A stretch of DNA of 40,226 nt, from the NCBI GenBank assembly GCA_012514535.1, contig JAAZAA010000083.1, positions 1-40,226 of the forward strand, in the 5' to 3' direction. The position numbers were made by a program, and so were the translations under genes. The stretch is from Myxococcales bacterium. Lineage in GTDB: Bacteria > Myxococcota_A > Polyangia > Polyangiales > Polyangiaceae. The notes beneath the pieces were generated by a model. The model was not told the origin of the DNA. It searched no databases and worked only from the letters and a program-made list of their open reading frames with translations. Numbering within the stretch: the first letter of the stretch is position 1; each line of letters starts with the position of its first letter. Positions 1 to 40,226 of this stretch are shown piece by piece.

Positions 1-47
1 CACCGAGTGGGGTTCACCGAGGCGCGCTCGGAGTGGAGCCGGAGGAG

Positions 48-1706
48 CTACTTCCGCTTCGCTTTCTTCCTGGCGTCGCGCTCACGCTTCCGCTGGTTCT
101 TGCGGGCGTTCTTCTCTGCCTTGGAGAGCACTTTCATCTTCGGAGCACCGGCTCCTACATCGGCGCCCATGCCCGGCATACCACCCATACCGGGCATGCC
201 TGGCATACCCGGGAAGCCGCCCATGCCCGGCATACCACCCATACCGGGCATGCCTGGAAAGCCGCCCATGCCTGGCATGCCGCCCATGCCCGGCGGGAGC
301 TTGCCGCTCTTCATCGCGCGTCGCGCGTTGCGGGCGAGGGCGAGGTTCTTCAGCCCCGGGATGTTGCCGAGCATGCCCAGGTTCTGCCCCATGCCGCCCA
401 TCATCTGCTGCATGAACAAGAACTTCTGCACGAGCTCGCTCACCCCCTGCTCCGGGTTGCCAGAGCCGCGCGCGATGCGCTTCACGCGAGAAGGCTCACG
501 GATGAGCAAGTTGGGATCGGCCTTCTCCTGCGGCGTCATCGACTGGATGATGGCCTCGATGCGCACGAGCTCTCGATCGTCGAGCTGCGCCTCCGCGCCG
601 GGCGGCATCATCGCGCCCATGCCGGGGATCTTCTCCACGAGGTCCTTGAGGGACCCCATCTTCTGAATCATGCGGACCTGATTCAGGAAGTCGTCCAGGG
701 TGAACTGCCCCTGCATCATGCGCAGGGCGTCCTCCTCGGCCTTCTTCTTGTCGATGACGGCCTCGAAGTCCTGCATCAGGCCGACGACGTCACCCATGCC
801 GAGCACGCGGCTGGCCATGCCGTCGGGGCGGAAGAGCTCGAGCTGATCCGTGGCCTCGCCCATGCCGACGAAGATCACCGGCGCCCCGGTGATCTCCTTC
901 ACGTTCAAGGCCGCGCCGCCGCGCGCGTCGCCGTCGAGCTTCGTGAGCACCACGCCGGTGAGGTCGAGGCGCGCGTTGAAGCCCTTCGCGGTCTTCACGG
1001 AGTCCTGACCGATCATCGCGTCGACGACGAGCAGGATGTTCTCGGGGGTGACCGCCTCACGGATGGCCGCGAGCTCCTCCATCAACGGCTCGTCGATGGC
1101 GAGCCGCCCCGCGGTGTCGTAGATGACGATATCGCAGCCGGTCTTCTTCGCCTCTTCGCGACCAGCGCGGCAGATCTCGACGGGGCTCGCGCCAGGAATG
1201 TTGAAAACGGGGACGCCGACCTGCTCGCCGAGCACCTTCAACTGCTCGACGGCGGCCGGGCGCTGCATGTCCGCCGCGACGAGCAGGGGCTTCTTGCCCT
1301 CGTTCAGGAAGTAGCGCGCCAGCTTGGCGGTGGACGTGGTCTTACCGGAGCCCTGGAGGCCCACCATCATGATGCCCGTCGGACCGCGCGCGGCGAACTC
1401 GAGGGGCTCGCCGTCGTGGCGCATGATCTCGACCAGCTCGTCGTGGCAGATCTTGACGAACTGATCGCCAGCGCTGACGCGATGCACCTGGTCCCCGTGC
1501 TTGACCTTGGTCTGCACGGTGACGCCCTGGGCCCGCTTCTCCACCCGGGCGAGGAAACGCTTGGTGACCCCGAGCTCCACGTCCGCTTCGAGCAGGGACT
1601 GCCGGACCTCCTTGAGGGCCGCCTGGATGTTCTCTTGGTTCAGCTCGGTGAGCCCGGCCAAACGGTTCCTGGCTTCGCGGAAGCCTTTGCTGAGTGCGTC
1701 GAACAC
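48..1706 (-). CDS. ffh: Signal recognition particle GTPase Ffh with an extended Gly-Met-Pro C-terminal tail
   Basis: Ffh binds 4.5S RNA and the signal sequences of nascent membrane proteins and delivers ribosomes to FtsY. The N domain is followed by the GTPase G domain with P-loop GLQGSGKTT (about 116-124), DTAGR and TKLDGDARGG. The M domain has the RNA-binding SRVKRIARGSG element (about 415) and Met-rich helices. The GTG start at 1706 is chosen because it gives the normal N-terminus MFDALSKGFREA; the reading frame stays open upstream but that part looks non-coding. At 552 residues it is about 100 longer than usual for the family. The excess is a run of GMGGMPGMGG-type repeats and a Lys/Arg-rich end (RKRERDARKKAKRK). 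The last gene of this minus-strand run lies to its right; nothing is seen in bases 1-47 except a short GC-rich inverted repeat. Confidence 0.97.
   Translation of the reverse strand: MFDALSKGFREARNRLAGLTELNQENIQAALKEVRQSLLEADVELGVTKRFLARVEKRAQGVTVQTKVKHGDQVHRVSAGDQFVKICHDELVEIMRHDGEPLEFAARGPTGIMMVGLQGSGKTTSTAKLARYFLNEGKKPLLVAADMQRPAAVEQLKVLGEQVGVPVFNIPGASPVEICRAGREEAKKTGCDIVIYDTAGRLAIDEPLMEELAAIREAVTPENILLVVDAMIGQDSVKTAKGFNARLDLTGVVLTKLDGDARGGAALNVKEITGAPVIFVGMGEATDQLELFRPDGMASRVLGMGDVVGLMQDFEAVIDKKKAEEDALRMMQGQFTLDDFLNQVRMIQKMGSLKDLVEKIPGMGAMMPPGAEAQLDDRELVRIEAIIQSMTPQEKADPNLLIREPSRVKRIARGSGNPEQGVSELVQKFLFMQQMMGGMGQNLGMLGNIPGLKNLALARNARRAMKSGKLPPGMGGMPGMGGFPGMPGMGGMPGMGGFPGMPGMPGMGGMPGMGADVGAGAPKMKVLSKAEKNARKNQRKRERDARKKAKRK
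170..300 (-). repeat. Imperfect repeats coding the Gly-Met-Pro tail of Ffh
   Basis: Units of roughly 27-36 bases built on CATGCCCGGCATACCACC-like words are repeated through this stretch. They encode alternating GMGGMPGM and GFPGMPGM blocks. The array is in frame, so length changes by slippage would only add or remove tail residues. Confidence 0.8.
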
Positions 1707-1725
1707 GAGGCCGTGTGTAGCACAT

Positions 1726-1748
1726 CCGGTCCCCACGGTGGGAACCGG
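1726..1748. terminator. Strong inverted repeat between the lipoprotein gene and ffh
   Basis: CCGGT-CCCCAC is followed by a near-perfect inverted copy, GTGGGAACCGG, giving a stem of about 10 pairs with one G-U. It lies about 20 bases after the stop of the upstream minus-strand lipoprotein gene (1767) and 20 bases before the ffh start. There is no T tract, so it may be a terminator of a GC-rich genome or a regulatory hairpin in the ffh leader. Confidence 0.4.
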
Positions 1749-1766
1749 CCGCACCGGATCCGAGCG

Positions 1767-2384
1767 TCAGCGCCGCAGCAGCCCCTCGCAGCCGGGCGGG
1801 GTCGCCACGTCGCAGGGCAGGGTTCGGTAAGCGGCCAGGCACTCCTCGTAACCAGGGAGCACGGCGGTGAACTCGTGGCAGGGCTGCGTCCGGGCGAGGT
1901 TCACCTGGCAGCCCTCGAGGGAGTACTCGTAGCCGCAGTACAGGCTCCACTCGCAGATCTCTTCATGGAGCGCCCGGCAGACGGCGGTGGGCAAGGTCCG
2001 GTCGGCGATGTCGGCTGGCGTGCAGTCCTTGGGCATCTTCCCGCAGGAAGCCTCGTCGAGGGCCTCGGCGCACGCCCCCACCGGAGCGTCGTCCTGGCAC
2101 ATGACGTAGCCGACGTCGGTCTCGCACTCCTGCCGCGCCCCGAAGGAGCATCGAGTGACGGCGTCGCAGTAGCTGACCTTCCAGGCGTTGCAGGAGCCCG
2201 GCTCGACGGGCTCGCGATCGGGCGCGTCGCCGTTACCGGTGCTCGCCCCGCCGCTGCCCCCTGGCCCCATCTCGTCCAGCTCCACCTGCAAGCAGCCCCC
2301 GAGGGCGCACGCCGCGAGCCCCACGAGGGAGGCGGCACACAGCGAGCGCAACCGGAGAGGGAGAGCAGAAGATCCTGAACCCAC
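1767..2384 (-). CDS. Cys-rich putative lipoprotein
   Basis: The product is a 205-residue secreted protein of no recognised family. The GTG start gives a signal peptide with lipobox LAAC at residue 26 (a second candidate, LGGC, ends at 31). A Gly/Ser-rich linker (GPGGSGGASTGNG) follows, typical of myxobacterial outer-membrane lipoproteins. The mature part carries about a dozen cysteines in CX5-8C spacing (CNAWKVSYCDAVTRC, CEWSLYCGYEYSLEGC), suggesting a small disulfide-bonded domain. It heads the ffh-proximal end of a minus-strand row of three lipoprotein genes. The cysteine pattern resembles the neighbour at 2920-3540, so the two may be distant paralogs. Function unknown. Confidence 0.75.
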   Translation of the reverse strand: MGSGSSALPLRLRSLCAASLVGLAACALGGCLQVELDEMGPGGSGGASTGNGDAPDREPVEPGSCNAWKVSYCDAVTRCSFGARQECETDVGYVMCQDDAPVGACAEALDEASCGKMPKDCTPADIADRTLPTAVCRALHEEICEWSLYCGYEYSLEGCQVNLARTQPCHEFTAVLPGYEECLAAYRTLPCDVATPPGCEGLLRR

Positions 2385-2446
2385 GGGGAGCCGACCCTAA
2401 GAGGCCAGTCCATCCGGGGCCAAGTTTCGCGAAGCTCCACGACGCC

Positions 2447-2923
2447 TCACAGCCGCAGCCGCAGCTTCACGGCCCCCTGCTCGTCCAGGCACTCGCCGGA
2501 CCGCTCACGGGCGGTCTCCAGACGACGCTGGGCCTCCTCCAGCTGGGCCGCGACCCGCGCCTGCTCCTCGTCCCCTGGCTCCGCCGAGAGCTCCGCGGTG
2601 AGGGAGCGCGCCGTGCGGATCGCGTCGAGGGCCGCGACGTGCTCCCGGTACGCGCCGCCGCAGACCTCCTTGAGGGAGCACAGCTCCTCGCAGGGCTCGG
2701 CGGCGAGGCGCTCCAGGAGAGCCGCCTTGCGGTCGTTGTCCGCGGCGCGGAGCTGGTCGATGGCGCGGCTCAAGCGGGCTCCTTCGGTCCGAAGCGCGTG
2801 ACTCACTCCGTTCTCGTCCCGCTCCTTGGAAGCGCGCTCCTGGCCCCCCCGACAGCCGACGAGCCCGACGCTCACGCCGGCGATCAACGGGAGCGCCCAC
2901 CGGCGCCAGCGTGCCCGGCTCAA
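2447..2923 (-). CDS. Small coiled-coil lipoprotein, translationally coupled
   Basis: The likely start is a TTG at 2923 whose last bases overlap the TGA of the upstream gene (TTGA). The open frame runs further upstream, but that part overlaps the neighbour and is Arg/Pro-rich shadow sequence. From the TTG, the 158-residue product has a signal peptide RARWRRWALPLIAGVSVGLVGC with lipobox LVGC. The mature part is mostly charged helix (SRAIDQLRAADNDRKAALLE; QARVAAQLEEAQRRLETARE), probably a coiled coil. It contains a small cysteine cluster (CEELCSLKEVCGG) and a late cysteine (GECLD). No family recognised. The overlap suggests it is made together with the 2920-3540 lipoprotein. Confidence 0.65.
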   Translation of the reverse strand: MSRARWRRWALPLIAGVSVGLVGCRGGQERASKERDENGVSHALRTEGARLSRAIDQLRAADNDRKAALLERLAAEPCEELCSLKEVCGGAYREHVAALDAIRTARSLTAELSAEPGDEEQARVAAQLEEAQRRLETARERSGECLDEQGAVKLRLRL

Positions 2924-3540
2924 TGGTGCCCCATGGCCGCGTAGATGCAGTCCTCGAGGCTCGCGCAGCCCTCCTCGAGGCAGCCATCCACTTGCCCGCG
3001 GAAGGGGCGCTTGAGGGACACGGCCGTCGCGCACAGATCCCCAGTTTTCGAGCAGCCCTCCAGCTTGTCCACGCAGCGCCCCATCCAGCCGTCGTCGCGA
3101 CCGTCGCAGTCGCCGTCACTCGTGCACGCCGCCCCCGTGCGCGCGTCGAAGCTGTCCGGATCCGACGCCACCGTGGCCTCCCGAAAGCAGCGCTCCGCGT
3201 CCACACCCTCGCAGGGGCCTCCCATGCACTCGGAGAGCTCGCTGAGGAAACAACCGTTGGCGCGATCGGAGTAGTCCCCCCAGGTCGCGCGGCAGTCCTC
3301 GATGAGGTGCTCACGGGAGACACCACCCGCCGCACAGCGCGCGAAATGATCGACGAGCGTGTCGCACAGGGAGCCGCTCGACGCGGCGTCGAGACAGCTC
3401 TCGCCGCCCGGCCGCGTCCCGGTCTGTGTCCCGGCCGCACCCGAGCTGCCACACCCCGACGCGATCAGGCCGACGACGATCGCCAACCAGACGCTCGAGA
3501 GCCAACCGCGCGTTCGACGGTCCCTCGCCACGTGCATCAC
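2920..3540 (-). CDS. Cys-rich putative lipoprotein
   Basis: A 206-residue protein with an N-terminal signal (RGWLSSVWLAIVVGLIASGC) and lipobox IASGC, followed by a Gly/Thr linker. The mature domain holds about fifteen cysteines spread as CLDAAS, SLCDTLVDHFARC, GCFLSELSECMGGPC and CLEEGCASLEDC. The DGDCDGRDDG stretch is acidic and could bind Ca2+, but this is only a resemblance. No known family is recognised. It lies 10 bases downstream of the zinc-ribbon membrane protein gene and overlaps the next lipoprotein gene by four bases, so the three probably share one transcript. Confidence 0.72.
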   Translation of the reverse strand: MMHVARDRRTRGWLSSVWLAIVVGLIASGCGSSGAAGTQTGTRPGGESCLDAASSGSLCDTLVDHFARCAAGGVSREHLIEDCRATWGDYSDRANGCFLSELSECMGGPCEGVDAERCFREATVASDPDSFDARTGAACTSDGDCDGRDDGWMGRCVDKLEGCSKTGDLCATAVSLKRPFRGQVDGCLEEGCASLEDCIYAAMGHH

Positions 3541-3550
3541 GTCGCCCGTG

Positions 3551-4084
3551 TCAGGCGGTGGGTGGCGTCGGGGGCCCGACCTGGATGCGCTCGCCGAGGT
3601 ACGTGCCGATGAGCGCGAAGAGGAGCCCCAACGCCGAGAGGAGCACGTACATGAACGCGGGCAGCACCTTCACGGTCTGCCCCTCGTGGAGGAGGAACGC
3701 CGTCGGCAGCGCCACCAGGAACGCCGCCAGCACCGGCTCGACGAAGGTCCTCCCGGGCGAAATGAGCCCCACCAGGAGTCCCCCGACGAACCACACGGGG
3801 ATGGCCACCAACATGCCCGCAGACCCCTCGAAGTCGAAGGCGGGCACCACGGACGGCAACCCGGCGACCACCGCCGCGGTGAGCACCGCCATGATCCCGA
3901 TGGCGATCCCGAACCAGAGCACACTGAAGCCGCTCTGGTGGTAAGCCCCCTCGCCCCCCTCTTGTCGCCCGCTCGCGGTGAGGTCGTCCACGACGGCGCC
4001 GCAGGACACACAGCGATTCCCCACCAGGGGCGCGACGTTCCGGAAGCCGCAGCTGGGACAGGTGATCTTTTGCGGGGCAGACAT
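3551..4084 (-). CDS. Zinc-ribbon protein with four membrane segments
   Basis: A 177-residue membrane protein. The N-terminus is a zinc ribbon with CPSC at residues 9-12 and CVSC at 25-28. About four hydrophobic segments follow (VLWFGIAIGIMAVLTAAVV, MLVAIPVWFVGGLLVGLI, VEPVLAAFLVALPTAFLL, VLPAFMYVLLSALGLLFALIG). The start at MSAPQK is preferred over one eight codons upstream because the ribbon then begins as in similar proteins and the TACGCT -10-like sequence would lie upstream of it. This layout (ribbon plus small helix bundle) is common among uncharacterised myxobacterial proteins. Function unknown. It begins the minus-strand run that ends with ffh. Confidence 0.75.
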   Translation of the reverse strand: MSAPQKITCPSCGFRNVAPLVGNRCVSCGAVVDDLTASGRQEGGEGAYHQSGFSVLWFGIAIGIMAVLTAAVVAGLPSVVPAFDFEGSAGMLVAIPVWFVGGLLVGLISPGRTFVEPVLAAFLVALPTAFLLHEGQTVKVLPAFMYVLLSALGLLFALIGTYLGERIQVGPPTPPTA

Positions 4085-4217
4085 ATTTTTCGTTCGAGCG
4101 TAGCGCACGGAGCTTTCGAGCGGAACCTTCCGTCGCGCCCGCTGTCCGAACCCGGTGTAGGCTCACTTCGCACGCGCCGGGGCCCGGTTCGGCCGACACG
4201 TAGGCGCTCCTCCCTCC

Positions 4218-4844
4218 ATGGATTACCGTACGCCACCGACCGACGAACCCGACCTGCGTGACCTGCCCCGGGGGCCCCGCACCGCCCGACGGGTGACCCT
4301 CGCGGTCTTGGGGGTGACCGCCTTGGCGGCGACGTCCCTGATGGTCGCGCTCCTGCCCGAGGCCAGCTACGCCCTGACGGACGGCGCGCCGGAGGACGTT
4401 GGGCAGCTCGCCCAGCTCGACCTCACCCGCGACGACGGCAACCGCTGGGTGCGCGGAACGGGCGCGGTGACGGATCGAGCGGTGCGCTACCGGCGGCCCC
4501 TCGACGGCGACGGCTATCGCCTCGCTCAGGTCGAGGGCAACGAGGAGCTCTGGGTGCAGATGCGCATCCCCGAGGGGATGCGCGAGGAGCACTTCGTGCC
4601 GCCCGCGTCCTTCGTGGGCCGGCTCCTGCCCCTCGACTCCGCGGGGCTCCGGTACGGCAGGCTCGACGAGGCCCTGGGCACGGTGGGGGCGACGCCGGAG
4701 CGCGCCTGGTTGCTGGTGGACGGTGAAGCGCCCGCGACGACGCGCTGGTCGCTGGCTCTGATCGCCCTGTTCGCCGGGTTCGCCGGGTTCTGCGTCTACG
4801 GGCTCGTGCGGCTCACTCGCCCCGTGCGCGATCCGCTCCGTTGA
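4218..4844 (+). CDS. Two-TM membrane protein with an extracytoplasmic domain
   Basis: A 208-residue protein of unknown function. A cytoplasmic N-terminus rich in Pro and Asp is followed by a membrane segment (about 26-48, VTLAVLGVTALAATSLMVAL). A domain of about 125 residues should face the periplasm, and a second membrane segment lies near the end (about 178-200). The middle domain is predicted beta-rich (QLAQLDLTRDDGNRWVRGTG; RAVRYRRPLDGDGYRLAQVE). No family is recognised. It is transcribed away from the zinc-ribbon protein gene across a 133-base gap, and its stop codon lies inside a 9-bp hairpin that probably ends the transcript before thiO. Confidence 0.7.
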   Translation: MDYRTPPTDEPDLRDLPRGPRTARRVTLAVLGVTALAATSLMVALLPEASYALTDGAPEDVGQLAQLDLTRDDGNRWVRGTGAVTDRAVRYRRPLDGDGYRLAQVEGNEELWVQMRIPEGMREEHFVPPASFVGRLLPLDSAGLRYGRLDEALGTVGATPERAWLLVDGEAPATTRWSLALIALFAGFAGFCVYGLVRLTRPVRDPLR

Positions 4845-4862
4845 TCACCGCGCCGGTGATCA
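4842..4862 (+). terminator. Hairpin overlapping the stop codon of the two-TM protein gene
   Basis: TGATCACCG-CGC-CGGTGATCA forms a perfect 9-bp stem with a three-base loop. The stop codon TGA is the first three bases of the left arm. No T tract follows. It may equally be an operator for the thiO promoter 25 bases downstream. Confidence 0.45.
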
Positions 4863-4886
4863 CGCTGATTGCACTGATCGCCGACA

Positions 4887-4915
4887 CTGCCATCCGTCAG
4901 GGTGTCCGCTATAAG
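4887..4915 (+). promoter_or_regulatory. Probable thiO promoter
   Basis: CTGCCA (4887-4892), a 17-base spacer and TATAAG (4910-4915). The -10 element lies only 10 bases before the ATG at 4926 and downstream of the alternative GTG at 4902. If the promoter is real the transcript is nearly leaderless and the ATG at 4926 is the start. Confidence 0.45.
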
Positions 4916-4925
4916 CCCGCGCGAC

Positions 4926-6089
4926 ATGCCCGCTCGCTCACGCCGATCCGCCTCTCCCGGTCGCTCCAAGGCTCGCCGCTCCACGGCGAAGCCCCATGTC
5001 CTCGTGGTGGGGGGCGGCATCATGGGCACCTCCTGCGCCCTCGCCCTGGCCCGCCGGGGCGCCGCGGTCACCGTCCTCGAGAAGAGCATCCCCGGCGCCG
5101 AAGCCTCCAGCGCTGCCGCGGGCATCCTCGGCGCTCAGCTCGAGTGCACCGCGCCCGGGCCGCTCTACGAGCTCTGCCGCGCGAGCATGCGGCTCTACCC
5201 GAGCTGGGTGAAGCAGCTCACGGAGGACACGGGCATCGACGTCGGGTATCGCCCCGGGGGGACGATGTCCGTCGTCTTCGACCGCGCCGCGATCACCGGA
5301 GCCCATCGCCGCTTCGCCTGGCAGGCGCCCGAGGGATCCGTGGAGCGCGTCGGCCGGCGTCGGCTGCTCGAGCTGGAACCCGCGCTGTCTCCGGCCCTCG
5401 CCGGGGGCGTGCTGCTCGAAGACGACGCCCGGATCACTCCACCGCTGCTCTACAGAGCCACGCACATCGCCGCCGCGCGCGCCGGGGTGACCTTCCGGAC
5501 GGGCGCCTTCGTCCGACGCGTGTTCACCGAAGGAGAGCGAGCGCGCGGCGTGGCGCTCGACGACGGGACGCTCCTCGAGGCCGACGTGGTCGTGGTCGCG
5601 GCCGGCAGCTGGACGAGCCTCGTCGAGGGCATTTCCCTCGGGTCGAGCCGGGTGGTGCCCGCTCGCGGCCAGATCGTCGAGCTGGAGAGCCCCGCGCCGG
5701 TGTTGTCGCGGGTGGTGTGCGGCCCGCGTTGTTATCTCATCCCGCGCGACGATGGGCGGACGCTGATCGGCTCCACCTTGGAGTTCGTGGGCTACCAACG
5801 CAACGTCACCGCGCGGGGCGTGCGCGACCTGCTCGGCGCGGCCATCGAGCTGGTGCCGGCCCTCGCCGACGCGTCCCTGCGGGGCACCTGGTCGAACTTC
5901 CGCCCTTACACGGCCGACCACCTCCCGTTGATCGGGCGAGGCGCCCTCGAGGGGCTGCTGATCGCCTCGGGGCACTATCGAAATGGCATCCTGCTTGCAC
6001 CGGCGACCGCGGAGACCATCGCTCGCCTCGTGTTCGGCGGGCGCCCGTTGCTCGATCTGAATCCCTTCGATCCGACGCGTCAGCCCTGA
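4926..6089 (+). CDS. thiO: ThiO-like FAD-dependent glycine/amino-acid oxidase
   Basis: A D-amino-acid-oxidase-type flavoprotein of 387 residues. The family oxidises glycine or other amines to the imine with H2O2; ThiO supplies dehydroglycine for the thiazole of thiamine. After a basic 20-residue N-terminus comes the FAD-binding motif VLVVGGGIMGTSCALALARRGAAVTVLE. The DAO core follows (EASSAAAGILGAQLE, RPGGTMSVVF) and then the C-terminal signature TWSNFRPYTADHLPLIG with SGHYRNGILLAPATAETIA. That HYRNGILLAP block is typical of ThiO rather than sarcosine oxidases. No other thiamine gene is next to it, so substrate and pathway rest on family resemblance alone. Start chosen from the promoter placement. 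Confidence 0.82.
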   Translation: MPARSRRSASPGRSKARRSTAKPHVLVVGGGIMGTSCALALARRGAAVTVLEKSIPGAEASSAAAGILGAQLECTAPGPLYELCRASMRLYPSWVKQLTEDTGIDVGYRPGGTMSVVFDRAAITGAHRRFAWQAPEGSVERVGRRRLLELEPALSPALAGGVLLEDDARITPPLLYRATHIAAARAGVTFRTGAFVRRVFTEGERARGVALDDGTLLEADVVVVAAGSWTSLVEGISLGSSRVVPARGQIVELESPAPVLSRVVCGPRCYLIPRDDGRTLIGSTLEFVGYQRNVTARGVRDLLGAAIELVPALADASLRGTWSNFRPYTADHLPLIGRGALEGLLIASGHYRNGILLAPATAETIARLVFGGRPLLDLNPFDPTRQP

Positions 6090-6369
6090 CCCACGCGATC
6101 CCGACGCGCTGAGCGGTCGGATCCGCGGTCCAGCTCACGAACGGCTACCAAGCTGGACCGTGGCAGTTCTCCCTCGGCGTGGCACTTCACCACGTGTCAG
6201 AGCGCCTCGCCGTCCCGCGGCGAGACCCTCCTCTCACGCTTTCGCAGCAGATCGGAAACGAACTCCGCCGGCATGTTGCTTGCTCGGGCAGGGGCAAGTC
6301 GAACGGGCGCAGCTCGTTCACGTCCACAAACCGGCTCTGCGAATCGCGGGCCCCAAAGGCGGAGGGAAC

Positions 6370-7575
6370 ATGGCTATCGACCTGCTCAAGGATCGCGGCA
6401 CGCCGCTCGAGCAGCAAAAGTTCACCTGGAAGGACCTGGTTCAGCCGACTTACAGCAAGCTCGACGACGACGCGTTCACCCGCGTGCGCGTCATCCTCAT
6501 GAACGGGATCGAGGCGGAGGCCCTTCGATTCGGCCACTCCTGCGCGCGCATGAACCGCGACCTGCAGGTCCACCTCGCCAAGGTGCGGCGGATCGAGCAG
6601 CACCAACAGACCATGGTCAACTGGCTGAACCCGCCGGACCAGAGCCCGCTCGAGACGACCATCGGCTTCGAGCAGGTGGCCATCGAGGTCACCGCCGCCG
6701 TGGCTCTCAAGGAGCCGGATCCGTACCTCGCCCAGGTGTACCGGTTCGGGTTGCTCGAAGACTTCGATCACCTGTACCGCTACTCGGCCCTGATGGACCG
6801 GGTGGAGGGCAAGGACGCGAACACGCTCGTGCAGAGCTACACGGACATCGTGCCGGGGCGGCCGACATCCGTGGAGCACCGCGACGCCGCGGACGACATT
6901 CGGCGGGCCTACCAGAAGGATCGCGCGGAGCTCGCCACGAAGCTCCACGCCTTCACGATCATGTCCGCGGAGCACATGACCCACGACTATTACATGACCG
7001 TGGGGCCCACCTACGCGGATCCCGTGGGGCGCCAGCTCTACGCCGAGATCGCGTCGATCGAGGAGCAGCACGTCACCCAGTACGAGTCGATCATCGACGC
7101 CAGCGAGACGTGGCTCGAGAAGTGGCTCCTGCACGAGGCCACCGAGGTCTACAACTACTTCAGCTGCGTGGAGTCCGAGGGGAACTCGCGGGTGAAGGCC
7201 ATCTGGGAGCGTTTCCTCGACTATGAGCTCGGACAGCTCCGCTACGTCGCCGATCTGTTCGAAAAGATGGAGCGGCGCGACGCCGCGGAGGTGATCACGT
7301 CGCAGCTCCCGAGCCCGATCGACTACGTGAGCCACCGGAACTTCGTGCGCGAGACCTTGCGCGCCGAGCTCAACCTCACGGCGAAGGGCGAGGAGTTCGT
7401 GCCTTTCGATCAGGAGAGCGACCTGTCGCGCCGTCAGCGCGAGCAGCTCAACTCCGAGGGCTCGCCGTCCGACTTCGTGTCGGCTGGCTACATCTGGGCG
7501 CCGGGCACCGAGCTCACGCGCCAGGCACCCAACGTGAGCGACGGACGACAGCGGCAACAGCCCACGGCTCACTGA
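6370..7575 (+). CDS. Large ferritin-like (diiron) domain protein
   Basis: A 401-residue helical protein. The ATG at 6370 follows GGAGGG at 6361-6366; the frame is open upstream but that part is not protein-like. Candidate metal ligands sit in helices in the spacing of ferritin-like four-helix bundles: E48/E50 with H56, E76-Q-H78, E101/E106, E130-x3-H134, E231-x2-H234 (SIEEQHVTQYES) and H255/E256 with E259. This gives more acidic/His positions than one diiron site needs, so two bundles or a duplicated fold are possible. No secretion signal. The next gene, 45 bases downstream, is also ferritin-like, so the pair probably acts together, perhaps in iron or oxidative-stress handling. The substrate is unknown. 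The 280 bases upstream hold no gene; only a weak inverted repeat near 6275-6300 is seen. Confidence 0.75.
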   Translation: MAIDLLKDRGTPLEQQKFTWKDLVQPTYSKLDDDAFTRVRVILMNGIEAEALRFGHSCARMNRDLQVHLAKVRRIEQHQQTMVNWLNPPDQSPLETTIGFEQVAIEVTAAVALKEPDPYLAQVYRFGLLEDFDHLYRYSALMDRVEGKDANTLVQSYTDIVPGRPTSVEHRDAADDIRRAYQKDRAELATKLHAFTIMSAEHMTHDYYMTVGPTYADPVGRQLYAEIASIEEQHVTQYESIIDASETWLEKWLLHEATEVYNYFSCVESEGNSRVKAIWERFLDYELGQLRYVADLFEKMERRDAAEVITSQLPSPIDYVSHRNFVRETLRAELNLTAKGEEFVPFDQESDLSRRQREQLNSEGSPSDFVSAGYIWAPGTELTRQAPNVSDGRQRQQPTAH

Positions 7576-7619
7576 ACACGGACTCACAGCAGCGAGCCGA
7601 CGGCTCCCGAGGAGGATTC

Positions 7620-8360
7620 ATGGCGACCACGCAACCGGACATGGGAATCAATCGCACGGGGATCGGGACGTCCCCGCGCCTGAGCGGCGACATGATCGAC
7701 GCCACCAAGGAGTTTCGACCGAGCGTCTCCGGCGACGAGAGACAGATCGCGTACGTCCGCGGAGACTACGCACGAGAAGCGGACAAACTCGGCAGCGTAC
7801 CGCCGCCGCCGACCGCGAAGGGGATGGCGAAGACGGCGCTGCAGGGGCTCAAGTCGGCGCGCCCCGTGCAGTTCATCGACAAGCTGGGGGAGCGGCTCGG
7901 TTTCGAGCGCTCCGGGGTGCGCGTCTACGAGGCCCTCATCTCCAAGTTCGATCATACGGGGGGCTTCGAGGGCGGACCCGAGCGCATGGAGGTCGAACAA
8001 ATCTTGAGGGAGGAGTTCGAACACTTCCGCATGCTGGAGGCCGCGATCAAGAAGCTCGGCGGGGATCCGACCGCGCTCACCCCGTCGGCGAACTTCCACG
8101 CGACCATGACCAGCGGCGTCATCGCCTCGGTCGTGGATCCGCGGACGAGCTTCGCCCAGTGCCTCGAGGCTGCGCTGCTCCTGGAGCTCGCCGACAACGA
8201 CTGCTGGGACGCGCTCGTCCAGCTCGCCGATCGGGCAGGTCAGAACGACATGGTCGCGGACTTCGAGAAGGCGATCCGCGACGAGCGAGACCACCTGCTC
8301 AAGATCCGGACCTGGTTGGCGGTGGCGCAGGGGCGCGCCGGCGCCACGAACGGCGGCTGA
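7620..8360 (+). CDS. Ferritin-like domain protein, partner of the upstream gene
   Basis: A 246-residue protein with a GAGGAGG ribosome site at 7608-7614. The first 85 residues are low in predicted structure (SPRLSGDMIDATKEFRPS). The rest is a four-helix ferritin-like domain: LGERLGFERSGVRVYEALI (E96, E104), EEFEHFRMLEAAIKKLGG (E132-x2-H135), ECLEAALLLELADN-type third helix (E183, E189), and AIRDERDHLLKIRTWL (E222-x2-H225). Two ExxH motifs plus the extra glutamates are what a rubrerythrin/ferritin-type diiron centre requires. No known named family is assigned. The short gap to the larger ferritin-like gene suggests a two-gene operon. A weak hairpin (AGCGG/CCGCT, 8376-8391) follows the stop. 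Confidence 0.75.
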   Translation: MATTQPDMGINRTGIGTSPRLSGDMIDATKEFRPSVSGDERQIAYVRGDYAREADKLGSVPPPPTAKGMAKTALQGLKSARPVQFIDKLGERLGFERSGVRVYEALISKFDHTGGFEGGPERMEVEQILREEFEHFRMLEAAIKKLGGDPTALTPSANFHATMTSGVIASVVDPRTSFAQCLEAALLLELADNDCWDALVQLADRAGQNDMVADFEKAIRDERDHLLKIRTWLAVAQGRAGATNGG

Positions 8361-8905
8361 GGGGCACCGTTCCAAAGCGGCTGAAACCGCTCCCCGCGTC
8401 AGGACGCCGCGGACCTCGCGAGGGTCTGCGGTGTCTCGCCGCGGTCGTTCGTACGCAACCTCCAGGCGCCGGGGACGACAACGCAATGCCGGGCGCCTCG
8501 TGACGGGTCGTTCGAACGGTCCCCCTTGCCGACGATCGGCGCGGGGCGTCCGGCACTTTCGTTCGGACGCGAACGGATCACGGCGACGCGCGGCCCGCTG
8601 ACCGGCCGTCGGTCGACCGGGGAGCTCTCCCGAGAATTCACCACCAACGGAAGCGTCCTCCCTCGACACTCGCCAATGGGGGCAGGGCTCGGGTATCCTC
8701 GGCTTCGAGGGGCTGGGAGAGCCACCCCTCGCCTGCGGTGCCTGCACCGACGTGCGCGTCTCGCCGGGCCGCGATTCCCCCTCTCGCTTCTTCCCGAAAC
8801 GTTCACGACTTACGCTCCTGAGGGTCTCCCCGTTCGGCATCCCCGTGGCGCCCGGCGACCGTGGCCCCCGGCGACCGTGGCCCCTCAACAGACGAGCGCC
8901 TTGCC
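8361..8905. other. 545-base stretch without a convincing gene
   Basis: Open frames here are Arg/Pro-rich on both strands and look like by-products of high GC. The stretch holds the weak hairpin behind the ferritin-like pair and three copies of a CGTTCG word, two of them in palindromes. It probably contains the promoter region of the gene at 8906. Confidence 0.6.
8446..8575. repeat. Three CGTTCG elements, two palindromic
   Basis: CGTTCGTACG at 8446-8455, the perfect palindrome CGTTCGAACG at 8509-8518, and CGTTCG-GACG-CGAACG at 8560-8575. Spacings between starts are 63 and 51 bases. They could be operator sites or hairpins ahead of the gene at 8906; no known regulator consensus is claimed. Confidence 0.4.
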
Positions 8906-10060
8906 ATGGCCAACTCGACCCCGCCCCCCAGCCAACTCCCCTCCCACGCTGGCGCCGATACATCACCTCCGCGGGGAGGAGCTCGCAGGTTCGCGTCGAG
9001 CCGCGCGCCGACGTCGCGGGCCGGGCTCGGGAAAGCTCGAGCGACCGGCAAGCACCACGGCGAGGTCAACCTCCCGTCTTTTTTCTCCATCGAGGTGACG
9101 GGGGACTCCCGGTTGAAGCCCCCGCGTCCCCTGAAGCTCCACGTGCAGCCCCGCACGCTGCCTCCCCACACGCCGGGTCAACCCCCGACCGGGCCGACCG
9201 TGAGCGCACCCGCGGGAGGGGATCGAGCATCGACGGGCAAGGCGCCGCCCCCGGAGCGCAGCACCCCGCGGCTCGGAGGACCACGGCGCATCGCGCCCCC
9301 ACCTCTGGAGGCTCAACCCCTGGAGGCCCATCCCCTGGGAGCCCTGCGCGCGCCACCGGCGGAACGGAGCACCCCGCGACTCGGCGGCCCGCGCCCGACT
9401 CCCCCGGGGGCCTCGTCCAGCGCAAGCGGGAGCGACGACGTGCGGGACGACACCCTGCTCATCACCCGTCGCAAGCAGCACCTGGTCGCGCAGGCGACCA
9501 CCGACCCGGACAAGAGCCTGTACGGCAGCCTCGGGGCGAAGACCCATCACAGCATCCAGCTCGCCGCCGACGAGAACGCGCGACGTATCTGGGCGGCGGC
9601 GTCGCCGGTGTCACAGCGCCTCCCGCGGACGGTGCGGATCCCGGACACCCGCTGGGTCACCCCCGCCCTCTACGCTGGCACCCTCGTCATGGTGGTGTTC
9701 GGCTTCTGGCTCTGGAACTTCAAGGTCGAGCGGAACTCGATCCCCGACCACGTGACGCGCGGCGAGCTTCCGGCGCCGGGAGCTCCTCCCGCTGCGGCCC
9801 TCGTGGACACCGCGGAGACGCGAGCTGCAACGCCCAGCCAGGCTACGACGCCGGACGAAACGGTCGCCACCACGGAAGTGGCCCCGAAGGCGGAAGAGAG
9901 CGCTCCGCCCGCCGGCTCCGCGCCGACGCGGAGCCTCTCGTCCCCGGCCCCCCGGGTGACGCCCCAGGCAACCGCGTCGGCGTCGACGGGGAGAGCCCGT
10001 CCCAGCGGGGCGCCCAAGAAGGCCCCCGAACAACGCATTTTCACGGATGCACCGTTCTGA
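8906..10060 (+). CDS. Pro-rich protein with a single membrane segment
   Basis: A 384-residue protein of unknown function. The start at MANSTPPPSQ is preferred over an in-frame codon 15 residues earlier. A long N-terminal part (about 250 residues) is low-complexity and Pro/Ala/Arg-rich and contains ERSTPRLGGPR twice, with PLEA/PLGA repeats between. One membrane segment follows (WVTPALYAGTLVMVVFGFWLW). The C-terminal 130 residues are Ala/Pro/Thr-rich and should lie on the other side of the membrane. The block before the membrane segment (LITRRKQHLVAQATTDPDKS) may be the only folded part. It lies just before the TPR-PEGA gene and may be co-transcribed. The repeated Ser-Thr-Pro motifs could be phosphorylation sites, which is a guess. 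Confidence 0.6.
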   Translation: MANSTPPPSQLPSHAGADTSPPRGGARRFASSRAPTSRAGLGKARATGKHHGEVNLPSFFSIEVTGDSRLKPPRPLKLHVQPRTLPPHTPGQPPTGPTVSAPAGGDRASTGKAPPPERSTPRLGGPRRIAPPPLEAQPLEAHPLGALRAPPAERSTPRLGGPRPTPPGASSSASGSDDVRDDTLLITRRKQHLVAQATTDPDKSLYGSLGAKTHHSIQLAADENARRIWAAASPVSQRLPRTVRIPDTRWVTPALYAGTLVMVVFGFWLWNFKVERNSIPDHVTRGELPAPGAPPAAALVDTAETRAATPSQATTPDETVATTEVAPKAEESAPPAGSAPTRSLSSPAPRVTPQATASASTGRARPSGAPKKAPEQRIFTDAPF

Positions 10061-10067
10061 CGAGACC

Positions 10068-11090
10068 ATGTTCGGCCCTCCTCTCGGCACCTCCGTCCTC
10101 CTCTTGGCGATCTTGTCCGCGCCCCTCACCGCCCTCGCCGCGGACGACACGTCCACGGAGCAGGCCCGCAAACGCTGGCGTGAGGGCGTCGCTGCGTTCG
10201 ACGCGCAGGACTACGAGCTCGCTCGCGCCGCCTTCGCGCAGGTCTACGCTCTGAAGCCCAGCCCGCCCGTGCTGCGGAACCTCGGGGAAGCGGAGGTGGC
10301 GGCCGGTCATTACGTCGACGGCGCCAACCACCTGGCGCAGTTCCTGCGCGAAGCGGAAGGCCTCGACGCCGAAGAGCGCGCGATGGTCGAGCGCTCCTTC
10401 GAGAAGGCGGCCCAGGTCGTCGGGCGCATCGAGCTGACGACCAACGTCGACGGCGCCAAGGTGTTCGTCGACGGAAAGCAGGTGGCCATCACGCCCGTCG
10501 ATCATCCTCTGTTCGTGGAACCCGGCTGGCGCGAAGTGCGGATCAGCAAAGGCGCACGCGAGATCCAGCGACTCATCGAGACGACCGCCGGGCAGGCCTA
10601 CCCGTTGACCCTCCTCCTCGACGAGCCCCCAGCGTCCGCGCCTCCGCCAACGACGGACGACGTCTCCCCCACCACCCTCGAGCTCGACTCCTCCTCCGAC
10701 TGGAAGCTCCCCGTCGTCCTCTCCGGGGGCGTGCTCGCCTTGGCAGGCATCGGCGCAGGGGGGTACTTCCTGGCGCGGGCGAACCGGCTCGCGGGCGACG
10801 CCGACGCGCAGCGGGATCGGCTGGGCGGGAGCTCACTGGCCCGGTGCACGGAGGCTCCCGACGCGGACTGCGCCGAACTCGATCGCACCGTCGACGCCGG
10901 CCGGCGAGCGGAGCAGCTGGCGGTCGGAGGGTTCGTCGCCGGGGGCGCCCTCGCCGTCGGAACGGCGCTCGCCTGGTGGCTGTGGCCGAACCAGGAGCGC
11001 TCCGATCGTCCACGGACCGGGGTGCGCGTGACCCCCTGGTCGAACCCCGCGAGCGCGACGTGGGGGGGAACCCTCTCCGGCACCTTCTGA
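10068..11090 (+). CDS. TPR-PEGA domain protein (locus A)
   Basis: A 340-residue envelope protein. A signal peptide (GTSVLLLAILSAPLTALAA) is followed by tetratricopeptide-like helices (ARKRWREGVAAFDAQDYELA; AFAQVYALKPSPPVLRNLGE). A PEGA domain comes next (IELTTNVDGAKVFVDGKQVA... VEPGWREVRISKGAREIQRL). Then come a Thr/Ser linker, two hydrophobic segments (VVLSGGVLALAGIGAGGYFL; AVGGFVAGGALAVGTALAWWL) and a C-terminus ending in SGTF. An in-frame ATG at 10047 overlaps the previous gene by 14 bases; the ATG at 10068 is chosen because it clears the overlap. PEGA domains are found in surface proteins and their role is mostly unknown. The same architecture recurs at 30637-31671, again followed by a Cys-rich lipoprotein. 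Confidence 0.78.
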   Translation: MFGPPLGTSVLLLAILSAPLTALAADDTSTEQARKRWREGVAAFDAQDYELARAAFAQVYALKPSPPVLRNLGEAEVAAGHYVDGANHLAQFLREAEGLDAEERAMVERSFEKAAQVVGRIELTTNVDGAKVFVDGKQVAITPVDHPLFVEPGWREVRISKGAREIQRLIETTAGQAYPLTLLLDEPPASAPPPTTDDVSPTTLELDSSSDWKLPVVLSGGVLALAGIGAGGYFLARANRLAGDADAQRDRLGGSSLARCTEAPDADCAELDRTVDAGRRAEQLAVGGFVAGGALAVGTALAWWLWPNQERSDRPRTGVRVTPWSNPASATWGGTLSGTF

Positions 11091-11113
11091 GCCCCTCCGC
11101 AGGATCATCGCCC

Positions 11114-12106
11114 ATGCACATCAAGCTACTCTGCGGACTCGGCGTTCTCGTGGTCGGCATCGCCGTCCTCACGCCGAGCTGTACGGATCGCTTCGCTGGC
11201 TGCGACAAGACCCTCACCTGCGCCCAGACGAACGTCGGCGGCGAGGGAGGGATGGGCGGCGAGCCCGGCATGAGCAGCGGCGGTGCCGTCACGGTCCTCC
11301 CCTGCGACGGCTCCTGTGGGGGAGACGCTCCCCATTGTCACGCGGAGACCTGCGTCCAGTGCGTCGACGACGAACACTGCGAGGCCGGCTACTGCGACCC
11401 GGAGAGCCACACGTGCACCGAGTGCGTCGCGGGCACCCACTGCCCCGCCTCCGCCCCCGTGTGTGAGGACGGTGTGTGTGTCGGTTGCTCCGACGAAACG
11501 GACTGCGAGGGCGTCGCCGACAAGCCCTTCTGTCACGAACCCTCCGGAGCTTGCGTCGAGTGCCTCCCGGGAGACCATGAGTCGTGCGGCGCCGGGCGCC
11601 TGTGCCACGGCCAGCTCCACGAGTGCGTCGATGGCGACGAGGCCGGCGCGGCGACCTGCGAGCCCTGCGTGGCCGACGCGCACTGCCCGGCGGGTCATCG
11701 CTGCGTTCGCCCGGAACGCTTCGAAGGCGAAGGCTTCGTGTGCCTGCCAGAGCGGGGCGCGGGCTGCGGCGACAAGAGGCCCCTCGTTCACGAGCTCGGA
11801 ACCCTGACGTCGCTGGACGGGGAGCACGTGACCATCTGCGGACACCGGTTCACGAGCTGCCGTGGTCTGCTGGGCTTCTCCACGGCCGTGACGGGCTGCA
11901 GCGCCGCCGAGGACGTCCCGCCCACGGGCGACGGAGACACGGCCTGCGGTCTCGAGGACGTCGAAGACAACGCCCGCTGTCGACCTTTCCCGCCGGGAGC
12001 CCGCTGCACCTTCCGTTGTCAAGGTCCGGACGACTGTCCCTGCGGCTTCAGCTGCGCGGCCTCCGCGTGTTCGCTCAGCTACGACGAGGCCCACGAGTGC
12101 CCCTAA
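11114..12106 (+). CDS. Cys-rich lipoprotein, first of a tandem pair
   Basis: A 330-residue lipoprotein. The signal peptide MHIKLLCGLGVLVVGIAVL ends in lipobox TPSC. A Gly-rich linker (GGEGGMGGEPGMSSGG) follows. The mature part is made of short Cys-rich repeats of the form CVQCVDDEHCEAGYCDPESHTC and CTECVAGTHCPASAPVCEDGVC, a pattern common in myxobacterial surface proteins. The C-terminal third ends with CTFRCQGPDDCPCGFSCAASAC. It starts 23 bases after the TPR-PEGA gene. The next gene encodes a protein that aligns along nearly its whole length, so the pair arose by duplication. Function unknown; a disulfide-rich surface or adhesion role is possible. Confidence 0.78.
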   Translation: MHIKLLCGLGVLVVGIAVLTPSCTDRFAGCDKTLTCAQTNVGGEGGMGGEPGMSSGGAVTVLPCDGSCGGDAPHCHAETCVQCVDDEHCEAGYCDPESHTCTECVAGTHCPASAPVCEDGVCVGCSDETDCEGVADKPFCHEPSGACVECLPGDHESCGAGRLCHGQLHECVDGDEAGAATCEPCVADAHCPAGHRCVRPERFEGEGFVCLPERGAGCGDKRPLVHELGTLTSLDGEHVTICGHRFTSCRGLLGFSTAVTGCSAAEDVPPTGDGDTACGLEDVEDNARCRPFPPGARCTFRCQGPDDCPCGFSCAASACSLSYDEAHECP

Positions 12107-12165
12107 AGCCCGCCCGCCCTCGAAGGCTTCCCCTGCCCTCCGGACCGCCCCACGAATCCTCCCAC

Positions 12166-13164
12166 ATGCCCAGGTCAGTTGCCCCCCCTCCCCTCTCGCT
12201 CACCACCCGCGCCCTGTGCGGCGGGTGGCTGGCGGCCTTGCTCTTGGCCAGCGTGGGGTTCGCGGCGTGCGACGCCGAGTTCAAGCTCCAGGCGGACGCG
12301 GCGAGCAGCGGCGGCGCGGGCGGCACCGTGTCCCCCCCGGAGGGCGGCGCCGCCGGGCAGGGTGGAAGCTGCGGGGAACCCTGCCCGGACGACGTCCCCT
12401 CCTGCGTCGACGAGGAGTGCGTCAGCTGCCGCGATCACTCCGACTGCGACGGCTTCTGCGACGGCGAGCGTGGCTGCGTGGAGTGCCTGGACGACGCCCA
12501 CTGCCCTGCGTCACGACCAATCTGTGAGGCGGGCGCCTGCGGCGGGTGTCGGAACGGCGACGACTGCGAGCGGTTCGCGGACGATCTCCCCTACTGCAAC
12601 GAGGCCTCCGGGGCCTGCGTCGAGTGCCTCCCCACGATCCCGAACGTGTGCGGGCACGGACGGCTGTGTCACGTGGAGCGCCAGGAGTGCGTCGACATCG
12701 ACGGCGGCACGGCGCTCACCTGCGAGGCGTGCGTCTCCGACGCCCACTGTCTGGAAGGGCACCGTTGCGTCCACTCGGGCCTCTCGGGGGAGAGCAAGTA
12801 CGTCTGTTTGCCAGAGGCCAAGCCCGCCTGCTCGCTCGCGCCCTTCGTCAACGCGACGCAGAGGATGGACGCGGAGAGCGGGCTGCTCGTGTCCGTGTGC
12901 GCCCTGAACACCACGACCTGCACCGGGTTCCTCCAGTTCTCGCGGGCCGTCCCCGGCTGCAGCGAGCAGGAGGACCTGGCGGCGGGGGCCGAAGCCGACG
13001 CCGCCTGCGGCCACCCGGGCATCGACGACGACGCCCGCTGCGTCCCCTTCGAGGACGGCGCCCGCTGCACCTACACCTGTGAGCACCCCTCCGATTGCCC
13101 CTGCGGAGCCTCCTGCGAGGACGGCCTCTGCAGCGTCGTCGCCGACCCGGACAGCTGCCCCTGA
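12166..13164 (+). CDS. Cys-rich lipoprotein, second of a tandem pair
   Basis: A 332-residue paralog of the preceding gene. The signal peptide ends in lipobox GFAAC and is followed by a Gly/Ala linker. The repeat blocks correspond one for one: CVECLDDAHCPASRPICEAGAC with CTECVAGTHCPASAPVCEDGVC, and CEACVSDAHCLEGHRCV with CEPCVADAHCPAGHRCV. The C-terminal CTYTCEHPSDCPCGASCEDGLC matches CTFRCQGPDDCPCGFSCAASAC. Outside the cysteines the sequences differ, so the duplication is old or under diversifying change. The long frame that opens at 11584 is a shadow of the first copy; the real start is the ATG at 12166. A strong hairpin follows the gene. Confidence 0.78.
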   Translation: MPRSVAPPPLSLTTRALCGGWLAALLLASVGFAACDAEFKLQADAASSGGAGGTVSPPEGGAAGQGGSCGEPCPDDVPSCVDEECVSCRDHSDCDGFCDGERGCVECLDDAHCPASRPICEAGACGGCRNGDDCERFADDLPYCNEASGACVECLPTIPNVCGHGRLCHVERQECVDIDGGTALTCEACVSDAHCLEGHRCVHSGLSGESKYVCLPEAKPACSLAPFVNATQRMDAESGLLVSVCALNTTTCTGFLQFSRAVPGCSEQEDLAAGAEADAACGHPGIDDDARCVPFEDGARCTYTCEHPSDCPCGASCEDGLCSVVADPDSCP

Positions 13165-13182
13165 TGGGCCGGCCCCCGCGCC

Positions 13183-13214
13183 GCCGACGCGGACCCACCT
13201 GGGTCCGCGCCGGC
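13183..13214 (+). terminator. Strong hairpin between the lipoprotein pair and purM
   Basis: CGCGGACCCA-CC-TGGGTCCGCG gives ten complementary pairs, extended by GCCG/CGGC past a one-base mismatch. It starts 19 bases after the lipoprotein stop. No T tract follows, which is usual for candidate terminators in such GC-rich DNA. It separates two unrelated same-strand units. Confidence 0.55.
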
Positions 13215-13237
13215 TCAGGTGCTATGAGGCGGGCGCC

Positions 13238-14308
13238 ATGGCCGTCACCTACCGTCAAGCTGGGGTCAACATCGACGAGGGCAACTCCCTCGTGGAGCGC
13301 ATCAAACCGCTGGCCCGCGCGACCCGTACCGCCCACGTGCTCGAGGACGTCGGCGGGTTCGCCGGACTCTGCGGGCTCCCCGCGGGCCTCGAGGAGCCCG
13401 TGTTGGTCAGCGGCACGGACGGGGTGGGCACCAAGCTGAAGGTCGCCTTCGCTCTGGATCGACACGACACCATCGGCCAGGACCTCGTGGCGATGTGCGT
13501 CAACGACGTGATCACGACCGGCGCCGAGCCCCTGTTCTTCCTGGACTACTTCGGCTGCGGCAAGCTGAGCGCGGACACCGCCGCGGAGGTCGTGCGCGGC
13601 ATCGCCGACGGGTGCAAGATCGCCGGGTGCGCCCTCCTCGGGGGCGAGACGGCGGAGCTACCGGGCATGTACGCGGAGGGCGAATACGACCTGGCGGGAT
13701 TCACCGTGGGCGTCGCCGAACGCAAGAAGCTCCTGGGCCCCGCCCGCGTGCAGGCGGACGACGTCCTCGTCGCCGTCGCCTCCAGCGGTCTGCACTCCAA
13801 CGGTTACTCCTTGGCGCGGCGGGTGATCGAGCAGGAGCTCGGTCTCGATCTCCGCGCGCACCACGACGCGCTCGGGACGACCGTCGGCGAGGCGCTCCTG
13901 ACCCCGACGCGGATCTACACGGGGGCCGTCCGGGCCCTGCGGGAGAAGCTCGGCGAGAGCCTGCACGCCCTCTGCCACGTCACCGGCGGCGGCGTGCCCG
14001 AGAACCTGCCTCGCGTCCTGCCCGACGGGGTCGTGGCGCGGCTCGACGGAGCACGCCCCTGGCCGAGCATTTTCCGGGTGATCGCGGAGGGTGGGCCCGT
14101 CGAGCTCGAGGAGATGCGTCGGACGTTCAACCTCGGGATCGGGCTGATCGCCGTCGTGGAGCGCTCCCGCGCGGAAGACGCCCTCGAGGCGCTCCGCGCC
14201 GCTGGCGAGGACGCCTGGCGCCTCGGCTCCCTCGCGCCCCAGCCCTCCCCGGGCGACGGCAAGGCCCCCGTGGTCTACGTGGACGATCCGGAAGAGGTTC
14301 GCCGGTGA
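13238..14308 (+). CDS. purM: Phosphoribosylformylglycinamidine cyclo-ligase (AIR synthetase)
   Basis: PurM closes the imidazole ring of the purine precursor using ATP, giving AIR. The 356-residue product matches the family throughout: YRQAGVNIDEGNSLVERIK at the start, SGTDGVGTKLKVAF (substrate/ATP loop), GQDLVAMCVNDVITTGAEPLFFLDYF, ALLGGETAELPGMY, ASSGLHSNGYSLAR and CHVTGGGVPENLPRVL. The ATG at 13238 gives the standard N-terminus; the open frame upstream lies in the preceding hairpin region. A TATGAG hexamer at 13223-13228 may be a -10 element. Its stop overlaps the purN start (GTGA), so the two are translationally coupled. Confidence 0.97.
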   Translation: MAVTYRQAGVNIDEGNSLVERIKPLARATRTAHVLEDVGGFAGLCGLPAGLEEPVLVSGTDGVGTKLKVAFALDRHDTIGQDLVAMCVNDVITTGAEPLFFLDYFGCGKLSADTAAEVVRGIADGCKIAGCALLGGETAELPGMYAEGEYDLAGFTVGVAERKKLLGPARVQADDVLVAVASSGLHSNGYSLARRVIEQELGLDLRAHHDALGTTVGEALLTPTRIYTGAVRALREKLGESLHALCHVTGGGVPENLPRVLPDGVVARLDGARPWPSIFRVIAEGGPVELEEMRRTFNLGIGLIAVVERSRAEDALEALRAAGEDAWRLGSLAPQPSPGDGKAPVVYVDDPEEVRR

Positions 14309-14955
14309 CGCTGCGGCTCGGGGTTCTCGTCTCCGGCAGCGGGACGAATCTCCAGGCGCTCCTCGATGCGACGGCCCAGGGGCGACTGGACGCCGAAGTG
14401 CGCCTCGTCGTCTCGAATCGCCCGGACGTCTTCGCGCTCGAACGGGCTGCCCGCGCCGGCGTCCCCAGCCTCGTCCTGAACCATCGAGAGTTCGGTAGCC
14501 GTGAGGAGTTCGACGGCGCACTCGTCGCCGCGCTCCGTGAGGCCGGCGTGGAGTGGGTGGCCCTGGCCGGCTTCATGCGCGTCCTCACCCCGGTCTTCCT
14601 GGAGGCCTTCGCGGGGCGCATGGTCAACATCCACCCGTCGCTCCTGCCCGCGTTCCCCGGCGTCGACGCCCAGCGACAGGCCTTCGACTACGGCGTCAAG
14701 GTGGCGGGCTGCACCGTGCACTTCGTCGACGGGGGCGTGGACACCGGGCCGATCATCGCGCAGCGCGCCGTACCCGTGCTCGAGGAGGACGACGCGGCGA
14801 GCCTGCGCGCGCGCATCCTCGAGCAAGAACACACGTTGTTCGTGGAGGCATTGCAGGCCATCGCCGAGGGCCGCGTGACCACGACGTCGTCACCGACGGG
14901 GCGCACCCTCGTCCACGTCGCTCCAAAGAGCGCCCCGAAGAGGGAGGCTCGGTGA
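14305..14955 (+). CDS. purN: Phosphoribosylglycinamide formyltransferase
   Basis: PurN transfers the formyl group of 10-formyl-tetrahydrofolate to GAR in purine synthesis. The 216-residue product begins at a GTG that overlaps the purM stop. It shows the substrate loop LVSGSGTNLQALLDA, the folate-site signature AGFMRVLTPVFLEAFAGRMVN followed by IHPSLLPAFPG (catalytic Asn and His within), and HFVDGGVDTGPIIAQRAV with the catalytic Asp. A 15-residue Arg/Lys-rich end is slightly longer than usual. The stop overlaps the start of the next gene (GTGA). Confidence 0.96.
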   Translation: MTLRLGVLVSGSGTNLQALLDATAQGRLDAEVRLVVSNRPDVFALERAARAGVPSLVLNHREFGSREEFDGALVAALREAGVEWVALAGFMRVLTPVFLEAFAGRMVNIHPSLLPAFPGVDAQRQAFDYGVKVAGCTVHFVDGGVDTGPIIAQRAVPVLEEDDAASLRARILEQEHTLFVEALQAIAEGRVTTTSSPTGRTLVHVAPKSAPKREAR

Positions 14956-16532
14956 CGGCGCGGCACTACGACGTCGTGGTGCTGGGTCGTTCCATCGGTG
15001 GGCTCGCGGCCGCGGCGTTGCTCGCGCGGCGAGAGTTTCGGGTGCTCGTCCTCGGGCAGGGCCAGGCGGCGCTCACCTATCCCGTGGAGGGGCACCCCCT
15101 GTGCCGGCGCACCTTCACGATGCTCTCGGCGACGTCCCCCAGCTTCCGTCGCATCGTCCAGGAGCTGGCCCAGAGTCAGCGCTTTCGGCGCACGACGGAG
15201 CCGCTGGATCCGATGTTCAGCGTGCTGGCTCCCAGCTGGAGGCTCGAGGTCCCCCCGGACGCGGAGCTGTTCGCCCGGGAGATCGATCGCGAGTTCCCGG
15301 AGATTCGCCAGCTCGTCGACGAGCTGTACGCCTCCTTCGCCGAGGTGAACGGCGCGGCGGACGGCGCCTTCGAGAAGGACGCGGTCTGGCCACCTGGCTC
15401 GCTCTGGGAGCGCCTCGAGACGGGGCGCATCGCCGGGGCGCTGCCGCTCACGGAGAGCACACCGGCGGATCTGCTGGGCAAGTTTCCGCAGACGCACCCC
15501 TTCCGCGACGTGGTGGCGCTCCCGGTGGAGTTCGCGACCCACCTGGACGTGCCGGCCTCGCGGATGCCCGCCTTCGCCCTCGCGCGTCTGCACGGTGCCT
15601 GGACTCGCGGCATCTACTCGCTCCGACGCAGCGAGCTCGATCTCACGGACTTCTTCATCGACCGCATCGAGGCCCATGGCGGCGCCTGTCGCCCCGACGG
15701 ACGCGCCACTCAGCTCATCGTGCAGCGCGGCCGCGTCACCGGGGTCCTCGAGGACGGCGAGGACCAGCCCACCGGGGCCGGCTCCGTCATCTCGTGCTTC
15801 AGCGGCGAGACCTTGGCGGACCTCGCCCACGGCGAGGGGGTGACCCGCAAGGCGAAGGAGAACTGGCCGCGCCTCACCGCGACGGCGGGGCGCTTCGTCG
15901 TGTCGCTCATCGTCGACCGCCGCGCAGTGCCGGATCCCCTGCCCGTCGAGAGCTTCCTCGTCCCCCGCGCCCCCGATCCGAGGCGCCCCGTGGTGCACCT
16001 GCAGCGCCTCGATCGCAGGCTCTACGCGCCCAACCACGACCAGGACGAGGGGGGCGCCCGGACGGCCCTGCTGGTCGCAGAGATCCTCCTCCCGTCCCGC
16101 GGCGCGCTGACGCTCTGGGAGGGGCGCGAGGCGGTGCTCACCACCCTGCGCGAGCACCTGCCGTTCCTGGACGAACACCTGGTGGTCGTCGACTCGCCCC
16201 ACGACGGCCTGCCCGCGTGGACGTACACACGGGACGGCAACCGCCTCGTGCGGCGCGAGATCGATCGCATCCACCTGCGCGGGGTCCGCCCCGGAGCCGA
16301 AGCGATGGAGTGGAAGTGGACGGCAGAACCCACGACCCTCTTCGGCCTCGCCGCCGAGCCCGTGCGCGGGCCCATCCCGGGCACGTACCTCGTCGGCTCC
16401 ACGGTGTTGCCCGCGCTCGGTCAGGAGGGCGAGCTCCTGGCGGCGTGGGGCGCCGCCAAGCTCATCACGAAGGGCGATCGCACGCGGCAGAAGATGCGGC
16501 GCCAGATGTGGACGAAGATCGAGACCGGCTGA
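14952..16532 (+). CDS. FAD-dependent oxidoreductase of the phytoene-desaturase type
   Basis: A 526-residue flavoprotein that begins at a GTG overlapping the purN stop. The N-terminus is a Rossmann FAD motif (YDVVVLGRSIGGLAAAALLA), but the usual GxGxxG reads G-R-S-I-G-G, with Ser where the second Gly is expected. The C-terminal part carries the other FAD contact (GTYLVGSTVLPALGQEGELL) as in CrtI-like desaturases and related amine oxidases. There are no carotenoid genes nearby, and the substrate cannot be told from the sequence. Coupling to purM-purN suggests steady expression, not that it acts in purine synthesis. Confidence 0.75.
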   Translation: MTARHYDVVVLGRSIGGLAAAALLARREFRVLVLGQGQAALTYPVEGHPLCRRTFTMLSATSPSFRRIVQELAQSQRFRRTTEPLDPMFSVLAPSWRLEVPPDAELFAREIDREFPEIRQLVDELYASFAEVNGAADGAFEKDAVWPPGSLWERLETGRIAGALPLTESTPADLLGKFPQTHPFRDVVALPVEFATHLDVPASRMPAFALARLHGAWTRGIYSLRRSELDLTDFFIDRIEAHGGACRPDGRATQLIVQRGRVTGVLEDGEDQPTGAGSVISCFSGETLADLAHGEGVTRKAKENWPRLTATAGRFVVSLIVDRRAVPDPLPVESFLVPRAPDPRRPVVHLQRLDRRLYAPNHDQDEGGARTALLVAEILLPSRGALTLWEGREAVLTTLREHLPFLDEHLVVVDSPHDGLPAWTYTRDGNRLVRREIDRIHLRGVRPGAEAMEWKWTAEPTTLFGLAAEPVRGPIPGTYLVGSTVLPALGQEGELLAAWGAAKLITKGDRTRQKMRRQMWTKIETG

Positions 16533-16568
16533 GCGCACCTCGGAGCCCCGCACCTCGACCGAAGACCC

Positions 16569-17117
16569 ATGCGGATCATCGCTGGAACTTTACGCGGACG
16601 TCGCCTGGTGGCCCCTGCGGGGCTGGCGACACGACCCACGACGGATCGCGTGCGCGAAGCCTGGTTCTCCATGCTGGGCCCCCTCGAGGGCGCCGTGATC
16701 GACATCTACGCCGGCACGGGCGCCCTGGGCTTCGAGGCGTTGTCCCGGGGTGCGCGCTCGGTGGTGTTCGTGGAGAACGCCAAGGCCGCCCTGGTCGCGA
16801 TCGAGCGCAACGCCGCGACCCTCGAGGTCCGCGAGCAGACGACGTTGGTGCGCGCGCCCGTGGAGCGCGCCCACGCGGCCATCGAGCGCCTCGGCCCCTA
16901 CGACCTGGTCCTCACCGATCCACCATGGACCGCCATGGACGCGGCGGAGCGCACCCTGAAGAAACTGCTCCGGGCGGACCTGCTCACCCCGGACGGGCGC
17001 GTCGTGCTCGGCCACCCGAAGGGACGCCCCGTAGACCTCGATCCCCAGAGCGGCCTGGTGCTCACCCAGCGACGCAGCTGGGGCGACTCAGCCGCGTCGT
17101 TCTTCACCCGCGCCTGA
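16569..17117 (+). CDS. rsmD: 16S rRNA (guanine966-N2)-methyltransferase RsmD
   Basis: RsmD methylates G966 of 16S rRNA in the assembled 30S subunit, using S-adenosylmethionine. The 182-residue product has the family start MRIIAGTLRGRRL, TRPTTDRVREAWFSML, the SAM-binding IDIYAGTGALGFEALSRGA, and the catalytic motif at residues 117-120. That motif reads DPPW here rather than the usual DPPY/F. The aromatic character is kept, so activity is likely retained. It lies 36 bases after the FAD oxidoreductase and is followed by a hairpin. Confidence 0.92.
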   Translation: MRIIAGTLRGRRLVAPAGLATRPTTDRVREAWFSMLGPLEGAVIDIYAGTGALGFEALSRGARSVVFVENAKAALVAIERNAATLEVREQTTLVRAPVERAHAAIERLGPYDLVLTDPPWTAMDAAERTLKKLLRADLLTPDGRVVLGHPKGRPVDLDPQSGLVLTQRRSWGDSAASFFTRA

Positions 17118-17119
17118 TG

Positions 17120-17143
17120 GGCGTCCTTCGAGGACGGCGCCCC
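17120..17143 (+). terminator. Hairpin after rsmD
   Basis: GGGC-GTCCT-TCG-AGGAC-GGC-GCCC forms a stem of five plus four pairs with a three-base bulge, starting two bases after the stop codon. No T tract. Confidence 0.4.
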
Positions 17144-17173
17144 GACGCACTCGCGCGCGGAGCGACCCCTCGT

Positions 17174-17179
17174 TATAGT
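17174..17179 (+). promoter_or_regulatory. -10-like hexamer before the AgmX-like gene
   Basis: TATAGT lies 8 bases before the ATG at 17188 in otherwise GC-rich DNA. No matching -35 hexamer is seen. If used, the transcript would be leaderless or nearly so. Confidence 0.3.
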
Positions 17180-17187
17180 GCGGGGCC

Positions 17188-17781
17188 ATGTCCTCGACCG
17201 TGCCCCCTCCCCCCAAGTCCGGCAACGGCGGCTACATCGTGCTCATCGCCGTGATGCTCGCGGCCATCGCGGGGCTCGTCTACTGGAAGGTGAACGCAGA
17301 CGACGTCGAGGTGATCGAAGAGACCCGGACCACTGCGGCGCGCACGGAGGAGCCGACGCCGGTCCTCGACGCCGCGCCCCCACCGCCGCCCCCCGTGGAA
17401 GAGGTGGAGGAAGAGCCGGAGGCGCCCGCCGAGAAGAAGCCGGTCGCCTCCGCCAGCGCGGGCAACGCCGGCTGCTCCGGCGTCTGCCAGGGACAGCTCA
17501 CGGCCGCCGGGGAGAGCGCCCTGCGCGCCAAGGGAGGTCAGGCGCGCGGCTGCTACAACCGAGCGCTCCGGCAGAACGCGACCCTGTCCGGCAAGCTGGG
17601 CCTGAAGGTGCGCATCGGGCCGAGCGGCAACGTGTGCAGCCTGCAGGTCACCGAGGACACCCTCGGGGACGCCTCGGTGACCACCTGCGTCACGCAGATG
17701 TATCGGGCCGGCAAATTCCCGGCGCCTCAGGGCGGCTGCGTCGAAGCGCAGATCCCTCTCAACTTCGTCTCATCCCAGTGA
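17188..17781 (+). CDS. AgmX/PglI C-terminal domain protein
   Basis: A 197-residue inner-membrane protein. The N-terminal membrane segment (GGYIVLIAVMLAAIAGLVYW) is followed by an acidic/Pro linker (EEPTPVLDAAPPPPPP; VEEVEEEPEAPAEKKP). The C-terminal domain of about 85 residues has the AgmX/PglI pattern: GCYNRALRQNATLSGKLGLK, then VRIGPSGNVCSLQVTEDTLG, then CVTQMYRAGKFPAPQGG. The architecture resembles TonB (anchor, Pro-rich span, C-terminal domain). In Myxococcus related domains occur in gliding-motility proteins, but they are widespread in the phylum, so motility should not be assumed. Four to five cysteines in the periplasmic part could form disulfides. The stop overlaps the truA start (GTGA). 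Confidence 0.82.
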   Translation: MSSTVPPPPKSGNGGYIVLIAVMLAAIAGLVYWKVNADDVEVIEETRTTAARTEEPTPVLDAAPPPPPPVEEVEEEPEAPAEKKPVASASAGNAGCSGVCQGQLTAAGESALRAKGGQARGCYNRALRQNATLSGKLGLKVRIGPSGNVCSLQVTEDTLGDASVTTCVTQMYRAGKFPAPQGGCVEAQIPLNFVSSQ

Positions 17782-18620
17782 GCTCGACGCACGGCGGGCC
17801 GACGAATCCCTCGGCCGAGGCCACCCGACCGCGCACGGCGGAGCTGACCACGGGGGTGCTCCTGACCGTGGCGTACGACGGCCAGAACTACTGTGGCTTC
17901 GTCCGGCAGAGCAACGGGCCGTCCGTCGCCGAGGAGCTCGATCGCGCCATCGGCACCATCGACCCTGCGGCGACGTTGGTCAAAGGCGCGAGCCGTACGG
18001 ACGCAGGAGTGCACGCCCGCGCGCAGGCGGTGTCGTTCTCGACTCGACGGGTGATCGCCGCGCGCGGGTGGGTGCTCGCCTTGAACCAGCAGCTGCCCCA
18101 GGACATCGCCGTCGTCCGGGCCGCCCAGGTGCCCCTGGGCTACGACGCTCGCCGGCACGCGCTCTGGAAACGGTATCGATACCTCCTGCACCTCGCACCC
18201 GTCCCCGACCCGTTCCTCGCCGGGCGCGCCTGGAGGATCGGCTATCCTCTCGACCTCGAGCGCATGGCGCGCGAGGCCCGGAGCCTGGTGGGGACCCACG
18301 ACTTCGCCGCGTTCCGCAGCTCCGCGGATCGTCGCGAGACCACCGTACGCGAGCTCACGGAGGTGGACGTCCGCCCGTCCGACCATGGCCCCCGTTGCCT
18401 CGAGATCGTCGTGACGGGCAACCGCTTCCTCCACAACATGGTGCGGATCATCGTCGGCACCCTCGTCGACGTGGGGCGCGGTCAGCTCGCCGCGGGCGCG
18501 ATGCAGCGGGCCTTGCACAGCAGGCGTCGCGAAGATCTGGGCATGACCGCACCGGCGAGCGGCCTCTACCTCGATCACCTCGAGCTGGACGACCGGGGCA
18601 GCGACGCCTGGCCTGGTTGA
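17778..18620 (+). CDS. truA: tRNA pseudouridine(38-40) synthase TruA
   Basis: TruA isomerises uridines 38-40 in the anticodon arm of tRNAs. The 280-residue product begins at a GTG overlapping the previous stop. After a 25-residue unstructured leader come VLLTVAYDGQNYCGF, the catalytic loop GASRTDAGVHARAQ (Asp75), ALNQQLPQDIAV, WKRYRYLL, and GNRFLHNMVRIIVGTLVDVGRG. All are TruA hallmarks. The C-terminus (MTAPASGLYLDHLEL) is also typical. The coupling with the AgmX-like gene is probably a matter of genome packing. Confidence 0.95.
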   Translation: MSSTHGGPTNPSAEATRPRTAELTTGVLLTVAYDGQNYCGFVRQSNGPSVAEELDRAIGTIDPAATLVKGASRTDAGVHARAQAVSFSTRRVIAARGWVLALNQQLPQDIAVVRAAQVPLGYDARRHALWKRYRYLLHLAPVPDPFLAGRAWRIGYPLDLERMAREARSLVGTHDFAAFRSSADRRETTVRELTEVDVRPSDHGPRCLEIVVTGNRFLHNMVRIIVGTLVDVGRGQLAAGAMQRALHSRRREDLGMTAPASGLYLDHLELDDRGSDAWPG

Positions 18621-18768
18621 ACCTGTCGCGCGCGACCGATCGGCTGCGGGAGAAATGATTGCGATTCCAGGGAGGAAGCGCCGCTCACGTCGAGAGCGAC
18701 GCCCGCGCGCGCCGCTCCTGTGAAGGCGATTTCGCAGTCATCGGTTATCGAGACACCGCGTGGGCGCG

Positions 18769-18797
18769 TTGACCCACTTGCTGGGGTCGCCTAGCTT
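18769..18797 (+). promoter_or_regulatory. Sigma-70-type promoter of the SPT-like gene
   Basis: TTGACC (18769-18774), a 17-base spacer and TAGCTT (18792-18797), 29 bases before the ATG. It lies in the 206-base gap after truA, where no other feature is seen. Confidence 0.6.
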
Positions 18798-18826
18798 TCG
18801 CCTGGCCTACGCCTCTTCGAGCCACC

Positions 18827-20404
18827 ATGAGCTTCAAAAACAAGATCGTCGAGCAGGGCCGCCGAGCCCTCACGAATCCTGCGATCATGCGTTGGGTCAC
18901 GGACGACCGCGTCATGAGAGCCGCCGAAGGTTTCATGGACGCCCCCACGCGCGTGAAAGCCGCCTGGGCCATCCTGAAGAACGGCTACGAGCTGCCGAAC
19001 GTCGACCCAGCCCTCGACGACACGCCGGGCCAACCCACGAACGGGTCATCGAAGGACAACGGCCACACCAACGGCTCGACCGTCGCCGGCGCGTCCCTGG
19101 ACGGCTCGGGGGTCACGACCACCGAGCGGGCGCCCAGCATCACCCACGGCTCCGAGGACATGCAGGAGTCGATGAACGAGCGCAGGTCCCTCGCCTCCAT
19201 CGGCGGCAAGGACGTGCTCGAGAAGTGCTTCAAATTCACGGCGGCGGACAACGCCCGCAAGCGGGGCATCTACCCGTTCTTCCGGCCTCTGGACCTGAAC
19301 GACGGCCCCGAGGCGCAGATCGACGGCAAGCGCGTCGTGATGTTCGGCTCGAACAACTACCTGGGCCTCACCACGCACCCCAAGGTTCGTGAAGCAGCCA
19401 AGGCGGCGATCGATCGCTTCGGCACCAGCATGACCGGTTCGCGGCTCGTCAACGGCTCGATGAAGCTGCACGAGGAGTTCGAGGAGAAGCTCGCGGACTG
19501 GTTCGGCAAGGAAGCGGCCCTCGTGTTCACCACCGGCTACCAGGTGAACATCGCCACCTGCTCCGCCTTGCTCTCGAACAAGAACAGCGTCGCGGTCATC
19601 GATCGCAACGTGCACGCGTCCCTCTACGACGGGGTGCGCCTCGGTCAGGCCGCGGGCGCGCGCAGCATCCGCTACAAGCACAACGACGCGGAGGCCCTCG
19701 ACAAGGCCCTCGACCGACTGGGCGATCACGACGGCGCGCTCGTCATCACCGACGGCGTGTTCAGCGCCGAAGGCGAGATCGCCAAGCTCGACGAGCTGGT
19801 CCCGGTGGTGAAGAAGCACGGTGCGCGGCTCTTCGTCGACGACGCCCACGCCCTGGGGGTCATCGGTCCTGAGGGGCGCGGCACCGCACATCACTTCGGC
19901 GTCGCAGACCAGGTGGACCTCATCGGCGGGACCTTCTCGAAGTCCTTTGCCAGCATCGGCGGCTACCTGGTAGGCGAGCGCAAGGTGCTCGACTACGTGC
20001 GCCATTTCGCGCCGAGCTTCATGTTCGCTGCGAGCGCCGCGCCCGCAGCCATCGCGGCGGCGATGGCCGCCTTCGACGTGATGCGCGAAGAGCAGTGGCG
20101 CATCGAGAAGCTCCACGAGAACTTCACCTACATGCGCGACGAGCTCCGCAACCTCGGCTTCGAGCTGGGCACGACGGAGACCGCCGTCATCCCCATCTAC
20201 ATCCGGCAGGATCTGCGCACCATCATGATGTGGCGCGATCTCCTGGAGGAGTACGGGGTCTACACGAACCCCTTCATCTCCCCCGGCGTGCCCCCGAAGA
20301 GCGCCATGCTGCGGACCAGCTACATGGCGACCCACGAGCGCAGCCACCTGGATCGAGGCCTCGAGGCGTTCGCGAAGGTGGGCAAGAAGTACGGCGTCAT
20401 CTGA
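18827..20404 (+). CDS. spt: Serine palmitoyltransferase-like alpha-oxoamine synthase with an N-terminal extension
   Basis: A PLP enzyme of 525 residues that should condense an amino acid with an acyl thioester; for SPT, serine and palmitoyl thioester to 3-ketosphinganine. The catalytic core starts near residue 130. It has GSNNYLGL (174-181), MTGSRLVNGS, the cofactor-stacking His in HASLYDG (263), DDAHALG (Asp339, His341) and the Schiff-base lysine in GGTFSKSFASIGG (372). The GTFSKS form is the one seen in SPTs; KBL and BioF enzymes usually differ. About 60 residues precede the core as an amphipathic helical block (NPAIMRWVTDDRVMRAAEGF), then a Gly/Asn/Thr-rich linker. This is about 120 residues longer than typical bacterial SPT. 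Alternatives are 2-amino-3-ketobutyrate CoA ligase or a secondary-metabolite synthase. Confidence 0.8.
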   Translation: MSFKNKIVEQGRRALTNPAIMRWVTDDRVMRAAEGFMDAPTRVKAAWAILKNGYELPNVDPALDDTPGQPTNGSSKDNGHTNGSTVAGASLDGSGVTTTERAPSITHGSEDMQESMNERRSLASIGGKDVLEKCFKFTAADNARKRGIYPFFRPLDLNDGPEAQIDGKRVVMFGSNNYLGLTTHPKVREAAKAAIDRFGTSMTGSRLVNGSMKLHEEFEEKLADWFGKEAALVFTTGYQVNIATCSALLSNKNSVAVIDRNVHASLYDGVRLGQAAGARSIRYKHNDAEALDKALDRLGDHDGALVITDGVFSAEGEIAKLDELVPVVKKHGARLFVDDAHALGVIGPEGRGTAHHFGVADQVDLIGGTFSKSFASIGGYLVGERKVLDYVRHFAPSFMFAASAAPAAIAAAMAAFDVMREEQWRIEKLHENFTYMRDELRNLGFELGTTETAVIPIYIRQDLRTIMMWRDLLEEYGVYTNPFISPGVPPKSAMLRTSYMATHERSHLDRGLEAFAKVGKKYGVI

Positions 20405-20442
20405 GGTCGGCGAGGCGACGGCCGCGACGAAGGAGCACCCGC

Positions 20443-21183
20443 GTGACGAAGAGATCGAGCTCCCTGGTCCTGCTCTTGGCCGTCGCTTGCTCCCCCGCCG
20501 CGGCGCCGGAGGCGAGCACGCCGGACGCGGCGGACTCCGCCCGCGTCGCGCCGTCTCCGGGCGAGCCAGTCACGGACGACGCTGCCCAAGACTCTGTCCA
20601 AGACGACTCGGACCAGGACGAGGCGCCTGCAACCGCTCCCGGCGGTGAGCCAGAGAGCTCCGAGGCGACCTCCGACGCTCCGGTGCCCTCGCGGGACGTC
20701 ATCTACAAGGTCACCCCGGAGGGTCTCGTCGTGGAGGCGGACGGTGTCCGCTTTCTACCCAAGGCCCAGCCCGTGAAGCTCGCCAACGGCGGCTATGGCA
20801 TCCGCTTGGAGGTGACCGCGCGGGTCGTCGACGAGCGCACGCACACCCTGCTGGGTCATGCCCACGGCCCCCTCAGCATCGCGGCGCTCATCGAAGACGG
20901 AAAGGGCCAACAGAAGGCGCGCCACGCCGACAGCCGCGGCGATGGCCCGCGAGCGGGCGAGCTGGAGATCCTGCAACCGGGCCAGGACGTCGTGCTCACG
21001 CGCAGCTGGCCCTCCGGCAGCGTGAAGGGCCCCCTGTGGTGGGGTCAAAAGGTGCGCTTGCAGGTAGGGCTCTGGGGTCTCGGGGCCGACGACGAGGCGC
21101 CGCGGCCGCTGCGCAAGTTGTGCACCGTCGACATGGTCGCGGGCGCCAAGCCCGTCGCCGTGGTGAGCCCGCCAGAGCTCTGA
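20443..21183 (+). CDS. Putative lipoprotein
   Basis: A 246-residue protein beginning at a GTG with AGGAG at 20431-20435. The signal peptide VTKRSSSLVLLLAVAC ends in lipobox AVAC. A long acidic low-complexity linker follows (about 18-80; PGEPVTDDAAQDSVQDDSDQ), then a domain of about 160 residues, predicted beta-rich (VEADGVRFLPKAQPVKLANG; RLEVTARVVDERTHTLLG). No family recognised. It lies 38 bases after the SPT-like gene on the same strand and may be co-transcribed, which does not by itself link it to lipid synthesis. Confidence 0.7.
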   Translation: MTKRSSSLVLLLAVACSPAAAPEASTPDAADSARVAPSPGEPVTDDAAQDSVQDDSDQDEAPATAPGGEPESSEATSDAPVPSRDVIYKVTPEGLVVEADGVRFLPKAQPVKLANGGYGIRLEVTARVVDERTHTLLGHAHGPLSIAALIEDGKGQQKARHADSRGDGPRAGELEILQPGQDVVLTRSWPSGSVKGPLWWGQKVRLQVGLWGLGADDEAPRPLRKLCTVDMVAGAKPVAVVSPPEL

Positions 21184-21202
21184 CCTTCGGGCGTCGAGCG
21201 GC

Positions 21203-22489
21203 TCAGTGCTCGTGCTGGGGCGCCGGCACGAAGGCGAGGATCACACCGAGCACCGCCAACATCGCGACGTAGTGGGCGGGCGCCATCACGTCCTGCTCGA
21301 CCCATAGGGTCAGGACCATCGGTGTCAGTCCACCGAAGATCGCGTAAGCCAGGTTGTACGAAAACGACATCCCCGAGAAGCGGATGACGGCCGGGAAGGC
21401 GCGCACGAGCAGGTAGGGGATGGCGCCGACCGTCCCCACGAAGAAGCCGACGAGGGTGTAGTCGAGGAGGAGCGCGTCCGGCTGGGCGAGCCCTCCGTAA
21501 AACCGGTAGCTCGTCCACATGAGCCCCAGGGAACCAACGCCGAGCGCGACGCGGGGCCCCCACCGATCCGCCAGGACACCGAAGACGACGCATCCGACGG
21601 TCAGCGCGACCACGGCGACGCTGTTGGCCTGGAGAGCGCTCTGGGCCGAGATCTCGAACGAGCCCTGGAGGTACGTCGGCGTGAAGAGGATGACGACGAC
21701 CACCGCCGCCGAGAGCACCCACGTCAGCAGCATGCAGAAGGTCACGGCGCCCAGGTGCCGGCGCAGCGTGGTCTTCAGGGGCAACTCGCTGGCCAGCGTC
21801 TTCTTCTCCTGCATCGCTCGGAAGACCGGGGTCTCCTCCAGGAAGCGACGGAGATAAACGGCCAAGATGCCGAAGCCGCCGCCGAGCAGGAAAGGGATGC
21901 GCCACGCGAAGTCGAACACCTCTTCGGGCGTGAAGCGCGTGTTGATGGCGGTGGCCACCAGGGAGCCCAGCAGGATGCCGAAGGTCAATCCTGCCGTGAG
22001 TGTCCCGACGGCGAAGCCGGTGTGCCGGGCCGGCACGTGCTCGGAGACGAACACCCAAGCGCCGGGAACCTCTCCGCCGATCGCGGCCCCTTGCAAGATG
22101 CGCAAGAGGAGCAGCAACACCGGCGCGATCGCGCCGAGCGTCGCATAGGTGGGCAGCAGGCCCATGGCGAGGGTCGGCACCGCCATGAGGATGATGCTGA
22201 AGGTGAACATGCGCTTGCGGCCGAGCAGGTCACCGAAATGGGCGATCACGATGCCGCCGATGGGCCGCGCCAGATAGCCGGCAGCAAAGATCCCGAAGGT
22301 CTGGAGCTGACGGAGCCACTCGGGCAAGTCGTCCGGGAAGAACGCGGCCCCGATCACCTTCGCGAAAAATACGAAGACGACGAAGTCGTAGAATTCGAGC
22401 GCCCCTCCCAGCGCAGCGAGGGCCAACGTCCGATAGTCACGCCGCCCGAGCGAACGGTGTGCGGGGTGAAGCGGGGGCACTGACGTCAT
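21203..22489 (-). CDS. MFS transporter, metabolite:H+ symporter (MHS) type
   Basis: A 428-residue inner-membrane carrier with about twelve hydrophobic segments. The first segment, LAALGGALEFYDFVVFVFFA, is the MHS/ProP-ShiA-type signature. The GDLLGRKRMF loop between TM2 and TM3 is the usual MFS motif, repeated in weaker form as GVLADRWGPRVAL. Known members move dicarboxylates, citrate, shikimate, proline or betaine; the substrate here is open. The ATG at 22489 is chosen; codons further upstream lie in the divergent promoter region shared with the CNNM gene. Convergent with the lipoprotein gene at 20443, with only 19 bases between stops. Confidence 0.88.
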   Translation of the reverse strand: MTSVPPLHPAHRSLGRRDYRTLALAALGGALEFYDFVVFVFFAKVIGAAFFPDDLPEWLRQLQTFGIFAAGYLARPIGGIVIAHFGDLLGRKRMFTFSIILMAVPTLAMGLLPTYATLGAIAPVLLLLLRILQGAAIGGEVPGAWVFVSEHVPARHTGFAVGTLTAGLTFGILLGSLVATAINTRFTPEEVFDFAWRIPFLLGGGFGILAVYLRRFLEETPVFRAMQEKKTLASELPLKTTLRRHLGAVTFCMLLTWVLSAAVVVVILFTPTYLQGSFEISAQSALQANSVAVVALTVGCVVFGVLADRWGPRVALGVGSLGLMWTSYRFYGGLAQPDALLLDYTLVGFFVGTVGAIPYLLVRAFPAVIRFSGMSFSYNLAYAIFGGLTPMVLTLWVEQDVMAPAHYVAMLAVLGVILAFVPAPQHEH

Positions 22490-22640
22490 GGGAGGGAGCG
22501 TCGATTGAGGGGGGAGGGCAGCTCGATGGCTCAATTTCCGGACTTTCGCAAGGCTTTCGCGAGCGCCGTGTCCTCCAGGCACCGACGTCGGAGCCGCCCT
22601 GTGAGGCTCCACGCCGCCTCGTGCTAAGGATAGGGCTGGC

Positions 22641-24059
22641 ATGCCAACGGGAGACGCACTGGTCGTCGGGCTGTTGATCGCCGTGAACGCGCTCTACGTC
22701 GCCGCAGAGTTCGCCGCGGTGGCGGTCCAGAAGAGCCAGCTCCTCCCCCTCGCCAAGAGCGGCAGCAAGCGCGCTGAGGGCCTTCTCGCCCTGCAGGAAA
22801 ATCGCGTCGAGCTCGATCGCTACATCGCCGCCTGCCAGATCGGCATCACCCTCTCGAGCCTGGTCGTCGGAGCCTATGGGCAGGCGCGGATCGCCCCTGG
22901 GCTCGGCGTTTGGCTCGAGCAGGAGCTCGGCTGGAGCGCCGTCTCGGCGGGATCGGCCGCCATCACCCTGGTGCTGCTCGTCCTGACCCTGTCGCAGGTC
23001 GTCCTGGGCGAGCTGGTGCCGAAGTCCCTCGCCCTGCAGTTCCCCGAGCGCACCGCCCTCGCGACCTACGTGCCGACGCGTTGGTCCGTCTCGCTCTATC
23101 GCGGCTTCATCTGGCTGCTCAACGGGAGCGGCCTCGTCTTGCTGAGGCCGTTCGGGGTGAAGCCGGGAGGCACCCAACACGTCCACTCACTCGCGGAGAT
23201 CCGCATCTTGCTCGCGGAGTCCCACAAGGCGGGCTCATTGACGCCCGCGGCGCACAAACGCCTGGAGCGCGGGCTCCAGCTGTCCAACCGCACCGTGCGC
23301 CAGATGATGACGCCCCGGAACGAGATCTACGCCCTCGAGGTCTCCACGCCCGCGGACGAGGCTCTTCGGAAGCTCCTCGAGAGCCCCTACAGCAGGGTGC
23401 TCATCTACAGGGAGTCCCTCGATCAGGTGCTCGGCGCAGTGAACACCAAGGACGTCGTGAGCTGGTTCGCCGTGCGCGGAGAGCTGCCGCCCCTCGAGCG
23501 AATGCTCCGCAAGATGCCCTTCGTCCCCGAGTACCTCCGGGCGCCTCGGCTGGTGCGCTTCCTCCAGGAGAAGCAGAGCTCGAAGGCGATCGTCGTCGAC
23601 GAGTTCGGCGGCGTCCAAGGCATCATCAGCATCGAGGACGTGCTCGGACAGCTGTTCGGGGACATCGGCGACGAGCTGAAGCAGCCCGAGCCAGGCGTGG
23701 AGCGGCTCGAAGACGGGAGGGTGCGGCTGCCCGGATCCCTGACGCTGGACGAGGCGGAGCCTTGGATCGGGGCGCGCTGGGAGGGGAGCTCCGCGACCGT
23801 CGGTGGGCACATCCTGGCTCACCTCGGGCGCTGGCCGACCGAAGGCGAGACCCTGGAGATCGACGGGGTCGACGTCACGGTGACGGAGATGAGCCCCACC
23901 GCGGTCCGATGGGTCGTCGCGCGCCCCCGCCACGGCGCCTCGGAGCCGGGGTCCTCCGAGGAAGCGGAAGGAGCCGAGCACCCGGAGGCGCCTCCGCTCG
24001 AAGCCAGCGCTGCGCAGGCGAGGTCGTCCGAAGGGGCGCGGACGCGGGAGGAAGACTGA
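22641..24059 (+). CDS. CNNM/CBS-domain membrane protein (HlyC/CorC family), first copy
   Basis: A 472-residue protein with the CNNM (DUF21) membrane domain at about 1-180 ([53 protein letters not shown]). A CBS pair follows (about 200-350; [38 protein letters not shown]) and then a CorC/HlyC C-terminal domain. The final 50 residues are Glu/Ala-rich and disordered. Members act in Mg2+ or Co2+ export or regulation; older hemolysin labels are misleading. TAAGGAT at 22625-22631 may be a -10 element close to the start. The next gene is a paralog that starts two bases after this stop. Confidence 0.9.
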
Positions 24060-24061
24060 CC

Positions 24062-25387
24062 ATGATCGTCGCCCTCGTCGTCCTCGTGCTGATCCTCCTC
24101 AACGGCCTCTTCGTCGCCGCCGAGTTCGCGATCATCGGCGTCCCCCGGCCGGCCATCGAGCACCGCGCCGCGGAGGGGAGCCGCCTCGCCCGCGTCGTGC
24201 TGAGCACCCTGCGCGACCCGCAGAAGCAGGATCGCTACATCGCGACGGCGCAGCTCGGCATCACCTTCTCGAGCTTGGGGCTCGGCATGTACGGGGAGCA
24301 GCAGCTCGCCCAGAGCCTGCTGGAGCCACTCGGTCGGCTCGGCATCGACTCCTGGGTCTCCGTGCACGCCGTGGCCAGCGTGCTCGCCGTGAGCGCCCTC
24401 ACCTACCTGCACATCGTGTTGGGTGAGATGATCCCCAAGACCCTCGCGCTGCAGCACGCAGAAGCGACGGTGCTCTGGATCAGCACGCCGATGCGCTGGT
24501 TCAAGATCGCGCTGTGGCCCCTCGTGGTCGCCCTGAACGCGACGGGCATCGGGATCTTGCGCCTGCTGGGAGTGCGCCGCCAAGCGGCGGACACCACGCC
24601 GAGCCCGGAGACCCTCCGCTTCGTCGTGGAAGACAGCGTGGCCAACGGCGAGATCGACGCGGAGGCGGGACAGGTCCTCGGCGAGCTGTTCGAGTTCGGT
24701 GAGCTCACCGCGGCCGAGGTCATGACGCCGCGGGTGCGCGTGGTGGGTGTGCGCCGGGACGCCTCGCTCGCCGAGCTCCGGGGAGCCATCCGCAGCGGCA
24801 GGCACGCGCGTTACCCGGTCTACGACGGGACGCTCGATCAGATCGTCGGCATCGTGCTCATCCGGGATCTGCTCCGTCTCCTCGTCGAAGGACGCTCGCT
24901 CTCCGGAGACGTCATCCGCCCCGTCCCCTTCGTGCCGGAGACCTCCAAGCTGGACGCAGTGCTCGCGCGGATGCGTCGGGAGAAGACGCAGCTCGTCGTC
25001 GTGATGGACGAACACGGCGGCACTTCCGGTATCGTCACCGTCGAAGATCTCTTCGAGGAGATCGTCGGCGAGATCTCCGATGGCACCGCCACCGTCCAAC
25101 CCGTCTTCGAAGCGGACGACGAGCTGTGCGCCCTCGGCATGGCGCGGCTCCAGCAGGTGGGCGAGCAGCTCGGCGTCGATCTCGAGCACCCGGACGTCGA
25201 CACGGTGAGCGGCCTCGTCCTCATGCTGCTCGATCGCCCCCCGGCCGTCGGAGATCGAGTGTCCTTTCGCGGCGTGACCTTCACCGTGCGCGCCACCCAG
25301 GGGCGTGGCGTCCGCGAATGTGCGCTCACGATCGATCCCGACGTCGTGAGGCCGCCCACCAGCTCGAACCGCCCGCCACAAGCCTGA
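24062..25387 (+). CDS. CNNM/CBS-domain membrane protein (HlyC/CorC family), second copy
   Basis: A 441-residue paralog of the preceding protein. The CNNM domain shows [39 protein letters not shown] and [13 protein letters not shown]. The CBS pair shows [20 protein letters not shown] and [20 protein letters not shown]. The CorC/HlyC C-terminal domain follows (about 340-430). The ATG comes two bases after the previous stop, so the two are surely one operon and may form a heteromer. Its end is 83 bases upstream of the first NrdR box. Confidence 0.9.
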
Positions 25388-25470
25388 TCCCGGGGCCGCG
25401 CGCCGGCGCGCGCTCCGACCCGCGGGCCGCTGCTGCTCGTCTGCGCCGCGGACGGAAGCGCACCTCACCC

Positions 25471-25512
25471 CAACATATTGGTTGACGAGATCGGGTCGAG
25501 CCCAATATCTTG
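25471..25512 (+). promoter_or_regulatory. Pair of NrdR boxes upstream of nrdAB
   Basis: Box 1, CAACATATTG (25471-25480), and box 2, CAATATCTTG (25503-25512), each match 9 of 10 positions of the NrdR core CAATATATTG. Their starts are 32 bases apart, about three helical turns, as expected for the cooperative NrdR pair. They flank and overlap the promoter. NrdR represses ribonucleotide reductase genes when dATP/ATP is bound. The nrdR gene is not in this window. Confidence 0.8.
25482..25511 (+). promoter_or_regulatory. Probable nrdAB promoter
   Basis: TTGACG begins at 25482 within the end of the first NrdR box region, followed by an 18-base spacer and TATCTT (25506-25511) inside box 2. Transcription would start just ahead of the cobalamin riboswitch. 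The operator overlap fits repression by NrdR. Confidence 0.5.
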
Positions 25513-25523
25513 CGTGTCGCTTC

Positions 25524-25708
25524 CGGTGCCTGAGCGGGTGCTCAGGCGAAGGGAATCCGGTGTGACTCCGGAGCTGCCCCGCAGCGGTCAGTGAGAACGA
25601 CCCTCGCACGAACGCACTGGCACAGGCCCTCGAGACCTGTGCTGGGAAGCAGCGAGCAGTAGGAACGCGGTTCTTCCGCAACGCTCACGAGCCCGAAGAC
25701 CTGCCGAA
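25524..25708 (+). ncRNA. Cobalamin (B12) riboswitch in the nrdAB leader
   Basis: The leader holds the conserved cobalamin-riboswitch core in order: GGTGCC, then GCGAAGGGAATCCGGTG, then ACTCCGGAGCTGCC and the B12 box CTGCCCCGCAGCGGT (around 25573-25587). Peripheral stems follow (CACAGG/CCTGTG), then GGGAAG and the closing GAGCCCGAAGACCTGCC. B12 binding should lower nrdAB expression. Such control is known for class I reductases in bacteria that also have the B12-dependent class II enzyme. Confidence 0.92.
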
Positions 25709-25711
25709 AGC

Positions 25712-25751
25712 CCGAGGGAACCCCAAATCCCCCTCGGTTTCCGATCCGAGG
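25712..25751 (+). promoter_or_regulatory. Mutually exclusive hairpins downstream of the riboswitch
   Basis: CCCTCGG (25731-25737) can pair with CCGAGGG (25712-25718) upstream or with CCGAGG (25746-25751) downstream, but not both. The first hairpin is followed by TTT and could be a weak terminator; the second would prevent it. A further hairpin, CACGACG/CGTCGTG, lies at 25780-25799. The rest of the leader to 25963 shows no gene. Confidence 0.5.
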
Positions 25752-25963
25752 CTTCCGCGGGGGAGCAGGCGGGCTCACGCACGACGACTCGACGTCGTGA
25801 TGCGGCGCCGTTCCGTTCCCGCGCAGAGACCTCTTCGTCCGCGGGGACGAGGTCGGTGACGTCACGGCGACTCGTGCGACCCCTCATGGAGGATCCGTCG
25901 AGCCGTGACGGAGCCGCCCCGTGCTCGCACACCCACTCGGGATCCACCAGCGAGGAGACAGGG

Positions 25964-28390
25964 ATGGAATCGATGACGGTACGGCAGCGTCGCTCGAGCG
26001 ACGCCCCTACGCAGATGCGTGTTCGTAAACGCAACGGCGCCTACGAGCCCGTGCGGCTCGACAAGATCGTGAGCGCCGTCGGGCGGTGTTGCGCCGGACT
26101 TCCACGGGTCGACGCCCTGGAGGTCGCCACGAAGACGATCTCCGGCCTCTACGACGGCGCCAGCACGCGGGAGCTCGACGAGCTGTCGATCCAGACGGCG
26201 GCGGCGCTCACGGCGCGGGAGCCGGAGTATGCCCAGCTCGCCGCGCGCCTGCTCTCGGCGACGATCGACGAGGAGCTGCGCGGGCAAGGCATCCACACCT
26301 TCACCCAATCCGTCGCTCGCGGCTACGACCTCGGGCTCATTGGAGAGCGCCTCCAGGCCTTCTGCGCGCAGCACGGGCGCCAGCTCGACGACGCCATCGA
26401 CCCGGCGGCGACGCAGCGCTTCGAGTACTTCGGGCTGCGCACCCTCCACGACCGCTACCTGCTGCGCCACCCCACCCAGCGCACCCTGCTGGAGTCGCCG
26501 CAGCACTTCTTCATGCGCATCGCCGCCGCCCTGGCGGACTCCGTCGCGGACGCCATCGAGTTGTACGGGCTCTTCTCCCGGCTCGAGTACCTGCCGAGCT
26601 CACCCACCTTGTTCAACGCCGGGACGCGGCACGAGCAGCTCAGCAGCTGTTTTCTGCTCGACTCACCCGCCGACCACCTGAAGGACATCTACGCGCGCTA
26701 CGCGGACATCGCGATGCTCTCGAAGTTCTCGGGGGGCATCGGGCTCGCCTACCATCGCGTGCGCTCACGGGGCTCCCTCATCGAGAGCACCAACGGACAC
26801 AGCAACGGCATCGTGCCGTGGCTCAAGACCCTCGACGCCTCCGTGGCGGCCGTGAACCAAGGCGGCAAGCGCAAGGGCGCCTGCTGTGTGTACCTCGAGA
26901 CGTGGCACGCGGACATCGAGGAGTTCCTCGAGCTGCGGGACAACACCGGCGACGAGGCGCGTCGCACCCACAACCTGAACCTCGCCAACTGGATCCCGGA
27001 TCTGTTCATGCGGCGCGTGGAGCGCGGTGAGCAGTGGTCCTTGTTCGATCCCAAGGTGGTACCGGAGCTGACGGACCTGTGGGGTGAGGACTTCGAGGCC
27101 GCCTACGAGGCCGCCGAGGAGCGCGGGGTGGCCGCCAAGGTCCTCCCCGCGCGCGAGCTGTACGGCCGCATGATGCGCACCTTGGCCCAGACCGGGAACG
27201 GGTGGATGACGTTCAAGGACACGGCCAACCGCACCTGCAACCAGACGGCGCGCCCCGGGCGTGTCGTGCACCTCTCGAATCTCTGCACCGAGATCATCGA
27301 GGTGACCTCCGACGAAGAGACCGCCGTCTGCAACCTCGGCTCGATCAACCTCGCGCGCCACCTCCGGGAGCCCGCCCCATCGAGCGGCGCGGAGTCCGGC
27401 GCCGAGGTGCGCGAGGCTTCCGATGTGCACGGGGCTTCCGATGTGCAAGGGGCCTTCGACTGGGACCACCTCGCGGCGACCGTGCGCGTCGCGGTGCGCC
27501 AGCTCGATCGGGTCATCGATCTGAACCTGTACCCCATCGAGTCCGCGCGGCGCTCCAATGCGCGGTGGCGCCCGGTGGGCCTCGGCATGATGGGTCTGCA
27601 GGACGTGTTCTTTCGGCTGCGGCTGCCCTTCGACGCGCCGGAGGCGCGCGCCCTCTCGCGGCGCATCTCCGAGCACATCTACTTCCACGCCCTGAGCGCG
27701 TCCGTGGAGCTCGCCGTCGAGCGCGGTCGTCATCCGGCCTTCGAGGAGACCCGCGCCGCCCGCGGCGAGCTCCAGTTCGACGCCTGGGGCATCACGCCCA
27801 GCCGAGAGCTCGACTGGGAAGGGCTGCGGGCCCGGATCCAACGGGACGGTCTCCGCAACTCCCTCCTCGTCGCCATCGCCCCGACCGCCACCATCGCGTC
27901 GATCGCCGGGTGTTACGAGTGCATCGAGCCCCAGATCTCGAACCTGTTCAAGCGCGAGACGCTCTCGGGGGAGTTCCTGCAGGTGAATCGCTATCTGGTT
28001 CGGGAGCTCCAGGCCCTGGGGATGTGGAACGACGGGGTGCGACAACGCCTCAAGCTCGCGGAGGGCTCGGTCCAACCTCTGGAGGAGCTCCCTGCGTCCC
28101 TGAAGCTCCTGTTCCGGACCGCCTGGGAGCTGCCCATGCGCGCCCTCATCGACATGGCTGCGGAGCGCGGCCCGTTCATCGATCAGAGCCAGTCCCTGAA
28201 CCTGTTCATGGAGAGCCCGAACATCGGCCAGCTCTCGTCCATGTACATGCACGCCTGGCGGCGGGGCCTGAAGACCACCTACTACCTGCGCTCGCGCCCG
28301 GCGACGCGCATCGCTCAGGTCACGGCGTCACCGACGCGCTCCGTCACCTGCTCCCTCGAGAACCCCGAATCCTGTGAGGCCTGCCAATGA
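25964..28390 (+). CDS. nrdA: Class I ribonucleotide reductase, large (alpha) subunit
   Basis: NrdA reduces ribonucleoside diphosphates to deoxyribonucleotides. The ATG at 25964 follows GAGGAG (25952-25957); an earlier in-frame codon lacks such a site. The 808-residue product has an N-terminal ATP cone (MRVRKRNGAYEPVRLDKIV), active-site Cys229 (SSCFLLDS), Asn439-Cys441-Glu443 in NLCTEI with the partner Cys456 in AVCNLGSIN, and the Tyr-Tyr pair near the end (LKTTYYLRSRP). The C-terminal shuttle cysteines are in ESCEACQ. Between LARHLREP and DWDHL is an insertion of about 30 residues encoded by an 18-base repeat. The stop overlaps the nrdB start (ATGA). The promoter carries NrdR boxes and a B12 riboswitch. 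Confidence 0.95.
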   Translation: MESMTVRQRRSSDAPTQMRVRKRNGAYEPVRLDKIVSAVGRCCAGLPRVDALEVATKTISGLYDGASTRELDELSIQTAAALTAREPEYAQLAARLLSATIDEELRGQGIHTFTQSVARGYDLGLIGERLQAFCAQHGRQLDDAIDPAATQRFEYFGLRTLHDRYLLRHPTQRTLLESPQHFFMRIAAALADSVADAIELYGLFSRLEYLPSSPTLFNAGTRHEQLSSCFLLDSPADHLKDIYARYADIAMLSKFSGGIGLAYHRVRSRGSLIESTNGHSNGIVPWLKTLDASVAAVNQGGKRKGACCVYLETWHADIEEFLELRDNTGDEARRTHNLNLANWIPDLFMRRVERGEQWSLFDPKVVPELTDLWGEDFEAAYEAAEERGVAAKVLPARELYGRMMRTLAQTGNGWMTFKDTANRTCNQTARPGRVVHLSNLCTEIIEVTSDEETAVCNLGSINLARHLREPAPSSGAESGAEVREASDVHGASDVQGAFDWDHLAATVRVAVRQLDRVIDLNLYPIESARRSNARWRPVGLGMMGLQDVFFRLRLPFDAPEARALSRRISEHIYFHALSASVELAVERGRHPAFEETRAARGELQFDAWGITPSRELDWEGLRARIQRDGLRNSLLVAIAPTATIASIAGCYECIEPQISNLFKRETLSGEFLQVNRYLVRELQALGMWNDGVRQRLKLAEGSVQPLEELPASLKLLFRTAWELPMRALIDMAAERGPFIDQSQSLNLFMESPNIGQLSSMYMHAWRRGLKTTYYLRSRPATRIAQVTASPTRSVTCSLENPESCEACQ
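27415..27450 (+). repeat. Two tandem 18-base units inside nrdA
   Basis: GGCTTCCGATGTGCACGG (27415-27432) is followed directly by a copy differing at one base (27433-27450), and by the partial copy GGCCTTCGA. They encode the EASDVHGASDVQGAFD part of an insertion. The repeat is in frame, so slippage would keep the reading frame. Confidence 0.85.
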
Positions 28391-29448
28391 GCTCTCTCGC
28401 ACTCCTATCGACGCCCGCCGTGATCCCCACGTCTCCGCCTCCGGGAGCGCCCCTGCTCCAGCCTGGCTTGCAGCTCACGCTGCGCCCCATGCGCTATCCG
28501 CGCTTCTTCGAGATGTACCGGGCGGCGATCAAGAACACGTGGACCGTCGAAGAGGTGGACTTCTCCACGGACCTCGGAGACCTGCGCGAGCGCATGAGCC
28601 CGGCCGACCGCCACCTGATCGAGCGGCTCGTGGCGTTTTTCGCGACGGGCGACTCGATCGTCGCCAACAACCTCGTGCTCAACCTCTATCGGCACATCAA
28701 CGCGCCCGAGGCTCGGCTCTATCTCTCCCGGCAGCTGTACGAGGAGGCGCTGCACGTCCAGTTCTACCTCACGCTGCTCGACACCTACGTGCCCAAGCTC
28801 GAGGATCGCGAGGCGGCCTTCGCGGCCATCGACAACATCCCCAGCATCCGGAAGAAGGCGGAGTTCTGCTTTCGTTGGATGGACTCGATCCAAGACCTGG
28901 AGCGGCTCGAGACGAGGGCGGAGCGCCGCGCCTTCGTGCTCAACCTGATCTGCTTCGCCGCGTGCATCGAAGGGTTGTTCTTCTTCGCGGCATTCGCCTA
29001 CGTCTATTTCTTGCGTTCCCGTGGCCTGCTGCACGGCCTCGCCGCGGGCACCAACTGGGTGTTCCGCGACGAGAGCGCTCACATGGCCTTCGCCTTCGAG
29101 GTCGTCCACACCGTGCGGCGCGAGGAGCCCGAGCTGTTCGACGCCGAACTCGAAGGCCTGGTCGTCCAGATGCTCGAGGAGGCCATCGACTGCGAGCTCC
29201 AGTTCGCTGCGGACCTCCTGAGCGGCGGGATCGCTGGCCTGTCGCTCGCGGACATGCGGCGGTACCTCGAGTTCGTCGCGGACCAGCGCCTGACCCAGCT
29301 GGACCTGCCGCGACGCTTCCACGGCACCAACCCGTTCTCGTTCATGGAGCTCCAGGACGTGCAGGAGCTGGCGAATTTCTTCGAGCGCCGCGTCAGCGCG
29401 TACCAGGTCGGCGTCTCCGGCGACGTGGAGTTCGACGCGGACTTCTGA
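28387..29448 (+). CDS. nrdB: Class I ribonucleotide reductase, small (beta) subunit
   Basis: NrdB holds the metal centre and radical that start catalysis in NrdA. The 353-residue product overlaps nrdA by four bases. Metal ligands can be placed: Asp89 (TGDSIVANN), Glu120 and His123 (YEEALHVQFY), Glu195 (CIEGLFFF), Glu229 and His232 (RDESAH). Tyr127 occupies the position of the radical tyrosine (Tyr122 of E. coli). The Asp ligand and Tyr point to an ordinary diiron-tyrosyl (class Ia-type) enzyme. The surrounding sequence nevertheless resembles the chlamydial class Ic group, which has Glu and Phe at those two places. The C-terminus (GDVEFDADF) should dock on NrdA. A strong terminator follows. 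Confidence 0.94.
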   Translation: MSSLALLSTPAVIPTSPPPGAPLLQPGLQLTLRPMRYPRFFEMYRAAIKNTWTVEEVDFSTDLGDLRERMSPADRHLIERLVAFFATGDSIVANNLVLNLYRHINAPEARLYLSRQLYEEALHVQFYLTLLDTYVPKLEDREAAFAAIDNIPSIRKKAEFCFRWMDSIQDLERLETRAERRAFVLNLICFAACIEGLFFFAAFAYVYFLRSRGLLHGLAAGTNWVFRDESAHMAFAFEVVHTVRREEPELFDAELEGLVVQMLEEAIDCELQFAADLLSGGIAGLSLADMRRYLEFVADQRLTQLDLPRRFHGTNPFSFMELQDVQELANFFERRVSAYQVGVSGDVEFDADF

Positions 29449-29459
29449 GCGAACCGCCC

Positions 29460-29487
29460 CCGACGAGCCCCCCTCAGGGCTCGTCGG
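29460..29487. terminator. Bidirectional terminator between nrdB and the convergent lipoprotein gene
   Basis: CCGACGAGCCC-CCCTCA-GGGCTCGTCGG is a perfect 11-bp stem with a six-base loop, starting 12 bases after the nrdB stop. The stop codon of the minus-strand lipoprotein gene lies in the loop. No T tract on either side. Confidence 0.65.
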
Positions 29488-30637
29488 ACCCGTAGAGGGC
29501 GCAGTCCGTCGTGTCCGTGCCCTCGTCGCACACAGGCGGCATGTCGCACTCCCCGTCGAAGGCGAACTCGCAGCTGTCCTCCAAGGCCTGGTCCCCGACG
29601 CAGAAGGCCCAGGTGAAACCGTTCGCCTCGGTCGCCTCGCAGCGGGCGAAGCCGAACTCGGCGCAGTCCACCTCGCTCGGTGAGCCGCCGACGCAGAACT
29701 GGAGGCGGGTCCCGTTGCAGCCTTCACTGCACCCCGCGACGTCGTCGACGCTGCAGCTCGGCGCGACGCACTCCGCGTAGTCGCCGGACGTCTCACAGCG
29801 CAGCCCTGCCGCGGCGCAATCGATCGCGCTGAGTATCCCCGTCTCACCGCAGTAGCTGAGGACGTCGTTTCTGCACGTGAGCGTGCCCGGCGAGGTGCAC
29901 TGGGTGGTGGAGTCGATGCACATCGCCTCCCCGGGCCCGGTTTCGACACAAGTGCTCGCCAGGCCGGTGCAATCGACCCCGTAGGGCTGGCCCCCGATGC
30001 ACTCGTACAGAACGTTCCCCGCACAATGGTACTCGCCGGGGGCGTCGTAGCAGGTGTCCGTCGCAAGCAGACAAGGCGCCGTCGGGCCCTGGGTCGGGAA
30101 GTCGTAGGAGCCATAGCATCCGATCGCCCCAGCGCGCCCGCAGTCCCACGCGTAGGGGAACGGGACGCCACACAGGACCGCCTCGTCCCCGGAACAGCTC
30201 CACCCGCTCGTGCCGCCGCAGCTCGCGGGGGTGATGGCTCGACGACCGAGGCACTCCTCCACGTCTCCGCAGCTGCTCGCTCCGTAGGTGCACGCCTCGT
30301 AGGCGTTCGTGAGCTGATAGCTGTAGCTGACGCACTGGCTCATCGTGTAGTAGGCCCCCGCGGGATCGCAGGAGACGCGCATCAGGCATCCCCGGACGAG
30401 CTCGTCGTTCCCTACGTCGTAGGCGGAGCAGGTTCCACCATCGCCGCCGCCACTGTGGGACCCACCGCCGCCGTTCGTGCCTCCGGTGCTGGAGGAGCCG
30501 CCGCTCGCCAGAGGATCGAGCTCCGCCTTTTCGATGCCGAGGAGCTGATTGCAGGCGATGCCCAGGCAAGCAGGAGCGAGCACGCAGAGCCACCAGGCCG
30601 CTTCGCCGCCCCGTCGTCGTGTGATCCGTCGCGTCAT
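29474..30637 (-). CDS. Cys-rich lipoprotein (locus B)
   Basis: A 387-residue lipoprotein. The N-terminus MTRRITRRRGGEAAWWLCVL is followed by lipobox GIAC and by NQLLGIEKAELD. A Gly/Ser linker follows (GGSSSTGGTNGGGGSHSGGG). The mature part contains about 35 cysteines in repeating units such as CIGGQPYGVDCTGLASTC, CVETGPGEAMC and CRNDVLSYCGETG. This repeating pattern suggests many small disulfide-linked modules. The start ATG overlaps the stop of the TPR-PEGA gene (TGATG), so the two are coupled. The arrangement repeats locus A at 10-13 kb. Function unknown; surface exposure is likely. Confidence 0.78.
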   Translation of the reverse strand: MTRRITRRRGGEAAWWLCVLAPACLGIACNQLLGIEKAELDPLASGGSSSTGGTNGGGGSHSGGGDGGTCSAYDVGNDELVRGCLMRVSCDPAGAYYTMSQCVSYSYQLTNAYEACTYGASSCGDVEECLGRRAITPASCGGTSGWSCSGDEAVLCGVPFPYAWDCGRAGAIGCYGSYDFPTQGPTAPCLLATDTCYDAPGEYHCAGNVLYECIGGQPYGVDCTGLASTCVETGPGEAMCIDSTTQCTSPGTLTCRNDVLSYCGETGILSAIDCAAAGLRCETSGDYAECVAPSCSVDDVAGCSEGCNGTRLQFCVGGSPSEVDCAEFGFARCEATEANGFTWAFCVGDQALEDSCEFAFDGECDMPPVCDEGTDTTDCALYGSDEP

Positions 30638-31671
30638 CAGAACGTCCCCCGGAGCAGCAGGCTCGCGCCCTCGCCCGTCGTCACGGCGCTCAGCTCGGGT
30701 CCCCCCGACTCCGGCGCGGTCACCCACAGGACGATCCCGGTCGCGACCAGCGCCCCACCAACTCCGCCGAGGATCGTCGCCCAGTTCCCGGCGGCGCGAG
30801 CGTCGTTGCGCAGCTCGACGCCCGCCTGCGAGCAGAAGCGCTCGGTGCGGCACTCGTCCTGGGAGCTCGAGTTCAATGAGATCGCGCGCAAACCGAAGAT
30901 CCCTCCGGCAATCAGGCCCGCCGCGCCCACGGAGCCGACGACGACGCCGATGGTGCGCCGGGTCGCGCCGGGATCCGACGTCGCGTCGTCACCGACGCCG
31001 CGTGCCGGCGTGTCGACGGCGAGGACGTTCGTCTCGGGCTCGCTCTCCGCGAGGGGCGGGATCACGATCTCCGTGTGTCCCGGCCCTGGCTCGATGGACA
31101 CGATCGTCCGGTACGTCTCCCTGCCGGGCGCGGTGACCTCGATCGTGTGCTCCCCGGGATCCAGCGGGAGCGGTGTTCCCCAGGCCGCCTGCCGCACCTC
31201 GACCCCGTCTCGCGCCACTCGCAGGCCCTCGACGTAGGTCGTCTCGGGCACGGTGATGACCACCCGATGCAGCTGGCGCTCGACCTCCTCGGCACGCATG
31301 CGTGCGTGGGTCTCACGCTCCTCCTGCCCTGCCTGACGCGCCAGGGCGGCAGCCTCCAGCCAGATCCCCCAAGCCGTGGCCAGCCGTCCCTGTTTTTCGT
31401 AGCAGTCGGCGAGGTTCAGGGCGGTGCCCGTCCCCGGATCGAGACGTTGGCTCTCCGCGAGTTTGGGGCACGCCTCGTCGTAGCGCCCTTCCGTCAGGAG
31501 CTGACGCCCCTCCGCGAAGAGCGCCTCGGCGACGGCGACGTCCCTCGCCTCCGCGGCGAGCGTCACCGGGGAGACCAGCAAGAACCCCGAAGTGAAAAAG
31601 AATGCACACCAGGGAAACCGCGCTGCCCCGGCAACTCGACGGCGCCAGGGGAATAATCGACATGAAAACAC
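30637..31671 (-). CDS. TPR-PEGA domain protein (locus B)
   Basis: A 344-residue envelope protein. The GTG at 31671, behind AGAGG, is preferred; a TTG at 31740 would add 23 residues and lies in an inverted repeat. After an Arg-rich N-region and the signal segment CAFFFTSGFLLVSPVTLAA come TPR-like helices (AEALFAEGRQLLTEGRYDEA; ALNLADCYEKQGRLATAWGI). A PEGA-like domain follows (VVITVPETTYVEGLRVARDG... LDPGEHTIEVTAPGRETYRT), then two hydrophobic segments (TIGVVVGSVGAAGLIAGGIF; GGVGGALVATGIVLWV). The C-terminus ends RGTF. Domain order and the -GTF end match the protein at 10068-11090. It lies between a Ser/Thr kinase gene and the Cys-rich lipoprotein gene on the same strand. Confidence 0.75.
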   Translation of the reverse strand: MFSCRLFPWRRRVAGAARFPWCAFFFTSGFLLVSPVTLAAEARDVAVAEALFAEGRQLLTEGRYDEACPKLAESQRLDPGTGTALNLADCYEKQGRLATAWGIWLEAAALARQAGQEERETHARMRAEEVERQLHRVVITVPETTYVEGLRVARDGVEVRQAAWGTPLPLDPGEHTIEVTAPGRETYRTIVSIEPGPGHTEIVIPPLAESEPETNVLAVDTPARGVGDDATSDPGATRRTIGVVVGSVGAAGLIAGGIFGLRAISLNSSSQDECRTERFCSQAGVELRNDARAAGNWATILGGVGGALVATGIVLWVTAPESGGPELSAVTTGEGASLLLRGTF

Positions 31672-31733
31672 TGGAGCCTCTCTCGTCCGCGAGCCTTTCG
31701 AGCTCCGCAGCGATTTACTCCTGACCAGTGACA

Positions 31734-31766
31734 GTGGCAATCGCCGGCGCGGTGGCGATTGCCACC
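31734..31766. repeat. 12-bp perfect inverted repeat between kinase and TPR-PEGA genes
   Basis: GTGGCAATCGCC (31734-31745) and GGCGATTGCCAC (31754-31765) are exact inverse copies with an eight-base loop. The right arm is itself part of GGTGGC-GATT-GCCACC. It begins 11 bases after the kinase stop on the minus strand, so it may be a terminator or a processing site that separates kinase expression from the next two genes. Confidence 0.6.
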
Positions 31767-31776
31767 TCGGTACCGT

Positions 31777-33285
31777 TCATTTCCGATCTGAATAGAAATC
31801 CGGAGGCGGGCTCTGCGTCGGCTTCGGCGTCGCTTTCGGGGGCGCGGAGGGTCGTGTCGCGGCAGGGGTCGAGGGCGTCGCAGGAGTCGAGGGGGAGGAC
31901 GGAGTCCGAGCGGACGTCGGCGGCGACGAGGATGATGGGGACGGGGGCGAGGACGATGGGGGCGAGGACGATGGGGGCGAGGACGATGGAGAGGGCTCGG
32001 AAGTCGCCTCCGTATCCGATGGCGCCCTGTCCGATGACGCCCCGTCCAATGACGCCCTGTCCGTTGGCGCAGGGCGCACGGTGGCCGGGGCCGGGGCCGC
32101 GTCGGGCGCCGAGGGCTCCGCGGGAACGGGGGACGTCCGCTGGGGGACGGGCTGGCTCCCCTCTTCGGGACGAGCGGCCACGGCCGCGTCCGGCTCCGAA
32201 CGGGACAGCAACAAGACGGTCGAACCCCCGACGACGAGCAGCCCCGCCGCCGCCACCGCGAGCCAGGGGGTCGAGCGCTTGGGGATGGTGAGGGGAACCG
32301 CCGTCTCGCTCCAGGCGGCCTGGGTCTCCGCCCCGGTGCGCGCTGGCGCGGGCGGCTCCGACGGCTCGGCCCCCTGCCGGTTCAGCACACGGCTGACTCG
32401 CTCAACGGAGACGAGGGCGCGCTGCGGCGCGAAGGGACCGAGCGCCACCGCGAGCTCGGCGACGGATCCGTAACGCTGCTCCCGCTCCTTGTGGAGACAG
32501 CGCGCGACGACGCTCTCCAGCTCCGGCGGGACATCGCCCCGGAGGGCGCGGATGGGGCGCGGCTCGGTGGTCAAGATCTGGGCGCACACCTCTGGCAGGG
32601 TCTCGCCCTGGAACGGCGGCTCACCGGTGACGAGCTCAAAGAGGATGATGCCCAAAGCCCACACGTCGGCGCGAGCGTCGACGTGCTTGGAGGACGTCAT
32701 CTGCTCGGGCGCCATGTAGAGGGGCGAGCCGAGCATCGAGGAGGTCTGTGTGAGCGCCACCTGGTGCGCGATCACCTTCGAAATGCCGAAGTCGAGCAGC
32801 TTGATCGAAGGCGTCCCGTCGACGCGCTCGATCCGGAAGAGGTTGGCCGGCTTGAGATCCCGGTGCACGATCCCGAGGGCATGCGCCTCGGCCAGGGCCT
32901 CGCACGCCTGGAGCATGTACTCCACGGCCTCGGGGACGGGCAGCGGCCCACGGCTCTCCAGGTAGCGAGCGAGGTCGACCCCGTCGAGGTACTCCATCAC
33001 CATGTACGGCGCGCCGGACTCCAGCGTCCCGACGTCGGTGACGCGGGCGACGTGCTCGCTGCGGATCTTCACCGCGGCCCGCGCCTCCCGCAGGAACCTC
33101 TGCACGGCCTCCTGGTTCGCGAGGGCCTCGGGCAGGAGGAACTTCAGGGCGACCCGCTCGTCGAGCGCCTCGTGCACCGCGGAGACGACGACCCCCATGC
33201 CCCCGCGCCCGAGCACGCGCTCGATGCGATACTTGCCCGCGAGCAGATCCCCGGGCTGGACCTCGGTGAGGGGTGCGTTCGCCAT
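31777..33285 (-). CDS. PknB-type Ser/Thr protein kinase with a Ser/Pro-rich tail
   Basis: A 502-residue membrane-anchored kinase. The kinase domain (about 20-290) has the glycine loop LGRGGMGVV, Lys48 (VALKFL), the catalytic loop HRDLKPAN (141-148), Asp165 in DFGIS, an activation segment TQTSSMLGSPLYMAPEQ and WALGIILFELVTGEPPF. All catalytic residues are present. A single membrane segment (STPWLAVAAAGLLVVGGSTV) is at about 337-360. The rest is a tail of Ser, Pro, Ala and Thr without folded domains, encoded partly by 15-base tandem repeats. The target is unknown; the neighbouring TPR-PEGA and lipoprotein genes are natural candidates. Confidence 0.9.
   Translation of the reverse strand: MANAPLTEVQPGDLLAGKYRIERVLGRGGMGVVVSAVHEALDERVALKFLLPEALANQEAVQRFLREARAAVKIRSEHVARVTDVGTLESGAPYMVMEYLDGVDLARYLESRGPLPVPEAVEYMLQACEALAEAHALGIVHRDLKPANLFRIERVDGTPSIKLLDFGISKVIAHQVALTQTSSMLGSPLYMAPEQMTSSKHVDARADVWALGIILFELVTGEPPFQGETLPEVCAQILTTEPRPIRALRGDVPPELESVVARCLHKEREQRYGSVAELAVALGPFAPQRALVSVERVSRVLNRQGAEPSEPPAPARTGAETQAAWSETAVPLTIPKRSTPWLAVAAAGLLVVGGSTVLLLSRSEPDAAVAARPEEGSQPVPQRTSPVPAEPSAPDAAPAPATVRPAPTDRASLDGASSDRAPSDTEATSEPSPSSSPPSSSPPSSSPPSPSSSSPPTSARTPSSPSTPATPSTPAATRPSAPPKATPKPTQSPPPDFYSDRK
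31947..32062 (-). repeat. Two 15-base minisatellites in the kinase tail
   Basis: GCGAGGACGATGGGG occurs three times in tandem (31947-31991; the last copy varies at its end). GATGACGCCCTGTCC-type units occur three times at 32018-32062. Both keep the frame and encode SSSPP-like and SSDRAPSD-like runs. Confidence 0.8.
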
Positions 33286-33445
33286 GTCCCGTCACCCCCG
33301 GACACCGAGCGGCCGCGGCCGCACACCGGAGGTCGCTCCAGAGTACCCGGGATGGGTGGGACAGAACAGATCCAGCCGCCGAACCCGCCCCTCCAGGGCC
33401 CGTCCTCCCGATGGGTCCTCCCAATGGCTCCTCCCGGCGGCTCGG

Positions 33446-33474
33446 TTGACGGGCTCCGCACCTGCCCCTATCTC
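33446..33474 (+). promoter_or_regulatory. Promoter of the GNAT-like gene
   Basis: TTGACG (33446-33451), a 17-base spacer and TATCTC (33469-33474), six bases before the ATG. The layout matches the promoters of the SPT-like and epimerase genes. Confidence 0.5.
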
Positions 33475-33480
33475 GCCCCC

Positions 33481-34608
33481 ATGTCGGTGAGCGTGCGGCA
33501 GCTGCCGCTGGGCGGGAATCTGACCGAGTTCCTGGACGTCGTCGGGACCATCTACCGGGACGATCCCCATTTCGTGCGGCCGCTCGACTTCGAGCTGAAA
33601 CAACGCTTGAGCCGCAAGAACCCGTTCTTCCGCCACGGCGAGGGCACCCTCTTCACCGCGCACGTGGGGGGACGCTGCGTCGGGCGCTGCACGGCGCAGA
33701 TCGATCGCGCCTGGAACGACCGCTATGGCGAGCGCACGGGGTTCTTCGGCTTCTTCGACACGATCGACGACCAGCAGGTCGCCGACGCCTTGCTCCAGCG
33801 AGCGTCGGAGTGGCTGCGCAGCCGTGGGATGAAGAAGGTGCTCGGGCCCTTCTCCCTGAACTCGAACGAGGAGATCGGTTGCCTCGTGGAGGGCTTCGAC
33901 ATGCCCCCGATGGTGATGATGCCCCACCACCGTCCGTACCAGGGGGGGCTGATCGAGGGCGCGGGCTTCGCAAAGGCCAAGGATCTCTACGCGTGGCGCT
34001 ACGTGGTCGGGCCGCTGCCCCCGCGCGTGCAGAAGGCGGTCGACCTCATCAGCGCGCTGCCCGAGGTCAAGACGCGGAACGTCGACAAGAAGAACATCGA
34101 GAGCGAGGTCAAGCTCGTGATGGACATCTTCAACGATGCCTGGAGCGAGAACTGGGGCTTCGTGCCGCTGACGACGCCGGAGCTCGAGAAGCTCGCCGAC
34201 GACTTCAAGCTCATCCTCGTCCCCGAGCTCACCCAGATCGTGGAGGTCGACGGCGAACCGGCGGCCTTCGCCGTGGCCATCCCGAACCTGAACGAGTTCA
34301 TCCACGATCTGGACGGCAAGCTGCTCCCCACCGGCTTCGCCAAGCTTTTGTGGCGCTTCAAGATCGTGGGGGCGAAATCGGCGCGTCTGGCCCTCCTCGG
34401 CATCCGCAAGAAGTTCAGGACCCAGAAGAAGTACGCGGCGCTGTCGGCGTACATGTACGCTCGGCTGAGCCGCGCTGGCGCGGGCCTCGGGATCCACTGG
34501 GGCGAGCTCAGCTGGACGCTGGAGGACAATCACCCCGTCAATCTCGGGATCAAGATGATGGGCGGCGAGATTTACAAGCGTTACCGCGTCTACGAGCGCG
34601 CGCTCTGA
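33481..34608 (+). CDS. GNAT-like N-acyltransferase; candidate ceramide synthase
   Basis: A 375-residue soluble protein. The N-terminal half has a GNAT-type layout: RQLPLGGNLTEFLDVVGTIY, LFTAHVGGRCVGRCTAQIDR, GFFGFFDTIDDQQVADALLQ and GMKKVLGPFSLNSNEEIGCL. The second half has a further acyltransferase-like block (GELSWTLEDNHPVNLGIKMM, GGEIYKRYRVYE). Related proteins in many bacteria are annotated only as hypothetical or acetyltransferase. In Caulobacter the bacterial ceramide synthase is a GNAT-fold enzyme. Because an SPT-like gene and a reductase gene are close by, this protein may N-acylate the sphingoid base. This rests on context and resemblance, not on a search. The ATG at 33481 is chosen over the long frame open upstream, which is antisense to the kinase. 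Confidence 0.6.
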   Translation: MSVSVRQLPLGGNLTEFLDVVGTIYRDDPHFVRPLDFELKQRLSRKNPFFRHGEGTLFTAHVGGRCVGRCTAQIDRAWNDRYGERTGFFGFFDTIDDQQVADALLQRASEWLRSRGMKKVLGPFSLNSNEEIGCLVEGFDMPPMVMMPHHRPYQGGLIEGAGFAKAKDLYAWRYVVGPLPPRVQKAVDLISALPEVKTRNVDKKNIESEVKLVMDIFNDAWSENWGFVPLTTPELEKLADDFKLILVPELTQIVEVDGEPAAFAVAIPNLNEFIHDLDGKLLPTGFAKLLWRFKIVGAKSARLALLGIRKKFRTQKKYAALSAYMYARLSRAGAGLGIHWGELSWTLEDNHPVNLGIKMMGGEIYKRYRVYERAL

Positions 34609-34646
34609 GTTCTCCGCACGGGGTCCCCACCCCGGCCCACCCGGCG

Positions 34647-34675
34647 TTGAAACGCGCCGGGTTCGTAGCTAGATC
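34647..34675 (+). promoter_or_regulatory. Promoter of the epimerase-like gene
   Basis: TTGAAA (34647-34652), a 17-base spacer and TAGATC (34670-34675), seven bases before the ATG at 34683. It would let this gene be expressed apart from the GNAT-like gene. Confidence 0.5.
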
Positions 34676-34682
34676 CGCGGCC

Positions 34683-35669
34683 ATGACCGTCCTCGTCACC
34701 GGCGCCAGTGGTTTCCTCGGGTCGCACATCGTCGAGCAGCTCGCGCAGAGCGGGCGCCCCGTGCGCGCGCTGGTGAGGAAGACGAGCAACACCAAGTTTC
34801 TCGAGAGCCTCGAGAACGTCGAGCTCGCCTACGGCTCGGTGGACGACCAGGAGAGCGTGCTCGCCGCCGCCGACGGGGTCGAGGCCATCATCCACGCCGC
34901 GGGCCTGGTGAAGGCCCGTGGTCCCGCCGAGTTCTGGAGCATCAACACCGAAGGCACCCAGAACATGCTGACGGCCGCCTTGCGCCAGAAGGATCGGCTG
35001 AAGCGCTTCGTGCTCGTCTCGAGCCAGGCCGCGGGCGGCCCCAGCGACGCATCGGGGACCCCCGTGCGCGTCGGCCAGGAGACGGTGCCCGTGACCAACT
35101 ACGGGCGCAGCAAGCTCGCGGCGGAGCAGGCGACCCTCGCCCTCCAAGGCGAGCTGCCGGTGACCATCCTGCGACCGCCGGCCATCTACGGCCCCCGCGA
35201 CCGCGAGATCCTCATCTTCTTCAAGTCCGTCGCCAAGGGCGTCCTGCCCCTCACCAACCCGCTCTCCGCCAAGTACAGCATGATCTATGGCCCGGACTGC
35301 GCGAGCGCGTGCATTCGAGCCGTCGACGCGGACGTCCCTAGCGGCAGCACGTTCTATCTGGACGACGGCGAGCCGGTGACGTTCGAGGAGATGATCCACG
35401 CGGTGGAGCAGGCCCTCGGCACCCGCGCCTGGATGCGCCTCCCCCTGCCGCGCCCGGTCGTGCGCACCGCCGCGCTCTTCAGCGAGCTCTACGGGAAGGT
35501 CACGAACCAGGCGGTCATGCTCACCCGCGACAAGTGCAACGAGCTCTTCAACCAGTGGGTGTGCGACGGCAACAGCGTCCGCGAGAAGCTCTCCTGGCAG
35601 CCCACCGTGCAGTTCTTCGAGGGCGTGAAGCTCACCGCCGCCTGGTACAAGCAAGCCGGCTGGCTCTGA
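34683..35669 (+). CDS. NAD(P)-dependent epimerase/reductase (extended SDR); candidate ceramide reductase
   Basis: A 328-residue short-chain dehydrogenase of the extended type. The cofactor motif is TGASGFLGSH (6-15). The catalytic residues are Ser114 (LVSSQAAGG) and Tyr140 with Lys144 (NYGRSKLAAE). LRPPAIYGPRDREI is typical of the epimerase/3-beta-hydroxysteroid-dehydrogenase branch. The C-terminal third varies, as expected for substrate binding. In Caulobacter, CerR, which reduces the keto group in ceramide synthesis, is an NAD-dependent epimerase-family protein. The position next to the GNAT-like gene and the SPT-like gene at 18.8 kb make such a role plausible. Sugar or sterol substrates cannot be excluded. 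Confidence 0.7.
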   Translation: MTVLVTGASGFLGSHIVEQLAQSGRPVRALVRKTSNTKFLESLENVELAYGSVDDQESVLAAADGVEAIIHAAGLVKARGPAEFWSINTEGTQNMLTAALRQKDRLKRFVLVSSQAAGGPSDASGTPVRVGQETVPVTNYGRSKLAAEQATLALQGELPVTILRPPAIYGPRDREILIFFKSVAKGVLPLTNPLSAKYSMIYGPDCASACIRAVDADVPSGSTFYLDDGEPVTFEEMIHAVEQALGTRAWMRLPLPRPVVRTAALFSELYGKVTNQAVMLTRDKCNELFNQWVCDGNSVREKLSWQPTVQFFEGVKLTAAWYKQAGWL

Positions 35670-35696
35670 ACGAGCCGCTCGAAAGCTGGCGCGGAC

Positions 35697-35738
35697 GCGC
35701 CGCGGGTGGGACCTAGTGCGCCGCGGGTGGGACCTAGT
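35697..35738. repeat. Perfect tandem 21-base duplication at the end of the diguanylate cyclase gene
   Basis: The unit GCGCCGCGGGTGGGACCTAGT occurs at 35697-35717 and again at 35718-35738; a 13-base partial copy lies at 35745-35757 in the coding end. The stop codon (35734-35736 on the minus strand) lies in the second copy, so the duplication repeats the stop downstream. Confidence 0.85.
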
Positions 35739-37497
35739 GCGGCCGCGCCGCGGGTGGCGCGAGCGAGGCGTGGTCGATGATCCTGTCTCGTCCCGCCTCC
35801 TTGGCGCCGTAGAGCGCCTGATCCGCCGCCCGGAGCAGCTCGGCCGCGGTGGAGCCGTCGGCGGGGAACGCGCTCACCCCCATCGACGCGGTCACGGGCC
35901 CCACCGTGCGTCCGCCGACCTGCACGCGGAGCTTCCGGAGCACCTCCCGGAGCCCCTCGGCCCGCTCCACGACGTCCTGGGCGCACGCGTCCGGCATGAG
36001 CACCACGAACTCCTCGCCCCCGTAGCGGAAGGCCTCGTCCCCCGTGCGAAACCCCGACGCGAGCAGCCGCCCGAACTCCCGGAGCACCGCGTCGCCCACC
36101 TCGTGGCCCTCCACGTCGTTCAGCTCCTTGAAGTGATCGATGTCGAGCATGAGGACCCCCAACGGCTGCTCGAAGCGCCGCGCCCGCTCGATCTCGCGCT
36201 CGAGCATCTCGTCGAGGTAGCGCCGATTGAACAGCCCGGTGAGTGGGTCCCGCACCGATTGCTCACGCAGCCGCTCGCGCAGCGCGAGGTTCGAGGTCGT
36301 GAAGGCGAAGCGCTCGGCCACCTCGGAGCCGCTGCGCAGGACGGCCTTCGCGTCCTGGTCCAGGGCATAGGTGTACTGGATCAAGCCGAGGGATTCGCCG
36401 TTCACCACCATGGGGATGCAGACCGAGCTCCGTCCCTCCAGCGGCTCGATGTGTTCACAGCGGGGCCCCTTCGTTCCCGCCGACTCGTAGGTCTTGCCGA
36501 GCCGCACCGCCCAACAGGCGGTCGGAGGGAAGGGACGGTGCGGCACGTCCCCCCACCATGCCTGCGGCAGGAACGTCCGCTCGCCGCCCGGAAGGAGGTA
36601 CAGACAACCTCCAGACGCAGGGACCAGCTTGGGCGCATACAGCTCGAAGATGGCGCCGATCTCCTCGGTCGTCAGGCTGACCTGGAGCAGCTGCGTGAGC
36701 TCGACCAGCCGCTGGGCTTGCACGGTCCGCTCCTCCAGACGCTTCGCCATCAGGTTGAAGCTGCGCCCCATGGCCGCGACCTCGTCGCTCCCCTCCTCGC
36801 TGACGCGGCGCGAGAGATCCCCCGCCGCCAGATCCTGAGCGGCCCGTGAGACCGACTCGATGGCCCCGACCGTGCGCCGCGTCACCCAGTAGGAGGCCAG
36901 CAGCACGTAACCGAGCGCGATCAACGGAGCCCCGATGGCTACCAGCATGCCCCACCGCGCCGCTGCGTTGTTTTGCTCCGTCCGTACTTGCAGCAGCTCC
37001 CGCTCCTCGCGGGCGACCTCGGCCACCAAGCGGTCAGCCTGGTCCATGAGCGGGTTGCCCCGGACGATCAGGTGGATCGTCTCCGCAGCTGGCGGGCGTC
37101 GCGCCTCGATCACCGGCTCCGCGATCGTCTCGCGCCACTCGAAGAACAAACGGAGCGCCCGGGTCACCCGCTCCTGGAGGTGAGGGCGCGCGGCCCACAC
37201 CTCGTTCAGGGTCTCGAAGCGGGTCCGCAGCGCCGTCTCCGCGTCGTGGTACGGCTCGAGGTAGCTCTCGTCGCCCGTGATGGCGAAGCCGCGCACCGCG
37301 CTCTGGGCGGTGGCCATCCGTGCGCGCAGCTCGTTGGCGATCGAAAGGAACCGCGTCGACACGAGCACCTGATCGCTGTACCGCTGCGCCCGCGAGAAGG
37401 CGTGACTCACCAGGATCGCGGCGACGATCGTGACCAGCAACGCCGGCAGGTAGGAGAGGAGAGTTCGAGCGCGCAGGCGGCGGGGCGTCCAGAACAT
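35734..37497 (-). CDS. Membrane diguanylate cyclase, CHASE3-HAMP-GAF-GGDEF
   Basis: A 587-residue protein that should make cyclic di-GMP. Domains in order: membrane segment (about 13-32), periplasmic CHASE3-like domain (about 35-180), second membrane segment (about 183-204), HAMP (205-260), GAF (about 265-405) and GGDEF (about 415-575). The active site reads RYGGEEF (GGEEF 493-497). The inhibitory I-site RTGD (484-487) is at the correct distance of five residues, so product inhibition is expected. MLDIDHFKELND also matches active cyclases. The GAF domain contains several cysteines and tryptophans but no known ligand signature. It lies downstream of trpE and an unknown gene on the same strand, 138 bases from the latter. 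Confidence 0.92.
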   Translation of the reverse strand: MFWTPRRLRARTLLSYLPALLVTIVAAILVSHAFSRAQRYSDQVLVSTRFLSIANELRARMATAQSAVRGFAITGDESYLEPYHDAETALRTRFETLNEVWAARPHLQERVTRALRLFFEWRETIAEPVIEARRPPAAETIHLIVRGNPLMDQADRLVAEVAREERELLQVRTEQNNAAARWGMLVAIGAPLIALGYVLLASYWVTRRTVGAIESVSRAAQDLAAGDLSRRVSEEGSDEVAAMGRSFNLMAKRLEERTVQAQRLVELTQLLQVSLTTEEIGAIFELYAPKLVPASGGCLYLLPGGERTFLPQAWWGDVPHRPFPPTACWAVRLGKTYESAGTKGPRCEHIEPLEGRSSVCIPMVVNGESLGLIQYTYALDQDAKAVLRSGSEVAERFAFTTSNLALRERLREQSVRDPLTGLFNRRYLDEMLEREIERARRFEQPLGVLMLDIDHFKELNDVEGHEVGDAVLREFGRLLASGFRTGDEAFRYGGEEFVVLMPDACAQDVVERAEGLREVLRKLRVQVGGRTVGPVTASMGVSAFPADGSTAAELLRAADQALYGAKEAGRDRIIDHASLAPPAARPH

Positions 37498-37635
37498 GCG
37501 TCGAGCGAGCCCCCTCCCGAGGCGGACCGGGAGAGGAGCTCAGTCACGTCACGACGTCCAGTCTCGCCCCCTGCGAAAGGCGTCGACGTGCGGGCAGGAC
37601 GCTCCGCCCCGCTCGCGGCTGGCCCGCCGCGTCAG

Positions 37636-38205
37636 TCAGCGCGCCACGCGATAGAACTCCGCCCCGGCGACGCGAAGCGTCGTGGGGGCGTTCTTCGGCG
37701 TGCGACCCAAAGCCTCGACCGCCTCCGTGTCGACGTAGAGCCCTGGCCCCCAGCCGCCCTCTCCGTCCGCGTCCGGTCTCGTGGCCGTGTCCGCGTACAG
37801 GGCTTTCCGGAGGGGTTCGCTGGGGCGGGACCAGGCGGTCACCTCGGCCGTCCCCACGAGCTGGGTGTGAGCGCTCGGCGCCTCCGCCTCCGGGGCCCAG
37901 CGGCTGCCGTGGGTGATCGTCGCCGCCGTGACGAAGCCGGCCTCCCCGAGGGCCGCGCGGAGCTCACGCGCCCAGACGAACGGATCGACGGTCTCGTCTC
38001 CGGACTCGAGCTCGAAGTAGATCCCGTGGCCCAGGTCGAGCCCGCGCACGCCAGCCCCCGGCGAACGCCCCGCGACGAAATCGTAGACGGCCCGGCGGAA
38101 CTCCTCGAACCGCTCCACGAACGCTTCCCGCTCCAGGGCGTACTCGTCCTCCTCCACGTCGAAGTAGACGATGAGGAACCCGAAGGCGTTCTGGTCCACC
38201 CACAT
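37636..38205 (-). CDS. Protein of unknown function between trpE and the diguanylate cyclase
   Basis: A 189-residue acidic protein. The start ATG lies two bases after the trpE stop (TGATCATG), so translation is probably coupled. Predicted alternating strands and helices (FGFLIVYFDVEEDEYALERE; HGIYFELESGDETVDPFVWA; GGWGPGLYVDTEAVEALG) with no signal peptide or membrane segment. No family recognised. A loose similarity to nucleotide-cyclase-type folds in the last 60 residues is too weak to use. Confidence 0.65.
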   Translation of the reverse strand: MWVDQNAFGFLIVYFDVEEDEYALEREAFVERFEEFRRAVYDFVAGRSPGAGVRGLDLGHGIYFELESGDETVDPFVWARELRAALGEAGFVTAATITHGSRWAPEAEAPSAHTQLVGTAEVTAWSRPSEPLRKALYADTATRPDADGEGGWGPGLYVDTEAVEALGRTPKNAPTTLRVAGAEFYRVAR

Positions 38206-38207
38206 GA

Positions 38208-39620
38208 TCAGCGCCCTCGGGCGTGGAGACGAGCCGCTTGCACGGCGGCGAGCGCCGCCCGGGCCTTGTTGCGCGTCTCCTTGCACTCGAGCGCCGGATC
38301 GCTGTCGGCGACGATGCCGGCGCCCGCCGTCACCTCGAAGCGCCCGTCACGCATGACCACCGTGCGGATCCCGATCGCGAAATCGAGATCCGTGCCCTGC
38401 GTCACGTAGCCGATCGCGCCCCCGTAGGGACCGCGCGGGCGCTTCTCGAGCTCACGGATGATCTGCATGGCCCGCACCTTGGGCGCCCCCGACAGGGTCC
38501 CCGCAGGGAACGTCGCCCGCAGCACGTCCCAGGGGCCCGCGTCGTCACGCACCTCCCCCTGCACCTCGCTGACGATGTGCATCACGTGGCTGTAGCGCTC
38601 CACGAACATGCGGCTCGGGACGTCGACGGTCCCCGTCTTCGCGATGCGACCGATGTCGTTGCGCGCCAGATCGATGAGCATGACGTGCTCCGCCAGCTCC
38701 TTCGGATCCGACATCATCTCTTCCGCGAGCGCCTCGTCCTCCGCGTCCGAGCGCCCGCGCCGACGTGTCCCGGCGATGGGGCGCAGGTACACCTTGCCGT
38801 CCTGGACACGCACGAGGGTCTCCGGGCTGGCGCCCGCGATGGCGACCGCGGGCGCGCCGTCCCCCTCGGGCAGCTCGAGCAGGTACATGTACGGTGCCGG
38901 CGACAGCACCCGGAGCGCCCGATACACGTCGAAGGGATCGGCGCCCTGGGTCGGCACCGAGAAGGTCCGCGCGGGAACGACCTGGAAGGCGTCACCCGCC
39001 CGGATGTACTCGCGACAAGCCTCCACCGCCGCCGAATACTCCCCGTCGCTCATGCCGGGCTCGACGTCGTCCGGCAACGCCGTGGGATCCGGGAGCTCCA
39101 TCAGGGGCAGAGCCTCGACCCGGGCGAGCTCTGCCTCGGTCGCCTCGATGTCCGCGGGATCCGTGGAGGCGATGGTGACGGTCTTGGTCAGCCGGTCGAA
39201 CAGGACGATGGTGCAGTCCCCGAGCAGGCGCGCGATGGGCCCCTGCTCCTCGGCGGGCCACTCGGGCACCTTCGTCGCGAAGTGGACCATGTCATAGGCG
39301 AGCACGCCCACGTGGGCCGTGGCGAAGCGCTCCGCGGGATCTTCGCAGTCCGCTCCTCCCGCGGGGACCAGCTCTGCGAGCCGCGCGAAGGGATCCACGC
39401 CCGTCTCCCCGTGGAGCACCACGGCGGACTTCGGTCGATAGCCGAGGATTGAGTAGCGCCCCCAGCGCTCCCCTCCGATGACGCTCTCCAAGAGGAAGCA
39501 GCCCTTGCCCGGGGTCTTGCGCAGCTCCGCGTAGGCGCTGACCGGCGTGAAACCGTCGGCGACGAGGGTCTTCTTGTGAACGGGGCGGGCCGCGGCCCGT
39601 GGCGTGGTGTCGAGGGTCAT
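38208..39620 (-). CDS. trpE: Anthranilate synthase component I
   Basis: TrpE makes anthranilate from chorismate, using ammonia supplied by TrpG, as the first step of tryptophan synthesis. The 470-residue product has the feedback site LLESVIGGERWGRYSILG, then the chorismate-binding core: PIAGTRRRG, DLARNDIGRIAKTG, YSHVMHIVSEVQG, TFPAGTLSGAPKVRAMQII, GGAIGYV and the end AGAGIVADSDPALECKET. The LLES motif favours TrpE over PabB. No trpG or other trp gene is next to it in the window. A TATAAG -10 element and AGGAG precede the ATG at 39620. Confidence 0.95.
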   Translation of the reverse strand: MTLDTTPRAAARPVHKKTLVADGFTPVSAYAELRKTPGKGCFLLESVIGGERWGRYSILGYRPKSAVVLHGETGVDPFARLAELVPAGGADCEDPAERFATAHVGVLAYDMVHFATKVPEWPAEEQGPIARLLGDCTIVLFDRLTKTVTIASTDPADIEATEAELARVEALPLMELPDPTALPDDVEPGMSDGEYSAAVEACREYIRAGDAFQVVPARTFSVPTQGADPFDVYRALRVLSPAPYMYLLELPEGDGAPAVAIAGASPETLVRVQDGKVYLRPIAGTRRRGRSDAEDEALAEEMMSDPKELAEHVMLIDLARNDIGRIAKTGTVDVPSRMFVERYSHVMHIVSEVQGEVRDDAGPWDVLRATFPAGTLSGAPKVRAMQIIRELEKRPRGPYGGAIGYVTQGTDLDFAIGIRTVVMRDGRFEVTAGAGIVADSDPALECKETRNKARAALAAVQAARLHARGR

Positions 39621-39634
39621 GGCTCCTGGCCTCG

Positions 39635-39663
39635 CTTATAACGAACCGCGGGCACCCTGTGGT
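39635..39663 (-). promoter_or_regulatory. Probable trpE promoter
   Basis: On the minus strand ACCACA (39663-39658), a 17-base spacer and TATAAG (39640-39635) lie 14 bases before the start. The -35 match is weak (3 of 6). No attenuator or leader peptide is seen. Confidence 0.35.
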
Positions 39664-39730
39664 ACCCTCCGGCGCCCCCCGGCCCGCCCGAACGGCCACC
39701 CCGGGCACTCCTCATCGCTTCGAAATCACC

Positions 39731-40226
39731 ATGCACGACGCCCCCCTGCGCCCCAGCGCCGCCCTGATCGCCTACGCGGAACCCTACATCGCCGGCCGTC
39801 GCGTGCTCGTCTTCGGCGACGCCACCTCGAGTTTGGCGGAACAGCTGCTGGAACGGGGCGCTCGGCTCGTCCACATGTACGACCCCGATCCCGCGCGGGT
39901 GGCGGAGGCGGCCACGCGCAACACCGAAAGCCGCGTCAGCCTCGCGCCCCTGAGCGACGGCGGGCTGGCGGCGCGGGAGGGGGCCTTCGACTGCGCGTTG
40001 ATCGAAGATCTGAGCGCGCTCCCCCACCGCGCGGCGGCGCTGCGCTCCCTGCGCCGCGCCCTGAGCCCCCGAGGCATCGCCCTGATCGCGGCCCCCAACC
40101 CGGACGCCGAGCGCCGCCTGATCGGCGGCGCCCCCGGCAACGGAGATCTCGACTACTACGGCCTGTACGACGCCGTCGCCGCGGAGCTCGACCACGTGCG
40201 GATGCTCGGTCAGACGCCGTTCGTCG
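39731..40226 (+). CDS. Methyltransferase-like protein, cut by the window end
   Basis: Begins at the ATG at 39731, 110 bases from the trpE start and in the opposite direction; no stop before the window edge. The visible 165 residues include a Rossmann-like segment RRVLVFGDATSSLAEQLLER, GARLVHMYDPDPARVAEAAT, and a later strand-turn AFDCALIEDLSALPHRAAAL with LSPRGIALIAAPNPDAE. This is the order seen in class I SAM-dependent methyltransferases, but the first glycine loop reads G-D-A-T-S rather than GxGxG. It may be a degenerate methyltransferase domain or a larger protein. The rest is needed for a firmer call. Confidence 0.6.
   Translation, partial: MHDAPLRPSAALIAYAEPYIAGRRVLVFGDATSSLAEQLLERGARLVHMYDPDPARVAEAATRNTESRVSLAPLSDGGLAAREGAFDCALIEDLSALPHRAAALRSLRRALSPRGIALIAAPNPDAERRLIGGAPGNGDLDYYGLYDAVAAELDHVRMLGQTPFV

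Follow-up and report, generated by a model that had tools for sequence, protein, structure and literature searches.

The nrdAB operon described here lies in a 40,226-nucleotide stretch of DNA from a Myxococcales bacterium (the whole stretch is called the window here), and the genome also encodes the B12-dependent ribonucleotide reductase NrdJ. This raises the question of which signals decide when the oxygen-dependent class I enzyme is made. Judged from the features collected in Table 1, the locus is very probably an nrdAB operon of class Ia under double control, with NrdR acting at the promoter, a B12 riboswitch acting in the leader, and NrdJ preferred when B12 is present.

Table 1. Features of the nrdAB control region and operon (positions in the window).
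Feature	Positions	Strand	Basis
NrdR box 1, 16-mer CCCCAACATATTGGTT	25468–25483	+	11/16 to ACACWATATATWGTGT; core CAACATATTG at 25471–25480
NrdR box 2, GCCCAATATCTTGCGT	25500–25515	+	12/16 to ACACWATATATWGTGT; core CAATATCTTG at 25503–25512
Promoter-like TTGACG – 18 nt – TATCTT	25482–25511	+	only match in 25400–26000, 0.0 expected; −35 at 25482–25487, −10 at 25506–25511
Cobalamin riboswitch aptamer RF00174	25507–25722	+	89.4 bits vs. 31.5 cut-off, E = 5.5e-21
L5 cytidines, CCCC in GCTGCCCCGCA	25577–25580	+	sequence
B12 box AGCCCGAAGACCTGCCG	25690–25706	+	sequence; inside the RF00174 covariance-model match
P13a hairpin GCTTCC-GCGG-GGGAGC, usual L13 type	25751–25766	+	GNGG loop, covarying stem, conserved offset
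P13b hairpin CTTCGTCC-GCGG-GGACGAGG, second, L13-like	25833–25852	+	in 30/47 nrdA leaders, with GGTC[GA] after it
nrdA Shine–Dalgarno GAGGAG	25952–25957	+	sequence; ATG at 25964
nrdA, class I ribonucleotide reductase large subunit	25964–28390	+	domains ATP-cone, lgN, lgC
nrdB, class Ia-type small subunit	28387–29448	+	4-bp overlap with nrdA

Both genes of the operon follow 3′ of the region that holds the boxes, the promoter and the aptamer, as a sequence-only reading of the same DNA had claimed when it placed a class I nrdAB under both elements. The three domains of NrdA and a tyrosine at the radical position of NrdB (alignment with human p53R2) assign the enzyme to class Ia. The assembly measures 5.77 Mb in 442 contigs and is 98.8% complete; the family to which the genome belongs includes the soil bacterium Polyangium. 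The genome encodes a single NrdA (class I) and a single NrdJ (class II), the latter on contig C25, and no class III NrdD could be recognised. An nrdR gene sits on contig C22, flanked by fabF and ribD. Its product is a true NrdR (TIGR00244, 193 bits against a cut-off of 124.65), so that the forecast of nrdJ and nrdR elsewhere in the genome was borne out. This NrdR has D15 and R17, the specificity residues of Streptomyces coelicolor NrdR (PMC9110341). Just one further B12 riboswitch occurs in the genome, in front of a gene with a weak match to BtuB-type receptors. Searches of this draft assembly revealed a cobalamin adenosyltransferase but neither CobS nor CbiC, which suggests, from two absent families in a draft genome, a dependence on imported B12. 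On the 5′ side, an open reading frame at 22910–25387 ends just before the nrdA promoter region; its C-terminal half is CNNM/CBS/CorC_HlyC, and its N-terminal 390 residues have no Pfam match. After nrdB, two long frames on opposite strands overlap (30026–31237 and 29474–30853). The former has no family match in Pfam or NCBIfam, and the latter has none in NCBIfam.

At the promoter, the two NrdR cores each match CWATATWTWG at nine of ten positions by eye, and they are spaced 32 bp apart over the TTGACG/TATCTT promoter; this part of the sequence-only reading was found as described. For scoring the full boxes we used the palindrome ACACWATATATWGTGT, which we take to be the NrdR consensus. The pair reached 23 of 32, a score attained by 0 of 100 dinucleotide-preserving shuffles of the surrounding 360 bases (shuffle maximum 17). 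It is the sole such pair within the window, its listing on the reverse strand being the same palindromic pair. Box 1 touches the −35 element and box 2 covers the −10 element. Two boxes 31–33 bp apart over the promoter of an nrd operon, together with an nrdR gene in the genome, mark the locus as a candidate member of the NrdR regulon. A spacing of 32 bp has been given for tandem NrdR sites (PMC4428469), and NrdR holds two boxes approximately three helical turns apart (PMC9110341).

The aptamer match covers all 189 model positions and lies 58 bits above the threshold, and cobalamin is the single Rfam family matched in the whole 40-kb window. The B12 box is in place, and L5 is complementary to the loop of a downstream L13 hairpin. 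The claim of an aptamer with its B12 box in the leader thus stood. Its placement directly ahead of nrdA needs refining: the nrdA ATG lies 241 nt beyond the end of the match. On the other side, the first model positions overlap box 2 and the −10 element, and the 5′ strand of P1 runs from about position 25520. A transcript starting approximately 7 nt past the −10 element would open with the beginning of the aptamer.

These features suggest the following sequence of events. With ample dNTPs, NrdR carrying dATP and ATP would bind both boxes, cover the −35 and −10 elements and turn the promoter off. A transcript starting near 25518 would fold the cobalamin aptamer at once. When adenosylcobalamin is bound, L5 would kiss the downstream L13 hairpin and nrdAB would go down, leaving dNTP synthesis to the B12-dependent NrdJ. 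When imported B12 is short, the leader would open and nrdAB would take over. From the conserved elements we infer NrdR binding, ligand binding and the OFF sign; a response of expression to B12 or NrdR, and a role for the class I enzyme as the reserve when B12 is short, would follow from the same model.

To see how the riboswitch is distributed, we turned to related genomes. In the order, 107 of 116 genomes encode NrdJ and 30 encode NrdA, which marks NrdJ as its default enzyme. A sample of the phylum comprised 380 genomes with a completeness of at least 85%, with NrdA in 63; the nrdA leaders were retrieved and scanned with Rfam, and 60 genomes had a readable leader. NrdJ was called from the E-value gap between NrdJ and NrdA cross-matches, G093 being scored positive from a fragment, and the count tables were compiled by hand. 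A riboswitch precedes nrdA in 38 of the 60 genomes, and 37 of these 38 have NrdJ. The exception, G095, has a completeness of 88% and is split into 1380 contigs. The remaining 22 genomes have no riboswitch before nrdA, and 12 of them have NrdJ. The association gives a Fisher p of 7e-5 by genome, uncorrected for phylogeny, and 22:1 versus 8:9 (p = 7e-4) by genus, where kinship is handled only by the collapsing of genera. The riboswitch on nrdA is thus widespread in Myxococcota and usually absent where nrdJ is absent. It is not obligatory, since the 12 nrdJ-bearing genomes do without it. The L5 string and the 3′ end of the aptamer were missing from the riboswitch-less leaders in a pattern search, with the exception of one L5-like match (L143), so missed detection of aptamers is unlikely.

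The contrast is also seen within a genus. The congener G112 has NrdJ and a riboswitch at nrdA; the congener G113, 97% complete, has neither. In G113 box 1 is the identical 16-mer and box 2 is slightly changed, and a riboswitch is still present before a BtuB-like gene. Its alignment with the window continues for approximately 22 bases beyond box 2, into the start of the aptamer, with a score of 22 that is within chance (shuffle maximum 30); an aptamer remnant is only suggested. G388, which belongs to the same family as the window genome and measures 13.6 Mb, has two nrdA copies, one with a riboswitch and one without (leaders L120 and L121), and its genus mate G376 has a riboswitch-less copy only (L126). 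In the nrdA leader of G036 (L032) a piece with GTGCCCCGCAGCGG resembles the aptamer in its 5′ half, but the 3′ half and the B12 box are missing; it looks like a decaying riboswitch. The leader on contig C159 of G364, again of the same family, is that of NZ_SSMQ01000062.1 from Polyangium fumosum.

The riboswitch leaders, 47 in number (two pairs are the same organism from two collections), were compared with the window. The L5 string CTGCCCCGCA[GA]CGGT is present in 47/47. A box pair reached by at most 1 in 100 shuffles occurs in 32 of the 47; among the nrdA leaders without a riboswitch, 17 of 24 have one. Most other leaders that have TTGAC share the box and promoter arrangement of the window. 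The best box 2 ends 5–11 bases past the start of the aptamer model in 35/47, and this recurring offset indicates that boxes, promoter and aptamer form one unit. A scan of named genomes showed the order of boxes followed by aptamer in further leaders as well, two from Acidobacteriota records and three from Actinomycetota records.

Past the aptamer, many leaders have a hairpin with a C-GNGG-G loop after approximately 32 nt (P13a). In other B12 riboswitches the L5 cytidines pair with L13, as established by mutation (PMC11260477; PMC10653944). The P13a loop is complementary to L5, the known partner of L13, and P13a is therefore the ordinary L13 hairpin. Approximately 80–90 nt further on comes P13b, whose loop is complementary to the same L5 cytidines; the 30 nrdA leaders that have it, followed by GGTC[GA], are all from Myxococcota. 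Both stems covary with pairing kept, for example P13a at its second pair (TA or CG) and P13b at its second and third pairs (CG or TA). Shuffles predict 0.04 strict L13-type hairpins per leader; at least one is found in 39/47 leaders and at least two in 15/47. As a control we took 20 other riboswitches of the order and the btuB one of this genome. Both hairpins were found in one metE leader (L159, genome G114), the first hairpin only in another metE leader, and a single match in three others; the rest had none. The metE leader rules out a two-hairpin platform specific to nrdA, although most of the other non-nrdA riboswitches sampled lack it. Two successive hairpins with GNGGG loops complementary to L5 are thus found in 30 nrdA leaders and one metE leader, all preceding B12-independent isozymes in Myxococcota. 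We also considered a separate second riboswitch class past the aptamer and rejected it, as no other Rfam family appeared in the relatives even at E 0.05 and the first conserved downstream hairpin turned out to be L13.

No intrinsic terminator was found in the leader, which makes translational or Rho-dependent control the probable output step. Folding of the leader was ambiguous and gave no clear sequestration of the Shine–Dalgarno sequence or the start codon. Pairing of the 5′ arm of P13b with the AUG, with a probability of approximately 0.36 in the fold, was set aside as inconsistent across relatives by eye. A more tentative thought, which we would sooner doubt than adopt, is that P13a and P13b compete for their one kissing partner, L5, and so might make a three-state or graded switch in place of a two-state one.

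The same elements could serve a different economy. NrdAB might be the everyday aerobic enzyme and NrdJ the enzyme for oxygen-limited growth, with a real riboswitch through which B12 only trims NrdAB. Class II reductases are active irrespective of oxygen, and this, together with the failure to find NrdD in the genome, fits such a division of labour. The distribution of the genes speaks against it: within the order nrdJ is far commoner than nrdA, and nrdJ-less genomes generally carry no riboswitch on nrdA, so we hold this arrangement to be possible but rather unlikely. It would be very surprising if the aptamer were a relic that no longer switches and NrdR the sole control of nrdAB. Leaders with NrdR boxes and no riboswitch do exist, and the seemingly truncated remnant in G036 indicates that decay happens; in the window, however, the core elements are kept at a score far above threshold, with L5, the B12 box, P13a and P13b all intact.

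We give hardly any credence to the opposite sign, in which B12 would turn nrdAB on in the manner of an activating cobT riboswitch. Activating corrinoid riboswitches with the same L5–L13 kissing loop are known (PMC10653944), and the ambiguous fold of the leader leaves room for either sign. Activation by B12 would nevertheless be illogical for a B12-independent enzyme that stands beside NrdJ. The reported nrdAB cases repress or terminate (PMC3848588; PMC3293853), and the two-hairpin platform recurs at metE of G114, which likewise encodes a B12-independent enzyme. Repression of nrdAB by B12, with NrdR at the promoter, is thus the reading that we carry forward.

Systems of this kind are already known. 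The Streptomyces nrdABS operon has a B12 riboswitch (PMC3293853, citing Borovok 2006), and NrdR boxes of the Streptomyces nrdAB promoter have been used in binding assays (PMC9110341). The present operon resembles S. coelicolor nrdABS in its class Ia nrdAB, in two promoter NrdR boxes separated by approximately three helical turns and in a B12 riboswitch 5′ of nrdA with nrdJ elsewhere in the genome. It differs in that nrdR lies with fabF and ribD, whereas in Streptomyces it is in an operon with nrdJ, in that no nrdS-like gene was recognised 3′ of the operon, and in the second L13-like hairpin of its leader. The nrdAB operon of Cutibacterium (Propionibacterium) acnes combines an NrdR box with a cobalamin riboswitch, and RNA-seq shows a transcription stop before the gene (PMC3848588). 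The box at the promoter, the riboswitch in the 5′ UTR and the presence of nrdJ are shared; the pair of boxes here contrasts with a single box there, and nrdDG is under a riboswitch in C. acnes, whereas no class III enzyme was found here. As in the RF00174 family at large, the window has a full aptamer, B12 box, L5 cytidines and an L13-type hairpin; unlike the family norm, it shares with many Myxococcota nrdA leaders a second such hairpin approximately 80–90 nt on. No prior description in Myxococcota was found in the open-licence literature. What is new is the lineage, the natural co-loss and the second conserved hairpin.

The finding extends control of nrdAB by NrdR and a B12 riboswitch from Actinomycetota to Myxococcota; in two Acidobacteriota records, too, nrdA is preceded by both elements. 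The twin L13-like hairpins offer a concrete point for the study of riboswitch mechanics. The contrast between G112 and G113 is a natural experiment on whether the riboswitch serves to pass dNTP synthesis on to NrdJ.
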